From Candidatus Magnetocorallium paracelense (lineage in GTDB: Bacteria; Nitrospirota; Thermodesulfovibrionia; Thermodesulfovibrionales; Magnetobacteriaceae): DNA of 59,399 bases. The translations under genes and the position numbers were made by a program. The stretch's first letter is position 1, and every line of letters begins with the position of its first letter. Below the pieces are notes generated by a model. The model did not search any database. It was not told the origin of the DNA and was given only the letters and a program-made list of their open reading frames with translations. Positions 1 through 59,399 of this stretch are shown piece by piece. Location: NCBI GenBank assembly GCA_029001845.1, contig JAREWP010000042.1, positions 1 to 59,399 of the forward strand, in the 5' to 3' direction.

Positions 1-200
1 TTCCTGATGGCAACGTGAAGTCCCCTGATCTCAGAAGTCATTCTCGTGGCAATGGCCAGAGCTGCGGCGTCGTCTTTTGACGAGTTGAATCTAAGGCCGG
101 AAGACAGCCACTGCATCGCTGTCACTAAAGGGGCTTGTGTCCTGCGCAAGTTCCTCTGCGCATTAAGAGACATTATATTGGTGTTAATTACGAATCCCAT
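1..200 (-). CDS. Flagellin, N-terminal fragment (cut by window edge)
   Basis: Only the first 66 codons are in the window; the gene continues beyond position 1. The minus strand starts at ATG 200-198 after a GGAGG ribosome site at 211-207. The product opens [16 protein letters not shown], identical over those 16 residues to the complete flagellin at 4937-5848, and continues with the D0/D1 helix including the SSGLR and KDDAA motifs. It would be exported and polymerised into the filament. Several normally invariant positions differ from the complete paralogue: ER before LSSG is QW, GLRI is GLRF, and AAGLA is AAALA. It may therefore be a minor, specialised or decaying flagellin. The open frame on the plus strand here is only its shadow. 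Confidence 0.85.
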
Positions 201-205
201 GTCTT

Positions 206-247
206 ACCTCCATGTAAAACTTTTTATAAGACAGCATCCCGCTGTCT
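206..247 (-). promoter_or_regulatory. Flagellin leader copy 1: hairpin plus CsrA-like site over the SD
   Basis: On the minus strand a 7-bp stem AGACAGC/GCTGTCT with loop GGGAT (247-229) precedes TTACATGGAGGT (217-206), which contains the ribosome site of the flagellin at 200. A hairpin carrying GGA in its loop plus a second GGA at the Shine-Dalgarno is the layout of CsrA-repressed flagellin leaders such as Bacillus hag. CsrA control is inferred; no csrA or fliW gene is in the window. Confidence 0.5.
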
Positions 248-298
248 GTTGCTAAACTAAGGACAAAGCATACCTGTCAACATAAAAGTCTTTTTTCC

Positions 299-317
299 CG
301 ATGACCTCATGTCATCG
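299..317 (-). other. Short perfect hairpin in the flagellin leader region
   Basis: CGATGAC/GTCATCG forms a 7-bp stem around a 5-nt loop between the two leader copies. It has the same 7+5+7 geometry as the other two hairpins, but its loop (ATGAG on the minus strand) lacks GGA. It is not followed by a T run in either direction, so it does not look like a terminator. Confidence 0.35.
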
Positions 318-393
318 AAGATGTCGACCGGATTATCCCGTTACAATAGATATGATGTAGACATAAAAGTAACGAGAGAATTGTTCTTTTTGT

Positions 394-474
394 TTAGTCG
401 GGATTTAGGAAGTCCGGATGAATAATGTGATAATAAATGTGATGAAATTGGTTGGATTTCGATAATGTAGTCAT
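394..474 (-). CDS. Short ORF (26 aa) behind the orphan flagellin leader
   Basis: ATG at 474-472 follows the same TTTTACATGGAGGTAA ribosome-site block as the flagellin at 200, so it is well placed for translation. It ends at TAA 396-394 after 26 codons. The peptide is rich in His, Ile, Tyr and Asn and does not resemble flagellin or any family I recognise. It may be a leader peptide, or simply what was left after the leader was duplicated or a flagellin body was lost. Confidence 0.25.
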   Translation of the reverse strand: MTTLSKSNQFHHIYYHIIHPDFLNPD

Positions 475-478
475 TTTT

Positions 479-525
479 ACCTCCATGTAAAAACATTGTT
501 TTCTTAAGATAGCTTCCTGCTATCT
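479..525 (-). promoter_or_regulatory. Flagellin leader copy 2 (orphan): hairpin plus CsrA-like SD
   Basis: On the minus strand AGATAGC/GCTATCT forms a 7-bp stem around loop AGGAA (525-507), followed by TTACATGGAGGT (490-479). Stem length, loop length, GGA in the loop and the SD block match leader copy 1, although the stem sequence differs by paired changes. That covariation supports a selected RNA structure. No flagellin gene follows directly, only a 26-codon ORF. Confidence 0.5.
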
Positions 526-563
526 GTTGTTGTTTGTTGGTATGTTTTGTTGCTCTGTGATTT

Positions 564-590
564 ATATCGGCAGTTATTTTCTTTTCTTTA
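564..590 (-). promoter_or_regulatory. Sigma-28 (FliA) type promoter
   Basis: The minus strand reads TAAAG (590-586), 14 nt, then GCCGATAT (571-564). This matches the flagellar sigma-28 consensus TAAAG-N14-GCCGATAA apart from one of the last bases. A transcript would start near 555, pass the leader-copy-2 hairpin and could read on through leader copy 1 into the flagellin at 200. Confidence 0.6.
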
Positions 591-635
591 GGAACTGATT
601 AAAAAAAATGAGCGCATTCGATAAAGAGGGTTAAT

Positions 636-800
636 CCTTAAGGCAGCAGTCAGCTATCAACGGTCAGCATTCAGCTAGGGAAAGAATTGATGTTATGCCA
701 ATAATAAGCTTCACCTTATGGGTGAATCTGTTTTGAACCATAAAGTGTTGCGATTAAAGAGCTGATCGCTGATGGCTGACTGCTAAATGCTGTTCTTAGG
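636..800. repeat. TCAGC-heptamer inverted repeat, copy A
   Basis: An imperfect palindrome of about 165 bp whose arms are made of 7-bp steps of the type (A/T)GCTGA(N). The left arm has CAGTCAGCTATCAAC and the right arm GCTGATGGCTGACTGC. Related copies lie at 13507-13608 and 49421-49573. It has no coding capacity. The right end abuts the element at 795-981. Confidence 0.6.
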
Positions 801-981
801 GTTGACTCAAAAATAAATTCGCATTAAAAGGTGACACCTTCACATCATCTTTGATTGCACTTCAATCGCAAAATCCTCAACATAGCGCTGCTATGCCTGC
901 GGTTTTGCTCATTCAGTGCAACCAAATATAATGCAAATCTGTCTCCTTTAATTACGAATTTACTTTTGAGTCAACCCTAAG
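795..981. mobile_element. MITE-like element with 27-bp terminal inverted repeats
   Basis: The 27-bp ends 795-821 and 955-981 are inverted copies with one mismatch (core TTAGGGTTGACTCAAAA). The interior is also largely self-complementary, with a centre near CATAGCGCTGCTATG, so a single strand could fold into one long hairpin. It has no ORF, and no matching transposase is in the window. It appears inserted directly at the end of the repeat at 636-800. The remaining 200-1217 interval holds leaders, promoter and repeats but no convincing gene. Confidence 0.6.
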
Positions 982-1090
982 GTTAATGAACCTGTGAGCA
1001 ACTGTTAATTGTATCTGAGATAGCATGCCCTTTTCTGTGTTATAATACTCGATTTAACGTTAAGGAATTTCAAAGTAAAGATAAACGGTT

Positions 1091-1119
1091 CGTCGGACAG
1101 GCGGGACACCTGTCCGACG
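1091..1119. repeat. Perfect 11-bp stem hairpin upstream of aroC
   Basis: CGTCGGACAGG and CCTGTCCGACG flank a 7-nt loop. It is more GC-rich than its surroundings and lies 99 nt before the aroC start. No T run follows, so it is more like a dispersed REP-type palindrome than a terminator. Confidence 0.5.
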
Positions 1120-1217
1120 CGCCGAAATTCTCCTAAACATAAAAGTCCGTCCATAGGACGTTAACTTTATGTAACAGTATAAGGAGATATTCATGATTTT
1201 CCTGAGAGGAGCGGTTA

Positions 1218-2201
1218 ATGAATAGTTTCGGACGTTTATACAGGGTGAGTATATTCGGAGAATCCCATGGTTCTCGTGTAGGTGTCGTTATAGACGGTTG
1301 TCCTCCGGGCATCGAAATAACTCAAGAAGAAATCGAAAAAGAACTGGCTCGCAGGAAAAGCGGTGCCAAGGGAACGACGACCCGTAAGGAACCTGATATC
1401 CCTTTTCTTGCAAGCGGTGTTTTTAACGAGTATACAACAGGCGCGCCTGTTACCATATTGTTTGAAAATACGAATGTACGTTCAAGCGATTATAATTTCA
1501 GGGCCATACCAAGACCGGGACATGCAGATTTCGTGGCCGGAAAGAAGTACAAAGGATTTGCGGATTATCGAGGAGGAGGCCATTTTTCCGGTCGCATCAC
1601 ATTAGGTCTTGTGGCGGCAGGAGTTATCGCCAAAAAAATTATTAAACCTGTTCGTGTGTCTGCTCAATTAACGGAAGTCGGAGGTACTACGGATATCGAG
1701 GGTGCAGTAGACAGGGCCGTTTCCAATAACGACTCTTTGGGAGGAATTATTGAATGCAGTGCGGTAAATATGCCTGTCGGTCTTGGAGAGCCTTTTTTTG
1801 ATTCCATCGAGGCGTTGATCGGTCACATCATATTTTCGATCCCCGCAGTTAAGGGTGTGGAGTTTGGAAGCGGTTTCAAAGCTGCCGGGATGACGGGATC
1901 GGAACATAACGACCCCTTTATAAATAAGGATGGTAAAACAGCGACTAACAATGCAGGGGGGATAAACGGAGGCATAAGCAATGGTAATGATCTTTTTTTC
2001 AGAGTCGCCGTTAAACCTACATCAAGCATATCGATTCCGCAAAAAACGATAAACATAGTTTCCGGTGAGACGGACACACTCGAGGTGAAAGGTCGTCATG
2101 ACGCATGTATTGCATTGAGAATACCTGTGATAGTAGAGGCCGCAACAGCCTTGGTTTTGGCGGATTTAACTTTGATACACAACAGGGGCGAAGGTTTTTA
2201 G
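1218..2201 (+). CDS. aroC: Chorismate synthase
   Basis: Catalyses the last step of the shikimate pathway, removing phosphate from 5-enolpyruvylshikimate-3-phosphate to give chorismate with reduced FMN as cofactor. Family signatures are GESHG near residue 14, RPGHADF near 97, the block DYRGGGHFSGRIT near 112, and GRHDAC near the C-terminus. The GGGHFSGR form is the variant seen in Bacteroidetes and Firmicutes rather than the E. coli GGGRSSAR form. At 327 aa it is somewhat shorter than the usual 350-360 aa, but all signature blocks are present. ATG 1218 follows a GAGAGGAG ribosome site. Its product feeds the component-I synthase at 17241. Confidence 0.95.
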   Translation: MNSFGRLYRVSIFGESHGSRVGVVIDGCPPGIEITQEEIEKELARRKSGAKGTTTRKEPDIPFLASGVFNEYTTGAPVTILFENTNVRSSDYNFRAIPRPGHADFVAGKKYKGFADYRGGGHFSGRITLGLVAAGVIAKKIIKPVRVSAQLTEVGGTTDIEGAVDRAVSNNDSLGGIIECSAVNMPVGLGEPFFDSIEALIGHIIFSIPAVKGVEFGSGFKAAGMTGSEHNDPFINKDGKTATNNAGGINGGISNGNDLFFRVAVKPTSSISIPQKTINIVSGETDTLEVKGRHDACIALRIPVIVEAATALVLADLTLIHNRGEGF

Positions 2202-2758
2202 GCTTTTCATAACGTTCACCGCTTGATCAACAAAGCGTTATCGGTCGGGCGCAAGGAGAGGGGCCGGCTTTTTTTGTGCTTTATATCTGAATCGGGAATA
2301 TAATGTTACCTGTCGCTGTCGTATGTAATTGTTGACGAAGAGGAGTTTATGTCTTTGGTTTTCAGTCTCAATACTCAGGTGGTTACATCATATATTTAAA
2401 TATGGTACAATTAGGGCTGTTATAAATACTTGCACACAATGTTGTTATTTACTTTTCGTAACTACTCAGGTTGATAGACGGAAGGCGGAAGACACTTTTA
2501 TAGAACATGAGGTCTCTATAAACTTTCACCGTAAGTTCTCAATAAGTTGAGGTCCCCCCTTTTTTAAAGGGGAACAAAAGGAGGACGCTGTTTTTTTATC
2601 TCTACTAATTGAGAACTTACCTTTCACCTTCTTTATTCGCTGACAAGCCGGGATTTGCCGTTTTTTTGCTATAACCTTCAGCCTGAATACATGAGTCGTT
2701 ACTGCTTTTCTGCTTAAAAGGCTTTATTACTTAAATGAGGGATATAAAGGTGAACAAT
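2202..2758. other. Intergenic region aroC-glyA with one inverted repeat
   Basis: No convincing gene lies here. The only clear structure is a 90-bp inverted repeat: GTAAGTTCTCAAT (2531-2543) returns as ATTGAGAACTTAC (2608-2620), enclosing a smaller GTCC..GGAC palindrome with C- and G-rich runs. The 73-codon frame at 2329-2550 has no family resemblance and partly overlaps this repeat. Confidence 0.5.
2531..2620. repeat. 90-bp inverted repeat (13-bp perfect ends)
   Basis: Perfect 13-bp terminal inverted repeats enclose an internal palindrome GTCCCCCCTTT...AAAGGGGAAC and a closing GGAGGAC. It could be another small non-autonomous element. I see no second copy in this window. Confidence 0.5.
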
Positions 2759-4273
2759 ATGTCAAAGAATCAAAGTTTTGTTGAGCTTTATTTAAACGGA
2801 TTAAAACAGAAAGGCGGGGAAATGGATGCATCGGCTGTTGCCTTTTATGCTTCCCTGGATCATATCATGCCCCTGTCTCCTTCGGTGGCCCAAAATATTA
2901 TCAACGAATTTATCGATCAGCACAGCAATCTTAAACTGATCGCCAGCGAAAACTTCAGCTCTATGGCTGTTCAATTAGCTCAAGGGAATCTCCTGACAGA
3001 TAAGTATGCAGAAGGATATCCCGGGCATCGCTTTTACGCCGGATGTAATAATGTCGATGAAATCGAGCTCGAAGCGGCTCGTTTGGCTTGTGAGCTGTTT
3101 GGGGCGGAACATGCGTATGTTCAGCCTCATTCAGGATCGGATGCAAATCTGGTCGCTTATATATCGATATTACTGGCGAAAGTTCAGAAACCAATTCTCG
3201 AAAAGCTGGCGCAAAGCGATCCTGCAAAGGTCAGTCAAAAAGAGTGGCTTGCAATAAGGGAAGCCCTTCAGAGTCAGAAGCTTTTGGCAATGGATTATTA
3301 TTCCGGCGGCCATTTGACGCATGGATATCGTCACAATATTTCGAGTCTGATGTTCGATACATATTATTACTCTGTTGATGAGTCGACATATCTTCTCGAT
3401 CCGGACAATATCAGGAAGCGTATTCGCGAGGTAAAACCCCTGATTCTCCTGGCGGGGTACAGTGCATATTCAAGGAAGATTAATTTCGCTCAATTACGAG
3501 AGATGGCCGATGAAGCAGGTGCTGTTTTTATGGTGGATATGGCCCATTTCGCAGGTTTGGTCGCAGGTAAGGTCTTCTCCGGAGATTATGATCCCGTTGC
3601 CCATGCTCATATTGTGACTTCCACTACACACAAAACATTAAGAGGGCCAAGGGGGGGGCTTGTTTTATGTAAGAAGGAGTTTGCAGGCTGGGTGGATAAA
3701 GGATGCCCAATGGTGCTTGGCGGTCCATTACCTCACGCCCTGGCTGCAAAGGCTGTTGCTTTTAAAGAAGCCATGTCAGACGAGTTTTCCGCTTATGCCC
3801 ATAAAATAGTCGAAAACTCCGGCGCTCTGGCCCGTGCATGCATTGAAGAGGGGATGGAGGTATTGACAGGCGGTACGGATAATCATCTCTTTCTTATAGA
3901 TGTCGCCAAAAGTTTTGGACTGACCGGTCGTCAGGCCGAATCGGCGCTCAGAAGCTGCAATATAACGTTAAACAGAAATTCACTGCCCTTTGATATAAAC
4001 GGCCCGTGGTATACAAGCGGTCTCAGAATAGGGACTTCAGCGGTTACTACTATAGGAATGGGTGGTGACGAGATGAAAGAGATAGCAGGGATTATTAAGG
4101 CTGTTCTTTCTCATGTCTCGCCGGATCACACCGATCAGGGAGAAAAGAGCCTGGCTAAATTTACTCTTCCCAAAAGTGTTAACGAAAAGGCATTGACGGC
4201 AGTAGGGGAGTTATTGGAAAAGCATCCAATATATCCAAATATTGACCTGGAGATTTTAAAAAGTAAGGTGTAA
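2759..4273 (+). CDS. glyA: Serine hydroxymethyltransferase, long form
   Basis: PLP enzyme converting serine and tetrahydrofolate to glycine and 5,10-methylene-THF in the cytoplasm. The lysine that binds PLP lies in STTHKTLRGPRGG, and the family blocks LIASENF, YAEGYPGHRFYAG and FMVDMAHFAGLVAG are present. At about 500 aa it is longer than the roughly 420 aa enteric enzyme, with extra sequence after the SGSDANL block; long SHMTs of this kind are known in chlamydiae and spirochaetes. I place the start at ATG 2759, which has AAGGTGA just upstream. An in-frame ATG at 2735 would add eight residues but lacks a well-spaced ribosome site. No terminator is obvious downstream. Confidence 0.93.
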   Translation: MSKNQSFVELYLNGLKQKGGEMDASAVAFYASLDHIMPLSPSVAQNIINEFIDQHSNLKLIASENFSSMAVQLAQGNLLTDKYAEGYPGHRFYAGCNNVDEIELEAARLACELFGAEHAYVQPHSGSDANLVAYISILLAKVQKPILEKLAQSDPAKVSQKEWLAIREALQSQKLLAMDYYSGGHLTHGYRHNISSLMFDTYYYSVDESTYLLDPDNIRKRIREVKPLILLAGYSAYSRKINFAQLREMADEAGAVFMVDMAHFAGLVAGKVFSGDYDPVAHAHIVTSTTHKTLRGPRGGLVLCKKEFAGWVDKGCPMVLGGPLPHALAAKAVAFKEAMSDEFSAYAHKIVENSGALARACIEEGMEVLTGGTDNHLFLIDVAKSFGLTGRQAESALRSCNITLNRNSLPFDINGPWYTSGLRIGTSAVTTIGMGGDEMKEIAGIIKAVLSHVSPDHTDQGEKSLAKFTLPKSVNEKALTAVGELLEKHPIYPNIDLEILKSKV

Positions 4274-4469
4274 AGACGCCGAGAAGAATTATTTATATTT
4301 AGGTAGTATTGACGGATATTCAGAGTAGTTAATTTGTTGTAAAGTAAAAACTATTGACTGATTTGGGGCTAACAGAGAGTACGATCATTGAATCACAGGT
4401 TTGGGCGGGCTGTATGATTGTCCTGTTTGTTTGAGGTTTTCTGCGGAAAATTTCTTCGATTCCCCGTAC

Positions 4470-4898
4470 TTACCTTATCTGCTTCCATGCAGCCCTTAGT
4501 TCCGTTAATATCTTCCTGATATTTTCCACTCCTTTGCAGTCTCTTTTAGCGCTGATTAAAGTCAGCTCCTTTAGTATGTATACATACAGGTTTTGGAGGT
4601 TGTGCGCTATTTGTCCCCCGCCATCCATGTTAAGGGAATTAATAAGCTCTTCCACTATGGACATCGCCCTGGAGATGTAATAGAGCATTCTCTTTTCATC
4701 TTTGTTCCTCTCGTGGAATTCTGCTTTATTGAGCACATCTATTGCGCCGTCGTAAAGCATCACTAACAGTTCGAGCGGCGTAGTTGAGGTGCTGACCATC
4801 GTGTGCCTTTCTTTTGGTTCCTTATGAGCTGTGCCGGTCATGATAATAACAGGTTGTAAAAGCTCATTATACAATACTTTTAAATCTAACTTCAACAT
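4470..4898 (-). CDS. fliS: Flagellar export chaperone FliS
   Basis: Small all-helical chaperone that binds the C-terminal D0 helix of flagellin and keeps it unfolded for export. The signature stretch is TPLELLVMLYDGAIDVLNKA around residues 40-59, and the remainder is predicted helical. It lies 38 nt downstream of the complete flagellin on the same strand and is probably co-transcribed from the sigma-54 promoter at 5896-5911. ATG 4898 follows GGAG closely. The 142 aa length is slightly above the usual 125-135 aa because of an N-terminal extension of about 15-20 residues; a shorter start at the methionine before TGTAH has no ribosome site. Confidence 0.85.
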   Translation of the reverse strand: MLKLDLKVLYNELLQPVIIMTGTAHKEPKERHTMVSTSTTPLELLVMLYDGAIDVLNKAEFHERNKDEKRMLYYISRAMSIVEELINSLNMDGGGQIAHNLQNLYVYILKELTLISAKRDCKGVENIRKILTELRAAWKQIR

Positions 4899-4936
4899 TG
4901 GCTCCGATTTATTATTTAATAAAATTTTTAATCTCT

Positions 4937-5848
4937 TTAACCCTGTAAAAGTTGTAAGACGTTTTGAGGTAACTGGTTGGCCTGTGCAAGAACGGATACG
5001 CCGGCCTGTTGTAAGATCAGTTGTTTTGTCATCTCAGCTGTCTCAATTGCAAGATCGGCATCCATAATTCTCGATCTGGCCGCTTGTGTCGTCTCTATTA
5101 CGTTTTCAAGATTCCTGATTGCTGCTTCGAACTGATTGCCCCTTGCTCCGAGATTTGATTTTTGTAAAAGAATCACATCCAGAGAGGTATCCATTATAGC
5201 GATTACATTAGAAGCGCCGCTTAAAGGGATAGTTGAATCCTGAACAAGAGTTACTATGCCGGCCGAACCTGTTCTGATAGTGGCGTTTGAGGAATCGATA
5301 TCCTCAATGTGCAAAGTCGTACCGCTTATTGTCGTTGTTCCGAGACTTTGCGTACGCATGTCTGCAATGTTGATGTTAATACCGGGATCAGTGGCGTTGT
5401 AACTTACGTGAATGTTCTTGTTATATAGCCCGTCAAACAGTGTGATGTCATTGAATTTTGTCTGTGTGGCTATCCTCCCTATTTCACTTACCAGTGCGTT
5501 TACTTCCTCCTGCATAAAAGAAACGTCATCGGACCCGTACTGACCGCTCATGGCCTGTACAGCAAGCTCTCTGATTCTTTGAAGGTTGTTGGATACTTCG
5601 TCTATGGCGCCTTCTGCGGTTTGAGCAATGGATATACCGTCATTGGCGTTTCTGACTGCAACGGTCAACCCCCTGATTTGAGCCGTCATTCTGGTTGCAA
5701 TAGCCAGGCCTGCGGCATCGTCTTTAGCAGAGTTGATTCTCAGACCTGAAGACAACCTTTCAAGGGCTGTCTGGAGAGGTCTCTGCGTCTGGCCCAGATG
5801 TCTCTGGGCATTTAGAGACATGATGTTTGTGTTAATTACAAAACCCAT
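4937..5848 (-). CDS. fliC: Flagellin
   Basis: Filament subunit of 303 aa with conserved N-terminal D0/D1 ([36 protein letters not shown]) and C-terminal D1/D0 (AIRNLENVI to the terminal QLLQG). A short variable middle of about 100 residues separates them. The QRIRELAVQ block near residue 90 is the region recognised by TLR5 in enteric flagellins. An AAAGGAGGAG ribosome site precedes the ATG. A near-consensus sigma-54 promoter lies upstream, giving a leader of about 35 nt without the hairpin seen at the other flagellin locus. fliS follows on the same strand. Confidence 0.95.
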
Positions 5849-5895
5849 TTTGCTCCTCCTTTTGGTACGACATGATTATGTTTTTGATTGATATA

Positions 5896-5911
5896 TGCAA
5901 TAGGCATGCCA
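5896..5911 (-). promoter_or_regulatory. Sigma-54 (RpoN) promoter of fliC-fliS
   Basis: The minus strand reads TGGCATG-CCTA-TTGCA, matching the -24/-12 consensus TGGCACG-N4-TTGCW with one change and exact spacing. Transcription would start near 5884, about 36 nt before the flagellin ATG. An enhancer-binding activator of the FlrC/FleR type is implied but none is in the window. The rest of 5849-6228 shows no gene. Confidence 0.7.
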
Positions 5912-6228
5912 GAGTTTTTTGGGAACTTTTTCGTTCCTCAATTGATTACCCTTTTGTACCTAGAAAAAGTAATGGTTACGATGATAATTTATTCCGGAAA
6001 AGAAAGCTGAATATAAAGCATAAAGGTTTGATTTTAAAGGATTTTTTTATGTTTTACCGTTGATGCGGGCGCTTTGGAACAAGCTTGCCCCACTATTTGG
6101 TTTACAGAATATCCTATTTATCTTATAGAGGGATTTCTTTGACAGGAGTAATTACTGAGCGATAGAGGAACAATTTTCCGAAGGAGTAATTTTTTCCGTT
6201 TTTATTTTCAATGCTCTTCCATTAGGGC

Positions 6229-7029
6229 CTAATCCTGATCGTACTCTTTATCATAGAGCTCTTCATCGTCATCTTTATAGTTTTTCATTCTATGCCTCAG
6301 TCTCATAAATCCGTACACTGTAAGAAGTCCGGCCATGGTAAATAGTATCCATGAAAAATTGCGGGCTATAAAGTTTATCCACTTTGATCCCTTGTTAAGC
6401 GATTCCATCCATCTCTTTTCCAGTGTTTCCATCTCCGTAAATGTGGTTCTTTTTACGGCGGCATCGATATCCGTACCGTCTGCAAGAAGGGATATGATTT
6501 TTTTCAGGTGATCGATTCCATATTCCCTTTCCAAATACTCAACGATGGAAAGACTCTGCATATAAGATAACAGCATACCGTTTTTATCGGAAGGAAAGCT
6601 CCTCTCCAGGTATTTGAAACTTATGAGCTTACCGGAAAGCGATGCTTTGACAAGGATATCCGATTTCTCTGTTCCGACGATTTCATTCAACCCGTCGCTT
6701 ACCCATTGGGATATCCCTTCATCCAGCCATTTTGGCAATAAGGCTCTCTCGATATGGCGATGAAGAATCAGATGAGTGAGTTCGTGTGTGACAATAAGTC
6801 TCAGATTTAAGGGGTGTGTTTTCATGGTTGAGCAGTTTATTACAAAGAATTTTTTCTCAGGCACTGCAAAAGCACTTATCATACGATTTTTCGACAGGTT
6901 ATAAAAACGGTTGTTATCTCTTATCAAAACAATATTGTATGCAAAATCCTGTTTCACTCCCAATCTCGATTCTATTTTATTGGTAACCGATGGGAGATAA
7001 GAGATAATTTCATTGGCAGCCCCTTTCAA
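6229..7029 (-). CDS. Peptidase MA-like zinc metalloprotease, membrane anchored
   Basis: Probable gluzincin-type zinc metallopeptidase. HELTH (residues 82-86 counted from the TTG start) gives two zinc ligands and the catalytic Glu, and WLDEG (101-105) supplies the third ligand, as in the peptidase MA-like family. A transmembrane segment lies near 222-242, followed by a short acidic tail. The listed start is TTG 7029, the first conventional start codon, but it has no ribosome site. The frame stays open upstream for more than 40 codons and encodes an excellent signal peptide (ILPTIFSLLFILQAGA) readable from CTG 7152, which has AAAGG 11 nt before it. The true protein is probably about 307 aa, secreted with its catalytic domain outside. 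Substrate unknown. Confidence 0.65.
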   Translation of the reverse strand: MKGAANEIISYLPSVTNKIESRLGVKQDFAYNIVLIRDNNRFYNLSKNRMISAFAVPEKKFFVINCSTMKTHPLNLRLIVTHELTHLILHRHIERALLPKWLDEGISQWVSDGLNEIVGTEKSDILVKASLSGKLISFKYLERSFPSDKNGMLLSYMQSLSIVEYLEREYGIDHLKKIISLLADGTDIDAAVKRTTFTEMETLEKRWMESLNKGSKWINFIARNFSWILFTMAGLLTVYGFMRLRHRMKNYKDDDEELYDKEYDQD

Positions 7030-7279
7030 TGGGCTGTCATATCTTATGGAAACATTTCCGTGGTGAATGACGGAGAGTTCCTCTGCTCCGGCTTGTAGAA
7101 TAAAAAGCAGAGAGAATATGGTCGGAAGAATCGATTTGCAGAAAGTATTCAGATAATAAAAAACCTTTATTGCAGTAAATCGTCGATTTTCAAAGATTAT
7201 CTTTTATTTACAGTAACGGAAGTTGCCTTATCTCGTCGGTTTTGAAACGGACGCATACATATGAAGGAGGTCTCTGTTT

Positions 7280-8065
7280 CTATTTTCCAATTATTGTAAT
7301 ATCTCTTGACAGGTCTCCATCGTCGCTTCCATAAAAAACGTCTTCCACCTGGGGAGAGAGTATAATGCTTTGTTCAAGAGTTAATACAGGATCTATAATA
7401 TCCCTAAAGTATCTCGCGAATTTGGCAACGTCTGCTATATATGTTGGAGGGACATAAACAATATCTCTCTCGTTTAACGAAATATTTTGAGAAAAATCGC
7501 CATTTTTTATGAAGCTCTTTATGTCCAGCCGGATCAGTTTGGGCGAATTTCGATCTCCCCTCATTATTATAACACTTTTGGAGTTGGCGTCATCTGTAAA
7601 TCCTCCTGACAGAGAAATCGCTTCCATAACGTTCATCGGGCCTTCCATTGTGAAAAGACCCGGCACTTTCACCTCTCCGAGAACATAAACTTTGCGACTG
7701 TTTATTGCTGACAGAGAGACGTTAACCACCGGATTCTTAAAAAATTTGGAAAGACCGGTTTCGATTATCGCTTTTAATTCCTCGATACTCTTGCCGCCTG
7801 CCTTTACTTTCCCAAGAAAGGGGTATGAAAAATTTCCGGAGGGACTTATTTGATACTTGTTGGTCAGTTCGGTTTCCCGCCAGACAAAGACTTCCACAAT
7901 ATCTCCCGGACCGAGTATAAACTCCTTTAGAGTTGTGGGCTTAATATTCGCAGACACCTCTTCAGGCATAATTACTTTAACACCCTCTTTGACTTCCTGT
8001 CCGCTACAACCGATAAACGATATCGGGAGTATGAGTAATAAAACAGTGTATTTAAGTAGATGCAA
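7280..8065 (-). CDS. Polysaccharide export lipoprotein (Wza-like, Poly_export/SLBB)
   Basis: Outer-membrane auxiliary protein of the Wza/KpsD type for export of capsule or exopolysaccharide. The Poly_export domain starts at the FILGPGDIVEVFVW block and runs through the PSGNFSYPFLGKV block. An SLBB domain follows (VYVLGEVKVPGLF, LSLSGGFT-like motif). I place the start at TTG 8065, which has AAGGAG 9 nt upstream and gives a short lipoprotein signal MHLLKYTVLLLILPISFIGC with the lipobox cysteine at residue 20. A longer in-frame start at 8161 would bury this signal behind another hydrophobic stretch. No Wzc or Wzy partners are adjacent, so the polysaccharide is unknown. Confidence 0.85.
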   Translation of the reverse strand: MHLLKYTVLLLILPISFIGCSGQEVKEGVKVIMPEEVSANIKPTTLKEFILGPGDIVEVFVWRETELTNKYQISPSGNFSYPFLGKVKAGGKSIEELKAIIETGLSKFFKNPVVNVSLSAINSRKVYVLGEVKVPGLFTMEGPMNVMEAISLSGGFTDDANSKSVIIMRGDRNSPKLIRLDIKSFIKNGDFSQNISLNERDIVYVPPTYIADVAKFARYFRDIIDPVLTLEQSIILSPQVEDVFYGSDDGDLSRDITIIGK

Positions 8066-8184
8066 AATAATAAACTCCTTAAACATATCTAATGCAATCA
8101 AAGATAACACAAAAAATAGCAATTTCTCAATAAGCGGCCTTAATAAACAACCAATACTCATCGTATGTCGAGATCGCCGTCAAC

Positions 8185-8214
8185 TTTACTTTAACTCAAT
8201 CTTTGTTATATAAT
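8185..8214 (+). promoter_or_regulatory. Sigma-70 promoter of the rpsP operon
   Basis: TTTACT (8185-8190), 18 nt, TATAAT (8209-8214). The -10 box is perfect and the -35 is partial. It sits 35 nt before the rpsP start, with an AAGGAGGAG ribosome site in between. Confidence 0.45.
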
Positions 8215-8248
8215 TGTTCATCTAATTTAATCCAAGGAGGAGTGATAG

Positions 8249-8494
8249 TTGGTAAAGATCAGATTAACAAGAATGGGCTCACATAAAAGTCCTTTCTACA
8301 GAGTCGTTGTAGCTGATTCAAGAAAGAGAAGGGATGGCCGCTTTCTTGAAATCATAGGAAATTATAATCCTCTTAAGGAACCATCAGAGATAAATATCGA
8401 TCAGGAAAAAGCAAAGAAATGGCTGCGTTATGGCGCTCAGCCGACTGATACTGTTAAAAAGCTTTTCCAAAGGGCCGGTTTGCAAACAACCTAA
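8249..8494 (+). CDS. rpsP: 30S ribosomal protein S16
   Basis: Small-subunit protein binding 16S rRNA in the body of the 30S particle. The 81-aa sequence has the typical opening [22 protein letters not shown], with the [18 protein letters not shown] block following. The start is TTG 8249 behind a strong AAGGAGGAG ribosome site; no ATG is available. It leads the conserved rpsP-khpA-trmD-rplS order. Confidence 0.97.
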
Positions 8495-8517
8495 TTTTCA
8501 ATTGGAGGTAAAAGTCG

Positions 8518-8751
8518 ATGATGAAAGAACTGGTTGAATTAATGGCCAAAGCACTCGTAGACAGGCCGGATGAAGTAAGTGTTCAGGAAGTGGATGGTGA
8601 AAAAACAACGGTTTTCGAACTCAGAGTTGCCGGCAGCGATCTTGGAAAAGTAATAGGAAAACAAGGCAAAACAGCTCGGGCTATGAGAACTATTCTTTCA
8701 GCAGCAGGTACAAAGATCGGAAAACGTTCGGTTCTGGAGATTCTCGAGTAG
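8518..8751 (+). CDS. khpA: KH-domain RNA-binding protein
   Basis: A 77-aa single KH domain protein that binds RNA through the GxxG loop, seen here as [13 protein letters not shown]. In other bacteria KhpA pairs with KhpB/Jag and affects rRNA maturation and small-RNA function. It lies 23 nt after rpsP with a GGAGG ribosome site. The next expected gene, rimM, is absent and trmD follows after 216 nt. Confidence 0.93.
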
Positions 8752-8967
8752 TTGCAATAATTACGTTATAATAAGTGTTGTAAACTCCAATCACTGAAGA
8801 CCCGGGAAATCATCCTCCATTTTTCTTCAGGTTTTATATCGTCTTGACGTCAACCGGATATGTGATTTTGACAATAAACGGTTTTAATGAGTTTTCTATA
8901 ATACAATTCTCTGCAAAACAGATGTAAAACAGAGGGTAAGGCAATCTGCACAAGTGGAAATTAAACG

Positions 8968-9735
8968 TTGACATTTTATGTTCTTACCATATTTCCCGAA
9001 CTTATTACCTTTTACCTTAAAGAGAGTATAGTCAAGCGCGCCATACAAAGGGGTTTGATAGATGTAAAGGTAATCAATATAAGAGACTACACCGTTGACA
9101 AGCATCACTGTACCGACGATTATCCTTATGGAGGCGGTGCAGGAATGGTCATGAAGGTTGAGCCCCTGTATTATGCTTACAGGGATGTCATATCCGACGG
9201 GGGTAAAAGGCGCAGCATATTGCTGACACCTCAGGGAAATACCTTTAATCAGAAAAAAGCCGAAGAATTTGCATCACTGAAAACAGATTTACTATTGATA
9301 TGCGGAAGATATGAGGGAGTAGACGAACGTGTAAAGTGTATTGTAGATGAAGAGTTATCTGTTGGAGATTTTATTTTAACAGGTGGTGAGCCTGCTGCTC
9401 TTATCGTCATAGACAGTGTTACCAGATTGATACACGGTGTACTTGGCGATGAGAGATCCAATATTGACGAGTCCTTTTCTACAGGTATACTGGATTATCC
9501 CCATTATACCAGACCTGCCGAGTTTATGGGAATGAAGGCGCCTGATGTGTTATTATCAGGCAACCATTTTGAGATTAACAGATGGCGCAGAAAAAGTGCT
9601 CTGAAAAAAACGATCCTTTCAAGACCGGACTTGATTAACAAAAAAACTATATCGATAGAAGATAATAAAATATTGAAAGAATTAAAGGAGGAGATGGGAG
9701 ATGAATTTGTTAAACGCTTTAGAGGAGAGCTATAA
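8968..9735 (+). CDS. trmD: tRNA (guanine-37-N1)-methyltransferase
   Basis: SPOUT-class, SAM-dependent enzyme that methylates G37 next to the anticodon and prevents +1 frameshifting. Diagnostic blocks are [26 protein letters not shown] and the knot region [15 protein letters not shown], followed by LDYPHYTRP. The start is TTG 8968 ([11 protein letters not shown] follows, the usual family opening) with a weak AAGTGGA site. The 3' end overlaps rplS by 35 nt, so the two are likely translationally linked. The 216-nt gap before it holds no gene where rimM would normally be. Confidence 0.96.
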
Positions 9736-10051
9736 GAGAGAGATTACCAAGTTTAATATTGGTGACACCATAAAAGTGCATGTCAGGGTTAAAGAAGGCG
9801 ACAAAGAGAGGATTCAGCCTTATGTAGGTGCGGTTATTGCAAGAAAAGGCAGCGGAATTAAAGAAACTGTTACTGTAAGAAAGATTTCCTTTGGCATAGG
9901 TGTGGAAAGAATATTTCCACTGCATTCACCTGTTATCAAAGATATTGAAGTTATGAGAAGAGGGGATGTAAGAAGGGCAAAACTTTACTATTTAAGGACA
10001 AAAAAGGGTAAAGATGCAAAGATTAAGGAAAAATCCAGAGCAGCGAAATAA
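9701..10051 (+). CDS. rplS: 50S ribosomal protein L19
   Basis: Large-subunit protein at the 30S-50S interface. The 116-aa sequence carries the family blocks [19 protein letters not shown] and [14 protein letters not shown], ending in the basic [16 protein letters not shown] tail. ATG 9701 has the GGAGGAG ribosome site inside the end of trmD, overlapping it by 35 nt. A GC-rich palindrome about 75 nt downstream may be its terminator. Confidence 0.97.
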
Positions 10052-10123
10052 TAATATGTAACTGTTCTCTGTGATTTTGAGGTCAGTAAAAAAATAAAGA
10101 TATTTTGTTGCTGATTTTAACCG

Positions 10124-10149
10124 GTTTTTCAGCGCCGGCGCCGGAAAAA
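10124..10149 (+). terminator. Possible terminator after rplS
   Basis: TTTTTCAGCGCC and GGCGCCGGAAAAA form a GC-rich stem with one mismatch or bulge, with T/A runs on the outer sides. It is the only strong hairpin between rplS and rnhB. The downstream T run is short, so termination is inferred from position and stem composition. Confidence 0.4.
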
Positions 10150-10296
10150 TCTCTTTTAACAAAAGAGTGATACTATATCATTGTAAATAGTTACAAAGCG
10201 ATAATTATTTTGAGTTTTTGCTTTTAAATTCAGAACGTTTAATGCATTCGACTTTACTGATTACAAACCTGAAACCTCTCGTCATACTACTTCAAA

Positions 10297-10944
10297 TTGT
10301 CCCTTAGAAAAAATAAAATCACTTCACCTGCCAATGGTCTATATGAACATGACAAATGGTATGTAGAAAATGGTTTCTCCTGCCCGGCCGGTGTAGATGA
10401 AGCCGGCAGGGGGCCTTTGGCAGGACCTGTTGTGGCTGCGGCAGTCGTGCTTAAGGGCGAGTTTATTGATGGTATAGATGACTCGAAAAAGCTGACGCCT
10501 AAGATAAGGGAGCACCTGTTTTGGGAGATTCTTTGCAGAGCTGACGCCATTGGCATTGGAATTGTGGATTCCGAGGAGATAGACCGGATTAACATCCTGA
10601 AGGCTACAAAAAAAGCAATGCACGCAGCTATCGAGGATCTAAGGGTTTTACCGGATATTCTTCTAATTGATGCAATAAAGATTCCTGATATAAAGACAGA
10701 ACAGGCAGCAATTATTAAAGGTGACAGTAAAAGCGCATCTATCGCTGCTGCATCAATCGTCGCAAAGGTGACACGGGACAGACTTATGCTTTATTATGAC
10801 AGACTGTATCCCCACTATGGATTCAAATCTCATAAAGGATATCCCACTAAGGAGCATATAAAAAGAATAGAAGAATTTAATCCCTGCCCGATACACAGAA
10901 TGTCATACGCTCCTGTTCGAAGAGTGAAATTACCTTTTGAGTAG
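10297..10944 (+). CDS. rnhB: Ribonuclease HII
   Basis: Cuts RNA in RNA-DNA hybrids and starts removal of misincorporated ribonucleotides. The metal-binding carboxylates are in GVDEAGRGPLAGPV (DE), DDSKKL, LLIDAI and the later VTRDR block, with the family motif GDSKSASIAAASIVAKV. The 215 aa length is normal. The start is TTG 10297, with no clear ribosome site; no in-frame ATG lies before the first catalytic block. It is 245 nt after rplS, in line with the common rplS-rnhB linkage, but probably outside the ribosomal transcript if the hairpin at 10124 terminates. Confidence 0.93.
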   Translation: MSLRKNKITSPANGLYEHDKWYVENGFSCPAGVDEAGRGPLAGPVVAAAVVLKGEFIDGIDDSKKLTPKIREHLFWEILCRADAIGIGIVDSEEIDRINILKATKKAMHAAIEDLRVLPDILLIDAIKIPDIKTEQAAIIKGDSKSASIAAASIVAKVTRDRLMLYYDRLYPHYGFKSHKGYPTKEHIKRIEEFNPCPIHRMSYAPVRRVKLPFE

Positions 10945-10972
10945 CTTTAACCATTTGTTACGAAAATAGACT

Positions 10973-11092
10973 AATGCGTACCGGAAGCAGCAGCAATGTT
11001 CTGCCAAAACAAGCTGAAACTCGTAAACTCAAACACCACCTTGTTTTGGCGGAACATCACTGCTGCTTCTTAATCTTTTCATGCTTTGTGGC
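10973..11092. repeat. CTTGTTTTGGC palindrome family, copy 1
   Basis: A roughly 86-bp palindrome (10984-11069): GAAGCAGCAGCAATGTTCTG returns as CGGAACATCACTGCTGCTTC. The centre is conserved (CAAGCTGAAACTCGTAAACTC), and so are the flanks ACCGG on one side and CATGCTTTGTGGC on the other. Further copies are at 22643-22760 (inverted) and 30596-30720. Confidence 0.75.
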
Positions 11093-11133
11093 GAACCGGG
11101 GGCATAGACCTTTGACTTGATTGCAGCGATATT

Positions 11134-12315
11134 ATGAATAGTTGTATAAATGAAATAGCAGATGATCGACTTTTTGAGTGGATGAAGGAGATAAGGAGGA
11201 GTCTTCACCTCTGGCCTGAAACCGCATTTGAGGAGTTTCGTACCTCTTCTCTAATAAAAGAACGTCTTGATGAACTTGGCCTGGAGTATCGATCGAATGT
11301 CGCCGGTACCGGTGTTGTCGGACGTTTAATCACCGATCGGAATGCTCCTACAGCAGCGTTAAGAGCCGATATGGATGCTCTCAGGATATTTGAAAACACG
11401 GGTCTTCCCTTTTCCTCTCAGGCAGATGGTACGATGCATGCCTGCGGACATGACGGGCATGTTGCGATGATATTGGGAGCTGCCGCTATATTAAAGAAAA
11501 CTCCGCCAAATGGTAATGTGGTTTTTATATTTCAACCTGCCGAGGAGGGAGTGGGAGGAGCAAAGCCGATGGTAGAGCAGGGAGCACTGGAAGGAGTCGA
11601 TGTGATCTTTGGAGGTCATATCGAGACGGAATACGATACAGGTACGATTGCAATCAAGAGAGGGATACATACGGCCTATACAGATGTGCTTGAAATAAAC
11701 ATTACAGGTCATGGAGGCCATGCCGCCAGGCCACATGAGGCCAGAGACGCGATTGTATTGGCGAGCCAGTTGATACTTCATCTTCAAACGATCATATCGA
11801 GACATCTCGATCCAGTACAACCATCTCTTATTACCATAGGCATGCTTCAGGCAGGAACCGCTCACAACGCTATTGCAGAAAAAGCGATTTTGAAAGGAGC
11901 TGTGAGAACGACCGATAAGGATACAAGAATGCGTCTCATCGAGCAGATTAAAAAAACAGCTTCTTCACTTGCTTCTCTTTATGATTCCGTTATAGATGTG
12001 GATATCGAGCCAGGTTACCCTCCTGTTATAAATCACGAAAGGGAGAGTGATTTTGCAATGCATATGGCCGGCAAATTATTTGGAGAGGAGAATGTTATTT
12101 CTCTTCAAAGTCCGGTTCTCGGAGGAGAGGATTTCTCTTATTTTACAAATGAGATACCCGGATGTTTTGTTAGGCTGGGAGCGGCAAAAGGCCCTGATGA
12201 CAGACCTGAAGCACACAGCTCATCATTTGATTTCGATGAAGAGGTGTTGAGAGTCGGTTCCGTTTATTTCTCCGAACTTGTCAGATATTCATTGGATAAA
12301 TTGAATGTTGCTTAG
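11134..12315 (+). CDS. M20-family amidohydrolase (N-acyl-amino acid / hippurate hydrolase type)
   Basis: Zinc- or cobalt-dependent amidohydrolase of peptidase family M20D that removes acyl groups from amino acids or related amides. The metal site is built from MHACGHDGHVA, FQPAEEGVGG with its paired glutamates, GGHIETE and, near the C-terminus, GGEDFSYF. The central dimerisation domain carries GHGGHAARPHEARDA. Length (393 aa) is typical. The exact substrate cannot be read from sequence: hippurate, N-acetyl-amino acids and indole-acetyl conjugates all fit. It stands alone on the plus strand between a palindromic repeat and the convergent phoU locus. Confidence 0.88.
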   Translation: MNSCINEIADDRLFEWMKEIRRSLHLWPETAFEEFRTSSLIKERLDELGLEYRSNVAGTGVVGRLITDRNAPTAALRADMDALRIFENTGLPFSSQADGTMHACGHDGHVAMILGAAAILKKTPPNGNVVFIFQPAEEGVGGAKPMVEQGALEGVDVIFGGHIETEYDTGTIAIKRGIHTAYTDVLEINITGHGGHAARPHEARDAIVLASQLILHLQTIISRHLDPVQPSLITIGMLQAGTAHNAIAEKAILKGAVRTTDKDTRMRLIEQIKKTASSLASLYDSVIDVDIEPGYPPVINHERESDFAMHMAGKLFGEENVISLQSPVLGGEDFSYFTNEIPGCFVRLGAAKGPDDRPEAHSSSFDFDEEVLRVGSVYFSELVRYSLDKLNVA

Positions 12316-12319
12316 AAGT

Positions 12320-12622
12320 TCAGCTCTTTTCTATCCACTTTTGTAACAAATGAGTGGCCTCCTCGGGGTTTTCTTTCGCCCACTTTGCTATCTCTTCCCT
12401 GAGGCACTTTTTTTTCTTTAGGTCTGAGGTGCTGTTTAATTCATGCACCATCTCCTTCATCTTTTCAGGAGAATATTTACTCTCTGCTTGTTTCCCTTTC
12501 TGGTCGGAACTCTTTGAAAGATTTTTTGTCAGAGGTCTTATAATAATATAATAGGTAAAAACGATTAATAAGAAAATAGCCAGGTATCTTATCAATGGTA
12601 CTAATTCCGGTATATATTCCAT
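12320..12622 (-). CDS. Small membrane protein resembling the FliF C-terminal tail
   Basis: A 100-aa protein with one transmembrane helix (about residues 9-29, ending in RPL), a charged linker, and a C-terminal helix pair reading IAKWAKENPEEATHLLQKWI. That order of membrane helix, RPL, charged linker and ENPE...W helix is how the MS-ring protein FliF ends, where the last helix binds FliG. The rest of FliF (about 400 residues) is absent. It begins 7 nt after phoU on the same strand, suggesting co-transcription. It could dock FliG-like proteins, be a relic, or be a convergent helix; the FliF link is by eye only. No ribosome site is visible. Confidence 0.55.
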   Translation of the reverse strand: MEYIPELVPLIRYLAIFLLIVFTYYIIIRPLTKNLSKSSDQKGKQAESKYSPEKMKEMVHELNSTSDLKKKKCLREEIAKWAKENPEEATHLLQKWIEKS

Positions 12623-12629
12623 AGATAAG

Positions 12630-13289
12630 TTAAAAATTTTTACTGTGTCTTATAATACGGCCTCCAACCATATATACTACGGTTTCTGCAATGTTTGCGG
12701 TCTGGTCCGCTATCCGCTCTAATTCTTTGGGAATCTGATTAACAAGCATGAATGGAGAAATTTTATCAGGATTCTCTATCATCAAATGAATAATGTCTTT
12801 CATAATATAGTCTCTTCTCTGGTCCACGTCTACATCACGCATTATAACGTCTTTTGCAAGTCGTGCGTCTTCATTAATAAATGAGTTAATTGTGTCTCTG
12901 ACCATTCCTCTGGTAACCTCACTCATACGGCTTATATCTGCGTAATTTATTCTAATAGAGACTTCATTTTTTAAAGCGATTGTTCGTTTTGCAATATTAG
13001 CTGCGTGATCTGCTATCCTCTCTAAATTATTGGTTATTTTCATCCCGGTAATTATCAGACGTATGGTTTTACCCATGGGCTCCTTCAAAGTAAGAAATTC
13101 TATGCACTCTTCATCAATTTTAACGTCGTAGGAATCTATCAGGTTGTCGTTTTCTATAACTTTCCCGGCGAGATCATAATCTCTGTTGATAAAAGCCTTA
13201 ATTGCATTCTTAATAGAATCCTCCACATGGATAGACATTTCCAGTATGCTTTTCTTGAGGTTGTTTATTTCAAGTTCACGAATAGGCAT
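12630..13289 (-). CDS. phoU: Phosphate signalling complex protein PhoU
   Basis: Cytoplasmic adaptor between the Pst phosphate transporter and the PhoR kinase that damps the Pho response when phosphate is plentiful. The 219-aa protein shows the two PhoU three-helix bundles, each with a metal-binding motif: NNLERIADHAANIA in the first half and KELERIADQTANIAE in the second. No pst or phoBR genes are adjacent. It is followed after 7 nt by the small FliF-tail-like membrane protein, an unusual neighbour. Confidence 0.92.
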   Translation of the reverse strand: MPIRELEINNLKKSILEMSIHVEDSIKNAIKAFINRDYDLAGKVIENDNLIDSYDVKIDEECIEFLTLKEPMGKTIRLIITGMKITNNLERIADHAANIAKRTIALKNEVSIRINYADISRMSEVTRGMVRDTINSFINEDARLAKDVIMRDVDVDQRRDYIMKDIIHLMIENPDKISPFMLVNQIPKELERIADQTANIAETVVYMVGGRIIRHSKNF

Positions 13290-13729
13290 GAATGCTTCTC
13301 ATCTTGTTATTTTATGAGTCTTTGAAATCATTGTAATCTATGGTTAAAAACTCTTTACGGTGACTGCTGTGCCAGGTTACGTTATAGTATATTAGCATAT
13401 TTATAATCTAAAGTGCTGATATCTTTATTTAATAAGATCGTAATGAGTGGAAACAGCTTAATATAAAGTGACACTAAAAAATGTGCTCTGAGCAGCGATT
13501 ATTCTCTTAAAAACAGCACTCATCCAAAAGAGATATACATATTTTCACGTAAAGCGATGAAAATAGAGAGCTGACCGCTGAATACTGATAGCTGAATGCT
13601 GTTTTTAGTTGATATGCATATGATCAGTGTGCAGTAAAACCTTATTGATTGTCAAGCTTTGTCATTTTCTATCTCTATTATCTCCATTAACTACAGGTTC
13701 ATACAAAAGGTGCTTAATGGAAAAGACAG
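13290..13729. other. Intergenic region phoU-opgB with a heptamer inverted repeat
   Basis: No gene lies in this 440-nt stretch. It holds one member of the TCAGC-heptamer palindrome family (13507-13608). The remainder is AT-rich sequence in which I see no further structure or clear promoter. Confidence 0.5.
13507..13608. repeat. TCAGC-heptamer inverted repeat, copy B
   Basis: TTAAAAACAGCA (13507-13518) returns as TGCTGTTTTTAG (13597-13608), and the right arm has the 7-bp steps GCTGACC, GCTGAAT, and so on. The left arm is shortened compared with the copies at 636-800 and 49421-49573. Confidence 0.55.
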
Positions 13730-16120
13730 TCAATGAAAAAATGATAATTCCAAATCGCTGACTCTGTATGTAAGAGTGTTATTATTAACAAGCCTCTGCA
13801 TCTTTACACTACGGGTAATACCATTAATAATGATTGAAGGGATGTTTAAAGTCTCGTTGACAATAGAGGCGTAGCAGTAAATCAACTCTTTTTCCTTTAA
13901 TGGTTTTATAAAGGAGTAATCCTTTATAAGAAATTGATTCTCCCTGTTCAGTTTTAAAACAGCTTTCACCATTATGTCAGGTGAGATAATAATGCGCGGA
14001 ATTATAATATCCCCTGTTTTTTTGTTATAGGTGGCTGAAAATCGGCTGTCATAAGGACAATTTTCTCCTATGTCCGGCAAGACAGGCTTTTCCTTTGAGG
14101 GATAGTGAGTTTTTCTTATTATATCCCTACAATTTGATCTGTGAATCCTGATATCTTCTGCTTTAGCGATTTCTCCCAGGTTAATTACGGAACCATTAAA
14201 TTTTCCAAGAAGTACGGATATTGTATCGTCATGCCGTGATGCCTCATCCAGACCAAAGGGAAGCTTTTTGTTTATTGCAATAATGAGAAAACGTTCGTTG
14301 CTGTAAGTATAAAGAATATGCGGCAGCATTTCCGCAAAAACAACAGACGATGTCTTTATACGGCCATAAATATCAACAAAAGCAATAACAGCCAGGTCGT
14401 CCTCGAATCTTTCCTTTGTCACAGGTCTGCCGTTTATTGATAATGGAATTTTATAGTTTCCTATCATTACCCCCTGATTGGTCACTCTTATAGAAAGATT
14501 TTCTCCCTGACAAAGAGATTCCTCTCTTTTCGTAAGAATAAGGGAGTTTACTTTTTTGATAGTTCCAATCGTTTCGATGTCAGAGAAGTTTATGGCTGAA
14601 AGCCTGGATCTGGGATTGAAGAGGCTCCTCCCTGCAAGGAATTTGGCGTTGTGCTTCACATTCAATATATCCAGAATTGTAGGGCCTGTATCCATGACAG
14701 TGCCCGGAATGCTGCTTTGGCCTTTTTCCCCGCCATTTAGTATTGTAAAGAGAAGTTTTCTATTGTAGTTGTCAGGATAAAATTTATATGCGTTGTTTCG
14801 CATGGCTAAGTGATCGCTCATCAGTACAACGACCGTATCTTTAAATGAAGGATGTTTGGATATCTTTTCGATAAAATCGTCTATCAGTTTATCTGTGCAG
14901 TGAACCGCATCGAGGATACTGTTTTTCAGATTTGTAAAGGGCTTGCAGGAACGAGAAGGAACTCCATTCGGGCCGTGGGTGTCCAATGTAAGTATAGTGA
15001 GATGGAAGGGACTGTCACTTTCTGCAAGGCGTACATATTCGTTTGTTGCTATTTCTAACAGAGAGTCATCGTATAATCCCCATCTGTTTTTATATTCCTT
15101 GTCAACGATTTCCGACTTTAACTCATCATATCCCTTTATTTCGTTATAATGGTGGTTTTCAAAAAAATTACCTTTGCCTCCAAATGTAACGGAGGCGCCT
15201 CCCAGATATACCTGCATATATCCGGCTCGATTCAATATATCACTCAAACAGGCGGCATTTCCCAAAAAACCGCTTTGCATAATATCGTTACCATCGGATG
15301 TCACATCTATATATACAAGCGGTGTACCGCACTGCGATGCAACTATTCCGGCAATGGTCCATCCGGTTCCCGGTGTTTGTGAAATATTTGTAAATGATAA
15401 CCCGGTTTCTGAGAATCTTTTTAGATTTGGTGTTAATCCAGTAAATATATGGTCTTCCATATATATCCGTTCTATGCTTTCCAGATAAATTAATACCAGG
15501 TTTTTGCCTGGAGAGGCTTCCAGGTTTTCCTGTAAAAGGGCTTCTCTTTTAATGCCGGACAGCAGCGGACCTCTAATATCGGCATTCGAAATTTCATGAC
15601 TTTCCATGGAATGATGAAAGAGATAAGAGAAAAACTCTTTTATTGCCGAATCCAAGAAATAAGAAATTAGCAGGAATGTGACAGGCAGCCAGAGAGGAAT
15701 GGATTTGAAGGATTTACACTTACTAATTACATAAACAGATGCAAATAAAAAAAAGAGTGATAGTATAATGACACAAATCAACCATAGAGAGGAGATTCCC
15801 GATTCCGTTATGGTATTCAGCGAGAAGTGAAAGAAAAAATTTTCATTGAAGCTTTGACCCTGTAAATAAAAGGAAGTGAATCTAAGAATCTCGAAAAAAA
15901 ATAACGTCGAAAAAGAGAGTAGGCCGAATGAAAAATTAAGCCCTCTATTGTTTATCTTTGCAGAAAGAGAGAGTATTGATAAAGAAGTGAGGAAAAGAAA
16001 AATAAGAGAACCAAATAATTGAGTGATCTCTTTTTCGTAGCTGTAACAGTAGCTTAAAAAAACAGGTGTCGAAAAGAGGAGATATAAAAGAAAAAAACTT
16101 CTTGTAAATATATCAGGCAA
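13730..16120 (-). CDS. opgB: OpgB/MdoB-like phosphoglycerol transferase (sulfatase fold)
   Basis: Inner-membrane enzyme of the alkaline phosphatase/sulfatase superfamily. In enterics OpgB moves phosphoglycerol from phosphatidylglycerol to periplasmic glucans. About five membrane helices occupy the first 190 residues; the catalytic domain follows. Matches to OpgB are NLVLIYLESIERIYME (metal-site Glu), GLTPNL, GTGWTIAGIVASQCGTPL (nucleophile Thr region), LDTHGPNG and VVLMSDHLA (metal-site DH). The last 280 residues, after the sulfatase fold, are β-rich and unassigned. Start TTG 16120 has no clear ribosome site. No opgGH neighbours are present, so glucan is an inferred acceptor and another phospholipid-derived head-group transfer is possible. 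Confidence 0.78.
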   Translation of the reverse strand: MPDIFTRSFFLLYLLFSTPVFLSYCYSYEKEITQLFGSLIFLFLTSLSILSLSAKINNRGLNFSFGLLSFSTLFFFEILRFTSFYLQGQSFNENFFFHFSLNTITESGISSLWLICVIILSLFFLFASVYVISKCKSFKSIPLWLPVTFLLISYFLDSAIKEFFSYLFHHSMESHEISNADIRGPLLSGIKREALLQENLEASPGKNLVLIYLESIERIYMEDHIFTGLTPNLKRFSETGLSFTNISQTPGTGWTIAGIVASQCGTPLVYIDVTSDGNDIMQSGFLGNAACLSDILNRAGYMQVYLGGASVTFGGKGNFFENHHYNEIKGYDELKSEIVDKEYKNRWGLYDDSLLEIATNEYVRLAESDSPFHLTILTLDTHGPNGVPSRSCKPFTNLKNSILDAVHCTDKLIDDFIEKISKHPSFKDTVVVLMSDHLAMRNNAYKFYPDNYNRKLLFTILNGGEKGQSSIPGTVMDTGPTILDILNVKHNAKFLAGRSLFNPRSRLSAINFSDIETIGTIKKVNSLILTKREESLCQGENLSIRVTNQGVMIGNYKIPLSINGRPVTKERFEDDLAVIAFVDIYGRIKTSSVVFAEMLPHILYTYSNERFLIIAINKKLPFGLDEASRHDDTISVLLGKFNGSVINLGEIAKAEDIRIHRSNCRDIIRKTHYPSKEKPVLPDIGENCPYDSRFSATYNKKTGDIIIPRIIISPDIMVKAVLKLNRENQFLIKDYSFIKPLKEKELIYCYASIVNETLNIPSIIINGITRSVKMQRLVNNNTLTYRVSDLELSFFH

Positions 16121-16162
16121 CGATCGGTAGTGGGTTACGGCTTTCTATTCATGATACAATGT

Positions 16163-16284
16163 CATTAACTTTAGGAGTAAAGCACCTTCCGCCTTCACCG
16201 GCTAAACTCGAAGGCTCCGCTTCGCTGCGCCTTCTCAAACATGACCCGCTTCTGTCGGAAAGTGCTTCACCCCTTAAGTTAATG
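16163..16284. repeat. AAGGTGCTTCACCCCTTAAG palindrome family, copy 1
   Basis: A roughly 122-bp palindrome in the 417-nt gap between opgB and the gene at 16538. Ends CATTAACTTTAGG and CCTTAAGTTAATG are inverted; inside are AAAGCACCTTCC/GGAAAGTGCTT and a central hairpin GAAGGCTCCGCTTCGCTGCGCCTTC. A nearly identical copy lies at 38578-38699. No gene content. Confidence 0.7.
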
Positions 16285-16537
16285 GTATTAATTCATGACA
16301 GGTAAATACTCAATGTTTTCTTTCGAGCAGGCCCGGGTCGCAATTTGTATGATATATTACTTCGAAAAAAAAGTCAATGAGCAGGCATGCAACTTATATT
16401 GAGTCCTTGCTTTACAGAGCGATACAACATAGAACAAATTTAACGTGGTACAGATTTTTTGCGACTTGATATTCAGGCGCCTGTTATGTTATTGTCTATT
16501 TTGTTTTGTAAAAATAAAAATATTTTGGTAACGACTT

Positions 16538-16954
16538 ATGTCCCTTGATAATGATTTAAATGATTTAGAACAGCTTCTTCAGGAAGAGAGCGATTTTAAC
16601 GAGATATACAAAAAGTTCTTTTCAGTCGTACAAAACGATGATTTTATCAGCTCCGGAGCACCTTGTAGTGACAACAGGATCGAGGAGATGCTAAAGCGAA
16701 TATTGCTAAAGATATTCGACTCGACAAAGCTGATTAATATTATGATTATTAATATAGAAAAATACGGATTCTATCATGGCACTGTATCTGTAGATGCACT
16801 CCCTGGCAGCTTTTTCTATTTCAAGGATATAAGCATGGGAATGCTGGCTGTTGTGAAGAGACGAAACGACGAGATTTCGTTTATCAGATTTACGGGGGAG
16901 AACATTTCTAAAGGAAATTTCATAGTAACCACACCTTCAACTGCCACTCACTAA
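16538..16954 (+). CDS. Hypothetical protein (138 aa)
   Basis: I do not recognise this protein. It has an acidic, helical N-terminal half with many Asp, Glu and Leu residues (LNDLEQLLQEESDF). A second half follows that looks like an alternating sheet domain (FYHGTVSVDALPGSFFYFKD, GMLAVVKRR). There is no signal peptide or membrane helix, so it is probably cytoplasmic. It stands alone between a palindromic repeat and the synthase at 17241, with 286 nt of featureless sequence after it. Codon use is like its neighbours, which supports a real gene, but the ribosome site is weak. Confidence 0.55.
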   Translation: MSLDNDLNDLEQLLQEESDFNEIYKKFFSVVQNDDFISSGAPCSDNRIEEMLKRILLKIFDSTKLINIMIINIEKYGFYHGTVSVDALPGSFFYFKDISMGMLAVVKRRNDEISFIRFTGENISKGNFIVTTPSTATH

Positions 16955-17240
16955 TCTCGCATTTATAATCCTGATTCTTATTCCATATTTATCTACTTGA
17001 CTTAACTCTTTGAATGACGTACAATTATTGATCTTATAAAAACAGTCACTTGCGGACATTCAGAAGCTGTTTGCTATTAAAGTGAATCGCACAGGATTTT
17101 CATTTTTTATACCTCTTTGAGGATCGATACGACAAAAAACAAACCTGTAACAGGTGAGCGAGATTTTGTACCCCTGCGACTTTATGTCAACAGGTCTTGT
17201 AATTTATCCTTCATAACTATTACTGTCAGTGACGAAATAA

Positions 17241-18788
17241 ATGGTCCAGCCGGACAAAAAAGAATTTCTTTATTTGATTAATAAGGGCAAAGTTCTTCCT
17301 CTATATTCGGAAATCCCTTACAACAATCCATCCCGTTACTACTCTGTCTTTAAAGGTAAAAACACTTTTTTGTTGGAAAGTATAAAGGGACCATTTTCGA
17401 TAGCGAGATATTCTTTTATCGGCTTTGATCCTTATATGACTTTCAAGGTTAAGAATTCTGAAATAGAGATTACACGCATAAATAACAGAGGAACCCGCTC
17501 GGATTACGATCTATGGAGTTCTCCTGTTTCTTCTTTGAAAAGTAGGCCGTTAACTGCATTAAAAAAGCTCGTTTATTCCTATCCCCAGTTGTATTGTCAG
17601 GAACTGCCGCCTTTTCAAGGTGGCGCTGTCGGCATGCTCAGCTATGATTTTGTCAGATACCTTGAAAATATACCTGCCCGGGGAACAGACGATTTAAACA
17701 TTCCTGACGCCCATTTTTTTCTGATCGATAAAGCGATCGTCTTTGACCATAAGCTCTTGAAGGCCTGGATCGTTTACTGTCCGGGACTTCGGATGGGCGA
17801 CAGTGAGTTTGACTTTAATCTTATTGATTGGGAAAGGGCCTATGACATGGCCGTTGAGGAAATAATTGATACAGAGTCCGCTGCAAGTACATCAAAAGAC
17901 AGTTCTTTGATTAAGAAAACAAGGGGAAGCGTTTTTTTACCGGAGATTGTTCCGGGAATGAGTCAGAAACAATATATGGACAGAGTCAAAAGAGTTCTCG
18001 AATATATAGCCGCAGGCGATATCTTCCAGGCGAATCTCTCCCTAAGAGTCTCAGCCGATATTAAAGATATCGATCCATGGGATATTTACGGCACTCTTTC
18101 TTCGATCAACCCGGCGCCATTTGCCTGTTATATCGACTTTGACGACTATCAGGTCGTCAGTTCTTCTCCGGAAAGGTTGGTAACGGTACGTCCGGAAGTC
18201 AATTCCGAAGTTTCGGTTCAAAAAGTAGAGGCCAGGCCGATTGCCGGAACCAGGAGGAGAGGCAGGGATGTCGCGGAGGACAGCTCAATAAGAACTGAAT
18301 TGCTGCTTAACGAAAAAGAGAGAGCCGAGCATATCATGCTTATCGACTTGGAGAGGAACGATCTTGGCAAGGTCTGCAATTATGGAAGTATTCATGTGAA
18401 TGAATTGATGATTACTGAGGATTATTCTCATGTAATCCATATTGTTTCAAATATCGCCGGAAACATGGCCCCTGGTAAGGACTCTTTCGGTGTTATACGA
18501 GCGCTTTTCCCCGGAGGAACGATAACCGGCGTACCAAAAGTAAGGTGTATGGAGATCATTGATGAGCTGGAGCCTGTAATGAGAGGGCCATATACAGGTT
18601 CAGTCGGTTACATTGGTTTTTCAAAATCCATGGATTTGAATATAATAATAAGGACCTTTGTTATAAAAAACAGAACAGCCTATGTTCAGGCAGGCGCCGG
18701 TATTGTCTCTGATTCCGATCCTGAGAAAGAATATTTCGAGAGTCTGAATAAGGCGGAGGCCCTGATCAGAACTCTGAAAGAGGTATGA
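17241..18788 (+). CDS. Chorismate-binding synthase component I (PabB/TrpE family)
   Basis: Converts chorismate to aminodeoxychorismate (folate) or anthranilate (tryptophan), using ammonia from a separate glutaminase subunit. The 515 aa comprise the N-terminal TrpE_N-like domain and a C-terminal chorismate-binding domain, with motifs IAAGDIFQANLS, SSSPERLV, RPIAGTRRRG, LIDLERNDLGKV, FPGGTITGVPK and YTGSVGYIGF. Evidence is mixed: NPAPFACY and QANLS look like PabB, while Ala in PIAGT (Lys in E. coli PabB) and the overall length look like TrpE. No trpG, trpD or pabC is adjacent to decide. The SPOR-bactofilin gene begins 4 nt after its stop, so they probably share a transcript. Confidence 0.85.
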   Translation: MVQPDKKEFLYLINKGKVLPLYSEIPYNNPSRYYSVFKGKNTFLLESIKGPFSIARYSFIGFDPYMTFKVKNSEIEITRINNRGTRSDYDLWSSPVSSLKSRPLTALKKLVYSYPQLYCQELPPFQGGAVGMLSYDFVRYLENIPARGTDDLNIPDAHFFLIDKAIVFDHKLLKAWIVYCPGLRMGDSEFDFNLIDWERAYDMAVEEIIDTESAASTSKDSSLIKKTRGSVFLPEIVPGMSQKQYMDRVKRVLEYIAAGDIFQANLSLRVSADIKDIDPWDIYGTLSSINPAPFACYIDFDDYQVVSSSPERLVTVRPEVNSEVSVQKVEARPIAGTRRRGRDVAEDSSIRTELLLNEKERAEHIMLIDLERNDLGKVCNYGSIHVNELMITEDYSHVIHIVSNIAGNMAPGKDSFGVIRALFPGGTITGVPKVRCMEIIDELEPVMRGPYTGSVGYIGFSKSMDLNIIIRTFVIKNRTAYVQAGAGIVSDSDPEKEYFESLNKAEALIRTLKEV

Positions 18789-18792
18789 TTTT

Positions 18793-20553
18793 ATGAGAAT
18801 GTTTTTATTGGTTTTCTTTATTGTCTTTCTTTTTTCTGTTTCAGCCCATGGAGAGGAGGAGTTTTTCACTGTACAGGCCGGAAGTTTCTCTTCGTTCAAT
18901 GAGGCGAAAACGAACTTCCTGGTTTTAAAGAAAAAGCTTTCCAATGGAGACAGGGATTATCTGAGGGTTGAATTGGTCAATACATATTATACCCTGAGAA
19001 TCGGAAAATTCAATGAACGGAAAAAAGCTATAGAGTTATTAAAAAAAGTGAAAAACTATTATTCTTCATCTCTCGTTTTAAGCGCCTATGTAAAAGAAGA
19101 AAGAATTAAGGAACTTTATAAAGGAGAGAAAAAAAAGGAACCCCCTGTCGGGCAGATGGCCAAAGAGGGTAAAAAGTCAATTAAAAAGGCCTTGGTGGCG
19201 CAACCTAAAATCAGAAGGATCGTTAATCGAGAGGATGCTGTCGAGTATGTGCAAGAGGAGGATACAACTCCAGATGAAACAGCCTTTGCTGAGCCGTCCG
19301 GGGATTCCGTTAAAACACCTCCCTATACAGAGGGAGTCGCCCATATGGGTAAAGAGCATAAAGCTCAGGTAACTGAAAGGCAACCTCCAAAGGAGAGCAA
19401 ATTGTATAAAGGGATTCTCTTTTTGACTGACAGAAAAAATATTGAACCCTTTTTTCCCTATATTGCGATATTTATATTTTTTGTACTGCTACTGGTGCTC
19501 GTTACTCGTAAGAGAGTCGTATTGATGCTGAAGATACAGGATACAATAGCTGGAGGCAGAGTAAAATCCTCCAAGAGTATGCGTTTCCCTGAGGACCAAG
19601 GTAACGACCCCAGACATAAGGCAAAGGAGATGAGGCGAAATCTTATCGATATCGCCGGCGATATCGATATACAAAGAATCAAGGACAGCGGGAATTTACA
19701 GATAAAGAGTGAAAAGATTAAAGAGGGTTTTTTAAATGTTTTTACCGAAATCGATCATAAGAGTATGGAGCTGAAGGCGCCTGCAATCGTTATGAACGAT
19801 TTGAGAATCGATGAAGGCCATGAACTGTTAGGCGACGCTTATGTCAAAGGCAATGTTTATATAGATGAAGAAGCGACGATTGTCGTGGTTGCTGCTGACG
19901 GCAGGCTGAACGCCGCGGCAGGGCTGCGGGTTTACAAGTGGGTGGACGCAGTAGAGGGGATCACTGTTGGTGATAACTGCAATCTTGGTCTTTCCGCCAC
20001 AACAGAGGGGGAACTGCTTCTTGGAAAGGGCACGATTTTTGAGTTTGTGTTTGGTAAACCTGTCAGAAGTTTTACTCAGAAAGATTCTGTTAAAGGTTTG
20101 GAAGTGGATGAGCAAGGGCTTAAAGTCGTTACAAATCCCGAGGATTTAGGTGCTAATGTGAAGGAACTGAAACATACGTTGTGGTATTCCAAAAAGGATA
20201 TAATCGTACCTGAGGGGATTACATTGCCAAAGAATCTTATTACCAATTCAAACATTACAATCAGATGCTCTTCGCTTATCAACGGTTATATTAAGTCCCA
20301 CAGAAGCATAACGATCGAAGATAATGTTTCTGTTCGTGGATATCTTAATGCATATGGAGATGTAAATATTGGTAAGGGCTCTGTAATAGAAGGCGATATC
20401 TTTTCAAAGGGCAGAATCGTAATAGAGAGGGGTGTCGGAATAGGTACGAAAGAAAAACCTGTATCGGTCATGTCATTACAATCCGTTGATATTGCCGAAG
20501 GTGTAAATATATATGGATCGGTTTTGGCGGAAGCAGGGGGGCGGGTGATTTAA
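18793..20553 (+). CDS. SPOR domain - membrane helix - bactofilin-like fusion protein
   Basis: A 586-aa protein of uncommon architecture. Residues 1-20 are a signal peptide; 23-102 form a SPOR-like domain (FFTVQAGSFSSFNEAKTNF, then YYTLRIGKF), which in other proteins binds denuded septal peptidoglycan. Residues 103-215 are a charged, Pro- and Glu-containing linker. Residues 219-238 are a transmembrane helix followed by RKR, so the C-terminus should be cytoplasmic. From about 325 to the end are Val/Ile/Gly-spaced β-helix repeats (VNIGKGSVIEGDIFSKGRIV) like bactofilins. The order would place a wall-binding domain outside and a polymer-forming scaffold inside. Cell-shape or septal positioning is inferred. 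It lies 4 nt after the chorismate synthase gene and converges on the gene at 20559. Confidence 0.75.
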   Translation: MRMFLLVFFIVFLFSVSAHGEEEFFTVQAGSFSSFNEAKTNFLVLKKKLSNGDRDYLRVELVNTYYTLRIGKFNERKKAIELLKKVKNYYSSSLVLSAYVKEERIKELYKGEKKKEPPVGQMAKEGKKSIKKALVAQPKIRRIVNREDAVEYVQEEDTTPDETAFAEPSGDSVKTPPYTEGVAHMGKEHKAQVTERQPPKESKLYKGILFLTDRKNIEPFFPYIAIFIFFVLLLVLVTRKRVVLMLKIQDTIAGGRVKSSKSMRFPEDQGNDPRHKAKEMRRNLIDIAGDIDIQRIKDSGNLQIKSEKIKEGFLNVFTEIDHKSMELKAPAIVMNDLRIDEGHELLGDAYVKGNVYIDEEATIVVVAADGRLNAAAGLRVYKWVDAVEGITVGDNCNLGLSATTEGELLLGKGTIFEFVFGKPVRSFTQKDSVKGLEVDEQGLKVVTNPEDLGANVKELKHTLWYSKKDIIVPEGITLPKNLITNSNITIRCSSLINGYIKSHRSITIEDNVSVRGYLNAYGDVNIGKGSVIEGDIFSKGRIVIERGVGIGTKEKPVSVMSLQSVDIAEGVNIYGSVLAEAGGRVI

Positions 20554-20558
20554 CCAAG

Positions 20559-21080
20559 TCAGCTTTTAATCATTTTTATAAAGAGGGCGACGTTTTTTCT
20601 GAATAAGAGCAATGCCGTGTCTTTTGGAGACCTCTTTGCTCCATCTTCCGCTCTTTCCAATATCTCGTTCTCTTTTAAATCGAATCTGTTTACAACAAAA
20701 AAGGCGTCTTCTATATCTTCATTGGTAAATCTTCTCAGCTTTGAAATGACAAAATCAGACGGATGAAGCACTTTCACTGTTAAAAGCGTCTCTTCATGTA
20801 TCGTTATCGATCTTTCCCTGTATTGGCCGGGCATGCCTATAACAGACCACCCCGATATGTTTTCTCCCATATCGGCAGGTATTCCTCTTTGTTTAAGGAA
20901 AGCAATAAGTCCCTCAACATCTCCCTTTACTTCTGCATCAACATCGAATGTCGCTCTGTCAGTCATGCCATAGTAATGAAGAGCGAGACCTCCGATCAGT
21001 ATGACCTGAAGGGTGTCATTCCTTTGAGAGGTAAACTCTTTTAGTAGTTCAATGATATCATTCAGTTTAAGATGAGACAA
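20559..21080 (-). CDS. Nucleotidyltransferase-like protein (DUF6036/AbiEii type)
   Basis: The N-terminal half has the minimal nucleotidyltransferase signature: the motif LIGGLALHYYG followed by RATFDVDAEV, i.e. GG...R.T.DVD with the paired aspartates. A helical C-terminal half follows (PSDFVISKLRRF, DIEDAFFV), as in DUF6036 and AbiEii-like proteins, some of which are toxins that modify tRNA or proteins. The 173-aa gene overlaps the upstream gene by 14 nt, so the two are translated as a pair. Together with the palindrome at 21393-21412 this looks like a toxin-antitoxin-style module. Which partner would be toxic is unknown. Confidence 0.65.
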   Translation of the reverse strand: MSHLKLNDIIELLKEFTSQRNDTLQVILIGGLALHYYGMTDRATFDVDAEVKGDVEGLIAFLKQRGIPADMGENISGWSVIGMPGQYRERSITIHEETLLTVKVLHPSDFVISKLRRFTNEDIEDAFFVVNRFDLKENEILERAEDGAKRSPKDTALLLFRKNVALFIKMIKS

Positions 21081-21366
21081 AGGCTAGGGCCTCTATGAAT
21101 TTTCTGTATTCTTTTTTATCTATAACACCGGTTCTTACAGGCAGGGGATGACGACCTGTGTATTCGCCGATCATATAGCCGAATTTATCGTACCAAATGC
21201 AGGCTTTTTCATAAGCCCCTTTTACGACGTCGTTATTGAGATAAGATTCCCACTTTACATTACCGTTTAAAAGAATCTCCATCCATAATATTTCAAGAGA
21301 TTTCCTGTCTTTAAGTACTTCGTCAATATCTCTCTTACCTGTATAAAAGGGAATAACTTTCAGCAT
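21067..21366 (-). CDS. Unknown partner of the nucleotidyltransferase (99 aa)
   Basis: I do not recognise this family. The mixed helical protein is rich in Trp, Tyr and Lys (WMEILLNGNVKWESYL, CIWYDKFGYMIGEYTG). I choose ATG 21366, with AAGGG about 11 nt upstream; a longer frame to 21450 would run through a perfect palindrome and has no ribosome site. It overlaps the nucleotidyltransferase by 14 nt. Position and size suggest an antitoxin-like or accessory role, which is inference only. Some length is given to a C-terminal helix (DKKEYRKFIEALAFV). Confidence 0.5.
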   Translation of the reverse strand: MLKVIPFYTGKRDIDEVLKDRKSLEILWMEILLNGNVKWESYLNNDVVKGAYEKACIWYDKFGYMIGEYTGRHPLPVRTGVIDKKEYRKFIEALAFVSS

Positions 21367-21392
21367 AATCTTTAGGCCCTTAGGGAACCTGT

Positions 21393-21412
21393 ATCGACAA
21401 ATTTTTGTCGAT
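21393..21412. promoter_or_regulatory. Perfect 20-bp palindrome, candidate operator
   Basis: ATCGACAAA-TT-TTTGTCGAT is a perfect 9-bp-arm dyad centred about 36 nt before the ATG of the nucleotidyltransferase-partner operon. Placement fits an autoregulatory operator. No DNA-binding domain is recognisable in either protein, so the binder is unknown. Confidence 0.4.
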
Positions 21413-21481
21413 CTTGCATGTATAAAGGTTCTTAGAACGCAGTAGCGCAAAGAAAAACGTTAGGATATATAATTATTAATT

Positions 21482-21617
21482 AACAATCCTTAAATCGTTA
21501 ATCGTCAATTAAAATAGTCGCTTATAAATGAGATTGTGCGCAAAAAAGCAACAAAATTTTTAACTTATGCCTTAAACCATGTTTGGCGACCCTTTAGCGG
21601 GTTAGTCACATTATACA
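21482..21617. repeat. AATCCTTAAATCGTCAAT direct repeat family, copy 1
   Basis: This stretch is largely shared with 38274-38431: ACAATCCTTAAATCG, a variable number of AATCGTC units, AATTAAAATAGTC, CTTATAAAT and TTGTGCGCAAAAAA, then a more diverged half. It fills most of the gap 21451-21725, where I see no gene. Confidence 0.6.
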
Positions 21618-21725
21618 TAATATATCTTAAGAGATGCAAAGAGATAAGTGTATCTGTTATTTGCATCTCTTCACAGGCGAATACTCTAACGATTTATGAA
21701 ACTTTTACGATCTACACGACCCGAC

Positions 21726-22559
21726 TCAATATTCCTTCCCTCCCATATATTCTCCTGTTGTTATATAGTTTATTCCCACTTGTTGACACATCTTCCTTGC
21801 AACCAAATCTCCAATCTCCTCACTCTCTATACCGAGTGGCGCATATACGAGATGGGTGCATCCGTCTGCTATCACATTTACCTCTGCCTTTGGAAATATC
21901 TGCTTGGTATTCGAGGCGCTCTGGTAAAGGCAAATGCCCATTACAACGCCTGTAAAATTTATACTCAATCCTTCCCCCTGACCATACTTCTGTTTTAGGA
22001 GGGTTATGGCATTCATCTCCATGTCAGGCACGCCCTCGACCCTTCCAATCCATTCTGTAGATTGCAGACCGACCCCGTTAAACATGTGCTTTGCATTGAC
22101 AATATATTCAATGTCTCCATCAAGGAATTCCCTGGCATTCAGTCGCTTGATCCCAAAAGTCTCTTCAATCTGCTCGAACCTGAAAGCGACTCTTGGATAC
22201 TCCTCTCCGTTATAGTCCTGGAAAAAAACGTGCCTGGGAACAATCAAACCGCTTTTTCTATTCTTCACGCAATCATAGAGCTTTTTTGTCAATTGAGGGC
22301 TTACATTTTTACCTTCAACGCCAAGGTCTGCAAGGTCGTATTGATCCGTCACAATCAGGTTATGTGCAGGATACAGTCCGCCATTGACTATAAACTCCGA
22401 ACTCTGCCTTGTGTGAATATCACCCAGATAAACAGTCAGATCAGCCACGTTGTTGATCAACACGGCATTATCTTTTTGTACTTCGCTAGTTCCACAATAG
22501 AAACTTCCCTCCTTATCAACAAAGGCGATTCCCCAATCAACCAGCATATTTATATTCAT
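21726..22559 (-). CDS. Nicotinamidase-like protein (isochorismatase-like fold, enlarged)
   Basis: Probable cysteine hydrolase that would turn nicotinamide into nicotinate. Readable family positions are the N-terminal Asp in MLVDWGIAFVD (D8), a metal-site region YLGDIHT (D47, H49) with YPAH (H66), and the likely nucleophile Cys in TGVVMGICLYQSA (C210), corresponding to the GxxxxxCV motif of nicotinamidases. It is longer (277 aa, against about 210) because of an insert around residues 85-170. The next gene upstream on the same strand is a nicotinate phosphoribosyltransferase, which would use its product, so NAD salvage is a coherent reading. The catalytic Lys cannot be assigned with confidence. 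Confidence 0.6.
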   Translation of the reverse strand: MNINMLVDWGIAFVDKEGSFYCGTSEVQKDNAVLINNVADLTVYLGDIHTRQSSEFIVNGGLYPAHNLIVTDQYDLADLGVEGKNVSPQLTKKLYDCVKNRKSGLIVPRHVFFQDYNGEEYPRVAFRFEQIEETFGIKRLNAREFLDGDIEYIVNAKHMFNGVGLQSTEWIGRVEGVPDMEMNAITLLKQKYGQGEGLSINFTGVVMGICLYQSASNTKQIFPKAEVNVIADGCTHLVYAPLGIESEEIGDLVARKMCQQVGINYITTGEYMGGKEY

Positions 22560-22642
22560 TTTGCAATCTCCAATTTTTCTTTTAATTTCTTATTAGTAAC
22601 GATTCAGACAGGATTACAGGATAAACATCCATCTCCCTGTAG

Positions 22643-22760
22643 GCCACAAAGCATGAAAATGGTTAAGAAGGAGCAGTGATGTCCTGCCAAAACAAGGTGG
22701 TGTTTGAGTTTACGAGTTTCAGCTTGTTTTGGCAGGAAATCACTGCTCCTTCCGGTTCGC
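22643..22760. repeat. CTTGTTTTGGC palindrome family, copy 2 (inverted)
   Basis: Core 22667-22752: GAAGGAGCAGTGATGTCCTG returns as CAGGAAATCACTGCTCCTTC. It is flanked by GCCACAAAGCATGAAAA and CCGGTTCGC, in the opposite orientation to the copies at 10973 and 30596. It occupies the 378-nt gap between the two NAD-salvage genes, in which no gene is seen. Confidence 0.75.
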
Positions 22761-22937
22761 ATGAGTCTAGTTACGGAGCAAAAATATTAAGCAGGATAAA
22801 ATATCTTGTTTTATCCTGCTTAATCCTGTCAAAAAAAATCGTTAAGTAGTTACTATTACTCTTTTATTCTTCCTTTACTCCTGCTCTGCTCAACCCTTTT
22901 GCCCCGGTGATCTAATGACGCGCAGCTCAAAACAGCT

Positions 22938-24074
22938 TCACCAAACTCTTTGCAGCCTGGAATAATCCACATTATACACTTCCCTTCCGGTTTTGGACAT
23001 TGGCTTGTCGTCTATCTCGAAAATATCGGCTGTACAGAATATTGCTTTGGTTACTTCACCAATCCCGACGCCTGCAAATAAATCGTATCCTGTTCTTTTC
23101 CGAAAGGCCTCATCCGCCCGCATGAAGGCTTTCGCTTTTTCTTCATTACTAAATCCACTGGACAGGAACGTACTTGTATAATCGCCGTATCCATGATGAA
23201 TCAAATTCATACGAAGATTTTCGGCAAGTTCAATGGTTACTCCTGTTCCTGTTTTATACTCGGGATCCTTTGCCTTCTGTCCTTTATATAGAGCACCTCC
23301 CTGACCTATATTCTCTCCACAAGTATCAATCCTGAAAACATTCTTTCTCTCTCCAAAGTATTGGGCCACAGTAAGGCTGTCGTCAAGTTCCCTGTTGAAT
23401 GTATCACAGAGCGTAACTCTGGGAATGTCGGCGGGCATATACTTATCAAACAGTTGTGCTGTCTTCAGTGTAGCATGCTTCTTACCGTATTTGTTTGCAA
23501 GTACGATTGTTAAAACATGTGGAGTGGTTCCTACTCCGTCAAGTCCGATATTCGAAGAGCCAATATCTGTTGAGGTCTGCACAGCCCCTCCTTCCAAAGC
23601 GGCCTTGGCTATCTGCTTATCCAGAGACCAATGATAGTGTCTGGCTCCGAAGTACAGCATTGGCTTATCTCCATAGATATCCCTGAGCCTGCCACACTTT
23701 TCTCTTACCTCCTCTGCCGTTGCTGCTTTGATCCCGGCTTTCTCGGAAATTGCATGAGACAAAACACCCAGGTACATTGTCTCAAGCTCCTCAAAGCTCT
23801 GAACAGGTCCTTTTATAATCATCAAAGGCTCTTTGTTGGCGTATTTATTACACCTGGTCACCCACAACTCTCCTCCCGTGCTTCTCAAATCAGAGTATTT
23901 CTCAATAACTTCGATTGCATCTTCAATTCCGGCAACATTCCCCTCTCCCCTGGTAAAAACTTTTATGGATACCCTTGGATTCAGTCCTTCTCTTATGAGA
24001 ATCTCATTGGTTCTTAAAAAATATTTATCTGTATAAGGCCTATGGATTTCAGGTAGTTTTTTTTCAACTCTCAT
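22938..24074 (-). CDS. pncB: Nicotinate phosphoribosyltransferase-like protein
   Basis: Joins nicotinate to PRPP to give nicotinate mononucleotide for NAD synthesis. The 378-aa sequence has the class blocks FGARHYHW and ALEGGAVQTSTDIGSSNIG, then GVGTTPHVLTI, which corresponds to the GTMPHAL segment of the family, and a later CDTFNRELDDSL block at the phosphoribosyl site. It resembles the shorter archaeal/Thermotoga-type enzymes more than E. coli PncB. The nicotinamidase-like gene follows on the same strand after a 378-nt gap containing a palindromic repeat, so co-transcription is possible but not certain. Confidence 0.78.
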   Translation of the reverse strand: MRVEKKLPEIHRPYTDKYFLRTNEILIREGLNPRVSIKVFTRGEGNVAGIEDAIEVIEKYSDLRSTGGELWVTRCNKYANKEPLMIIKGPVQSFEELETMYLGVLSHAISEKAGIKAATAEEVREKCGRLRDIYGDKPMLYFGARHYHWSLDKQIAKAALEGGAVQTSTDIGSSNIGLDGVGTTPHVLTIVLANKYGKKHATLKTAQLFDKYMPADIPRVTLCDTFNRELDDSLTVAQYFGERKNVFRIDTCGENIGQGGALYKGQKAKDPEYKTGTGVTIELAENLRMNLIHHGYGDYTSTFLSSGFSNEEKAKAFMRADEAFRKRTGYDLFAGVGIGEVTKAIFCTADIFEIDDKPMSKTGREVYNVDYSRLQRVW

Positions 24075-24374
24075 TTATCCGCCTCCGATAGCACACAATT
24101 TCATTTTTAAGCGACTGTTATAATTGACGATATTCGATAGACCATTGTCAATGAATAAACGATGTCAATAAATTAACCCTTGTAATTCCCCAGTATGTAT
24201 TATACATGAAACATTAGGTATTTTCGCATCTAATTGTCTGAGAAAAGCCTCTATTATCAGTCCAAGGGCAAGACCTGATTTCTATAACGTTTCATTAATA
24301 TAAAGTAAGCCTGACAGGAGACAGGCAAACTTTTAATCACTACGCAATACCTGAAGATTCAGAATTTATACACT
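24075..24374. other. Intergenic region, nothing recognised
   Basis: This 300-nt AT-rich stretch has no convincing gene. It contains short TTGACGATATTC- and GTCAAT-like fragments reminiscent of the heptamer repeats, but no array. Confidence 0.4.
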
Positions 24375-24572
24375 TTACAAACTTACAATAATAAGGTGCA
24401 ATTGTACATATGGATATAATAGTCTGAAAATATCTTCATTAGTAAAATCAAAACCTTCTGCTTTTACTAATTCAGCCCTGCTTTCTTTGTCTTTGCAGGC
24501 TGCCACTTTTTCTCTGAATTCTTCATCATTCTTAAGCCTTTCTAAATAGGCTTTTGCTGATTCAATAGGCAT
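24375..24572 (-). CDS. Nif11-like leader peptide domain protein
   Basis: The 65-aa product from ATG 24572, with AAAGAGG just upstream, reads as a Nif11 leader: PIESAKAYLERLKNDEEF, then AELVKAEGFDFTNEDI. This domain is the leader of many ribosomally made modified peptides. Here the usual ELSDEEL and GG cleavage region and a Cys/Ser/Thr-rich core are missing; the protein ends in a short hydrophobic tail (LLYPYVQLHLIIVSL). No lanthipeptide synthetase, YcaO, radical SAM maturase or ABC peptidase is next to it, so it is either truncated or a stand-alone domain. Confidence 0.65.
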   Translation of the reverse strand: MPIESAKAYLERLKNDEEFREKVAACKDKESRAELVKAEGFDFTNEDIFRLLYPYVQLHLIIVSL

Positions 24573-24810
24573 GTTATCCTCTTTTAAAAGTATCTCATTC
24601 TTTGCTTTTCTATGTACAATATCCTTCTTTTTACTGATTATTAACGCTGTATCCGTAACATTGTCTACTGCCAATGCATCGGGAGAATCCGCAACAGGAA
24701 TTTCTAACGGTATCTCATAGGTTCTCAGGTCTGCTATAGTTAAAATATCTTTCTTTTTGTCCTAAACAAGAACGCGATCCTCATATATGTCGACTGACAC
24801 AGGTTTCTTT
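24573..24810 (-). pseudogene. Beta-propeller (YVTN-like) fragment with an amber stop
   Basis: The frame that leads into the Nif11 gene continues upstream and reads like one blade of a YVTN/YncE-type propeller. It contains ILTIADLRTYEIPLEIPV and PDALAVDNVTDTALI, interrupted by TAG at 24764-24762 with coding-like sequence on both sides (SVDIYEDRVLV before it). There is no start codon or signal peptide. It looks like a remnant of a larger surface or secreted protein. The start of the fragment is approximate. Confidence 0.4.
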
Positions 24811-24871
24811 TCGGATATGTGAAGTGTAGTTCTAATAAGAAAACACCGGATATTGAAGCAGCACTATTTCA

Positions 24872-24900
24872 TTGACAGGCTTGTACCATTTTTATTATTT
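24872..24900 (+). promoter_or_regulatory. Possible promoter of the RHH-kinase operon
   Basis: A perfect -35 TTGACA (24872-24877) with TTATTT at 17 nt spacing (24895-24900), or TATTAT at 15 nt. It sits directly before the RHH gene. The -10 is weak, so a regulator or alternative sigma factor may matter. Confidence 0.35.
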
Positions 24901-24928
24901 TATTTCAAACAAATACAGGAGGAGCATC

Positions 24929-25072
24929 ATGAAAGTGCTTACTTTAAGGTTACCTGAAGAAGTCGAAAAAAAGATAAGAATAAAAGCTAAAACAGATCGT
25001 AGGACTTTTTCAGAGCGAACACTCATGGCCCTCCCGGTCACTATAAAGCATGAAAACTGTTTAAGTGAATAG
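24929..25072 (+). CDS. Ribbon-helix-helix (CopG/Arc-type) DNA-binding protein, short
   Basis: A 47-aa product from ATG 24929 behind a strong AGGAGGAG ribosome site. The opening MKVLTLRLPEEVEKKIRIKA is the β-strand and first helix of an RHH antitoxin or repressor, with TFSE starting the second helix. The usual end of the second helix is replaced by a short unrelated tail (MALPVTIKHENCLSE), suggesting a frameshift or truncation. The kinase gene begins 21 nt downstream on the same strand, so it may regulate, or once have regulated, that operon. Confidence 0.6.
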   Translation: MKVLTLRLPEEVEKKIRIKAKTDRRTFSERTLMALPVTIKHENCLSE

Positions 25073-25093
25073 AATTAAGCAACAAATAATAAA

Positions 25094-27703
25094 ATGAACG
25101 ATAACGATAAAACAGTAGTAGAAGCGGACAAGACAATTGTAGAGGACGACAGGACTATTGTGGAAAGCAGGAGTTCCACTTCTGCTTTTGATCATCAGCT
25201 TTCCTCTACTGTCGGATTGGGACGATTTAGAGACTATATTTTGACAAAGGCCTTTCCCGTTAAGGGAGGGGAATCCGATATCTTTCTTGCAGAAAGAGAA
25301 AGCGAGAAAGTCGTTCTCAAGCTTTACAGATATGGTATAAATCCGGGAGAAGATGTCCTGAGCAAGGCAAAGCAGCTTAGCGAGAAGTTCCCTGAGCATA
25401 TTATATCTATTTATGACCAGGGATATGACAGCCATACGGCCAGATGGTACGAAATCCAGGAATACGCCCCTTCCGGCTCTCTTAAGGAGATTTTGAAGGC
25501 GTGTCGGGACAGGGGAATAGTAAAAACCGTTATTACCGAAATATCGACTGGTCTTGATGTGCTTCACAAAAACGAGATTCTCCATCTCGACTTAAAACCG
25601 TCCAATATTCTGGTAAAGAGTAAAAATCCACTTGATCTCGTATTCACTGACTTCGGCATATCCTCTTTGCTCGATTCGGAGCTGTCAAAAAAGATTACCT
25701 CTGTGAAAGGCACGCCATTGTATTGGTCGCCTGAATCGTTTACAGGCGTTGTCGGTAAAGAAACCGACTGGTGGGCCCTGGGAGTTCTGATTCTCGAAAT
25801 GCTCGCAGGCAGGCACCCTCTGGCGGATTTGGATACAAAAGTGATTATGTATACTCTGTCAACGAGAGGGCTCGATATTCCGAGAGAGATTCCGGGGGAG
25901 TATGTTTTATTGTTAAAAGGATTGTTAACGAGGGACCCTCAAAAAAGATGGTCCTGTGACCAGACAAAGAGGTGGCTTAATGGAGAGGAGAATATTCCTG
26001 TATATTTTTCCGATGAGACGCATGACAATAAGAGATATCGATTCCCATTTGTCGGTCATAACAGAGAGTATTTCAATATGGAAGAGTTGGCGGAAGGGAT
26101 TATAGAGGACGAGGATTCCTGGGAGGAGTGGCAGGAGTATTTGAAAAGGGGGTACATTTCCAAATGGCTTGCAAAAAACGATATTTTGGGAGTCGCAGTG
26201 AGGGTAGATAAAATAATGGAAAGGACCGAGGGTGATCCTGACCTTGCTCTGTTAACGGTCATATATACATTCAGTAAGTCGATTCCCTTTGTATTTTACG
26301 GGAAATTGATTACTCCCGGAAACCTGTATATAACTGTTGGAAAGGTTTTGAAAGAAGAAGCATCTAAAGGAGAGCGAACAATCGTAAACACTCTGTTGGA
26401 CGGCAGACTTTTGTCTTATTACAAAGAGTATCTGCGCCTTACAAAAAGAGAAAAAGACAGCTTCTTCACTCTGCTCGAGGGACTGACAAAAGCGGTTTTG
26501 AACGAACTGGCTGATGAGAACAGAATACGACGTCTGGCTGTTCTCGATATTCTAATCCACTCAGATGCATATATTATTCCTGTGGAGATAAAGAGGAGAC
26601 TTTACGATCATGTTGATTTTATTGTCGATCATATCGATGGTTTTATCAGGAGGGACGAGTACGCCACACTGGTTGAAGAGTATATTATTCCTGATGAGAT
26701 CAAAAGGGAGATAGCAGGAGAAAAGACAAATTCCTATTTTAAGGCCGCCTCCCTGTTAAAGAGTCTGAAAAGGGACGGTTCAATAATAAATAAAAGGAGC
26801 TTCGAGGATTTAACAAGAGACTATATCGTGCCGGCGGAAATAGAGAGGGGAATTTGGGAGGGAAATTTTCAGCAGCATAAAGAGTGCTCTCTTTTATTAA
26901 GATATCTTGAGACAGAAGAACTCCTGATCGAAAAATCGGAATTTGAAGATATTAACAGCCGTTACATTATACCTGGAAATATTAAAAGGGAGATTGAAAA
27001 GGGCGATATCGCAGCATATAAAGGGGGCGCGAAAAAATTTTTGGAGATTCGCAAAAAGAGCTATCTCCTTACAGAAGAAGATATCCTCTCTCTTTGTCGA
27101 GCCGACCCTGGAATTTTTCTCTATCTGGAAGGAAAAAACGACTCTGCCGATTCCAATGAATTGAGCCCGGACAGTAACAAAAAGCTCATTGCAAAGAGGT
27201 GGATAAAAAGATTCAAATCAGACTTGGGGTACTTTTCCAGGTATGTGGCCCTGGCGAGACATAAAAACGGAGTTGTCGATTTATCGTTGTTTTCGGTGTT
27301 GGACATGCTTGATAAGGAACTCGCAATCGTGATCGATAATATAGGAAAAGGCATACCTGTGGAGATTATGGGGTATAATTATGAGCACAAACCTTTTGTG
27401 AGGCTAAAGGGGTATATAGAAGCTCTGAGATCAGGCAAAGTCGACTGGGCGCCCATTGACAGGGAGATTGTAGACGCTTTTTCGTATAACATGGGTTCAA
27501 CCTCAAGAGAGATGGAAATGAGCCTGAGGAAGAGAAGAGGGAAGAGTGCTTTTACTTCTTTTATGTCAGGAGTATTGCTGGGGTTTTTTAATAATAACTC
27601 ATTCATGAGACTGACCCGTGAAATCTACCATAAATACCACAACAGGATAGACGGGCTTTTTTGCAGTTTTAAGAATATCCGATGGGACGGGAATATAAAA
27701 TGA
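25094..27703 (+). CDS. Ser/Thr protein kinase with threonine-motif N-terminus and helical repeat region
   Basis: An 869-aa cytoplasmic protein with no membrane helix. Residues 3-24 hold three copies of D-(K/R)-T-(I/V)-V-E with threonines at 7, 14 and 21, likely phospho-docking sites for an FHA domain. The kinase domain (about 50-295) has the VAIK-like lysine K76, catalytic loop HLDLKPSNIL (H164-D166, Leu in place of the HRD arginine), DFG at 186-188 and SPE at 212-214, followed by WALGVLILEMLAG. Residues 320-480 are helical (WLAKND motif) and unassigned. From 490 to 670 a motif YI(I/V)PxxIKR recurs at 493, 530, 577 and 624, the last three spaced 47 residues apart. It heads a four-gene overlapping operon; the next gene overlaps its stop. 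Substrates unknown. Confidence 0.85.
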   Translation: MNDNDKTVVEADKTIVEDDRTIVESRSSTSAFDHQLSSTVGLGRFRDYILTKAFPVKGGESDIFLAERESEKVVLKLYRYGINPGEDVLSKAKQLSEKFPEHIISIYDQGYDSHTARWYEIQEYAPSGSLKEILKACRDRGIVKTVITEISTGLDVLHKNEILHLDLKPSNILVKSKNPLDLVFTDFGISSLLDSELSKKITSVKGTPLYWSPESFTGVVGKETDWWALGVLILEMLAGRHPLADLDTKVIMYTLSTRGLDIPREIPGEYVLLLKGLLTRDPQKRWSCDQTKRWLNGEENIPVYFSDETHDNKRYRFPFVGHNREYFNMEELAEGIIEDEDSWEEWQEYLKRGYISKWLAKNDILGVAVRVDKIMERTEGDPDLALLTVIYTFSKSIPFVFYGKLITPGNLYITVGKVLKEEASKGERTIVNTLLDGRLLSYYKEYLRLTKREKDSFFTLLEGLTKAVLNELADENRIRRLAVLDILIHSDAYIIPVEIKRRLYDHVDFIVDHIDGFIRRDEYATLVEEYIIPDEIKREIAGEKTNSYFKAASLLKSLKRDGSIINKRSFEDLTRDYIVPAEIERGIWEGNFQQHKECSLLLRYLETEELLIEKSEFEDINSRYIIPGNIKREIEKGDIAAYKGGAKKFLEIRKKSYLLTEEDILSLCRADPGIFLYLEGKNDSADSNELSPDSNKKLIAKRWIKRFKSDLGYFSRYVALARHKNGVVDLSLFSVLDMLDKELAIVIDNIGKGIPVEIMGYNYEHKPFVRLKGYIEALRSGKVDWAPIDREIVDAFSYNMGSTSREMEMSLRKRRGKSAFTSFMSGVLLGFFNNNSFMRLTREIYHKYHNRIDGLFCSFKNIRWDGNIK

Positions 27704-29532
27704 ACCAAAACGACAGGATTACACCCAAGTGGGCCGGAGAAATTGTTCGCTTTATGTCCGTAAAGTCTCAATATATGCTTTGGGGGAATGTGTACGATGT
27801 CTATCCCTTTGAAGCAAGCCACGGGATCATTACTTTACGGATAACCAACTACCTTGACAGTCTTTTATCGGTTAATGGATACAATCAAATTTTCATTTAT
27901 GAGCCCCTTTGCGGCCTGACTCCGATAAAAGGAGAGGGCAGCGTACTTAAAGATATTGCAGGAGAGCAAATGAATGAGGGCGTCCCTTTGCCATGTACTG
28001 TTGTCAGGGGAGGTGACATTATACAAAAGATTATTGAAAACAACAGAGTCTCTTCTGCTGTTATACTGAATTTTGCATCCAGGCTGCCTGACATATCGGG
28101 AAAGGATATGGAAGAATTCTACTATACCATGTTCAGACTATCGCATCAGGCTGTACCTGTAATGGCCGGTGAAAGTGAATACCCCAAATTCAATCTCCTG
28201 ATTTGGATTTTGGATAAGGAAAACGATATCCCTGCCTGGTATACGTTGGACAACCACAAAATAAGGGTGTTGGCGGTACCGAAGCCGGATTACCGGATAA
28301 GAAAGATTGTGATAGAAAATCTTTCTCAGAGGATCGAAGGGTACGGCGAAATGGACGAAAAAGAGAGAAAAGAGGCTCTTTCACTCTTTATCGATCAGAC
28401 CGGCGGTCTTTTGGCTTCGGAAATTGTTTCCATTGTCTCTCTGGCAAGGAGGCAGGGCGTTATATTTCCCGATATCGGGGAGGCATTGAGGATGTATAAA
28501 CTTGGAATTATCGAAAACCCATGGTCCAGGATCGATACAGATAAAATAGAAAAGGCCGAGGAGGTGCTCCAAAGGAGAGTGAAAGGGCAGGGTGAGGCTG
28601 TTAGTAAAGCATCTGATATTATTAAAAGGGCTGTTTTCAATCTGTCGGGCGCTCAATACGCCGGCTATTCACAGAGACCGAAGGGTGTGCTTTTTCTTGC
28701 CGGACCCACCGGCGTTGGTAAAACCGAGCTGGCCAAGGCCGTGACGGAACTTATATTCGGTTCCGAGACAGGATATAAGCGGTTCGATATGAGTGAGTTC
28801 GCAAGAGAGCATGCAGATCAGAGGCTTGTCGGTTCTCCGCCCGGTTATGTCGGTTATGACACAGGAGGCGAATTGACCAATGCAGTTAAGGAGAATCCCT
28901 TTTCCGTGATCCTCTTTGATGAGATTGAAAAAGCCAATCCCCGTATCCTCGATATTTTTTTGCAAATACTCGATGACGGAAGGCTTACTTCCGGCAGAGG
29001 AGAGACTGTCTATTTTTCCGAGACACTGATTGTCTTTACCAGTAATCTGGGTGTTTACGATACAAAAGGGGAGGGACAAAAAAGATCGAGGGTAACTCCC
29101 CTGATGCCGTACAGCGAAGTAAAGGAGAAAATCGGAGATGCTGTTGAGGAGTATTTTAAAACCAATATTGTCAGGCCGGAGATTTTAAACAGGATAGGAG
29201 AAAATATTATTGTTTTCGATTTCATCAGAAGGGAAGCGGCCAAGGAGATACTGGACAGAATGGTTGGAATGGTTCTGGATAGGGTAAGGAAAAATTATGG
29301 CATATCCATAGAGCTCACCATGGAGAGCGAAAAGAGACTGGAACGTATTTGTTGCTCCAATCTTGAAATGGGAGGCAGGGGGATAGGGAACAAACTGGAA
29401 GTGACTTTTATAAACCCGCTGTCCAGAGCGCTCTTTGACAGTCGGATCGAGAGTGGTGAGACGATTATCATAAAGGACATTGAAGAGAGAGGCAGTTTAT
29501 GGAGTCTTGTGACGGAGAGAAGGTCTTCATAA
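27700..29532 (+). CDS. ClpB/ClpA-like AAA+ ATPase with degenerate first module
   Basis: About 610 aa. The C-terminal half is a canonical Clp/Hsp100 D2 module: Walker A GPTGVGKT, pore loop GYVGYD, Walker B ILFDEIE, sensor-1 TSN, arginine finger in RPEILNRIGE and sensor-2 GGRGIGN. The first 280 residues resemble a worn AAA fold (MLWGNVYDV, IFIYEPLCGL, AVILNFASRLP) with no Walker A, and the ClpB middle coiled coil and N-domain are absent. No ClpP-binding IGF/L loop is evident, so a remodelling ATPase is likelier than a protease partner. I prefer ATG 27700, which overlaps the kinase TGA as ATGA; an earlier in-frame ATG at 27682 has no ribosome site. Confidence 0.85.
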   Translation: MNQNDRITPKWAGEIVRFMSVKSQYMLWGNVYDVYPFEASHGIITLRITNYLDSLLSVNGYNQIFIYEPLCGLTPIKGEGSVLKDIAGEQMNEGVPLPCTVVRGGDIIQKIIENNRVSSAVILNFASRLPDISGKDMEEFYYTMFRLSHQAVPVMAGESEYPKFNLLIWILDKENDIPAWYTLDNHKIRVLAVPKPDYRIRKIVIENLSQRIEGYGEMDEKERKEALSLFIDQTGGLLASEIVSIVSLARRQGVIFPDIGEALRMYKLGIIENPWSRIDTDKIEKAEEVLQRRVKGQGEAVSKASDIIKRAVFNLSGAQYAGYSQRPKGVLFLAGPTGVGKTELAKAVTELIFGSETGYKRFDMSEFAREHADQRLVGSPPGYVGYDTGGELTNAVKENPFSVILFDEIEKANPRILDIFLQILDDGRLTSGRGETVYFSETLIVFTSNLGVYDTKGEGQKRSRVTPLMPYSEVKEKIGDAVEEYFKTNIVRPEILNRIGENIIVFDFIRREAAKEILDRMVGMVLDRVRKNYGISIELTMESEKRLERICCSNLEMGGRGIGNKLEVTFINPLSRALFDSRIESGETIIIKDIEERGSLWSLVTERRSS

Positions 29533-30119
29533 ACCTTCTCCACTATCCTGTATATACTCTCGGCATGGGAGAGAGAATAGGGATATGGTTTCAAGGATGT
29601 CTCATAAGATGCAGAGGCTGTATATCGATCCATACTCGGGAATTTGACGACAGATTCAAAATCCCTTTGTCAGAGATCGTGGCGAGTTTGAAACGATTTA
29701 TGTCCCGTTGTCCTTCAGGCATGACTGTTTCCGGAGGAGAGCCCTTTGATCAGGAAAGGGCCCTTTATTTATTATTAAAGGAAGCAAGAGAGATCGGCGT
29801 AACCGATATTGTAGTGTACAGCGGTTACGAATACAGTATCTTACAGGAGAAGTACGGTCATATAATTGAGCTTATCGATGTGATTATAGACGGCGGATTT
29901 GTCGAAGGTTTAGAAAGCGAAGCTTTTTGGAAGGGGTCCGATAATCAGAAGATGATCATGATCACAAAGGAGAGCTCCTTAAGGGAGAAATATTTTCGTT
30001 ATTATGAGAGAAAGGTCGAAAAGAGAGAGCTTCAGATCGTAGAGAAAGAGGATTGTATATATATTATTGGAATTCCTTTGCAAAGGGATTCCCGGAGGAT
30101 AAGAAATGGGTTTTGTTAA
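29499..30119 (+). CDS. Radical SAM / 4Fe-4S activating-enzyme-like protein
   Basis: A 206-aa protein similar to the small radical SAM activases of the NrdG/PflA type. The cluster motif is GCLIRCRGC (Cys34, Cys38, Cys41, the CX3CX2C pattern), preceded by the IGIWFQG block that usually precedes it in activases; SGGEP (78-82) is the SAM-binding GGE motif. There is no adjacent glycyl-radical enzyme to activate. Its place between a ClpB-like ATPase and an FHA protein, with 34-nt and 14-nt overlaps, argues that it serves this operon instead. Its C-terminal 60 residues are charged. Target unknown. Confidence 0.83.
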   Translation: MESCDGEKVFINLLHYPVYTLGMGERIGIWFQGCLIRCRGCISIHTREFDDRFKIPLSEIVASLKRFMSRCPSGMTVSGGEPFDQERALYLLLKEAREIGVTDIVVYSGYEYSILQEKYGHIIELIDVIIDGGFVEGLESEAFWKGSDNQKMIMITKESSLREKYFRYYERKVEKRELQIVEKEDCIYIIGIPLQRDSRRIRNGFC

Positions 30120-30570
30120 GATCTGCCCGGGGTGTAATACTCAAAATCCATCAACTGAAATGATGTGCACTCGTTGCCTTGGTGATATTTCCGGCATAAG
30201 CCCATCGCCGATTGGTCATGATTCTTTGGCGAATCAGAAGAGTGAAGACCGTGAAGGGAAAAGGGGGGCGCCTCAGGACGGAGATTTTCTTCTGTTAGAA
30301 GTTGGAGACGGCAGGGAGATAAGGGTGAAAAACGGAGATATTGTTGGTCGTAAGGCCGTTGGCGGGGATATTATAGATGACTTCAAGTCAGTCTCCAGAA
30401 AACATGCCAGGTTTACCTGTGAAGAGGGCCGGTGGTTTATTGAAGATCTCAATTCTACGAACGAGTCTTTTCTCGACGATGTGAGGATAGAAAAAAACAG
30501 AAAGGTCGAATTAAAAAGAGATCAGAAATTAACTCTCTCTTCGTCATTCGAAACTAAAGTAGTATTCTGA
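30106..30570 (+). CDS. Zinc-ribbon / FHA-domain protein
   Basis: A 154-aa protein. Residues 7-24 form a CPGC...CTRC zinc ribbon; 25-58 are a flexible linker; 60-154 are an FHA domain with the signature GR (81-82), SRKHA (97-101) and STN (117-119). FHA domains bind phosphothreonine, and the kinase at the head of this operon carries three repeated threonine motifs at its N-terminus, so a kinase-FHA signalling pair is a reasonable inference. It overlaps the radical SAM gene by 14 nt and is the last gene of the operon. A short AAAATCGATTTT dyad follows, with no strong terminator. Confidence 0.85.
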   Translation: MGFVKICPGCNTQNPSTEMMCTRCLGDISGISPSPIGHDSLANQKSEDREGKRGAPQDGDFLLLEVGDGREIRVKNGDIVGRKAVGGDIIDDFKSVSRKHARFTCEEGRWFIEDLNSTNESFLDDVRIEKNRKVELKRDQKLTLSSSFETKVVF

Positions 30571-30595
30571 AAATCGATTTTACTCCGTAAATAAA

Positions 30596-30720
30596 CGAAT
30601 GCGCACCGGAAGTAGCAGTGATGTCCTGCCAGAACAAGCTGAAACTCGTAAACTCAAACACCGCCTTGTTCTGGCAGGACATCACTGCTACTTCTAACCA
30701 TTTTCATGCTTTGTTGTGGC
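30596..30720. repeat. CTTGTTTTGGC palindrome family, copy 3
   Basis: Core 30609-30694 is an almost perfect palindrome: GAAGTAGCAGTGATGTCCTG returns as CAGGACATCACTGCTACTTC. Paired changes relative to the other copies (GTAGC/GCTAC here, GCAGC/GCTGC at 10984) keep the stem. It lies about 700 bp from the RAYT gene. Confidence 0.8.
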
Positions 30721-30768
30721 CCGGAGGGCCATGGACGTTTGTCCCGGAAATAGACAAACACAAAAAAT

Positions 30769-30867
30769 GTAGGGGCAGACCTGCGTGTCTGCCTCGGTGG
30801 TGGCGAACGAATAAACACACTGGAGTACCGGCACGCGACCGGGGCGAACACACAGGTTCGCCCCTAC
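30769..30867. repeat. GTAGGGGCAGACC inverted pair
   Basis: GTAGGGGCAGACCTGCGTGT (30769-30788) returns inverted at the right end as ACACACAGGTTCGCCCCTAC. Each arm is itself a small hairpin. It lies between the FHA gene and pncC; the 94-codon frame crossing it at 30618-30902 is not a gene. Confidence 0.65.
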
Positions 30868-30882
30868 GAATCATGCGCAAAA

Positions 30883-31392
30883 ATGTTTACGACAATAGAT
30901 AAAAGCGAAATTGTTGCTTTGCACAATAAAGCAGGGCAGTTGATCGCTCTGTGCAGAGAGAGAGGATTTACTCTCTCCTTTGCGGAATCATGCACCGGGG
31001 GTCTCATTTCGTCACTGATCACATCCGTTTCAGGTAGTTCCGCTGTTTTTAGCGGCGGAATTGTCTCTTACAGTAATGAAGTCAAAAAGAGTTTACTTGG
31101 CGTACTTCAGGAAACACTAAACTCTCATGGCGCCGTAAGTCCGCATACTGCTCTTGAAATGGCAAGAGGCGTAATGGAGTCAACCGGCGCCGATCTCAAT
31201 GCCGCAGTGACAGGTATTGCAGGGCCCGGAGGAGGTTCAGCGGAAAAACCGGTAGGCTTGGTATATATTGCAGTGGCCGGAAGGGATATATTTGAGGAAG
31301 TTAAAAAATTCAAATTTAAAGGCGACAGAGAGAGAGTACGATTTGAAACGGTCAGAGAAACCATAGAATTATTACTGGGCAAATTGTCTTAA
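30883..31392 (+). CDS. pncC: CinA C-terminal type NMN amidohydrolase
   Basis: Removes the amide from nicotinamide mononucleotide to give nicotinate mononucleotide, recycling the by-product of NAD-dependent DNA ligase. The 169-aa protein is the stand-alone CinA_C domain with its motifs AESCTGGLISSLIT, GIVSYSNEVKK and the TGIAGPGGGS block followed by EKPVGLVYIA. The N-terminal MoaB-like domain of full CinA is not present. ATG 30883 follows immediately after a repeat and lacks a good ribosome site. With the genes at 21726 and 22938 the window contains three candidate steps of pyridine-nucleotide salvage. Confidence 0.9.
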   Translation: MFTTIDKSEIVALHNKAGQLIALCRERGFTLSFAESCTGGLISSLITSVSGSSAVFSGGIVSYSNEVKKSLLGVLQETLNSHGAVSPHTALEMARGVMESTGADLNAAVTGIAGPGGGSAEKPVGLVYIAVAGRDIFEEVKKFKFKGDRERVRFETVRETIELLLGKLS

Positions 31393-31439
31393 GAAATTTT
31401 TAATGAAATGCTGGTAACTAGACGTTTTTAATGGCTTTG

Positions 31440-32360
31440 TTATATGTCTTCAACCAAAGATTTAAGTGAATAGGTGTCGTCGAGTCCTGAGATTTTTATT
31501 GGCCTCTTTTCTCTTTTTGCGTTGAAATGGCTCTTGAATTTCATGGAATATTTACTAACAAACCCCTTTGTTCCTATTACAGCGCTGTCGCTGAAATGTC
31601 TTGTCCTGTATCTTAAACGACCTGTTGTTGTCGGGATGTAATCGTCTTTTTCATTAAATTCATTGTTATAGATAAACTCTCCTTCTTCTGAATTTATTGC
31701 ACCTTTCTCATATACATACTCGATATATGCCTCTATCCTCTCCTTCTCGTTCATCTTCTTATACTCGCTAATTCCGAAATCGGATGAAAGAAAATTCTCT
31801 TTGCCTTTATTTTGCACGCGATATCCGAGACTGCTCCACCTGTAGTCCTCCGGTTTGTCAACTATTTTAGCCCTTAGGGGATTCAAATCTATATAGGCAA
31901 GGCAATTTACCAGGGTTTCTCCTTCTTCCACTATTACACTCTTAAACCTTTCTGCCCAGAAATACCCTTTTCTTTTGTGCTTCTTATTGTAATACCTTGA
32001 AAACCTCTGCTTGATATCCTTAATATAGGCTGAAAGGTTACTCAGTCTGCTTTTCAGTTTAAACAAGCGAACTTTGGTTAACTGTCCCTCTTTTCCTTTA
32101 TAATACCTTTCCAGTCTCTCTCTCGCTTCTTCGGAGCTGCATTTTTGGGATGACTTCATCTTTACAAGCAAATGGAAATGGTCTCCCATAACGCAATAGC
32201 CATAGACATCCGTAAAAAACACCGAACTCATCCACGTTATCAAATCGACAAGGAACTCCTTCTCGATGTCCCCAAGTACAAACCCTTCAAGGGCGGTTCT
32301 TGTTATAACATGATAAACCACCTCCTCCTCTTCAACCAGCAATCGAGAAGTCCTCGCCAT
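31440..32360 (-). CDS. REP-associated tyrosine transposase (RAYT, IS200-like Y1 fold)
   Basis: A 306-aa single-strand HUH transposase of the RAYT group. GDHFHLLVKM near residue 59 gives the HxH metal pair, and the helix SRYYNKKHKRKGYFW around 115-130 holds the catalytic tyrosine. The motif ERFKSVIVEEGETLVNCL then leads into YIDLNPLRAKIV and YRWSSLGY, which are typical of this family. RAYTs are domesticated relatives of IS200/IS605 that act on short palindromes. The window contains several families of intergenic palindromes, one 700 bp away, which it might recognise. The last about 100 residues are extra compared with small RAYTs. Its own flanks show no clear terminal hairpins. Confidence 0.85.
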   Translation of the reverse strand: MARTSRLLVEEEEVVYHVITRTALEGFVLGDIEKEFLVDLITWMSSVFFTDVYGYCVMGDHFHLLVKMKSSQKCSSEEARERLERYYKGKEGQLTKVRLFKLKSRLSNLSAYIKDIKQRFSRYYNKKHKRKGYFWAERFKSVIVEEGETLVNCLAYIDLNPLRAKIVDKPEDYRWSSLGYRVQNKGKENFLSSDFGISEYKKMNEKERIEAYIEYVYEKGAINSEEGEFIYNNEFNEKDDYIPTTTGRLRYRTRHFSDSAVIGTKGFVSKYSMKFKSHFNAKREKRPIKISGLDDTYSLKSLVEDI

Positions 32361-32469
32361 AAATTATTAACCTCCATTAGTGCATAGTTTTCAATGTTTA
32401 ACAACTCTTTTTAATTGTACTTAACTAACGTATCCGTTGTCAACTGTCGTCTTGTTCGAATCATGCATT

Positions 32470-32499
32470 TTGTTAATATTGCAATAGAACTGTTATAAT
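32470..32499 (+). promoter_or_regulatory. Promoter of the ArsC-like selenoprotein gene
   Basis: TTGTTA (32470-32475), 18 nt, TATAAT (32494-32499). The -10 box is perfect. It lies about 70 nt before the ATG at 32567, which has an AGGAGA ribosome site. Confidence 0.45.
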
Positions 32500-32566
32500 C
32501 TAAAATTTAATTAGCATTTGAAGTCTCTTTAGCAATTATCCAATTCATTTTTATAGGAGAGCCAAG

Positions 32567-32917
32567 ATGAATAATATCACAATCTATCACAATCCCAGGT
32601 GAAAAAAGAGCAGAGAATCCGTGCAGATTCTAAAAGACAGAGGAGTCGATGTCCAAATCATCGATTACATGAAAAATCCTCTTAATGAAGAGGAGTTGAG
32701 AGAAATCTCCGAGAAGCTGAAACTGCCTCCTGGTGAGTTTATCAGGAGAAAGGAAAAAATATTTAAAGAGCTTGCTCTTAAAGAAAAGTTAGATAACGAT
32801 AATGAGTTATTCAGGCAGATGGCAGAACATCCGAGACTTATCGATCGTCCGATCGTAGTGAGTGGAAATAAAGCTATTCTTTGTAAGCCTCCTGAAAAAA
32901 TTCTTGAAATATTGTAG
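32567..32917 (+). CDS. ArsC/YfgD-like thioredoxin-fold reductase, probable selenoprotein (TGA12 = Sec)
   Basis: From ATG 32567, behind AGGAGA, the frame reads MNNITIYHNPR, then TGA (32600-32602), then KKSRESVQILKDRG and on to a stop at 32915, for 116 residues, the usual ArsC/YfgD length. The family signature is NPRCSKSRE, so TGA replaces exactly the catalytic cysteine. The C-terminal MAEHPRLIDRPIVV and the following NKAILCKPPE block fit the family closely. A 6-bp hairpin with a CGUGCA loop begins just after the TGA, as expected for a bacterial SECIS. I read residue 12 as selenocysteine. Alternatives are a sequencing error or a nonsense mutation; an internal GTG-started 98-aa protein would lack the active site. 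No sel genes are in the window, so the machinery is not shown. Confidence 0.75.
32614..32631 (+). promoter_or_regulatory. SECIS-like hairpin after in-frame TGA
   Basis: AGAATC (32614-32619), loop CGTGCA (32620-32625), GATTCT (32626-32631): a perfect 6-bp stem. The loop begins 17 nt after the TGA, the same spacing as the apical loop in E. coli fdhF, and contains GU, the SelB-contacted bases in known bacterial SECIS elements. Function is inferred. Confidence 0.55.
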
Positions 32918-32951
32918 AGACAAACGCGTCGTCTGTCCGGTTCGTGTTTGA

Positions 32952-34214
32952 TTATCTGTCCTTGCCATGGGAGGAGGAGTAATAGGTGATTTTTTTTCTG
33001 GGGCTCAGGTATTCATACACAGCCTGAGGAAGCTTGGCAGGGCGGATGCTTTGTTTTACGGCTATCTCTTCTTCCTCTTCGAGCCTGACGGCGACTGCCT
33101 CCATTTTCGGGATATCGGGATCATAGACCAATACGTCCGGTCGGAGCAGGTTGTCGGGATTCGAGGCCATTACTATTCCTATGCGGTTATCGGAGAGCGC
33201 TACAATAGAGCCGGGAGGGTACATGCCAAGGGATTTAATAAAAAGCGCCAGAATCTCTTCGTCCAGCTTATGTCTCATTTTTTTAAACATATAAGACATT
33301 GCTTCATAAGGAGTCAGAGCATTTTCAAAATCAAGTTTATTGCAAAGGTTGTCATATACATTTGCAATGGATACAATTCTGCTTGCCTTGGATATTTCCT
33401 CTTTTTTGAGCTTTTTGGGATAACCGCTGCCGTTTACCGCCTCATGGTGTTGATATACTATTTGCATAACTCCGGGCAGCATATAAATCTTACTAAGGAG
33501 ATCGACTCCATAGGCAGGGTGGAGTTCATAGAGTTTGAGTTCATGACCTTTCAGAGGAGAGGTTTTGTTGAGAATATTTTTCGGGATACGTGTTTTACCT
33601 ATATCGTGAAACAATGCGCCAAGGGCGAGTTCTTTCAGTTGATGCTCGTCAAATCCGCACTGAGTTCCTATCATTAATGATAAAACGGCAGTGTTTAAGG
33701 AGTGAAAATAAGCATTTTCCGTACCGGGGCTGGATGTCATAAGCTGAATAGCCATTTGTCTTTGGGGCATTAAATCGTCGACCAGACTTTGTACTATCTT
33801 TTCAGCTTCCTCATAAGATGCTTCCGTTGCGTTTTCTATATTTTTCATTGTTACTTTCAGATTTGAAATATTCTTTTGAAATGTCTGTTCCGTTTCCTTC
33901 AGCTCTTGTTGATACTGCCTGTATCGCTCGATGCGTCTTTTTTTAACGAACCACATCGCTTTCACGGCATTTGTTGCCGCACTGTCAGTCGTTGGAGGGA
34001 TGTCGGTTTTTTCGCCGACAGAGAGAGGAAGTTTATCGCTTTTGTCAGGGTTTACGGTAATTGTCTTTATGTTGAGTCCCCGAATAACCTGTATCTGCTC
34101 AGGTTTGGATATTTTAAAACTGTTGGTCAGAAAGGGGTGCTTATACCATGGGATTTCAAGCTCGACAAAGACACCGACTTGCAACTGATTTACACTTACT
34201 TTTTGTAATGACAT
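32952..34214 (-). CDS. HD-GYP domain cyclic-di-GMP phosphodiesterase
   Basis: A 420-aa cytoplasmic protein. Residues 1-75 look like the DUF3391 domain often placed before HD-GYP; 90-145 are a coiled-coil-like helix; 165-340 are the HD-GYP domain with HD at 203-204 (ALFHDIGKTRIP), HHE at 256-258 and GYP at 264-266. Such enzymes hydrolyse c-di-GMP and affect motility and biofilm. All metal ligands I can check are present, so activity is likely. The TPR-cyclase gene lies 49 nt upstream on the same strand, so the two may be co-transcribed. Confidence 0.9.
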   Translation of the reverse strand: MSLQKVSVNQLQVGVFVELEIPWYKHPFLTNSFKISKPEQIQVIRGLNIKTITVNPDKSDKLPLSVGEKTDIPPTTDSAATNAVKAMWFVKKRRIERYRQYQQELKETEQTFQKNISNLKVTMKNIENATEASYEEAEKIVQSLVDDLMPQRQMAIQLMTSSPGTENAYFHSLNTAVLSLMIGTQCGFDEHQLKELALGALFHDIGKTRIPKNILNKTSPLKGHELKLYELHPAYGVDLLSKIYMLPGVMQIVYQHHEAVNGSGYPKKLKKEEISKASRIVSIANVYDNLCNKLDFENALTPYEAMSYMFKKMRHKLDEEILALFIKSLGMYPPGSIVALSDNRIGIVMASNPDNLLRPDVLVYDPDIPKMEAVAVRLEEEEEIAVKQSIRPAKLPQAVYEYLSPRKKITYYSSSHGKDR

Positions 34215-34263
34215 AAATTTATATTCGGCTTTCGTTTAAACAGTACAGTTACAGGCAATTGAA

Positions 34264-35595
34264 CTATTCCCAATTAACACTGTAAATAAGATATTTGGCA
34301 GTTCTGAATCCCTTGATTGTTGCGAACCCTTTTTTTTCGAAATCCATATCGGGATCATCTTTAATAGAATTATAAACATTGGCTGTAATGAATATTTTGT
34401 GGCTGTTACCCGGCAGGGATAAAAGCCTTGATGCTACAACAACGTGTTCACTGAATCGATCGTTATCTGTCCTTATAATCGTTTCGCCATAATCAATTCC
34501 AATGCCTACGTTAATTTTCTTAAGCATCTCCTTCTCGCTTTTATTATATGCATCAAGGTCGTTCATAGTCAATATGGCAGTTTTGACAGCCTCCATCCTC
34601 TCTTTAAATACAGCCATAAATCCGTCTCCCAGACCTTTTTTAAACAACATCCCGTTTTTATTGGCATTGTGAAGAAAAAATTCTTCCATTTTTTCAAGCT
34701 GATCAAGATAAATAAGGGGGCCGTATTTATCGAGAATACCGGTTGAGTCTTTTACATCCATAAATAGTATCGCTTCCTGACGGATATCTCTTTTTTTTGC
34801 GCTCCTCTTCTCGTTTCCTTTTTTATCTTTATTCTTTTCAATAAAGGTCTTTGCCTTTCCGACGAAAGGGCTCCTGCTGTTTCCGGCCAGAGTCAGGAAT
34901 TTTTCGAGATCGGCAATTCCCTCTTCCTTGAGTCCGGCCTGAACCAGCGCCGCGCCGCGATGGAAGTAAACGGCATTGTTATCAAGATTCAGTTCGATTG
35001 CCCTGTTAAAATCCTCTATTGCTTCATTTTTGCTTTTCAATTTAAGGAGTAATTTTCCTCTGCGGTAAAAAGCGATGGGGTGGTCCCGTTTAAAATTTAT
35101 TGCCTGTGTATAATCGTCAAGAGCTTCCTGAGGGCGGTTAAGTATCTCTTTTATGAAAGCTCTGTTTAAAAAAGCATCGGAATGGTCACGTTTATATCGT
35201 AATGTCTGATCATAATCGGTCAGGGCCTTTTCGTACTCCTCCATCTCCTGCCTGGCGACTGCTCTTTTGAAATAGGCTTGAGCGTGATCGTGCTTTAGAT
35301 TAATAACCGAAGAGAAATCGTCTACAGCTTCGCCTATTCTGCCGAGTTCATTATTAATATTGCCTCTCATTAAATATGCGGCAATGAAGTCATCTTTTAG
35401 TTCTACAGCCTCGTCCAGATCCTCGACAGCTTCTTTTGGCATGCCCAGTTGATACTTGGCGCGACCTCTGTTATAATATGCCTGCGCATATTTCGGGTCG
35501 TCATCTATGGCTTTGTTATATTCGGCAATGGCTTCATTTAATTTCCCGGCGTTAAAATATTTGTTGCCTTCATTACAGTAGTTATAAACTTTCAT
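34264..35595 (-). CDS. TPR protein with C-terminal class III nucleotide cyclase domain
   Basis: A 443-aa protein. Residues 1-240 are seven or so tetratricopeptide repeats (AIAEYNKAIDDDPKYAQAYY and so on); 241-270 are a basic linker; 272-443 are an adenylate/guanylate cyclase catalytic domain. The metal aspartates are in ILFMDVKDSTG and GLGDGFMAVF, with IDYGETI following. The transition-state Arg sits in VVVASRLL, but the usual Asn three residues before it is Val, so activity needs testing. The N-terminal TPRs would sense or scaffold a partner. It has no membrane helix. It is followed by the HD-GYP gene, pairing two nucleotide second-messenger enzymes. Confidence 0.82.
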   Translation of the reverse strand: MKVYNYCNEGNKYFNAGKLNEAIAEYNKAIDDDPKYAQAYYNRGRAKYQLGMPKEAVEDLDEAVELKDDFIAAYLMRGNINNELGRIGEAVDDFSSVINLKHDHAQAYFKRAVARQEMEEYEKALTDYDQTLRYKRDHSDAFLNRAFIKEILNRPQEALDDYTQAINFKRDHPIAFYRRGKLLLKLKSKNEAIEDFNRAIELNLDNNAVYFHRGAALVQAGLKEEGIADLEKFLTLAGNSRSPFVGKAKTFIEKNKDKKGNEKRSAKKRDIRQEAILFMDVKDSTGILDKYGPLIYLDQLEKMEEFFLHNANKNGMLFKKGLGDGFMAVFKERMEAVKTAILTMNDLDAYNKSEKEMLKKINVGIGIDYGETIIRTDNDRFSEHVVVASRLLSLPGNSHKIFITANVYNSIKDDPDMDFEKKGFATIKGFRTAKYLIYSVNWE

Positions 35596-35676
35596 AATGG
35601 TTATCCGATAATCCTATATCGTGTAGTCGTAAGAATGTCGTTGAACATTCAGTGAAGGGCGTTCGTTATCTCTCGA

Positions 35677-36525
35677 TTAATTAATGGTAACCGCCCTTGA
35701 TATCCAGTAATCGGGATATTTGTTTTTTAGTTTTTCACAGGCTTTGTCCGCAGCAACGCCGCCATTGAATACTCCGAAAACAGTGGAACCACTTCCGCTC
35801 AACATGGCGACTTCTGCGCCTTCGCAAATTAAGGCTCCTTTTATTTCGTCTATAAAAGGCATTTCATCCCTGATTGCCTCTTGTATATCGTTTTTCATCA
35901 AAATCTTCAACATATCGAAATCCCGTTGGTTAAGGGCTTTTAGAAAATCCTTGGGATAATTGTCTCCAATACCTGCGGAAAAACCTCCTATTTTACCATA
36001 TGCCCATGCTGTAGATATTGGAACAGGCGGCTTGACAAGCAGTAATTCAAAGGAATCAGGTGCTTCAAGGGGGCTTACACTCTCGCCTCTCCCACTAACA
36101 GAGCCAAAAGAGCCGTTAACAAAAAAGGGAACATCGGAACCCAGTTCAGAGGAGAGATTGGAGAGCTCCTCTGTTGTAAGCCCCAGTCTCCATAATCTGT
36201 TCAGGCCGATTAACGTAAATGCTGCGTCACTGCTTCCCCCGCCCAGCCCTGCCTGAAGGGGGATATTTTTTGACAGTCTGATCAGAGCTCCGCTTTGGGA
36301 GGATTTTTTTCCCTTTAAAAGAACCGCCGCCTTATAAACCAGATTTTCATTCGTCGGGATATTGCAGTCAGATTGCAGTTCAATGGACTCCGACCGTTCG
36401 ATAGTAATGTGATCGTAAATGGAGATGCTTTGGAGGATTGAAGATAAACTGTGATATCCGTCAGGTCTTTTGCCTGTTACATATAAGTACCAGTTAATCT
36501 TTGCAGGGGCGTGAAGTGATATCAT
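35677..36525 (-). CDS. ispE: 4-diphosphocytidyl-2-C-methyl-D-erythritol kinase
   Basis: GHMP-family kinase of the non-mevalonate (MEP) isoprenoid pathway, phosphorylating CDP-methylerythritol. The opening HAPAKINWYLYVTGKRPDGYH carries the substrate-binding AKIN..L segment, PLQAGLGGGSSDAA near residue 89 is the ATP loop, and MLSGSGSTVFGVF near 240 is motif 3. The 282 aa length is normal. It starts 11 nt after the upstream TPR gene and is probably in one operon with it. The MEP pathway supplies undecaprenyl phosphate needed by MraY and MurG encoded further along. Confidence 0.94.
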   Translation of the reverse strand: MISLHAPAKINWYLYVTGKRPDGYHSLSSILQSISIYDHITIERSESIELQSDCNIPTNENLVYKAAVLLKGKKSSQSGALIRLSKNIPLQAGLGGGSSDAAFTLIGLNRLWRLGLTTEELSNLSSELGSDVPFFVNGSFGSVSGRGESVSPLEAPDSFELLLVKPPVPISTAWAYGKIGGFSAGIGDNYPKDFLKALNQRDFDMLKILMKNDIQEAIRDEMPFIDEIKGALICEGAEVAMLSGSGSTVFGVFNGGVAADKACEKLKNKYPDYWISRAVTIN

Positions 36526-36536
36526 GAGTATCTCGA

Positions 36537-38228
36537 TCAGTCATCTTGCTTAAATCGCTTTATCTTCTCTTTTACCCGTTCCTTAAGTCCCTTTTCGTCT
36601 TCATAATGTTCAAGGGAGTCGCTCCACGCTTTAAGAGCATCTTTTTGCCTGCCCAGTTTTATATATATGTCTCCGAGATGCTCGAAAATCACCGAATCAT
36701 TATTAACGATGGAAACTGCCTTTTCCAGCTCTATAAGGGCTTTGTCATACATTCCCTTTTTATAATAAACCCACCCGAGGCTGTCTATAATGTAACCGTT
36801 TTCCGGTTTGAGATCAATCGCCTTTTTTATCAGATCATGGGCGTCGTCGAGGTGCATGTCTTTATCGGCATAGCTGTAACCGAGATAATTCAGAGCATCG
36901 GCATGGTCAGGATTGATTTCGAGTACTTTTTTCAGATACTCTATCATCTTGTCGAAATTCTCTTCGTTTTCGTAAACCACAGCCAGGTTAAACAATAATT
37001 CATCGTTTTCAGGGTACTTTTCCAGACCCTTTGAGAGCAGTTCCCTTGCTTTGGAATATTCCTTCAATTCCGTGTATGTATAAGCGGGATATACAAAAAA
37101 CTCGGGTTTGGAATTGTTGAAACTCAGAAGTTCCTCATAGTACTGAATCGCTTGCTCGAATTCCTTCCGTTCTGAAAGGATGTGACCAAGCTTAATAAAT
37201 GCATTTGTATGTTCGGGGTCTACATTTATTAAACCCCTGAGTTCATCTATAGCCATGTCGTATTTTTTCATTGCCTCGTATGTTACCGAAAGGTAGAATC
37301 TGGCATGAACGTTCTCAGGACTGCTGCGTTTAATGACCGTGAATTCTTCCACAGCTTCTTCGTAGTCTTTATTTTCAAGGTACAAAAGCCCCAGTCTGAA
37401 ACGTATGTCGAAGTTTTGAGGAGCTCCTTTGATTATATACCTGAGTTGCTTTATGGCATTGTCCAGGTCGTTTTCCTCTATATAAATTTGTGATAGTCGT
37501 TCTCTTGCTTTGATATTCCTCGGGTTTATTTCCAATGCCTTTTCAAAGTATTCGGCAGCCCTGTTCCTTTCTTTTTTCATAAGGCCGATAATTCCCAGAT
37601 TAACCAGTGCGGAGTCAAAAGAGGGATGTAGTTCTATGGTTTTGAGCAGATATTTCTCTCCGTTGTCTATGTCTTTGTTATCGAGATAGAGAAGTCCGAG
37701 ATAGTAATTACCCATAACGTCGGAGGGATGGGAGGAAACCAGTTTTGTAAGATATTCAAGGGCTTTCTCAAAATCGCCTTTTGAGGAAAATAATACTCCG
37801 ATATATACATAGGCATTTGTGTTGCCGGGGTCGAGTTCAATTATTTTTTTATAAACTTCTATAGCCTCGTCCAGTCTTTTATGGGAGTTATAAAGTTCAC
37901 CTAAAAGTTCCAACGCCGGGAGGTGATCCGGTTTTTTCTCGATAATTTGTTCGCACACTTTAATGGCATCGTTGAATTCTTCGAGTCTGAGCATCATATT
38001 GGCTACCTGCATCCTGAGATACAAAGAGTCCGGGTCCGAGCGGCTTGCTGCTATGTACTCATCTAAGGCTTTTCTCCAGTTATATAACATTTCATAGGTA
38101 TAGCCTATCATATAATGCAGATAGGCGTTGCTATCAGGATATCTGAATTTTTTGTGTATAGCCTCGGCGGGATTCGTTAAAAGGCTAAGGAACAGTAAAA
38201 CCGTAAATATTGATAATTTTACTTTCAT
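36537..38228 (-). CDS. Exported tetratricopeptide repeat protein
   Basis: A 563-aa protein with a signal peptide (KLSIFTVLLFLSLLTNPAEA, cleavage after AEA) and then TPR units almost end to end, about 14 in number, such as GNTNAYVYIGVLFSSKGDFE and ENGYIIDSLGWVYYKKGMYD. It should be periplasmic or attached to the outer membrane as a protein-interaction scaffold; a lipobox is not present. It lies 11 nt before ispE on the same strand. Similar proteins accompany many envelope genes, but no specific partner can be named. Confidence 0.85.
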   Translation of the reverse strand: MKVKLSIFTVLLFLSLLTNPAEAIHKKFRYPDSNAYLHYMIGYTYEMLYNWRKALDEYIAASRSDPDSLYLRMQVANMMLRLEEFNDAIKVCEQIIEKKPDHLPALELLGELYNSHKRLDEAIEVYKKIIELDPGNTNAYVYIGVLFSSKGDFEKALEYLTKLVSSHPSDVMGNYYLGLLYLDNKDIDNGEKYLLKTIELHPSFDSALVNLGIIGLMKKERNRAAEYFEKALEINPRNIKARERLSQIYIEENDLDNAIKQLRYIIKGAPQNFDIRFRLGLLYLENKDYEEAVEEFTVIKRSSPENVHARFYLSVTYEAMKKYDMAIDELRGLINVDPEHTNAFIKLGHILSERKEFEQAIQYYEELLSFNNSKPEFFVYPAYTYTELKEYSKARELLSKGLEKYPENDELLFNLAVVYENEENFDKMIEYLKKVLEINPDHADALNYLGYSYADKDMHLDDAHDLIKKAIDLKPENGYIIDSLGWVYYKKGMYDKALIELEKAVSIVNNDSVIFEHLGDIYIKLGRQKDALKAWSDSLEHYEDEKGLKERVKEKIKRFKQDD

Positions 38229-38273
38229 TATACAAACCTCTGTGTTAGCAGTATTAAGTTAATGACATTGAAT

Positions 38274-38431
38274 TGACAATCCTTAAATCGTCAATCGAAA
38301 ATCGTCAATCGAAAATCGTCAATTAAAATAGTCACTTATAAATAAAATTGTGCGCAAAAAAACAACAATTTGCTTTGTGCCTCCAACCGCGTTTAGTGAT
38401 TGCTGTGCCGGGTCAGATAGTAAATTATACA
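38274..38431. repeat. AATCCTTAAATCGTCAAT direct repeat family, copy 2
   Basis: It matches 21482-21617 over GACAATCCTTAAATCG, AATTAAAATAGTC and TTGTGCGCAAAAAA, but has two extra 14-bp AATCGTCAATCGAA steps. The expansion is made of the same AATCGTC unit as the arrays at 56938 and 59306. The rest of the 38229-38750 gap holds the palindrome at 38578-38699 and no gene. Confidence 0.6.
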
Positions 38432-38577
38432 TCAAAAGCACTTTAAAATAAAAGAGAAGGATCGTGAATACTATGAAGTACATCTCATGTAATCTACGAT
38501 ACAGACATCGGATGTTTTTATTATTTAAAATAAATTCCTATATTTTTTTTGGCGCTTTAACAGCTGCAATTCAAAGT

Positions 38578-38699
38578 CATTCACTTAAGGAGCAAAGCAC
38601 CTTCCTCCTTCAGCGGCTAAACTCGAAGGCTCCGCTTCGCTGCGCCTTCTCAAACATGACCCGCTTACGTCGGAAGGTGCTTCACCCCTTAAGTGAATG
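38578..38699. repeat. AAGGTGCTTCACCCCTTAAG palindrome family, copy 2
   Basis: CATTCACTTAAGG returns as CCTTAAGTGAATG, and inside are AGCACCTTCC/GGAAGGTGCT and the same central GAAGGCTCCGCTTCGCTGCGCCTTC hairpin as the copy at 16163. End differences are compensated (CATTAACTT/AAGTTAATG against CATTCACTT/AAGTGAATG). Confidence 0.75.
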
Positions 38700-38750
38700 G
38701 TATTGAGCTGCAATTTATAAACATACTCTAAAAATAACGGAGGGGGTAAA

Positions 38751-39131
38751 ATGAAAGAGAATGGCACAAATATTTTTATGCCTGTTGTTGCGGCGATAGG
38801 AGGTTTAATAGGCGCTACCATTGCTTTACTGCTGGCTCCGCAGTCGGGTCGGGAGTCAAGAAAGCAGGTTCGTGAAAATTATGACAAGGCAGAAAAGGGA
38901 ATTAATAATGTAATAAAAAAGGTGGACGAAACTTTACCTGAGGCGCTTGCAAAAATTACATCCGAGGTAAAGGACATGCCTGCCTGGGTTGTAAACGACC
39001 TGACACACATAAAGAAGGATTCCGAGAAAAAATTTGACAATGCAGTTAATAAAGGAAAGGATATAATTCAGGATATAAAGGATTCGACACTCTCTACCAT
39101 CGAGCAGGGAAAGAAATTAATAAAGAAATAA
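38751..39131 (+). CDS. YtxH-domain protein
   Basis: A 126-aa protein with the YtxH opening: a glycine-rich hydrophobic segment (MPVVAAIGGLIGATIALLLAPQSG), then GRESRKQV and a long, basic, amphipathic helical tail to the end. YtxH-like proteins are small, usually stress-induced and membrane-associated, with no established biochemical role. The GGAGGGGG ribosome site before ATG 38751 is strong. It stands alone between palindromic repeats and a gene-free stretch. Confidence 0.8.
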   Translation: MKENGTNIFMPVVAAIGGLIGATIALLLAPQSGRESRKQVRENYDKAEKGINNVIKKVDETLPEALAKITSEVKDMPAWVVNDLTHIKKDSEKKFDNAVNKGKDIIQDIKDSTLSTIEQGKKLIKK

Positions 39132-39466
39132 AGTAACTATTCAGGTATTCAGGCTGAAGACTGAAGCAAAAAATCAAATGAATTTGGTGCGTTGATCAAT
39201 AATAAGCTTAATATTTTATCGATAATCTATGTTTTACCTGATAGTCTTCAGCCCTTAGTCTATACACTAAGTAGTTACGAAATAAATTAGTAATTTCTCG
39301 GGTTTGCAGACTGAGGTGGGAGGCTTTTGTCTTAAACTGATCTCTGAGCTCAGATAGCTGTAAACAAATACATAAATCGTTCCGGGGGAAAAGAGGCGCA
39401 AGTGCTTCTGGGCAAAGATACTGGAAATTTTCATCCAAATCTCTTTAAACCGGAGCGGACCCCATT
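39132..39466. other. Intergenic region, nothing convincing
   Basis: This 335-nt stretch shows no clear gene. A 76-codon minus-strand frame (39208-39438) has no ribosome site or family resemblance and is left out. I see no strong repeat or terminator. Confidence 0.4.
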
Positions 39467-39757
39467 ATGACACTTCTATTTGATAACCGATCTATACGAC
39501 CCAGGTTTAAATGTTTAAGAAATTCTTTCTTTGCAACAGAGGCGATAGAAAGTTTACTGGAAAGCTTTCTTTGTCCTCTGGATATGTTTATGCAAATGAG
39601 CGACGGCGGATGGACGAAAGAAGCTGTCACCATGCTCAGGCATGATCTGAATATAAAGCGTATTGTCCTTACAAAGGCCGTAATTTCTTATCTTCAAAAT
39701 ATTTACTCCTCTACAAAAGAATCTTCCGATATTTTGATCGTACAGAAGTCGCCTTAA
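39467..39757 (+). CDS. Hypothetical protein upstream of TMTC-like gene (96 aa)
   Basis: I do not recognise this family. The soluble, mostly helical 96-aa product contains a Phe/Leu-rich first half (FFATEAIESLLESFLCPLDMF) and a basic middle (RHDLNIKRIVLTKAVISYL). ATG 39467 has GGAG about 11 nt upstream. It ends 3 nt before the TMTC-like gene, which supports a real, co-translated gene. It could be an accessory factor for that membrane protein, but this rests only on position. Confidence 0.45.
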   Translation: MTLLFDNRSIRPRFKCLRNSFFATEAIESLLESFLCPLDMFMQMSDGGWTKEAVTMLRHDLNIKRIVLTKAVISYLQNIYSSTKESSDILIVQKSP

Positions 39758-39760
39758 GGT

Positions 39761-41461
39761 ATGAACAATTCCCTCAAAAAAAAACTTTTCATCATCTCTT
39801 TCCTTTTTCTTTCATGCACAGCTGCATACCGAGGCGTTGCTGATAACGATTTTGTCAATATAGACGATGATGTATATATCACAGACAATCCTGTGGTTAA
39901 GCGTGGTCTGACCGTTGACGGAATGAAATGGGCTTTTACAACAAATCACGGGAATTTTCTGCATCCTGTTACATGGCTCTCCCATATGACCGACTATACT
40001 TTATTCGGTGCTGCTCCGAGAGGGCACCATATTATGGCTCTTTTTGTCCACATAATCAACTCTGTCCTGCTTTTTATACTCCTTTGCAAAATGACAGGCG
40101 CCGTGTGGCGGAGCGGTTTTGTCTCTATCCTGTTTGCTCTTCATCCACTGCACGTGGAGTCTGTGGCCTGGGCGGCTGAAAGAAAGGATTTGTTATGCGC
40201 TCTGTTTTGGAATCTCACAATTTTGGCCTATGTTCGCTATATTGAGAAACCGGGAATTAAAGAGTATTTGGCTGTTATCGCCTTTTTCATCTTTGGCCTT
40301 CTTTCAAAACCTATGATTGTCACCCTTCCTATTGTTTTACTGCTGCTGGACATATGGCCCCTTGAAAGATATCGGAAACGACTAAAAAACGGTTACAAGG
40401 GTGCAGGCCTTATTATTGAAAAAATTCCTCTCCTGATCCTCTCTCTGGTATTCTCATTTCAGGTGGTTTTGTCGCAGTCAAAGGGGGGCGCTCTCAAATC
40501 GCTTGATCTTTTTCCCATGGATGCGAGAATGAGCAATGCCTTGATCTCGTATATAGAATATATTAAAAAGATGATTTTCCCTTTTAATCTGGCTGTGTTT
40601 TATCCTCATCCGGAGAAGGCTTATCCTTTACAGGCTGCTTTGTCGGCCCTCTTTCTTATATCCGTAACTGTGATCGCCCTAAAAAAGATCACAGATAAAC
40701 CGTTTTTAACTGTCGGTTGGCTGTGGTTTTTGATAACCCTTTTCCCTGTCATTGGTTTCATACAGGTCGGTGGACATGCCATGGCGGACAGGTATACATA
40801 CATCTCTTTAACAGGGCTCTTCATTGTCCTTGGATGGGCAGTTCCCGATCGGGTTGTAAAAGGAAGAATCAACGCTTTCATCCTGTGCTGTGTTGTTTGT
40901 TCCGTAATCGTTTTATCTATGCTCGGCGCCATGAATCAGGTAAAATACTGGAAAAACAGTATCTCCCTTTTTGCTCATGCCGTTTCAGTTACGGAACTTA
41001 ATTATTTGGCCCACGGCAATCTCGGTCTTGCCCTTTATGACGCCGGAGATATGCAAGGCGCCTTAAGGCACTATGAAGAGGCGTTAAAGATCAGGCCCGA
41101 TTCCATTGAAACGAACAATAATCTCGGTCTGTTATTAATGAACTTCAATAAGTGGGATGAAGCGGTGACTCGTTTTGAAAAGGTGCTCTCCCTGAAACCT
41201 GACTATGGAAAAGCGCACAATAATCTCGGTATGGCTCTGGCTGCAAATGGAGTAATGGATGGGGCGATAAGTCGTTTCAGGCAGGCGATAATTATTAATA
41301 ACGACAACAATGAAGCTCATTACAATCTTGCCATTGCTCTGGAAATAGAGGGTGACAGAAAAGGAGCGATAAAGCACCTGAGAGAAGTTCTGCGTATAGA
41401 ACCGGGAGATCAGGAGGCTGCACTCAGGCTGAATGCTCTGCTGCGGGCATGGAACCGGTAG
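39761..41461 (+). CDS. Polytopic membrane protein with C-terminal TPRs (TMTC/GT-C-like)
   Basis: A 566-aa protein with about nine to ten membrane helices in residues 1-420 and three to four TPRs at 430-560 (YLAHGNLGLALYDAGDMQGA). Near the N-terminus, INIDDDVYI-like NIDDDVYITDNPVV, LHPVTWLSHMTDY and FALHPLHVESVAWAAERKD are the motifs of bacterial and eukaryotic TMTC-type GT-C proteins. In animals TMTCs are O-mannosyltransferases. The DDD/ERKD residues are where catalytic groups would be in that fold. A protein-glycosylation role here is inference from family membership; acceptor and donor are unknown. Confidence 0.78.
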   Translation: MNNSLKKKLFIISFLFLSCTAAYRGVADNDFVNIDDDVYITDNPVVKRGLTVDGMKWAFTTNHGNFLHPVTWLSHMTDYTLFGAAPRGHHIMALFVHIINSVLLFILLCKMTGAVWRSGFVSILFALHPLHVESVAWAAERKDLLCALFWNLTILAYVRYIEKPGIKEYLAVIAFFIFGLLSKPMIVTLPIVLLLLDIWPLERYRKRLKNGYKGAGLIIEKIPLLILSLVFSFQVVLSQSKGGALKSLDLFPMDARMSNALISYIEYIKKMIFPFNLAVFYPHPEKAYPLQAALSALFLISVTVIALKKITDKPFLTVGWLWFLITLFPVIGFIQVGGHAMADRYTYISLTGLFIVLGWAVPDRVVKGRINAFILCCVVCSVIVLSMLGAMNQVKYWKNSISLFAHAVSVTELNYLAHGNLGLALYDAGDMQGALRHYEEALKIRPDSIETNNNLGLLLMNFNKWDEAVTRFEKVLSLKPDYGKAHNNLGMALAANGVMDGAISRFRQAIIINNDNNEAHYNLAIALEIEGDRKGAIKHLREVLRIEPGDQEAALRLNALLRAWNR

Positions 41462-41719
41462 CCCTGATGTTGTCTTTGTTTTCAAGAATCATGCCCGAAT
41501 ACCGGCAGTAGTGTAAATTTTCTTAACCTTTTGTGTCAAAACATTGACTCATGATAATTGTGAGTTTAGACTCCTCCTAAGATAATCCACAATTTACCAC
41601 CGAAAAATATTCCTCCATAAAAGGCTGTATCAAATTTATAACCATTTGAAAATAAATAAAAAATTATTTTAAAAGCGAGGTGATCAATGAAGTTTTTTTG
41701 TAAAAAGCGGATTTTTTTC

Positions 41720-41748
41720 TTGACATAGGGGATTGTCTGTAATATAAT
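41720..41748 (+). promoter_or_regulatory. Consensus sigma-70 promoter of the dcw cluster
   Basis: TTGACA (41720-41725), 17 nt, TATAAT (41743-41748): a perfect match in both boxes with optimal spacing, which is rare. The start point would be near 41755. It sits directly before the MraZ box in the 319-nt gap after the TMTC-like gene; the upstream part of the gap shows nothing else. Confidence 0.8.
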
Positions 41749-41773
41749 GTGGGTGAAAGTGGTTTGATGTGGA
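41749..41773 (+). promoter_or_regulatory. MraZ box (three GTGG repeats, 10-bp period)
   Basis: GTGGG-TGAAA-GTGGT-TTGAT-GTGGA. MraZ is known to bind direct GTGGG-N5 repeats and repress its own dcw operon. The box overlaps the predicted transcription start, and its last repeat runs into the GGAGGG ribosome site of mraZ. Confidence 0.75.
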
Positions 41774-41780
41774 GGGCGGC

Positions 41781-42239
41781 TTGTCTACTTTCTCGGGACA
41801 ATTTTATTACACAGTCGATACAAAGGGAAGGATAATTATGCCTGCTCAATTTAGAGAAACCCTAAGGCGCCATTTTGGAGAGAAAGTTCACGTTACTAAC
41901 CACAAGTCCGATAAGTGTCTCTTAATATATCCACAGGAGGAGTGGGACAAGCTTTTGGAGAAAGTGAAAGAAATACAGAGGAACGATAAGGCTATGAGAT
42001 ATTTCAGGAGGAAGGTTATTGGAGCCGCATATGAAACAGCTCTCGATAAACAGGGGAGAGTTCTTTTGCCACAGGCATTGAGAGAGGATTCGTTAATAGA
42101 GATTAACAGCGATATCGTAATCGTAGGTGACATTAATAAGATCGAAATTTGGAACAGGAGCGAATGGAACAGAGTTATGAATCCCGATGAAAGCGATATA
42201 GAGGAGTACGGGGAGAGCCTGTCCGAGCTTGGACTCTGA
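41781..42239 (+). CDS. mraZ: Transcriptional regulator MraZ
   Basis: AbrB-like double-swapped-hairpin protein that forms a ring and represses the dcw cluster. Both halves carry the DxxGR motif: VDTKGRIIMPAQFRE and LDKQGRVLLPQALRE. I place the start at TTG 41781, giving STFSGQFYYTVD, the family opening, with GGAGGG just upstream. The alternative GTG 41769 falls inside the MraZ box. It overlaps rsmH by 11 nt. Confidence 0.93.
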   Translation: MSTFSGQFYYTVDTKGRIIMPAQFRETLRRHFGEKVHVTNHKSDKCLLIYPQEEWDKLLEKVKEIQRNDKAMRYFRRKVIGAAYETALDKQGRVLLPQALREDSLIEINSDIVIVGDINKIEIWNRSEWNRVMNPDESDIEEYGESLSELGL

Positions 42240-43119
42240 TTTTGAAATCCACCATCCGGTGCTTGTAAGAGAGGTTATCGAGCTTCTGAATATTAAATCC
42301 GGCGGTATTTATATTGATGGAACTGCCGGTTTGGGCGGCCATAGTAAAGAGATTTTAAAAAGAGTGGGAGAAAGTGGAAGGGTGCTTGCAATTGATAAAG
42401 ATGAAGATGCTTTATCAATTGTCTTAAAAAAACTTAATTCTCCGGCGTTAATGCCTTTGAAGGGTGATTTTTCCGATATGAAAGCAATTGCCAATGGTGT
42501 CGGTTACAGAGAGATCGACGGAATTGTGCTGGATTTGGGTTTGTCGATGATGCAGATCAGAGCCTCTGAAAGAGGATTTTCATTTGAATCGGAAGGCAGG
42601 TTGGATATGAGAATGGACAGGAATGCCGAGTTAACAGCCTGGGACGTTGTCAATCGTTACCATGCTGTCATGATAGAGCAAATAATCAGAGATTATGGCG
42701 AAGAAGGCAGGGCCAGGAGCAAGAGGATTGCCGAAGCTATTGTGACGGAAAGACGAAGGGGAGGAATTAATACATGTAGAGAACTTTCCGGCCTTGTGGT
42801 GCGAATTTATGGTAAAAGGGGAAAAAGACATCCTGCTACAAAAACTTTTCAGGCACTCAGAATTTTGGTAAACGATGAGTTGTCAGCATTGGATAAGGCG
42901 TTACAGAGTTCTGCAAGCTTACTGAAAAGAGGCGGCAGATTATGTGTTATCTCATATCACTCTCTTGAGGACAGGATCGTTAAGACCTATTTACGTGAAA
43001 AGGGTAAGGAGAGTGTTTATAATGTACTGACGAAAAAACCCATTACTCCGAGTAAAAACGAACTTAGGGAGAATTCTTCTTCCAGAAGTGCAAAACTCAG
43101 AGGGGGTGAGAGGACATGA
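42229..43119 (+). CDS. rsmH: 16S rRNA (cytosine-1402-N4)-methyltransferase
   Basis: SAM-dependent enzyme that modifies C1402 in the ribosomal decoding centre; it is the standard second gene of dcw. The opening HHPVLVREVIELLNIK, the SAM-binding IDGTAGLGGHS, the catalytic-site LDLGLSMMQ and the later KTFQALRILVNDEL and VISYHSLEDRIVK blocks are all present. Length 296 aa is typical. Start TTG 42229 overlaps the end of mraZ, and its end overlaps ftsL by 4 nt, so translation is coupled on both sides. Confidence 0.96.
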   Translation: MDSDFEIHHPVLVREVIELLNIKSGGIYIDGTAGLGGHSKEILKRVGESGRVLAIDKDEDALSIVLKKLNSPALMPLKGDFSDMKAIANGVGYREIDGIVLDLGLSMMQIRASERGFSFESEGRLDMRMDRNAELTAWDVVNRYHAVMIEQIIRDYGEEGRARSKRIAEAIVTERRRGGINTCRELSGLVVRIYGKRGKRHPATKTFQALRILVNDELSALDKALQSSASLLKRGGRLCVISYHSLEDRIVKTYLREKGKESVYNVLTKKPITPSKNELRENSSSRSAKLRGGERT

Positions 43120-43448
43120 CATTTGTAAGACATAAAAGCCTGAGAGCTTCTCTTGTAAAGCCCTTTTGTGTGTTTCTCATTATTATGGGAGTTTTTTCGC
43201 TCGTTTTGCTCAGATCGAGCATTAAGTCACTTGAGTATCGTTTGGGTACTCTTCAGGAGAAGGAAGTGAACTTAAGGAAGGAATGCAGGAATCTTACATC
43301 CCATAAGGATGTACTCCTGTCTCTTGCGAATATAGATGACATAGCAAAGAATGAACTTGGCTTTGTTATACAGGACAGAGATAAAACGATTTTTGTAAAG
43401 GAGAGACCGACGGAAGGGATTTTTCAGACCTCTTACAGTTCTGAATGA
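43116..43448 (+). CDS. ftsL: Cell division protein FtsL
   Basis: Bitopic membrane protein of the FtsQLB complex, which activates FtsWI at the septum. The 110-aa sequence has a basic N-terminus, one membrane helix (about residues 16-32), then a periplasmic coiled coil (SLEYRLGTLQEKEVNLRKE) and the ANIDDIAKNELGFV end block. Sequence is weakly conserved in this family, so the call leans on size, topology and position between rsmH and ftsI. ATG overlaps the rsmH stop by 4 nt. Confidence 0.85.
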   Translation: MTFVRHKSLRASLVKPFCVFLIIMGVFSLVLLRSSIKSLEYRLGTLQEKEVNLRKECRNLTSHKDVLLSLANIDDIAKNELGFVIQDRDKTIFVKERPTEGIFQTSYSSE

Positions 43449-43587
43449 CTGTACTTCCTCCGATTAAGATGTTGTTTTCAATTGTTTTTTCCAATCCTAA
43501 TCCTCCTTGTTTTTTTGTAGCAGCTCAGGCAGCCAATTCAAATAAAGAAGCAGGCTGCCTGTGTCGTTACATCTTTGGTATAGGTGA

Positions 43588-45312
43588 ATGAACAAACGTT
43601 TGCTTGTTTTGACAGGCGGTATATTTTGTATCGTTATCGCAATTGTTTGCCGTCTTTTCGATCTGATGGTATCGCAACACGAATGGTTTTCCGACAGAGC
43701 GGATATGCAGAGCCATTCTAAAGAGGATATTCAGGTACGAAGAGGGCTTATCACTGACAGGATGGGAAGACGTCTTGCCGTTAATCTCGAACATGCTTCT
43801 ATTTTTTGTTATAAAAATCGTTTGAAAATCGATTCAAAAAGTCTTTACGATAAGATGTCTCGCTTTATGAAGATTCAGTATAATGATTTTACCGGAAGTT
43901 TTGAAGGGAACAGGAATTTTATCTGGCTGAAAAGGAAAGTGCCGTTAGTGGTTTCGGAAAAAATAAGGGAGCTTGAAATTGACGGCCTGGGAGTGACACC
44001 GGAAGTAAGAAGGTATTATACCTTTGGTAAACGCGCTTCCCATGTTCTGGGTTTCGTGGATATTGATAATAAAGGAATTGCGGGCGTTGAGTTGAAATTC
44101 AATGAACTTCTTACTGATAAGGGAGGTAAGGTATCTTTTGTTAAAGACGCAAAGGGGAACAGACTATACACCGATGCAGTAAGGGAGAGAAAGGGCAGCG
44201 ACATTGTCCTGACAATAGACGCCGGTCTTCAATATATTGTAGAGCAGGAGATCGATGAGGCAGTCAATAAGTGGAAAGCGGAAGCCGCTACCATTGTAAT
44301 GATGAATCCTTATACCGGTGAGCTTTTGTCAATAGCCAACAGGCCTACATTCGATCCTAACAGGGCAGGTAAGTATGCTATGTCTCACAGACGCAACCGC
44401 GCCATTACTGATATTTTCGAACCAGGTTCCACTTTTAAAGTGATTGCAGCAACAGCTGTTCTTGAAAAAAAACTGGTAAAACCGGATGAACTTTTCGACT
44501 GTTCCAAGGGCTACATTGATGTGGGCGGGAAAAGGATTCGAGACTCTCACAGGCATGAGGTCCTTTCATTTATGGAAGTAATTCAAAAATCCTCCAATGT
44601 AGGCACTATTATGTTTACGGAAAGATTGGAAAGGGAGGTTTTTTATAACTATATAAAGCTTTTCGGGTTTGGCGGGAAAACCGGTATAGACTTACCCGGG
44701 GAGGTCAACGGGCTTGTCAGAAAACCGGACAGATGGTCAGGCGTTTCTCAGGCATCGGCGGCAATCGGTCATGAGGTGGCCGTTACTGCTCTTCAAATGG
44801 CGACTGCGTACTCTATTATTGCTAATGGCGGATACTCTGTAAGTCCTTATATTATTAAAGGAACAATAGATTCGAATGGTAAATCAGAGAGTGTCAGAAA
44901 GACAACGAAAGGAGAAAGACTTATATCCAAAGAGAGTATCGAAATAGTGAAAAAGGCGCTTGTCATGGTCACCGATGAAGAAGGGACGGCAAGCTTTGCA
45001 ACGGTTGATGGTAACACGGTTGCAGGCAAGACAGGTACGGCTCAGATATTTAATCCCTCTACCGGTAAATACTCTCACAGAGATTTTGTCAGTTCTTTTA
45101 TAGGATTTGTCCCTGCCGATAAACCAAAATTTGTTATGATTGTCGTGCTGTGGAAACCGAGGGGGCAGATTTACGGTGGAGTCGTGGCTGCTCCGGTGTT
45201 TAAAAATATATCGGAAAAGGCCCTTACATATCTTAATGTACCGAAGAATGATAAACCGGAAGATGCGCTGTTGGTTGTGATGAATGGGAGTAATTATGGA
45301 TTGAGGGATTGA
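43588..45312 (+). CDS. ftsI: Septal peptidoglycan transpeptidase FtsI (class B PBP)
   Basis: A 574-aa division-specific transpeptidase that crosslinks new septal wall with FtsW. It has an N-terminal membrane anchor (about 5-27), a pedestal domain and a C-terminal penicillin-binding domain with the active-site Ser in STFK (281-284), SSN (335-337) and KTGT (481-484). There are no PASTA domains, so it is FtsI rather than a Spo-type homologue. A 139-nt gap separates it from ftsL, with no gene in it. After the stop an octamer repeat TTGAGGGA and a nine-G run form an inverted repeat with CCTTAATCCCTCAA. Confidence 0.95.
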   Translation: MNKRLLVLTGGIFCIVIAIVCRLFDLMVSQHEWFSDRADMQSHSKEDIQVRRGLITDRMGRRLAVNLEHASIFCYKNRLKIDSKSLYDKMSRFMKIQYNDFTGSFEGNRNFIWLKRKVPLVVSEKIRELEIDGLGVTPEVRRYYTFGKRASHVLGFVDIDNKGIAGVELKFNELLTDKGGKVSFVKDAKGNRLYTDAVRERKGSDIVLTIDAGLQYIVEQEIDEAVNKWKAEAATIVMMNPYTGELLSIANRPTFDPNRAGKYAMSHRRNRAITDIFEPGSTFKVIAATAVLEKKLVKPDELFDCSKGYIDVGGKRIRDSHRHEVLSFMEVIQKSSNVGTIMFTERLEREVFYNYIKLFGFGGKTGIDLPGEVNGLVRKPDRWSGVSQASAAIGHEVAVTALQMATAYSIIANGGYSVSPYIIKGTIDSNGKSESVRKTTKGERLISKESIEIVKKALVMVTDEEGTASFATVDGNTVAGKTGTAQIFNPSTGKYSHRDFVSSFIGFVPADKPKFVMIVVLWKPRGQIYGGVVAAPVFKNISEKALTYLNVPKNDKPEDALLVVMNGSNYGLRD

Positions 45313-45356
45313 GGGATTGAGGGGGGGGGAATTTTTTGAATTCCTTAATCCCTCAA
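45309..45356. repeat. Inverted repeat with nine-G run after ftsI
   Basis: TTGAGGGATTGAGG plus a run of nine G (45321-45329) is mirrored by AATTCCTTAATCCCTCAA (45339-45356). The left arm is extended by an 8-bp direct repeat TTGAGGGA that begins inside the ftsI stop region. It might act as a weak terminator or attenuator before murE. Confidence 0.45.
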
Positions 45357-45387
45357 TTGAATAATTTAAATAATTTATAATTATTGT

Positions 45388-46893
45388 ATGTTATTGAGAG
45401 ATATTTTGAGAGAAGATTGTGTTGCTGAGATTAGAGGGAGCACTGATGTTATGATCTCTGCGATTGCTTATGATTCCAGGAAGGTTGTTCCGGGGAGTGT
45501 TTTTTTTGCTATAAAGGGTGAGCGTTCCGATGGTCATGATTATGTGCAGGCGGCGATTGAAAATGGCGCATCTGTAATCGTTTATGATAGTAATATAAAT
45601 GAGAAAATTTCCGGGGAAGTGGTTTTTGTAAAGGTGGCAAATTCGAGAGAGGCTCTTGCAAGTGTTTCTGCTCTTTTTTACGGAGAGCCTTCGAAAGCCT
45701 TAAAAACTATTGGCATTACCGGTACAAACGGAAAGACGACATCGAGTTATCTCATTAAATCAGTGTTCGACAAGGCAGGATTGAAGTCAGGGCTGATTGG
45801 AACGATTGGCTATCTTACAGGAAAAAGCTCTTATGATGCAGCCCATACCACACCTGAATCTCCGGAGTTTCAGTCTCTTTTAAGGCAGATGGCGGATGAT
45901 GGATGTAGTCATGTTGTAGCCGAGATATCGTCTCACGCCCTTTCTCAAAACAGGGTCGATAATACTGCTTTCGATGTTGTCGTGTTTACGAACCTTACGA
46001 GAGACCATCTTGATTATCACGGTGATATCGAGAGCTACTACAGAGCTAAGCGAAGGCTCTTTTGGGATATAGCCGACGCTCACTGTTCTGCTGTCATAAA
46101 TATTGACGACGAGTATGGACGACGTCTGATCTCTGATATTTTAGAGGCCGATAAAGGAGTAAAAGAGATAATTACTTACGGGAAGTCGGCAGAGGCCGAT
46201 CTCAAAGCTGTCAATATCGGCCATTCCATGTTGGATATAGGTTTTGATATTCATTATAATGGGGAACTGTATCATTTCGCTCCAAAAATTAAAGGAGCCG
46301 TTAATATTTATAATATAATGGCTGCATTTGGAGTTGCCATCACCCTGGGTATCGGGACAGACGATATTGTCGCAGGTATTACAGGTTTGGAAAATGTTCG
46401 CGGCAGATTCGAAAATATTGAGTGCAATCAGGGATTTTCGGTAATTGTAGACTATGCCCATACAGATGATGCACTGCGGAGTGTACTTAGCAATATCAGA
46501 AATACAAAAAACGGAAAAGCCGACAGGTCAGGCAGAATTATAACTGTCTTTGGCTGCGGCGGAAACCGGGACAGGGGGAAGAGAGCTTTAATGGGAAAGG
46601 TTGCCGGCGAACTAAGCGATTTTACGATTATTACAACAGACAATCCAAGATTTGAAGACCCGGCAGCCATTATAGACGATATAGAGGCAGGCATTACAGG
46701 CGATTATTCGATTATCCGGGATAGAGAAGAGGCGATCAGGGAGGCTGTGCGTATGGCGTATGCAGGTGATGTTGTTTTGATTGCAGGTAAAGGACATGAA
46801 GATTATCAGGAGATAAATGGCAAAAGATTGCATTTTGACGACAGAGAGGTTGTTGAAAAGTGTTTGCCGGCAGGTATTGTCTCTATGAGCTGA
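45388..46893 (+). CDS. murE: UDP-MurNAc-tripeptide synthetase, meso-DAP adding
   Basis: Adds the third stem-peptide residue to UDP-MurNAc-L-Ala-D-Glu. The 501-aa sequence has the P-loop GITGTNGKTTSSYL, the carbamoylated-lysine region YYRAKRRLF and the specificity motif DNPR in TTDNPRFEDP, which in MurE indicates meso-diaminopimelate rather than lysine. FGCGGNRDRGKRALMG fits the Mur ligase C-domain. No ribosome site is visible before ATG 45388. It is followed after 100 nt by an alpha/beta hydrolase instead of the usual murF. Confidence 0.95.
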   Translation: MLLRDILREDCVAEIRGSTDVMISAIAYDSRKVVPGSVFFAIKGERSDGHDYVQAAIENGASVIVYDSNINEKISGEVVFVKVANSREALASVSALFYGEPSKALKTIGITGTNGKTTSSYLIKSVFDKAGLKSGLIGTIGYLTGKSSYDAAHTTPESPEFQSLLRQMADDGCSHVVAEISSHALSQNRVDNTAFDVVVFTNLTRDHLDYHGDIESYYRAKRRLFWDIADAHCSAVINIDDEYGRRLISDILEADKGVKEIITYGKSAEADLKAVNIGHSMLDIGFDIHYNGELYHFAPKIKGAVNIYNIMAAFGVAITLGIGTDDIVAGITGLENVRGRFENIECNQGFSVIVDYAHTDDALRSVLSNIRNTKNGKADRSGRIITVFGCGGNRDRGKRALMGKVAGELSDFTIITTDNPRFEDPAAIIDDIEAGITGDYSIIRDREEAIREAVRMAYAGDVVLIAGKGHEDYQEINGKRLHFDDREVVEKCLPAGIVSMS

Positions 46894-46993
46894 GGAATTT
46901 TTAATTCTACTTGGTAAGCGATTGGCTGTCGTAATTAAAAGCATAGGTTACGATAAACCCTTAGTACGATTCATTTGAGGATTTACGTTTTTT

Positions 46994-47779
46994 ATGACAA
47001 CAGATGTTAATGGAATCAGAGTTTTTTATGAGCAGGAAGGCGAGGGCGAGGATATTGTGCTACTCCATGGCTGGGGTGCTTCAGCAGCAAGTTTCAGGCC
47101 TCTTTTCGACTATTTGTCAAAAAGGAGCCGAACACTCGCCCTCGATTTTCCGGGGTTTGGCAACAGCGATACTCCAAGTGAGGTCTGGGGGGTAAAGGAG
47201 TATGGAGAGTTTCTCCTTTCCTTTTTTGACGCCATAAAGCTAAAGAGTGTCAGGCTGATCGCTCACTCCTTTGGCGGAAGAGTGGCCATATGGATTGCTG
47301 CTCACTTTCCTGAAAGGGTAAGCAAGATAATTTTGGTTAACAGTGCAGGCATAAAGCCCTCAAGAGGACTTACGTATTATTTAAAAACAGGAACTGCAAA
47401 GACCGGCAGATTTATATTGAAGAGGCGGATATTAGGCGCCTTTGGTGAAGATGTTTTGAGTCGGTTGTATTCGTTGTTAGGTTCAAAGGACTACAAAAGT
47501 CAGCATGGTATTATGAGATCCATACTTGTCAAGGTGGTAAATGAGGATTTAAAGGAGTTGCTGCCTAAAATTTCTGTTCCTGTTTTACTCATATGGGGCG
47601 AAAACGATACCGATGTACCTGTTAAATATGCCAGGGAAATGGAGAGGCGTATTAAAGATTCAGGTCTGGTTGTTTTGAAGGATGCAGGGCATTACTCATA
47701 TCTTGACAAATTTCATGAATTTTGCATAATTGTGTCGAATTTTTTTTCTCTCTCAGAGGGAGAAGCCGCTGTCGGATAA
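46994..47779 (+). CDS. Alpha/beta hydrolase inside the dcw cluster
   Basis: A 261-aa α/β-hydrolase fold protein. The oxyanion segment is LLHGWGASA, the nucleophile elbow AHSFGG, the acid lies in GENDTDVP, and the base is His in DAGHYSYLD, so the catalytic triad is complete. There is no signal peptide. It lies 17 nt before the membrane-type murF and presumably shares its transcript. This position between murE and murF is not part of the usual dcw order. A role on a peptidoglycan precursor or lipid is only suggested by location; the substrate cannot be read from sequence. Confidence 0.88.
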   Translation: MTTDVNGIRVFYEQEGEGEDIVLLHGWGASAASFRPLFDYLSKRSRTLALDFPGFGNSDTPSEVWGVKEYGEFLLSFFDAIKLKSVRLIAHSFGGRVAIWIAAHFPERVSKIILVNSAGIKPSRGLTYYLKTGTAKTGRFILKRRILGAFGEDVLSRLYSLLGSKDYKSQHGIMRSILVKVVNEDLKELLPKISVPVLLIWGENDTDVPVKYAREMERRIKDSGLVVLKDAGHYSYLDKFHEFCIIVSNFFSLSEGEAAVG

Positions 47780-47796
47780 ATTGGTAATTTAATAAT

Positions 47797-49290
47797 ATGA
47801 TGATTAGCACAGAATTTATAACTGTTTTGTTGGCGTCGATACTTCTGCTCTTATTTGCCATAAAGAGGAGTATTGTCTACCTTCACATGATGCAGCTCGA
47901 GGGTTACAGAGTGAAAAGATATCTGAGATGGCTGGCTAAAAGCAGGAACAGGTTTTTTATGGTAAGGCCCGTTGTAAACCCTAAAAAGGGATTGGTTTTT
48001 ACAGCCAGAGCGACCAGACTTTTTTCATTTAACATACTTGCCATGTCTTCGGTTTTAATAACAGCTCTTTTAATTGATGTGCAAGGAGCAAAACTTCTAA
48101 TCACTACTGCCGGTTGTGTCTTTTTTGTTCCCCTCTTCTTGCCCCTGTCAGGGATTGTTGTTTATCCCCTCGAAGCTTTTATCAATTTTCTTTATCTCAG
48201 GGATGCGAAGAAAAAACTGGAGAGTATAGGACCGAAAGTGATTGCTATAACCGGTAGTTATGGCAAAACCGGCACCAAGGATATCCTTACTTCCATTTTA
48301 GGTCTAAAATTTAAGGTGTTGAAGACTCCGGGGAGCTTTAATACGCCGATGGGCATTTGTAAAGTTATCAGAAACGATTTAAGAGAGGATCATGAAATAT
48401 TCGTAGTTGAGACCGGGGCAAAGGAAAAGGGCGATATCAGAGAGTTGTGCAGGCTTGTGAAACCTGAGATAGGAATAATTACTTCTATCGGGCCGCAACA
48501 TCTCGAGACTTTTAAAACGATGGAGAATATTGTAAATACGAAATATGAACTAATAGAGTCACTGCCTGAAGGGGGAGTCGCGATTTTCAATAACGACAAT
48601 CCCTATTGCAGGGAGCTTGCAAATAAGACTTTTCATACAAAGGTACTGCGATATGGAATGGATGAAGGTGCAGAGAAGTTATTTGTAAAGGCCCTCGATA
48701 TTATAACGGATAGCGAAGGTATTAGTTTTTCAGCCATGAATGGCGCCGCTCATTCGGTTCGGGTGAAAGCTCCTCTCCTTGGAAGACACAATATTTCCAA
48801 TATTCTGGCGGCATCTGTTGCTGCCGTTTCCATGGGGATGTCTTTAAACAATATTGCAGGGGTTACCGGAAAATTAAGGTCCTCGGCTCACAGACTTAGC
48901 CTTATGCATGGCGCAGGCGGGATTACGGTGATCGATGACGCCTTTAATTCAAATCCTGTTGGAGCAAAGGCCGCTCTTGAGGTTCTGGGAGAGTTTAAGG
49001 GGGGGAGAAAAATTCTTGTCACACCTGGTTTTGTAGAAATGGGAGACAGAGAATATGAAGCAAACAAGTACCTCGGTCTCCTTGCTGCTGAGGTGTGCGA
49101 TATGGTCTTTCTGGTTGGTCCGAAAAAGACAACGCCCATTTTGGAAGGATTGAGGGAAGGCGGATTTGACGACACAAATGTATTTGTAGAAATAAGTCTC
49201 GATGATGTGACCAGGAAATTCAAAGGTCTTTTGATCCCTGGAGATGTCGTTCTTTTCGAGAACGATCTGCCCGATAATTATAACGAATAA
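47797..49290 (+). CDS. murF: MurF-like ligase with N-terminal membrane helices
   Basis: Attaches D-Ala-D-Ala to UDP-MurNAc-tripeptide. The ATP loop ITGSYGKTGTKD (151-162), VVETGAKEKGDI, GPQHLETF and DDAFNSNPVGA (the MurF DDSYNANP motif) place it in the MurF group. In place of the usual cytosolic UDP-binding domain, the first 130 residues carry about three membrane-spanning segments (5-22, 77-94, 98-126). It would thus be anchored at the inner face of the membrane. It follows an α/β hydrolase and precedes ddl, whose product it uses. This is the only murF in the cluster. Confidence 0.85.
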   Translation: MMISTEFITVLLASILLLLFAIKRSIVYLHMMQLEGYRVKRYLRWLAKSRNRFFMVRPVVNPKKGLVFTARATRLFSFNILAMSSVLITALLIDVQGAKLLITTAGCVFFVPLFLPLSGIVVYPLEAFINFLYLRDAKKKLESIGPKVIAITGSYGKTGTKDILTSILGLKFKVLKTPGSFNTPMGICKVIRNDLREDHEIFVVETGAKEKGDIRELCRLVKPEIGIITSIGPQHLETFKTMENIVNTKYELIESLPEGGVAIFNNDNPYCRELANKTFHTKVLRYGMDEGAEKLFVKALDIITDSEGISFSAMNGAAHSVRVKAPLLGRHNISNILAASVAAVSMGMSLNNIAGVTGKLRSSAHRLSLMHGAGGITVIDDAFNSNPVGAKAALEVLGEFKGGRKILVTPGFVEMGDREYEANKYLGLLAAEVCDMVFLVGPKKTTPILEGLREGGFDDTNVFVEISLDDVTRKFKGLLIPGDVVLFENDLPDNYNE

Positions 49291-49420
49291 TTTTTTTTTA
49301 AAAAAAGGGAATACTTGTATATACTAGGATTTAATTAATGACTGTTTATGGCAGCCGGCGGTCTTTGATTGGTTTTTAGAGAAATAAACAGAGACCATCG
49401 TCTGCCGTGAACACTATTAA

Positions 49421-49573
49421 TCCTAAAAAAAGCTGTCAGCGGTCAGCTAAGAAAAAACAAAGCGTTATGTTAAAAATAGCCTCACCTAAAAGTGATATGC
49501 CGGTTTTTATGCAAAACGTTGAAAACAGAGGGCTGACAGCTGAATGCTGATAGCTGAATGCTGTTTGTAGGTT
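49421..49573. repeat. TCAGC-heptamer inverted repeat, copy C
   Basis: The left arm CTAAAAAAAGCTGTCAGCGG and the right arm of five 7-bp steps (AGCTGAC, AGCTGAA, TGCTGAT, AGCTGAA, TGCTGTT) are inverted relatives. The interior carries TCACCTAAAAGTGA. It splits murF from ddl in an otherwise gene-free gap of 312 nt (49291-49602). Confidence 0.65.
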
Positions 49574-49602
49574 AATTTCGATATTAAGAATTAAGAGGTG
49601 AT

Positions 49603-50817
49603 ATGAAACGTATAAAAATAGGCATGATTTTCGGTTCTCGTTCCGTTGAGCATGAAGTGTCAATCATTACGGCCCACCAGGTTATAGAGGCTGCCGACAG
49701 GAGTAAGTACGAAATCGTTCCGATATATATTACGAAGGAAGGACAATGGTGTACAGGGAAAGGGCTTTTAAAGATCAAGAGCTTTAAAGAGTTTTCCATT
49801 GCCGATCCCGGTATTGAAGCTGTATTTCTCGCGCCAGATCCTTTGTTTAAAAATACCATGGGAAGCAAGGTTAGAAAAAGTGGTTTTATGAACTTATTTA
49901 CCAGAGGGGGATCCATACCCTCTTTGCCTGATTTGGATGTTGCCTTTCCGCTTGTTCACGGAACCTATGGAGAAGAAGGCACGCTCCAGGGACTGCTCGA
50001 ACTGGCGGATATACCATATATAGGCTCCGGCGTGCTTGGTTCGGCTCTTGGTATGGATAAGATTTGTATGAAAGCCTTGTTTAAAGAAAACGGTTTGTCT
50101 GTAATGAAATATATTTGGTTTTTAAGGAGCGAATGGGAGAGTAAGAGAGAAGACATCATCAGTCATATAGAGTTGGTGCTTAATTATCCGTTATTTGTAA
50201 AACCTTCCAACCTCGGTTCGAGTATAGGTATTTCTAAAGCAAAGGACAGAGAGGGACTGATAAAGGCCATCGATATAGCTGCCTGCTATGACAGGCGTAT
50301 CCTAATTGAAGAGTCTCTTGAAGGCTGTATTGAAATTAACTGTTCCGTCATCGGTTATGAAGACCCGGTGGCTTCAGTATGTGAGCAACCGGTATCGTGG
50401 GAGGACTTTCTAAACTACGACGAGAAGTATCTGCGTGGAGGTAAAAATGAAGGATTAAAGGGGGCGGAGAGGAGAATTCCCGCTCCTGTCCCGGAAAGTC
50501 TGACAAAGAGCATCCAACGTGCAGCAGTCAGCGCTTTCAGGTCATTTGACTGTCGTGGAGTGGCCAGGATAGATTTTCTGGTGAATAAAGAAAAGAGCGA
50601 GTTCTTTGTCAATGAGATTAATACAATACCGGGTTCGGTTTCTTTTTATTTGTGGGAAGCCGGGGGATTGAAGTTCGGCGACCTTATAGATAAGCTTGTG
50701 GGGCTGGCGCTGGATGTGCATAAAGATAAGAAACGAAATATGTATTCCTATAATTCAGGCGTTATTGAGAAGATGACATCATCGCTTAAAGCAGGCGGAA
50801 ACGGAGCAAAGTTATGA
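49603..50817 (+). CDS. ddl: D-alanine-D-alanine ligase
   Basis: ATP-grasp enzyme making the D-Ala-D-Ala dipeptide used by MurF. Typical blocks are the N-terminal GSRSVEHEVSIITA, the PLVHGTYGEEGTLQGLLEL segment, FVKPSNLGSSIGI and VNEINTIPGSVSFYLWEA. The omega-loop Tyr in NYDEKYLRGG is in keeping with D-Ala, not D-lactate, as second substrate. At 404 aa it is somewhat longer than many Ddl proteins, with a C-terminal tail. ATG 49603 has an AAGAGGTGAT ribosome site. It sits before mraY rather than after murB, where many proteobacteria carry ddlB. Confidence 0.94.
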   Translation: MKRIKIGMIFGSRSVEHEVSIITAHQVIEAADRSKYEIVPIYITKEGQWCTGKGLLKIKSFKEFSIADPGIEAVFLAPDPLFKNTMGSKVRKSGFMNLFTRGGSIPSLPDLDVAFPLVHGTYGEEGTLQGLLELADIPYIGSGVLGSALGMDKICMKALFKENGLSVMKYIWFLRSEWESKREDIISHIELVLNYPLFVKPSNLGSSIGISKAKDREGLIKAIDIAACYDRRILIEESLEGCIEINCSVIGYEDPVASVCEQPVSWEDFLNYDEKYLRGGKNEGLKGAERRIPAPVPESLTKSIQRAAVSAFRSFDCRGVARIDFLVNKEKSEFFVNEINTIPGSVSFYLWEAGGLKFGDLIDKLVGLALDVHKDKKRNMYSYNSGVIEKMTSSLKAGGNGAKL

Positions 50818-50859
50818 GAAGCTGTTGTTTTTGTTTCGTACATACAGAGCAGGGGGCCT

Positions 50860-51942
50860 ATGTTATATAGTTATTTATACGGACTCCATGAAATATTTTC
50901 TCCTTTTAATGTTTTTAGATATATTACTTTCAGGACAGCATTGGCTGTTATCACATCGGCTTTAATTACATTTTGCCTTGCGCCATATATAATTCAATGG
51001 CTCAAGGGATTCAGTCTGACACAGCAGATCAGGGAAGAGGGCCCTAAAAATCACCAGAGTAAGGCAGGTACGCCCACTATGGGCGGTATTCTGATTATAA
51101 TTTCGACGCTCACTGCTGTCCTGTTGTGGGCCAATTTAAGTAATCGTTATATCTGGCTGATGATTGTCTCGACTCTCTGTTTCAGCGGCATCGGTTTTGT
51201 TGACGATTATCTGAAAATTACCAGGCACAATTCGAAAGGGCTGAGGGCTAAATACAAATTCGGGCTTCAAATTTTATCAGCTTTGTTTGTTGCTGTCATA
51301 CTCTATTTAAATCCTCAGGAGCCGAATGCGACAAAGCTTATGTTGCCTTTTTTCAAACAGTGGTTTTTAGATATGGGAGTTTTCTACATTCCCTTTGCCG
51401 TATTTGTAATTACAGGGGCCTCTAATGCAGTAAATCTGACCGATGGCATTGACGGTCTTGCCATTGGTCTTGTGGCCATTGCCGTTCTTGCGAATGCTAT
51501 TTTTATATACATTTCCGGCCACGCACGACTGGCGGAATATCTTCAGGTGCTTTATATTACAGGCGCCGGCGAACTGACAGTCTTTTGCGGTGCTCTTTTT
51601 GGCTCGGCTATCGGATTTTTGTGGTATAACACTTATCCTGCCGAGATGTTTATGGGAGATGTTGGTTCTCTCGGACTGGGAGGCGCACTTGGTACTCTGG
51701 CAGTAATAACGAAACATGAGATTGTTCTTGCCGTCGTGGGAGGTATCTTTGTATTGGAGACTCTTTCAGTAATACTCCAGGTGGCCTCTTTTAAAATGAC
51801 AGGTAAACGAATATTCAGGATGGCTCCCGTTCATCATCATTTCGAACTAAAGGGCTGGCCCGAGCCAAAGGCCGTTGTCAGGTTTTGGATTATCGGCCTG
51901 GTGCTGGCGCTGTTGAGTCTTTCGACATTAAAGCTGAGGTAA
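50860..51942 (+). CDS. mraY: Phospho-MurNAc-pentapeptide translocase
   Basis: Integral membrane enzyme that transfers phospho-MurNAc-pentapeptide to undecaprenyl phosphate, giving lipid I. The 360-aa protein has about ten membrane helices and the catalytic aspartates in GIGFVDDYLK and NLTDGIDGLA, with the loop motif PVHHHFELKGW near the C-terminus and GTPTMGG near residue 70. ATG 50860 has AGGGGG upstream. The dacA-like gene begins only 3 nt after its stop. Confidence 0.97.
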   Translation: MLYSYLYGLHEIFSPFNVFRYITFRTALAVITSALITFCLAPYIIQWLKGFSLTQQIREEGPKNHQSKAGTPTMGGILIIISTLTAVLLWANLSNRYIWLMIVSTLCFSGIGFVDDYLKITRHNSKGLRAKYKFGLQILSALFVAVILYLNPQEPNATKLMLPFFKQWFLDMGVFYIPFAVFVITGASNAVNLTDGIDGLAIGLVAIAVLANAIFIYISGHARLAEYLQVLYITGAGELTVFCGALFGSAIGFLWYNTYPAEMFMGDVGSLGLGGALGTLAVITKHEIVLAVVGGIFVLETLSVILQVASFKMTGKRIFRMAPVHHHFELKGWPEPKAVVRFWIIGLVLALLSLSTLKLR

Positions 51943-51945
51943 AAA

Positions 51946-53019
51946 ATGAATTTTTTAAAATTGTGTTGTTATTTTACGTTATTTTTATTGCCGGCTCTTA
52001 TCGAGCCTCTGTACGCTGACGATATAAAAGCAAGGGCCGCCATTATTATGGACAGAGACAGCGGAAAGATTTTATATGCAAAGAATAAGGATTTAAAACA
52101 ACCGCCTGCAAGTACAACAAAACTTGTGACAGCAATGGTTGTGCTTGATAAACTTAAAACAGACCGTATTGTTGTTATCAGCAAGAGAGCGGCAAACACC
52201 GAATCCGCCGGCCCGAGACTTAAAAAGGGCGAGAAGTACAGGGTTCAGGAGCTCCTTGAAATGGCTCTGGTAAGATCGGTAAACGGGGCAACCGTTGCAT
52301 TGGCTGAAAAGGTTTCAGGAAGCGAATGGCGATTCGCCAGGCTTATGAATGAAAAAGCAAAGAGCCTGGGTGCAAGAAACACCAGATTTATTAACGCTTC
52401 CGGACTGCCGGGTAAGGGGCAGTACATTACTGCCTACGATCTGGCCAAGATTATGAAGGCCTCTCTTGAATATCCTGTTATAAAAAAGATAATCAACACA
52501 AAAACAAAGAGGATTAAAAACGTTGACGGCAGGAAGATTTACCTTAAAAATACCAATAAAATGCTTTGGAAGGAGAAGGACGTAATCGGCGGTAAGACCG
52601 GTTATACGCGTGCTGCCAGGCACTGTTTGGCTTTTGCAGCCGAAAAGGGCGAAAAAACACTGGTTGCCGCTTTGTTGGGTGATTACAGGCGAAGGCTGCT
52701 TTGGAGTGATGCAAAAAGGCTTTTAAAAAAGGGGGTTCAGATTGTTTCCAACAATCTAACTCCCGTGGTATATGCTAGCAGCGGAGCAAAGAAAAAGGGT
52801 AAGAATAAAAAGGCGCGCTCCGCCAGAGTAAGTGTTAAGAACTATGACAGTACCAAAGTGAAAGTCGCTGCAAAGAGTAAAGGAGAGACGAAAAAGAGCA
52901 TACATGTGCAAAAGAATAATAAAAGAGCTTTGAAAGCCAGATTGGCGTTGAAAGATAACAAACAGAGAAGCCAGGTGAGAATCGCCTCTAAAAAGAAGGA
53001 TGTAAAGAGTAAGTTGTGA
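51946..53019 (+). CDS. dacA: D-alanyl-D-alanine carboxypeptidase (S11 low-mass PBP)
   Basis: Periplasmic serine peptidase that removes the terminal D-Ala of stem peptides. The 357-aa product has a signal peptide ending near residue 24 (LYADD), active-site STTK (56-59), SVN (111-113) and KTGYT (217-221). The last about 90 residues are a Lys/Arg-rich, repetitive tail (KKKGKNKKARSARVSVK) in place of the typical PBP5 C-terminal domain and amphipathic anchor. The tail could bind wall or anionic polymers electrostatically. It lies between mraY and murD, an uncommon place for this gene. A GAGGT ribosome site precedes ATG 51946. Confidence 0.9.
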   Translation: MNFLKLCCYFTLFLLPALIEPLYADDIKARAAIIMDRDSGKILYAKNKDLKQPPASTTKLVTAMVVLDKLKTDRIVVISKRAANTESAGPRLKKGEKYRVQELLEMALVRSVNGATVALAEKVSGSEWRFARLMNEKAKSLGARNTRFINASGLPGKGQYITAYDLAKIMKASLEYPVIKKIINTKTKRIKNVDGRKIYLKNTNKMLWKEKDVIGGKTGYTRAARHCLAFAAEKGEKTLVAALLGDYRRRLLWSDAKRLLKKGVQIVSNNLTPVVYASSGAKKKGKNKKARSARVSVKNYDSTKVKVAAKSKGETKKSIHVQKNNKRALKARLALKDNKQRSQVRIASKKKDVKSKL

Positions 53020-53040
53020 TAAAAGTTTCATGGTATTGAT

Positions 53041-54495
53041 GTGAGGTGTAAAAAGTTGCGATTACCGGATAATTATAAAGATAAAAATGTGCTGGTTCTC
53101 GGGTTGGCCAGAAGCGGCGCAGGGGCGGCCAACCTGCTCGCTGTTCTTGGTGCATCGGTTACGGTTGCGGATAACAAATCTCCTGAGGAGCTGGCGGGCT
53201 TTATTAAATTACTTCTTCCTGGCGTAGGTATCTCTTACGGGCCGTTTATCGAGCATCTCTTTAGAGACAGCGATTTTATTGTCGTCAGTCCGGGCGTACC
53301 TTTGAGTATTCCTCTGTTGAAAGAAGCCGTCAGAGCCGGGAAAAGAGTTATTGGTGAGACAGAGCTCGCTTATAATGTTATCAAATTCGTTGTACCTACA
53401 TGTGTGTTTCACGGAGTTACAGGGACTAACGGAAAATCAACTACCGTTACCTTGCTTTATGAGATGTTGAAAAAGTCGGGAAAAGATGCTCTTTTATCGG
53501 GCAATATCGGTAATCCGCTGTCAGTTGACGCTCTCAGACTGGTTTCGGAAAATCGCATAAGAGGGATGGAAAGCCCCAATCCGATAATAAAGGAGAATTC
53601 TAATATTGTAATGGAACTTTCAAGTTTTCAATTGGAAAGTATTCGTAGATTCAGGCCAAAGGTTTCAGCGATTTTAAATATATCTCCTGATCATCTTGAC
53701 AGGTATGATTCATTGTCCGACTATTGTATGGCGAAGCAGAGAGTATTTTTGAATCAAGAGAAATCGGATTTTCTTGTTATAAATGCCGACGATCCGAATA
53801 TGGCGGGGATTCATGAACGTTTAGCCGACAAAGGCCCGGATATTTATCAATTCAGTACAAAACAAAAAGTAAAGGGCGCCTTTTTCAGAGATGAGAAAAT
53901 AGTTCTCAAAATACCTGAAACAGCGGAATCTGTATTGAATCCCAAGGAGTTCTTAATAAGGGGGATTCACAATATGGAAAATGCTATGGCCGCATCTCTT
54001 ATGGCCGTGCTGAGCGGGTGCGCCATTGATGGAATTGCCTCCGGGCTGCGTGATTTTCCGGGTCTTGAACACAGACTCGAGTTTGTAGACAAGATCGACG
54101 GCGTAGAGTATATTAACGATTCAAAGGGCACAAATACAGGCGCCGTCGTTAAGTCTCTGGAGAGTTTTGACTCTCCCGTTATTTTAATTGCCGGAGGTAA
54201 GGATAAGGGGTGTGACTTTTCCGCTTTAAGAGGTGTTATAAGAGATAAGGTGAAAGCCCTGGTTCTTATCGGTGAAGCCTCAGAGAAAATTCAGGATGCC
54301 GCCGGGGATTGCACAAATGTTTTTATGGAAGCCGGACTTAAAGAAGCGACAACCAGATCGAAGACTCTTGCCAAAGGAGGAGATGTTGTATTGCTTTCTC
54401 CTGCATGCGCCAGTTTCGATATGTTTGGTAATTTTGAGGAGAGAGGTCTGGCCTTTAAAAGAGCCGTAGGTGAGCTGAGAAGAAATGGCAGCTAG
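53041..54495 (+). CDS. murD: UDP-MurNAc-L-alanine:D-glutamate ligase
   Basis: Adds D-Glu to UDP-MurNAc-L-Ala in the cytoplasm. Family features: N-terminal NVLVLGLARSGAGAANLL dinucleotide-like fold, P-loop GVTGTNGKSTTVTLL, the ELSSFQLESI block, ISPDHLDRY and the C-terminal INDSKGTNTGAV with ILIAGGKDKGCDFS. Its length, 484 aa, is slightly above the typical 440-470. Start GTG 53041; an in-frame TTG four codons later is the alternative. It overlaps ftsW by 11 nt. Confidence 0.95.
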   Translation: MRCKKLRLPDNYKDKNVLVLGLARSGAGAANLLAVLGASVTVADNKSPEELAGFIKLLLPGVGISYGPFIEHLFRDSDFIVVSPGVPLSIPLLKEAVRAGKRVIGETELAYNVIKFVVPTCVFHGVTGTNGKSTTVTLLYEMLKKSGKDALLSGNIGNPLSVDALRLVSENRIRGMESPNPIIKENSNIVMELSSFQLESIRRFRPKVSAILNISPDHLDRYDSLSDYCMAKQRVFLNQEKSDFLVINADDPNMAGIHERLADKGPDIYQFSTKQKVKGAFFRDEKIVLKIPETAESVLNPKEFLIRGIHNMENAMAASLMAVLSGCAIDGIASGLRDFPGLEHRLEFVDKIDGVEYINDSKGTNTGAVVKSLESFDSPVILIAGGKDKGCDFSALRGVIRDKVKALVLIGEASEKIQDAAGDCTNVFMEAGLKEATTRSKTLAKGGDVVLLSPACASFDMFGNFEERGLAFKRAVGELRRNGS

Positions 54496-55759
54496 AACAG
54501 AAGAGAGATTTAATTACAGGTCTGCTAAAAAAGGCATTTTTAATAAAAAGTGTGACAGTTGTTTGTTCATTTTCACTATGGGGCTGGTTTTGGTAGGAGT
54601 GATAATGGTTTACAGCACCACAGCCGTTGTTGCGCCTACGGGTATTGATGGGAATGATGGCGGCTCATATGAATTGATAGACCTCCGTTATTTGAAAAAA
54701 CATGTAATTGCTCTTATGCTTGGCATGTGTATGATGGCTGTTTTTTATAAGATCGATCTTGATTTGCTTGAAAGGATTTCTCCCTATCTCTTTGCCTTTT
54801 CCATTGTATTTCTTCTGGCTGTTTTTATCCCGAATATCGGAAGAACGATCAACGGGGCTTCAAGGTGGCTGAGATTGGGCGGAATGACTTTTCAGCCATC
54901 GGAACTTGTCAAGCTTTCGTCCATCATTCTTTTGGCCAGATATCTTTCAGCCGGCAATTTTAGCAAAAACAGATTTACGGACTTTTTAAAACCCATCATT
55001 CTGATGCTTTTTATCCAAACTCTGTTATTGCTGCAACCGGATTTTGGAACCGCTTCCATATTGGGCGCCCTTGTGTTTTCACTTTTATTTATAGCCGGAG
55101 TCAGAATGAGGTATCTCATGTCAACAGGTATTGTCATAATACCTGTCATTATCAAACTTATAATGGAGCCATACAGATTAAAGCGAATTATGGTTTTTCT
55201 TGATCCCTGGTCCGATGAACGGGGGGGAGGGTTTCAGCTTGTACAGTCGCTGATCGCCTTTGGCAGTGGAGGTATACAAGGTGTGGGTATTGGTAAGAGT
55301 GCCCAGAAGCTGTTTTTTCTTCCAGAGGCCAAAACGGATTTTATTTTCTCGATTCTCGGTGAGGAACTGGGCCTTATAGGAGTTACTGTGGTGTTGTTAT
55401 TATTCCTGCTTTTTTTTATAAGAGGCCTGGCGATAATAAACAATACAAAAGATAAGTTCCTTTTCTATACCTCGACGGGTGTTTTGCTTATGATAGTACT
55501 TCAGGCATTTATCAACATGGCAGTCGTTACAGGTCTCTTACCTACAAAGGGTCTCACACTTCCTTTTATAAGTTATGGGGGTTCTTCGTTGATGGTTAAT
55601 CTTATGGCTGTGGGATTATTACTGAATATATCGAGATGTGGTGCTTCTGAAGGAAAATGTTCCAGATCTTTTCTTCACAATGCCGCTGTAAAGAGAGATG
55701 TTGGAAGGAGAATCTCCTTTGGCACGGTTATATATCCAGGGATAAAGGATAAGTTGTAA
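54485..55759 (+). CDS. ftsW: Septal peptidoglycan polymerase FtsW (SEDS)
   Basis: SEDS-family glycosyltransferase that polymerises lipid II at the septum with FtsI. The 424-aa protein has about ten membrane helices and the SEDS motifs NGASRWLRLGGMTFQPSELV, LLQPDFGTA and the large loop with LIAFGSGGIQGVGIGKSAQK, then LPEAKTDFIFSILGEELG and LPFISYGGSS. A cytosolic N-terminal extension of about 25 residues is basic. It overlaps murD by 11 nt, typical of coupled dcw genes. Confidence 0.96.
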   Translation: MAARTEERFNYRSAKKGIFNKKCDSCLFIFTMGLVLVGVIMVYSTTAVVAPTGIDGNDGGSYELIDLRYLKKHVIALMLGMCMMAVFYKIDLDLLERISPYLFAFSIVFLLAVFIPNIGRTINGASRWLRLGGMTFQPSELVKLSSIILLARYLSAGNFSKNRFTDFLKPIILMLFIQTLLLLQPDFGTASILGALVFSLLFIAGVRMRYLMSTGIVIIPVIIKLIMEPYRLKRIMVFLDPWSDERGGGFQLVQSLIAFGSGGIQGVGIGKSAQKLFFLPEAKTDFIFSILGEELGLIGVTVVLLLFLLFFIRGLAIINNTKDKFLFYTSTGVLLMIVLQAFINMAVVTGLLPTKGLTLPFISYGGSSLMVNLMAVGLLLNISRCGASEGKCSRSFLHNAAVKRDVGRRISFGTVIYPGIKDKL

Positions 55760-55788
55760 ACTTAGATTTTATAATCGGAGAATGATTA

Positions 55789-56955
55789 ATGGATAGAAAA
55801 AGTTTCAGAGTCATAATTGCCGGCGGTGGAACAGGGGGGCATCTTTATCCCGGTATTGCTGTTGCCGAGGAGTTAAAACGAAGAATTGCCGACGTTGAGA
55901 TTTACTTTATTGGCACTGACAGGGGTATAGAGGCGAAGGTGCTTCCAAAGGAGAACTATTTTGTGAAACTCCTGAATACCGAAGGCTTTGTCAGGGTATC
56001 CCTTAAAAACAAGATCAGAGCTTTTTTCAAGCTCATATACTCATTTTTCGATGCTCTCTTTTTTATTATCAGTGTTAAACCGGATGTTGTAATAGGCACC
56101 GGTGGATATGCATCGATACCTGCCGTATCCGCGGCCGCTATGATGTTCATTCCGACAATGATTTTGGAACAAAATTCTATTCCAGGTTTAAGTAACAGAA
56201 TGTTATCTAAAATAGTCAGAAGAATTTGTGTGACCTATGAAAGCAGCCTGGAGTACTTCCCCAAGGCAAAGAGCTTTATCACCGGCAATCCAATAAGGCG
56301 CAATATTGTATTGGGTAAAAAGGAAAACGCCCTGGAAACATTCTCGCTTGAAGATGATAAATTTACTCTCTTTATTTTCGGCGGCAGTGCAGGCGCCGAA
56401 AATATTAATAAAACAGTAGTGGATGCTCTACAATTTTTAGTGGATATAAAAGAAGATATACAAATATTACATCAGACAGGGGACAATGATTATGAATTTG
56501 TAAGGAGTGCATACCTGCACTATGGTTTCAAAGGTATGGTTACCCAATACATATTTCAGATGGCCGAGGCCTATTCGGCAGCCGATGTTGTCCTGTCAAG
56601 GGCCGGTGCAACGACACTTGCCGAGATTACGGCGTCAGGGTTACCTTCCATACTCATTCCCTATCCCTATGCAGCCGTTTCTCATCAGGAGGTTAATGCT
56701 TCAAAACTATCCGATAACGGTGCGGCTTTGATGATCAAGGAGAGTGAGCTCTCCGGCAGGGTTCTTGCCGAAAGAATAAGAGATATCTATTTGAATACAG
56801 AATTGAGAGAAAAGCTTGCCAGGGAGGCGCTTTCTCTTGGTAAGCCAAGGGCCGCCGAGAAGGTGGTCAGTATTGCTGTAAGCGTTAGCGGAGTTGATTT
56901 AACAAGCGAGAGCAGTGTGGGGAATAGTAATTTGCAATTGACGATTGACGATTGA
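55789..56955 (+). CDS. murG: Lipid II synthase MurG
   Basis: Peripheral membrane GT-B glycosyltransferase adding GlcNAc to lipid I. The N-terminal GGGTGGHLYPGIAVAEEL is the lipid-I site; GTGGYASIPAVSAA and the FGGSAGAENIN loop and the AGATTLAEITASGLPSILIP segment form the donor site. At 388 aa it has a C-terminal extension of about 20 residues that runs into a GACGATT repeat array: the last codons (LQLTIDD) and the stop codon are provided by the repeat. ATG 55789 has GGAG upstream. Confidence 0.95.
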   Translation: MDRKSFRVIIAGGGTGGHLYPGIAVAEELKRRIADVEIYFIGTDRGIEAKVLPKENYFVKLLNTEGFVRVSLKNKIRAFFKLIYSFFDALFFIISVKPDVVIGTGGYASIPAVSAAAMMFIPTMILEQNSIPGLSNRMLSKIVRRICVTYESSLEYFPKAKSFITGNPIRRNIVLGKKENALETFSLEDDKFTLFIFGGSAGAENINKTVVDALQFLVDIKEDIQILHQTGDNDYEFVRSAYLHYGFKGMVTQYIFQMAEAYSAADVVLSRAGATTLAEITASGLPSILIPYPYAAVSHQEVNASKLSDNGAALMIKESELSGRVLAERIRDIYLNTELREKLAREALSLGKPRAAEKVVSIAVSVSGVDLTSESSVGNSNLQLTIDD

Positions 56956-56975
56956 CGATTGACGATTGACGATTG
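56938..56975. repeat. TTGACGA heptamer array between murG and murC
   Basis: About 5.4 uninterrupted copies of a 7-bp unit (TTGACGA). The first copies encode the final residues and stop of murG. The array ends 45 nt before murC, leaving its AAGGAGGG ribosome site intact. Confidence 0.9.
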
Positions 56976-57019
56976 GCTGTTGATTGTGACAGGTAGTTTT
57001 ATTAAGGAGGGACTCGTAT

Positions 57020-58384
57020 ATGTTTGAACAGTATAGGGAGATACACTTTGTGGGGATCGGCGGGATTGGTATGAGCGGTATTGCCGAAGTTCTCAAAAAT
57101 TTGAATTATGAGATTACAGGCTCCGATATTAAGGAGTCTGCAAATACAGAGAGGCTGGCAAAGGCCGGGATTGGGATTCAGATCGGCCACAGAGCGGAGA
57201 ATGTACGTAACGCCCATGTCGTAGTGGTCTCTTCTGCTGTTAACGGAGACAATCCGGAGGTCTTGGAGGCCAGGAAACGCTCTATCCCCGTTATTCCAAG
57301 GGCCGAGATGCTGGCCGAACTGGGCAGACTGAAATACGGGATACTTATAGCCGGATCACATGGTAAAACAACGACTACCTCATTGATCTCTACCATTTTC
57401 TCTTCCGCCGGGGAGGATCCTACCGTTGTGATCGGAGGAAGACTTATCGCTACAAACAGTAATGTCATGCTTGGAAAGGGAAATTTTTTTGTCGCAGAAG
57501 CGGACGAAAGCGACGGCTCTTTTTTGAAGTTAAATCCTACAATAGCAGTAACGACAAATATTGACAGAGAGCATTTAGATTATTTCGGAACTCTCGATGA
57601 ATTGAAAAACGCATTTACCTCATTTCTCAATAAGACTCCTTTTTACGGACAATCGGTACTATGTCTGGAAGACAGGAATATAAAGGATATTTTATCGAAA
57701 ATCAACCGAAGATTTACGACCTATGGTTTTAGCGAAGAAGCGGATTTTTATTCGAATAACATTTACACCGGATTTATGAGGTCCGAGTTTGATTTGTATC
57801 GTCATGGTAAATTCCTTGACAGATTCAGTGTCCCTCTTTCGGGAAAGCATAATATACTAAATACAATGGCATCGATTATCGTAGCTCTTTCAATACGCAT
57901 TGATCCTGTGACCATTAAGGAATCTTTAAGAAATTTTAAAGGTATTAAAAGAAGATTCGAACTTAAAGGAGAGGCAAAGGGTGTTAAGGTGTTTGACGAT
58001 TATGGTCACCATCCTACCGAGATCGCTATGACTTTAAAGGGAATAAGAAATGAATTAAAGGGGAGGGCAATCGTCGTTTTTCAGCCCCATCGTTATACAA
58101 GGACAAGAGATCTTATAGAGGACTTTGGAGTTTCTTTTCAAAATGCAGACAGAGTGTATCTTACGGACATCTACGCCGCAGGCGAGGAGCCTATTAAGGG
58201 GATTAGCGGCGATGTACTCTATAATAAGATCAAAAGCAGCGGAATTGATGTTATATATTTTAAGAATAAAGAGGAGATCGTAGAAGAATTAAGCAAAGAT
58301 GTAAAAAAAGACGATATTGTGATTACCTTCGGAGCAGGAGATGTGTGGAAGCTTGGTGAGGAGTTTATCAATGGACCCGAGTAA
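57020..58384 (+). CDS. murC: UDP-N-acetylmuramate-L-alanine ligase
   Basis: Adds L-Ala to UDP-MurNAc, the first stem-peptide step. The 454-aa protein has the opening IHFVGIGGIGMSGIAEVL, the P-loop IAGSHGKTTTTSLI and EADESDGSFL, with TTNIDREHLDYF, then FDDYGHHPTEI and FQPHRYTRT. A strong AAGGAGGG ribosome site lies before ATG 57020. The 64-nt gap from murG is mostly a heptamer array. It overlaps murB by 14 nt. Confidence 0.97.
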   Translation: MFEQYREIHFVGIGGIGMSGIAEVLKNLNYEITGSDIKESANTERLAKAGIGIQIGHRAENVRNAHVVVVSSAVNGDNPEVLEARKRSIPVIPRAEMLAELGRLKYGILIAGSHGKTTTTSLISTIFSSAGEDPTVVIGGRLIATNSNVMLGKGNFFVAEADESDGSFLKLNPTIAVTTNIDREHLDYFGTLDELKNAFTSFLNKTPFYGQSVLCLEDRNIKDILSKINRRFTTYGFSEEADFYSNNIYTGFMRSEFDLYRHGKFLDRFSVPLSGKHNILNTMASIIVALSIRIDPVTIKESLRNFKGIKRRFELKGEAKGVKVFDDYGHHPTEIAMTLKGIRNELKGRAIVVFQPHRYTRTRDLIEDFGVSFQNADRVYLTDIYAAGEEPIKGISGDVLYNKIKSSGIDVIYFKNKEEIVEELSKDVKKDDIVITFGAGDVWKLGEEFINGPE

Positions 58385-59309
58385 TCCCGCTGATATAAGA
58401 AAAGCAATGGGTTCTTTGACAGGTATAAGCGGGGAGTTTAAGTATAATGAGCCGATGGGCAGACATACCTCATTGAGGATTGGAGGGGAGGCTTCGGTTT
58501 TTGTAGAGATAAACGATTGGGATTCCATGCAGAATCTTTGCGTCACAGTCAATGAGTTTTCTATACCTTTAATGATAATAGGGGGCGGAAGCAATATCCT
58601 TTTTAGTGATAGTGGATTTTATGGTGTTGTCGCCTCAACAAAAAGAGTGGGAAATATCGACGAAATGACGGGGGCGAAAGAGAGTGAAGAGTGCATTATG
58701 TTTTATGCCGATGCCGGAGCATCTCTGCAAAGGTTAGTTTCCATGTCCAAAAAAAGAGGTCTCCCGGGGCTCGAGGGACTTGTCGGTGTCCCGGGAACCG
58801 TTGGAGGGGCTGTTTTCGGAAATGCAGGAGCTTTTGGCTACGAGATTAAGGATGTAATCGTATCCGTTACAGTTGTCGATAGAAAGGGCGCTCTAAAAAC
58901 AATAGAAAGGGACACTCTTGACTTTGGATACAGGGACTCCGGAATCGGGGAGGGGATGTTTATAACGGGGGTGGTTTTTCGGCTCAGGCGTGGGGATGTG
59001 GATGCAGTTTCCTCATTAATGGATGGTTTCATGAATAAAAAGAGAGATACTCAGCCTGTAGGAGAGTTTTCGGCAGGCTGTGTTTTCAGAAATCCGGAGG
59101 GAATGTTTGCCGGGAAATTGATTGAAGATGCAGGTTGCAAGGGAATGAGAGTGGGAGACATTGAGGTCAGCAGGAAGCATGCAAATTTTTTTGTAAATAG
59201 GGGGAATGGCAGTGCAAAGGATTTTATGAATCTCAAAGAGGAGGTTGCCTCCAGAGTAAAGGTGAGGTTTGGTGTGGACCTTGAGTCTGAAATAAAGATT
59301 GTCGGTTGA
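58371..59309 (+). CDS. murB: UDP-N-acetylenolpyruvoylglucosamine reductase
   Basis: FAD enzyme that reduces the enolpyruvyl group to give UDP-MurNAc, using NADPH. Typical motifs are GRHTSLRIGGEASVFV, the FAD-binding IIGGGSNILFSD, GLEGLVGVPGTVGGAVFGNA and SAGCVFRNPEG, followed by KLIEDAGCKG. The position of the proton-donor Ser is Cys here (AGC instead of AGS), a known natural variant. I choose ATG 58371, with GAGGAG 7 nt upstream and a 14-nt overlap with murC; a start at 58341 has no ribosome site. The stop codon (59307-59309) lies in the first unit of a heptamer array. Confidence 0.95.
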   Translation: MDPSNPADIRKAMGSLTGISGEFKYNEPMGRHTSLRIGGEASVFVEINDWDSMQNLCVTVNEFSIPLMIIGGGSNILFSDSGFYGVVASTKRVGNIDEMTGAKESEECIMFYADAGASLQRLVSMSKKRGLPGLEGLVGVPGTVGGAVFGNAGAFGYEIKDVIVSVTVVDRKGALKTIERDTLDFGYRDSGIGEGMFITGVVFRLRRGDVDAVSSLMDGFMNKKRDTQPVGEFSAGCVFRNPEGMFAGKLIEDAGCKGMRVGDIEVSRKHANFFVNRGNGSAKDFMNLKEEVASRVKVRFGVDLESEIKIVG

Positions 59310-59399
59310 CGATTGACGATTGACGATTGACGATTGACGATTGACGATTGACGATTGACGATTGACGATTGACGATTGACGATTGACGATTGACGATTG
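59306..59399. repeat. TTGACGA heptamer array after murB (runs off window)
   Basis: At least 13 perfect copies of the same 7-bp unit as at 56938-56975, without a mismatch to the window edge. It provides the murB stop codon. It has no spacers, so it is not a CRISPR array. Confidence 0.95.

What the first reader, a model, noticed from the sequence alone, without database searches (positions are those of the whole stretch)
32567..32917. ArsC/YfgD-like gene with TGA at the catalytic cysteine: probable new-context selenoprotein
Seen: the frame MNNITIYHNPR-TGA-KKSRE matches the family NPRCSKSRE with TGA exactly at the Cys, and the rest of the protein is intact with the expected length. It has its own promoter and ribosome site. 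A perfect 6-bp hairpin with a GU-containing loop starts 17 nt after the TGA, the spacing of known bacterial SECIS elements. Inference: Sec12 replaces the thiol and should raise reactivity. An annotation pipeline would start this gene at the internal GTG at 32623 and lose the active site.
Basis: partly seen in the sequence, partly recalled or inferred. Interest (0 to 1): 0.88.

Follow-up and report, generated by a model that had tools for sequence, protein, structure and literature searches.

The report
Selenocysteine arsenate-reductase-like gene (ArsC family)

Summary
Window 32567-32917 encodes a full 116-residue ArsC-family protein that passes the curated TIGR00014 cut-off. One in-frame TGA (32600-32602) sits at the catalytic cysteine, residue 12. 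The genome has tRNA-Sec, SelA, SelB and a SelD whose own gene carries an in-frame TGA. In another phylum (Neomarinimicrobiota), 70 of 100 genomes with a match have a TGA-containing hit; 56 were read and have it at this codon. In the window's own phylum the other close matches are cysteine forms. A 6-bp hairpin (32614-32631), loop CGUGCA, follows the TGA; it is kept in 36 of 57 selenocysteine forms, with compensatory base changes and an invariant loop GU, and mostly not in 53 cysteine forms. Decay, sequencing error and chance are effectively excluded. The selenoprotein interpretation is supported; novelty mostly is not: selenocysteine arsenate reductase (motif UxxS) was described from the Sargasso Sea in 2005 and is listed in later reviews. 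New here is one member in an unrelated phylum, the only ArsC of this family found in its genome, closest to Neomarinimicrobiota forms. That suggests, without proving, horizontal transfer. Incorporation and substrate have not been shown.

The parts
32567..32917 (+). Selenocysteine-containing ArsC-family (arsenate reductase, glutaredoxin-type) gene; Sec at residue 12
   Evidence: full-length match to TIGR00014 and PF03960; relatives with TGA at the same codon
32600..32602 (+). In-frame TGA codon read as selenocysteine, at the catalytic cysteine position (UxxS motif)
   Evidence: Cys (TGC/TGT) in 53 aligned homologues and TGA in 56 others
32614..32631 (+). bSECIS hairpin: 6-bp stem AGAAUC/GAUUCU, loop CGUGCA with G and U at loop positions 2 and 3; 17 nt from UGA to the apical loop
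   Evidence: 97.6% of cells paired, 24 two-sided changes, 0 of 500 shuffles as high
32470..32499 (+). Promoter-like TTGTTA - 18 nt - TATAAT
   Evidence: consensus match only
32555..32559 (+). Ribosome-binding-site-like AGGAG shortly upstream of the ATG (position approximate)
   Evidence: read from the sequence

Best explanation
The gene is a functional bacterial selenoprotein of the ArsC (glutaredoxin-type arsenate reductase) family. During translation, SelB bound to Sec-tRNA(Sec) recognises the hairpin just downstream of the UGA (stem 32614-32631, GU in the loop) and selenocysteine is inserted at residue 12, giving a full 116-residue protein. Sec12 takes the place of the nucleophilic cysteine that attacks arsenate, or a similar oxidised substrate, and would be resolved by glutathione/glutaredoxin. 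The coding signals and the selenocysteine machinery are shown by sequence. The incorporation itself, the reaction and the substrate are inferred from the family.
For: A tRNA-Sec (74.6 bits, anticodon TCA) is present, with SelB over cut-off, SelA over cut-off and SelD with its own in-frame TGA (TCG-U). The full-length family match has TGA exactly at the catalytic Cys. One search lists 70 genomes of the Neomarinimicrobiota phylum with a TGA-containing hit and about 15 with a strong uninterrupted hit; 57 Sec rows, window included, were read and all have TGA at this codon. The SECIS hairpin is kept with compensatory changes (UA:12 vs GC:23 at one pair, GC:9 vs AU:24 at another), 97.6% of cells paired against 31-56% when slid by 1-3 columns. 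Cys homologues keep on average 2.8 of 6 pairs against 5.0 in Sec homologues. All 36 Sec sequences with the stem have GU at loop positions 2-3, and the 17-nt UGA-to-loop distance lies in the published 16-37 nt range (PMC10778597). Downstream codons show purifying selection: pN 0.25 against pS 0.75 versus L009. Arg60 and Arg94 of ArsC are kept.
Against: There is no expression or protein evidence. The isolated fold of the window's hairpin is only average in stability for its composition. Residue 107, Arg in the classical ArsC triad and in the homologues printed, is Lys here. No arsenic genes lie beside it in the stretch examined.
Confidence: 0.95

Rival explanations
1. The gene is decaying: the TGA is a nonsense mutation in a former Cys arsenate reductase.
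For: A REP-transposase-like ORF lies directly upstream, and no sampled relative in the same family carries the gene.
Against: TGA sits at the same codon in 56 other genomes read here; there is no other stop or frameshift; purifying selection downstream; the SECIS covaries; the full Sec machinery is present.
Confidence: 0.01
2. The real product starts at the internal GTG 32621 and lacks the active site (a short ORF as a pipeline would call it).
For: A mechanical ORF of 98 aa exists from GTG 32621.
Against: The conserved N-terminal part MNNITIYHNPRU is in frame behind a ribosome-site-like AGGAG and matches the family from the start; that GTG lies in the loop of the SECIS hairpin and is conserved in Sec forms.
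Confidence: 0.02
3. It is a selenoprotein, but its function is not arsenate reduction; it acts as another kind of selenol-dependent reductase (as may be true of YfgD-like ArsC homologues).
For: No ars genes adjacent in the stretch examined; the family name rests on homology; residue 107 is Lys instead of Arg.
Against: It passes the TIGR00014 equivalog cut-off and keeps Arg60 and Arg94.
Confidence: 0.35

Closest known systems
Selenocysteine arsenate reductase (COG1393/TIGR00014, motif UxxS), Sargasso Sea and GOS selenoproteomes (PMC1088965, PMC2398784; table entry in PMC13188914)
   Same: Same protein family, same UxxS motif with Sec at the catalytic cysteine, bSECIS hairpin directly downstream
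   Different: Only the host: a member of a phylum in which the other close ArsC matches are cysteine forms
Cys-type glutaredoxin arsenate reductase ArsC (R773 ArsC, PDB 1jzw, 1i9d; YfgD-like 3f0i, 3rdw)
   Same: Full-length homology; positions 12, 60, 94
   Different: Sec instead of Cys at 12; Lys instead of Arg at 107
ArsC-related selenoprotein NF041106 (UxxC)
   Same: ArsC superfamily with Sec at the catalytic position
   Different: The window protein does not hit NF041106 at E up to 1 and has Ser, not Cys, in the U-x-x-S motif

Membership tests
Selenocysteine arsenate reductase (TIGR00014, UxxS) | Full-length ArsC protein over the family cut-off | tested here: met
   127.5 bits against 106.05, positions 1-114 of 114
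Selenocysteine arsenate reductase (TIGR00014, UxxS) | In-frame TGA at the catalytic Cys, followed by xxS | tested here: met
   NPR-U-KKS
Selenocysteine arsenate reductase (TIGR00014, UxxS) | bSECIS hairpin downstream with a G in a small apical loop | tested here: met
   criteria from PMC1088965 and PMC10778597
Bacterial selenocysteine-decoding trait | selA, selB, selC, selD in the genome | tested here: met
Selenocysteine arsenate reductase (TIGR00014, UxxS) | Selenium in the purified protein | not testable with these tools
   needs 75Se labelling or mass spectrometry
Glutaredoxin-type ArsC enzyme | Catalytic Cys12 (or Sec) with Arg60, Arg94, Arg107 | tested here: inconclusive
   Sec12, Arg60, Arg94 present; Lys at 107
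Glutaredoxin-type ArsC enzyme | Arsenate reduction | not testable with these tools
   enzyme assay needed

The most novel reading that the evidence does not exclude
A selenoprotein gene with its working SECIS element crossed between phyla, from a Neomarinimicrobiota-like donor to the window's lineage, and was kept as Sec because the recipient family already decodes selenocysteine. The protein is nearest to Neomarinimicrobiota Sec forms (60% identity to L009, next to L072 in the tree), no sampled relative in its family has it, and 14 of 19 genomes of that family have selA. The AU test does not formally reject grouping with the own-phylum Cys forms (p = 0.127).
Probability: 0.6. Interest if true: 0.4.

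Novelty: new member of a known kind. Interest (0 to 1): 0.3.

Why it matters
It is a clean, well-supported selenoprotein gene that gene callers would truncate at the internal GTG, removing the active site. The set of 57 Sec and 53 Cys relatives shows base by base how the SECIS hairpin is kept where Sec is used and mostly not where Cys is used, and it gives a likely case of a selenoprotein gene moving between phyla. It does not add a new family.

Tried and rejected
Rfam gave no relevant RNA family here at E up to 5. The viral contigs hold no relative found by this search. The fold of the single hairpin was not significant by shuffling, so single-sequence folding was dropped in favour of covariation. 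The HD-domain neighbour was useless for testing the contig's origin because of many paralogues; ispE was used instead and gave its best hits in the same family, against contamination. The AU test for horizontal transfer was not decisive. The organism could not be named with the tools. Pseudogene decay, sequencing error and the internal-GTG start were considered and rejected (see rivals). No structure prediction was run, because the fold and the place of residue 12 are already clear from solved homologues.

Full report
What is there. Window 32567-32917 (+) is a frame of 116 codons interrupted only by TGA at 32600-32602. With TGA read as selenocysteine the protein passes the NCBIfam equivalog cut-off for arsenate reductase (glutaredoxin), TIGR00014, over the whole model, and Pfam ArsC. 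It aligns from end to end with solved ArsC structures such as 3f0i and 3rdw, the TGA facing the catalytic cysteine.

Machinery. The genome (6.0 Mb, 99.6% complete, 0.57% contamination) has tRNA-Sec (ARAGORN gives anticodon TCA), SelB, SelA and SelD. The selD gene itself has an in-frame TGA (TCG-U-AAKLGP), so this cell has at least one other selenoprotein gene. The contig is unlikely to be a contaminant: its ispE has its best relatives in the genome's own family.

Relatives. In the window's phylum, 153 of 396 genomes have a match; apart from the window and two distant ArsC-related hits, the matches listed have no internal stop, and the 29 taken as loci have Cys. None of the 18 sampled family members has the gene, although selA is common in the family (14 of 19 genomes). 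The nearest relative from named genomes is a Neomarinimicrobiota genome (L009, 60% identity) with TGA at the same codon, itself with tRNA-Sec. In that phylum 100 of 245 genomes match, and by my count of the list 70 have a TGA-containing hit. Reading 57 Sec and 53 Cys sequences gave a tree with few changes between the two states (5 against 36.8 in shuffles), the window beside L072, a Sec form, with support 87.

SECIS. In 36 of 57 Sec sequences the stem at offsets 14-19/26-31 from the TGA has five or six pairs, and all 36 have G and U at loop positions 2 and 3. On 35 of them (one holding an N was left out), 97.6% of cells pair, with 24 two-sided changes; no shuffle of 500 reached this, and sliding the partner drops pairing to 31-56%. 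These sequences were picked because they pair, which inflates these measures. The unselected contrast is that Sec forms as a whole average 5.0 of 6 pairs and Cys forms 2.8; 31 of 57 Sec forms and 2 of 53 Cys forms keep all six. The other 21 Sec sequences must use a different hairpin. The geometry fits published bacterial SECIS features: a small apical loop with a guanosine (PMC1088965), a 5/6-bp apical hairpin with an invariant loop G (PMC4607533) and 16-37 nt from UGA to the loop (PMC10778597).

How it works. Shown: coding signals, machinery, conservation. Inferred from established knowledge of SelB and ArsC: SelB brings Sec-tRNA to the UGA by binding the hairpin, Sec12 acts as the nucleophile of ArsC, and glutathione/glutaredoxin resolves the product. 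Arg60 and Arg94 are kept; position 107 is Lys. No arsenic genes were seen among the neighbours examined (ClpB-like ATPase, NrdG-like activase, FHA protein, CinA-like protein, REP-transposase-like ORF, HD-domain protein, TPR protein). The rest of the genome was not searched for arsenic genes.

What is known. Arsenate reductase with Sec (UxxS) was reported as a new selenoprotein family in the Sargasso Sea in 2005 (14 sequences, PMC1088965), again in the Global Ocean Sampling data (77 sequences, PMC2398784), and stands in the 2022 and 2026 reviews (PMC9312934, PMC13188914). The finding is therefore a new member of a known kind. The unusual part is its host lineage, consistent with horizontal transfer but not proved (AU p = 0.127).

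Noticed in passing
L101 (G064:C133:1200-3600) and L102 (G073:C187:14500-16900): Two genomes of another family of the same phylum carry an ArsC-related/Spx-like protein with TGA at the catalytic-Cys position (KST-U-NA[S/C]RR); their genomes have selA. It scores below the NF041106 cut-off (25.5 of 85 bits), so it may be a distinct Sec ArsC-related protein.
   Followed up: partly
L088, L091, L094, L105, L107, L109, L110, L112-L114, L116, L117, L124, L125, L127, L129, L138: These Neomarinimicrobiota Sec-ArsC genes lack the common hairpin at its usual place; they must use another SECIS shape.
   Followed up: no
window 31440-32360 (-): REP-associated tyrosine transposase-like ORF directly upstream, 65.6 bits against a cut-off of 80.
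   Followed up: no
G000:C50:17721-18650 (L103): The genome's selD carries an in-frame TGA in TCG-U: a selenoprotein SelD.
   Followed up: yes
window 32885-32887 (residue 107): Lys replaces the Arg107 found in the ArsC homologues printed.
   Followed up: no
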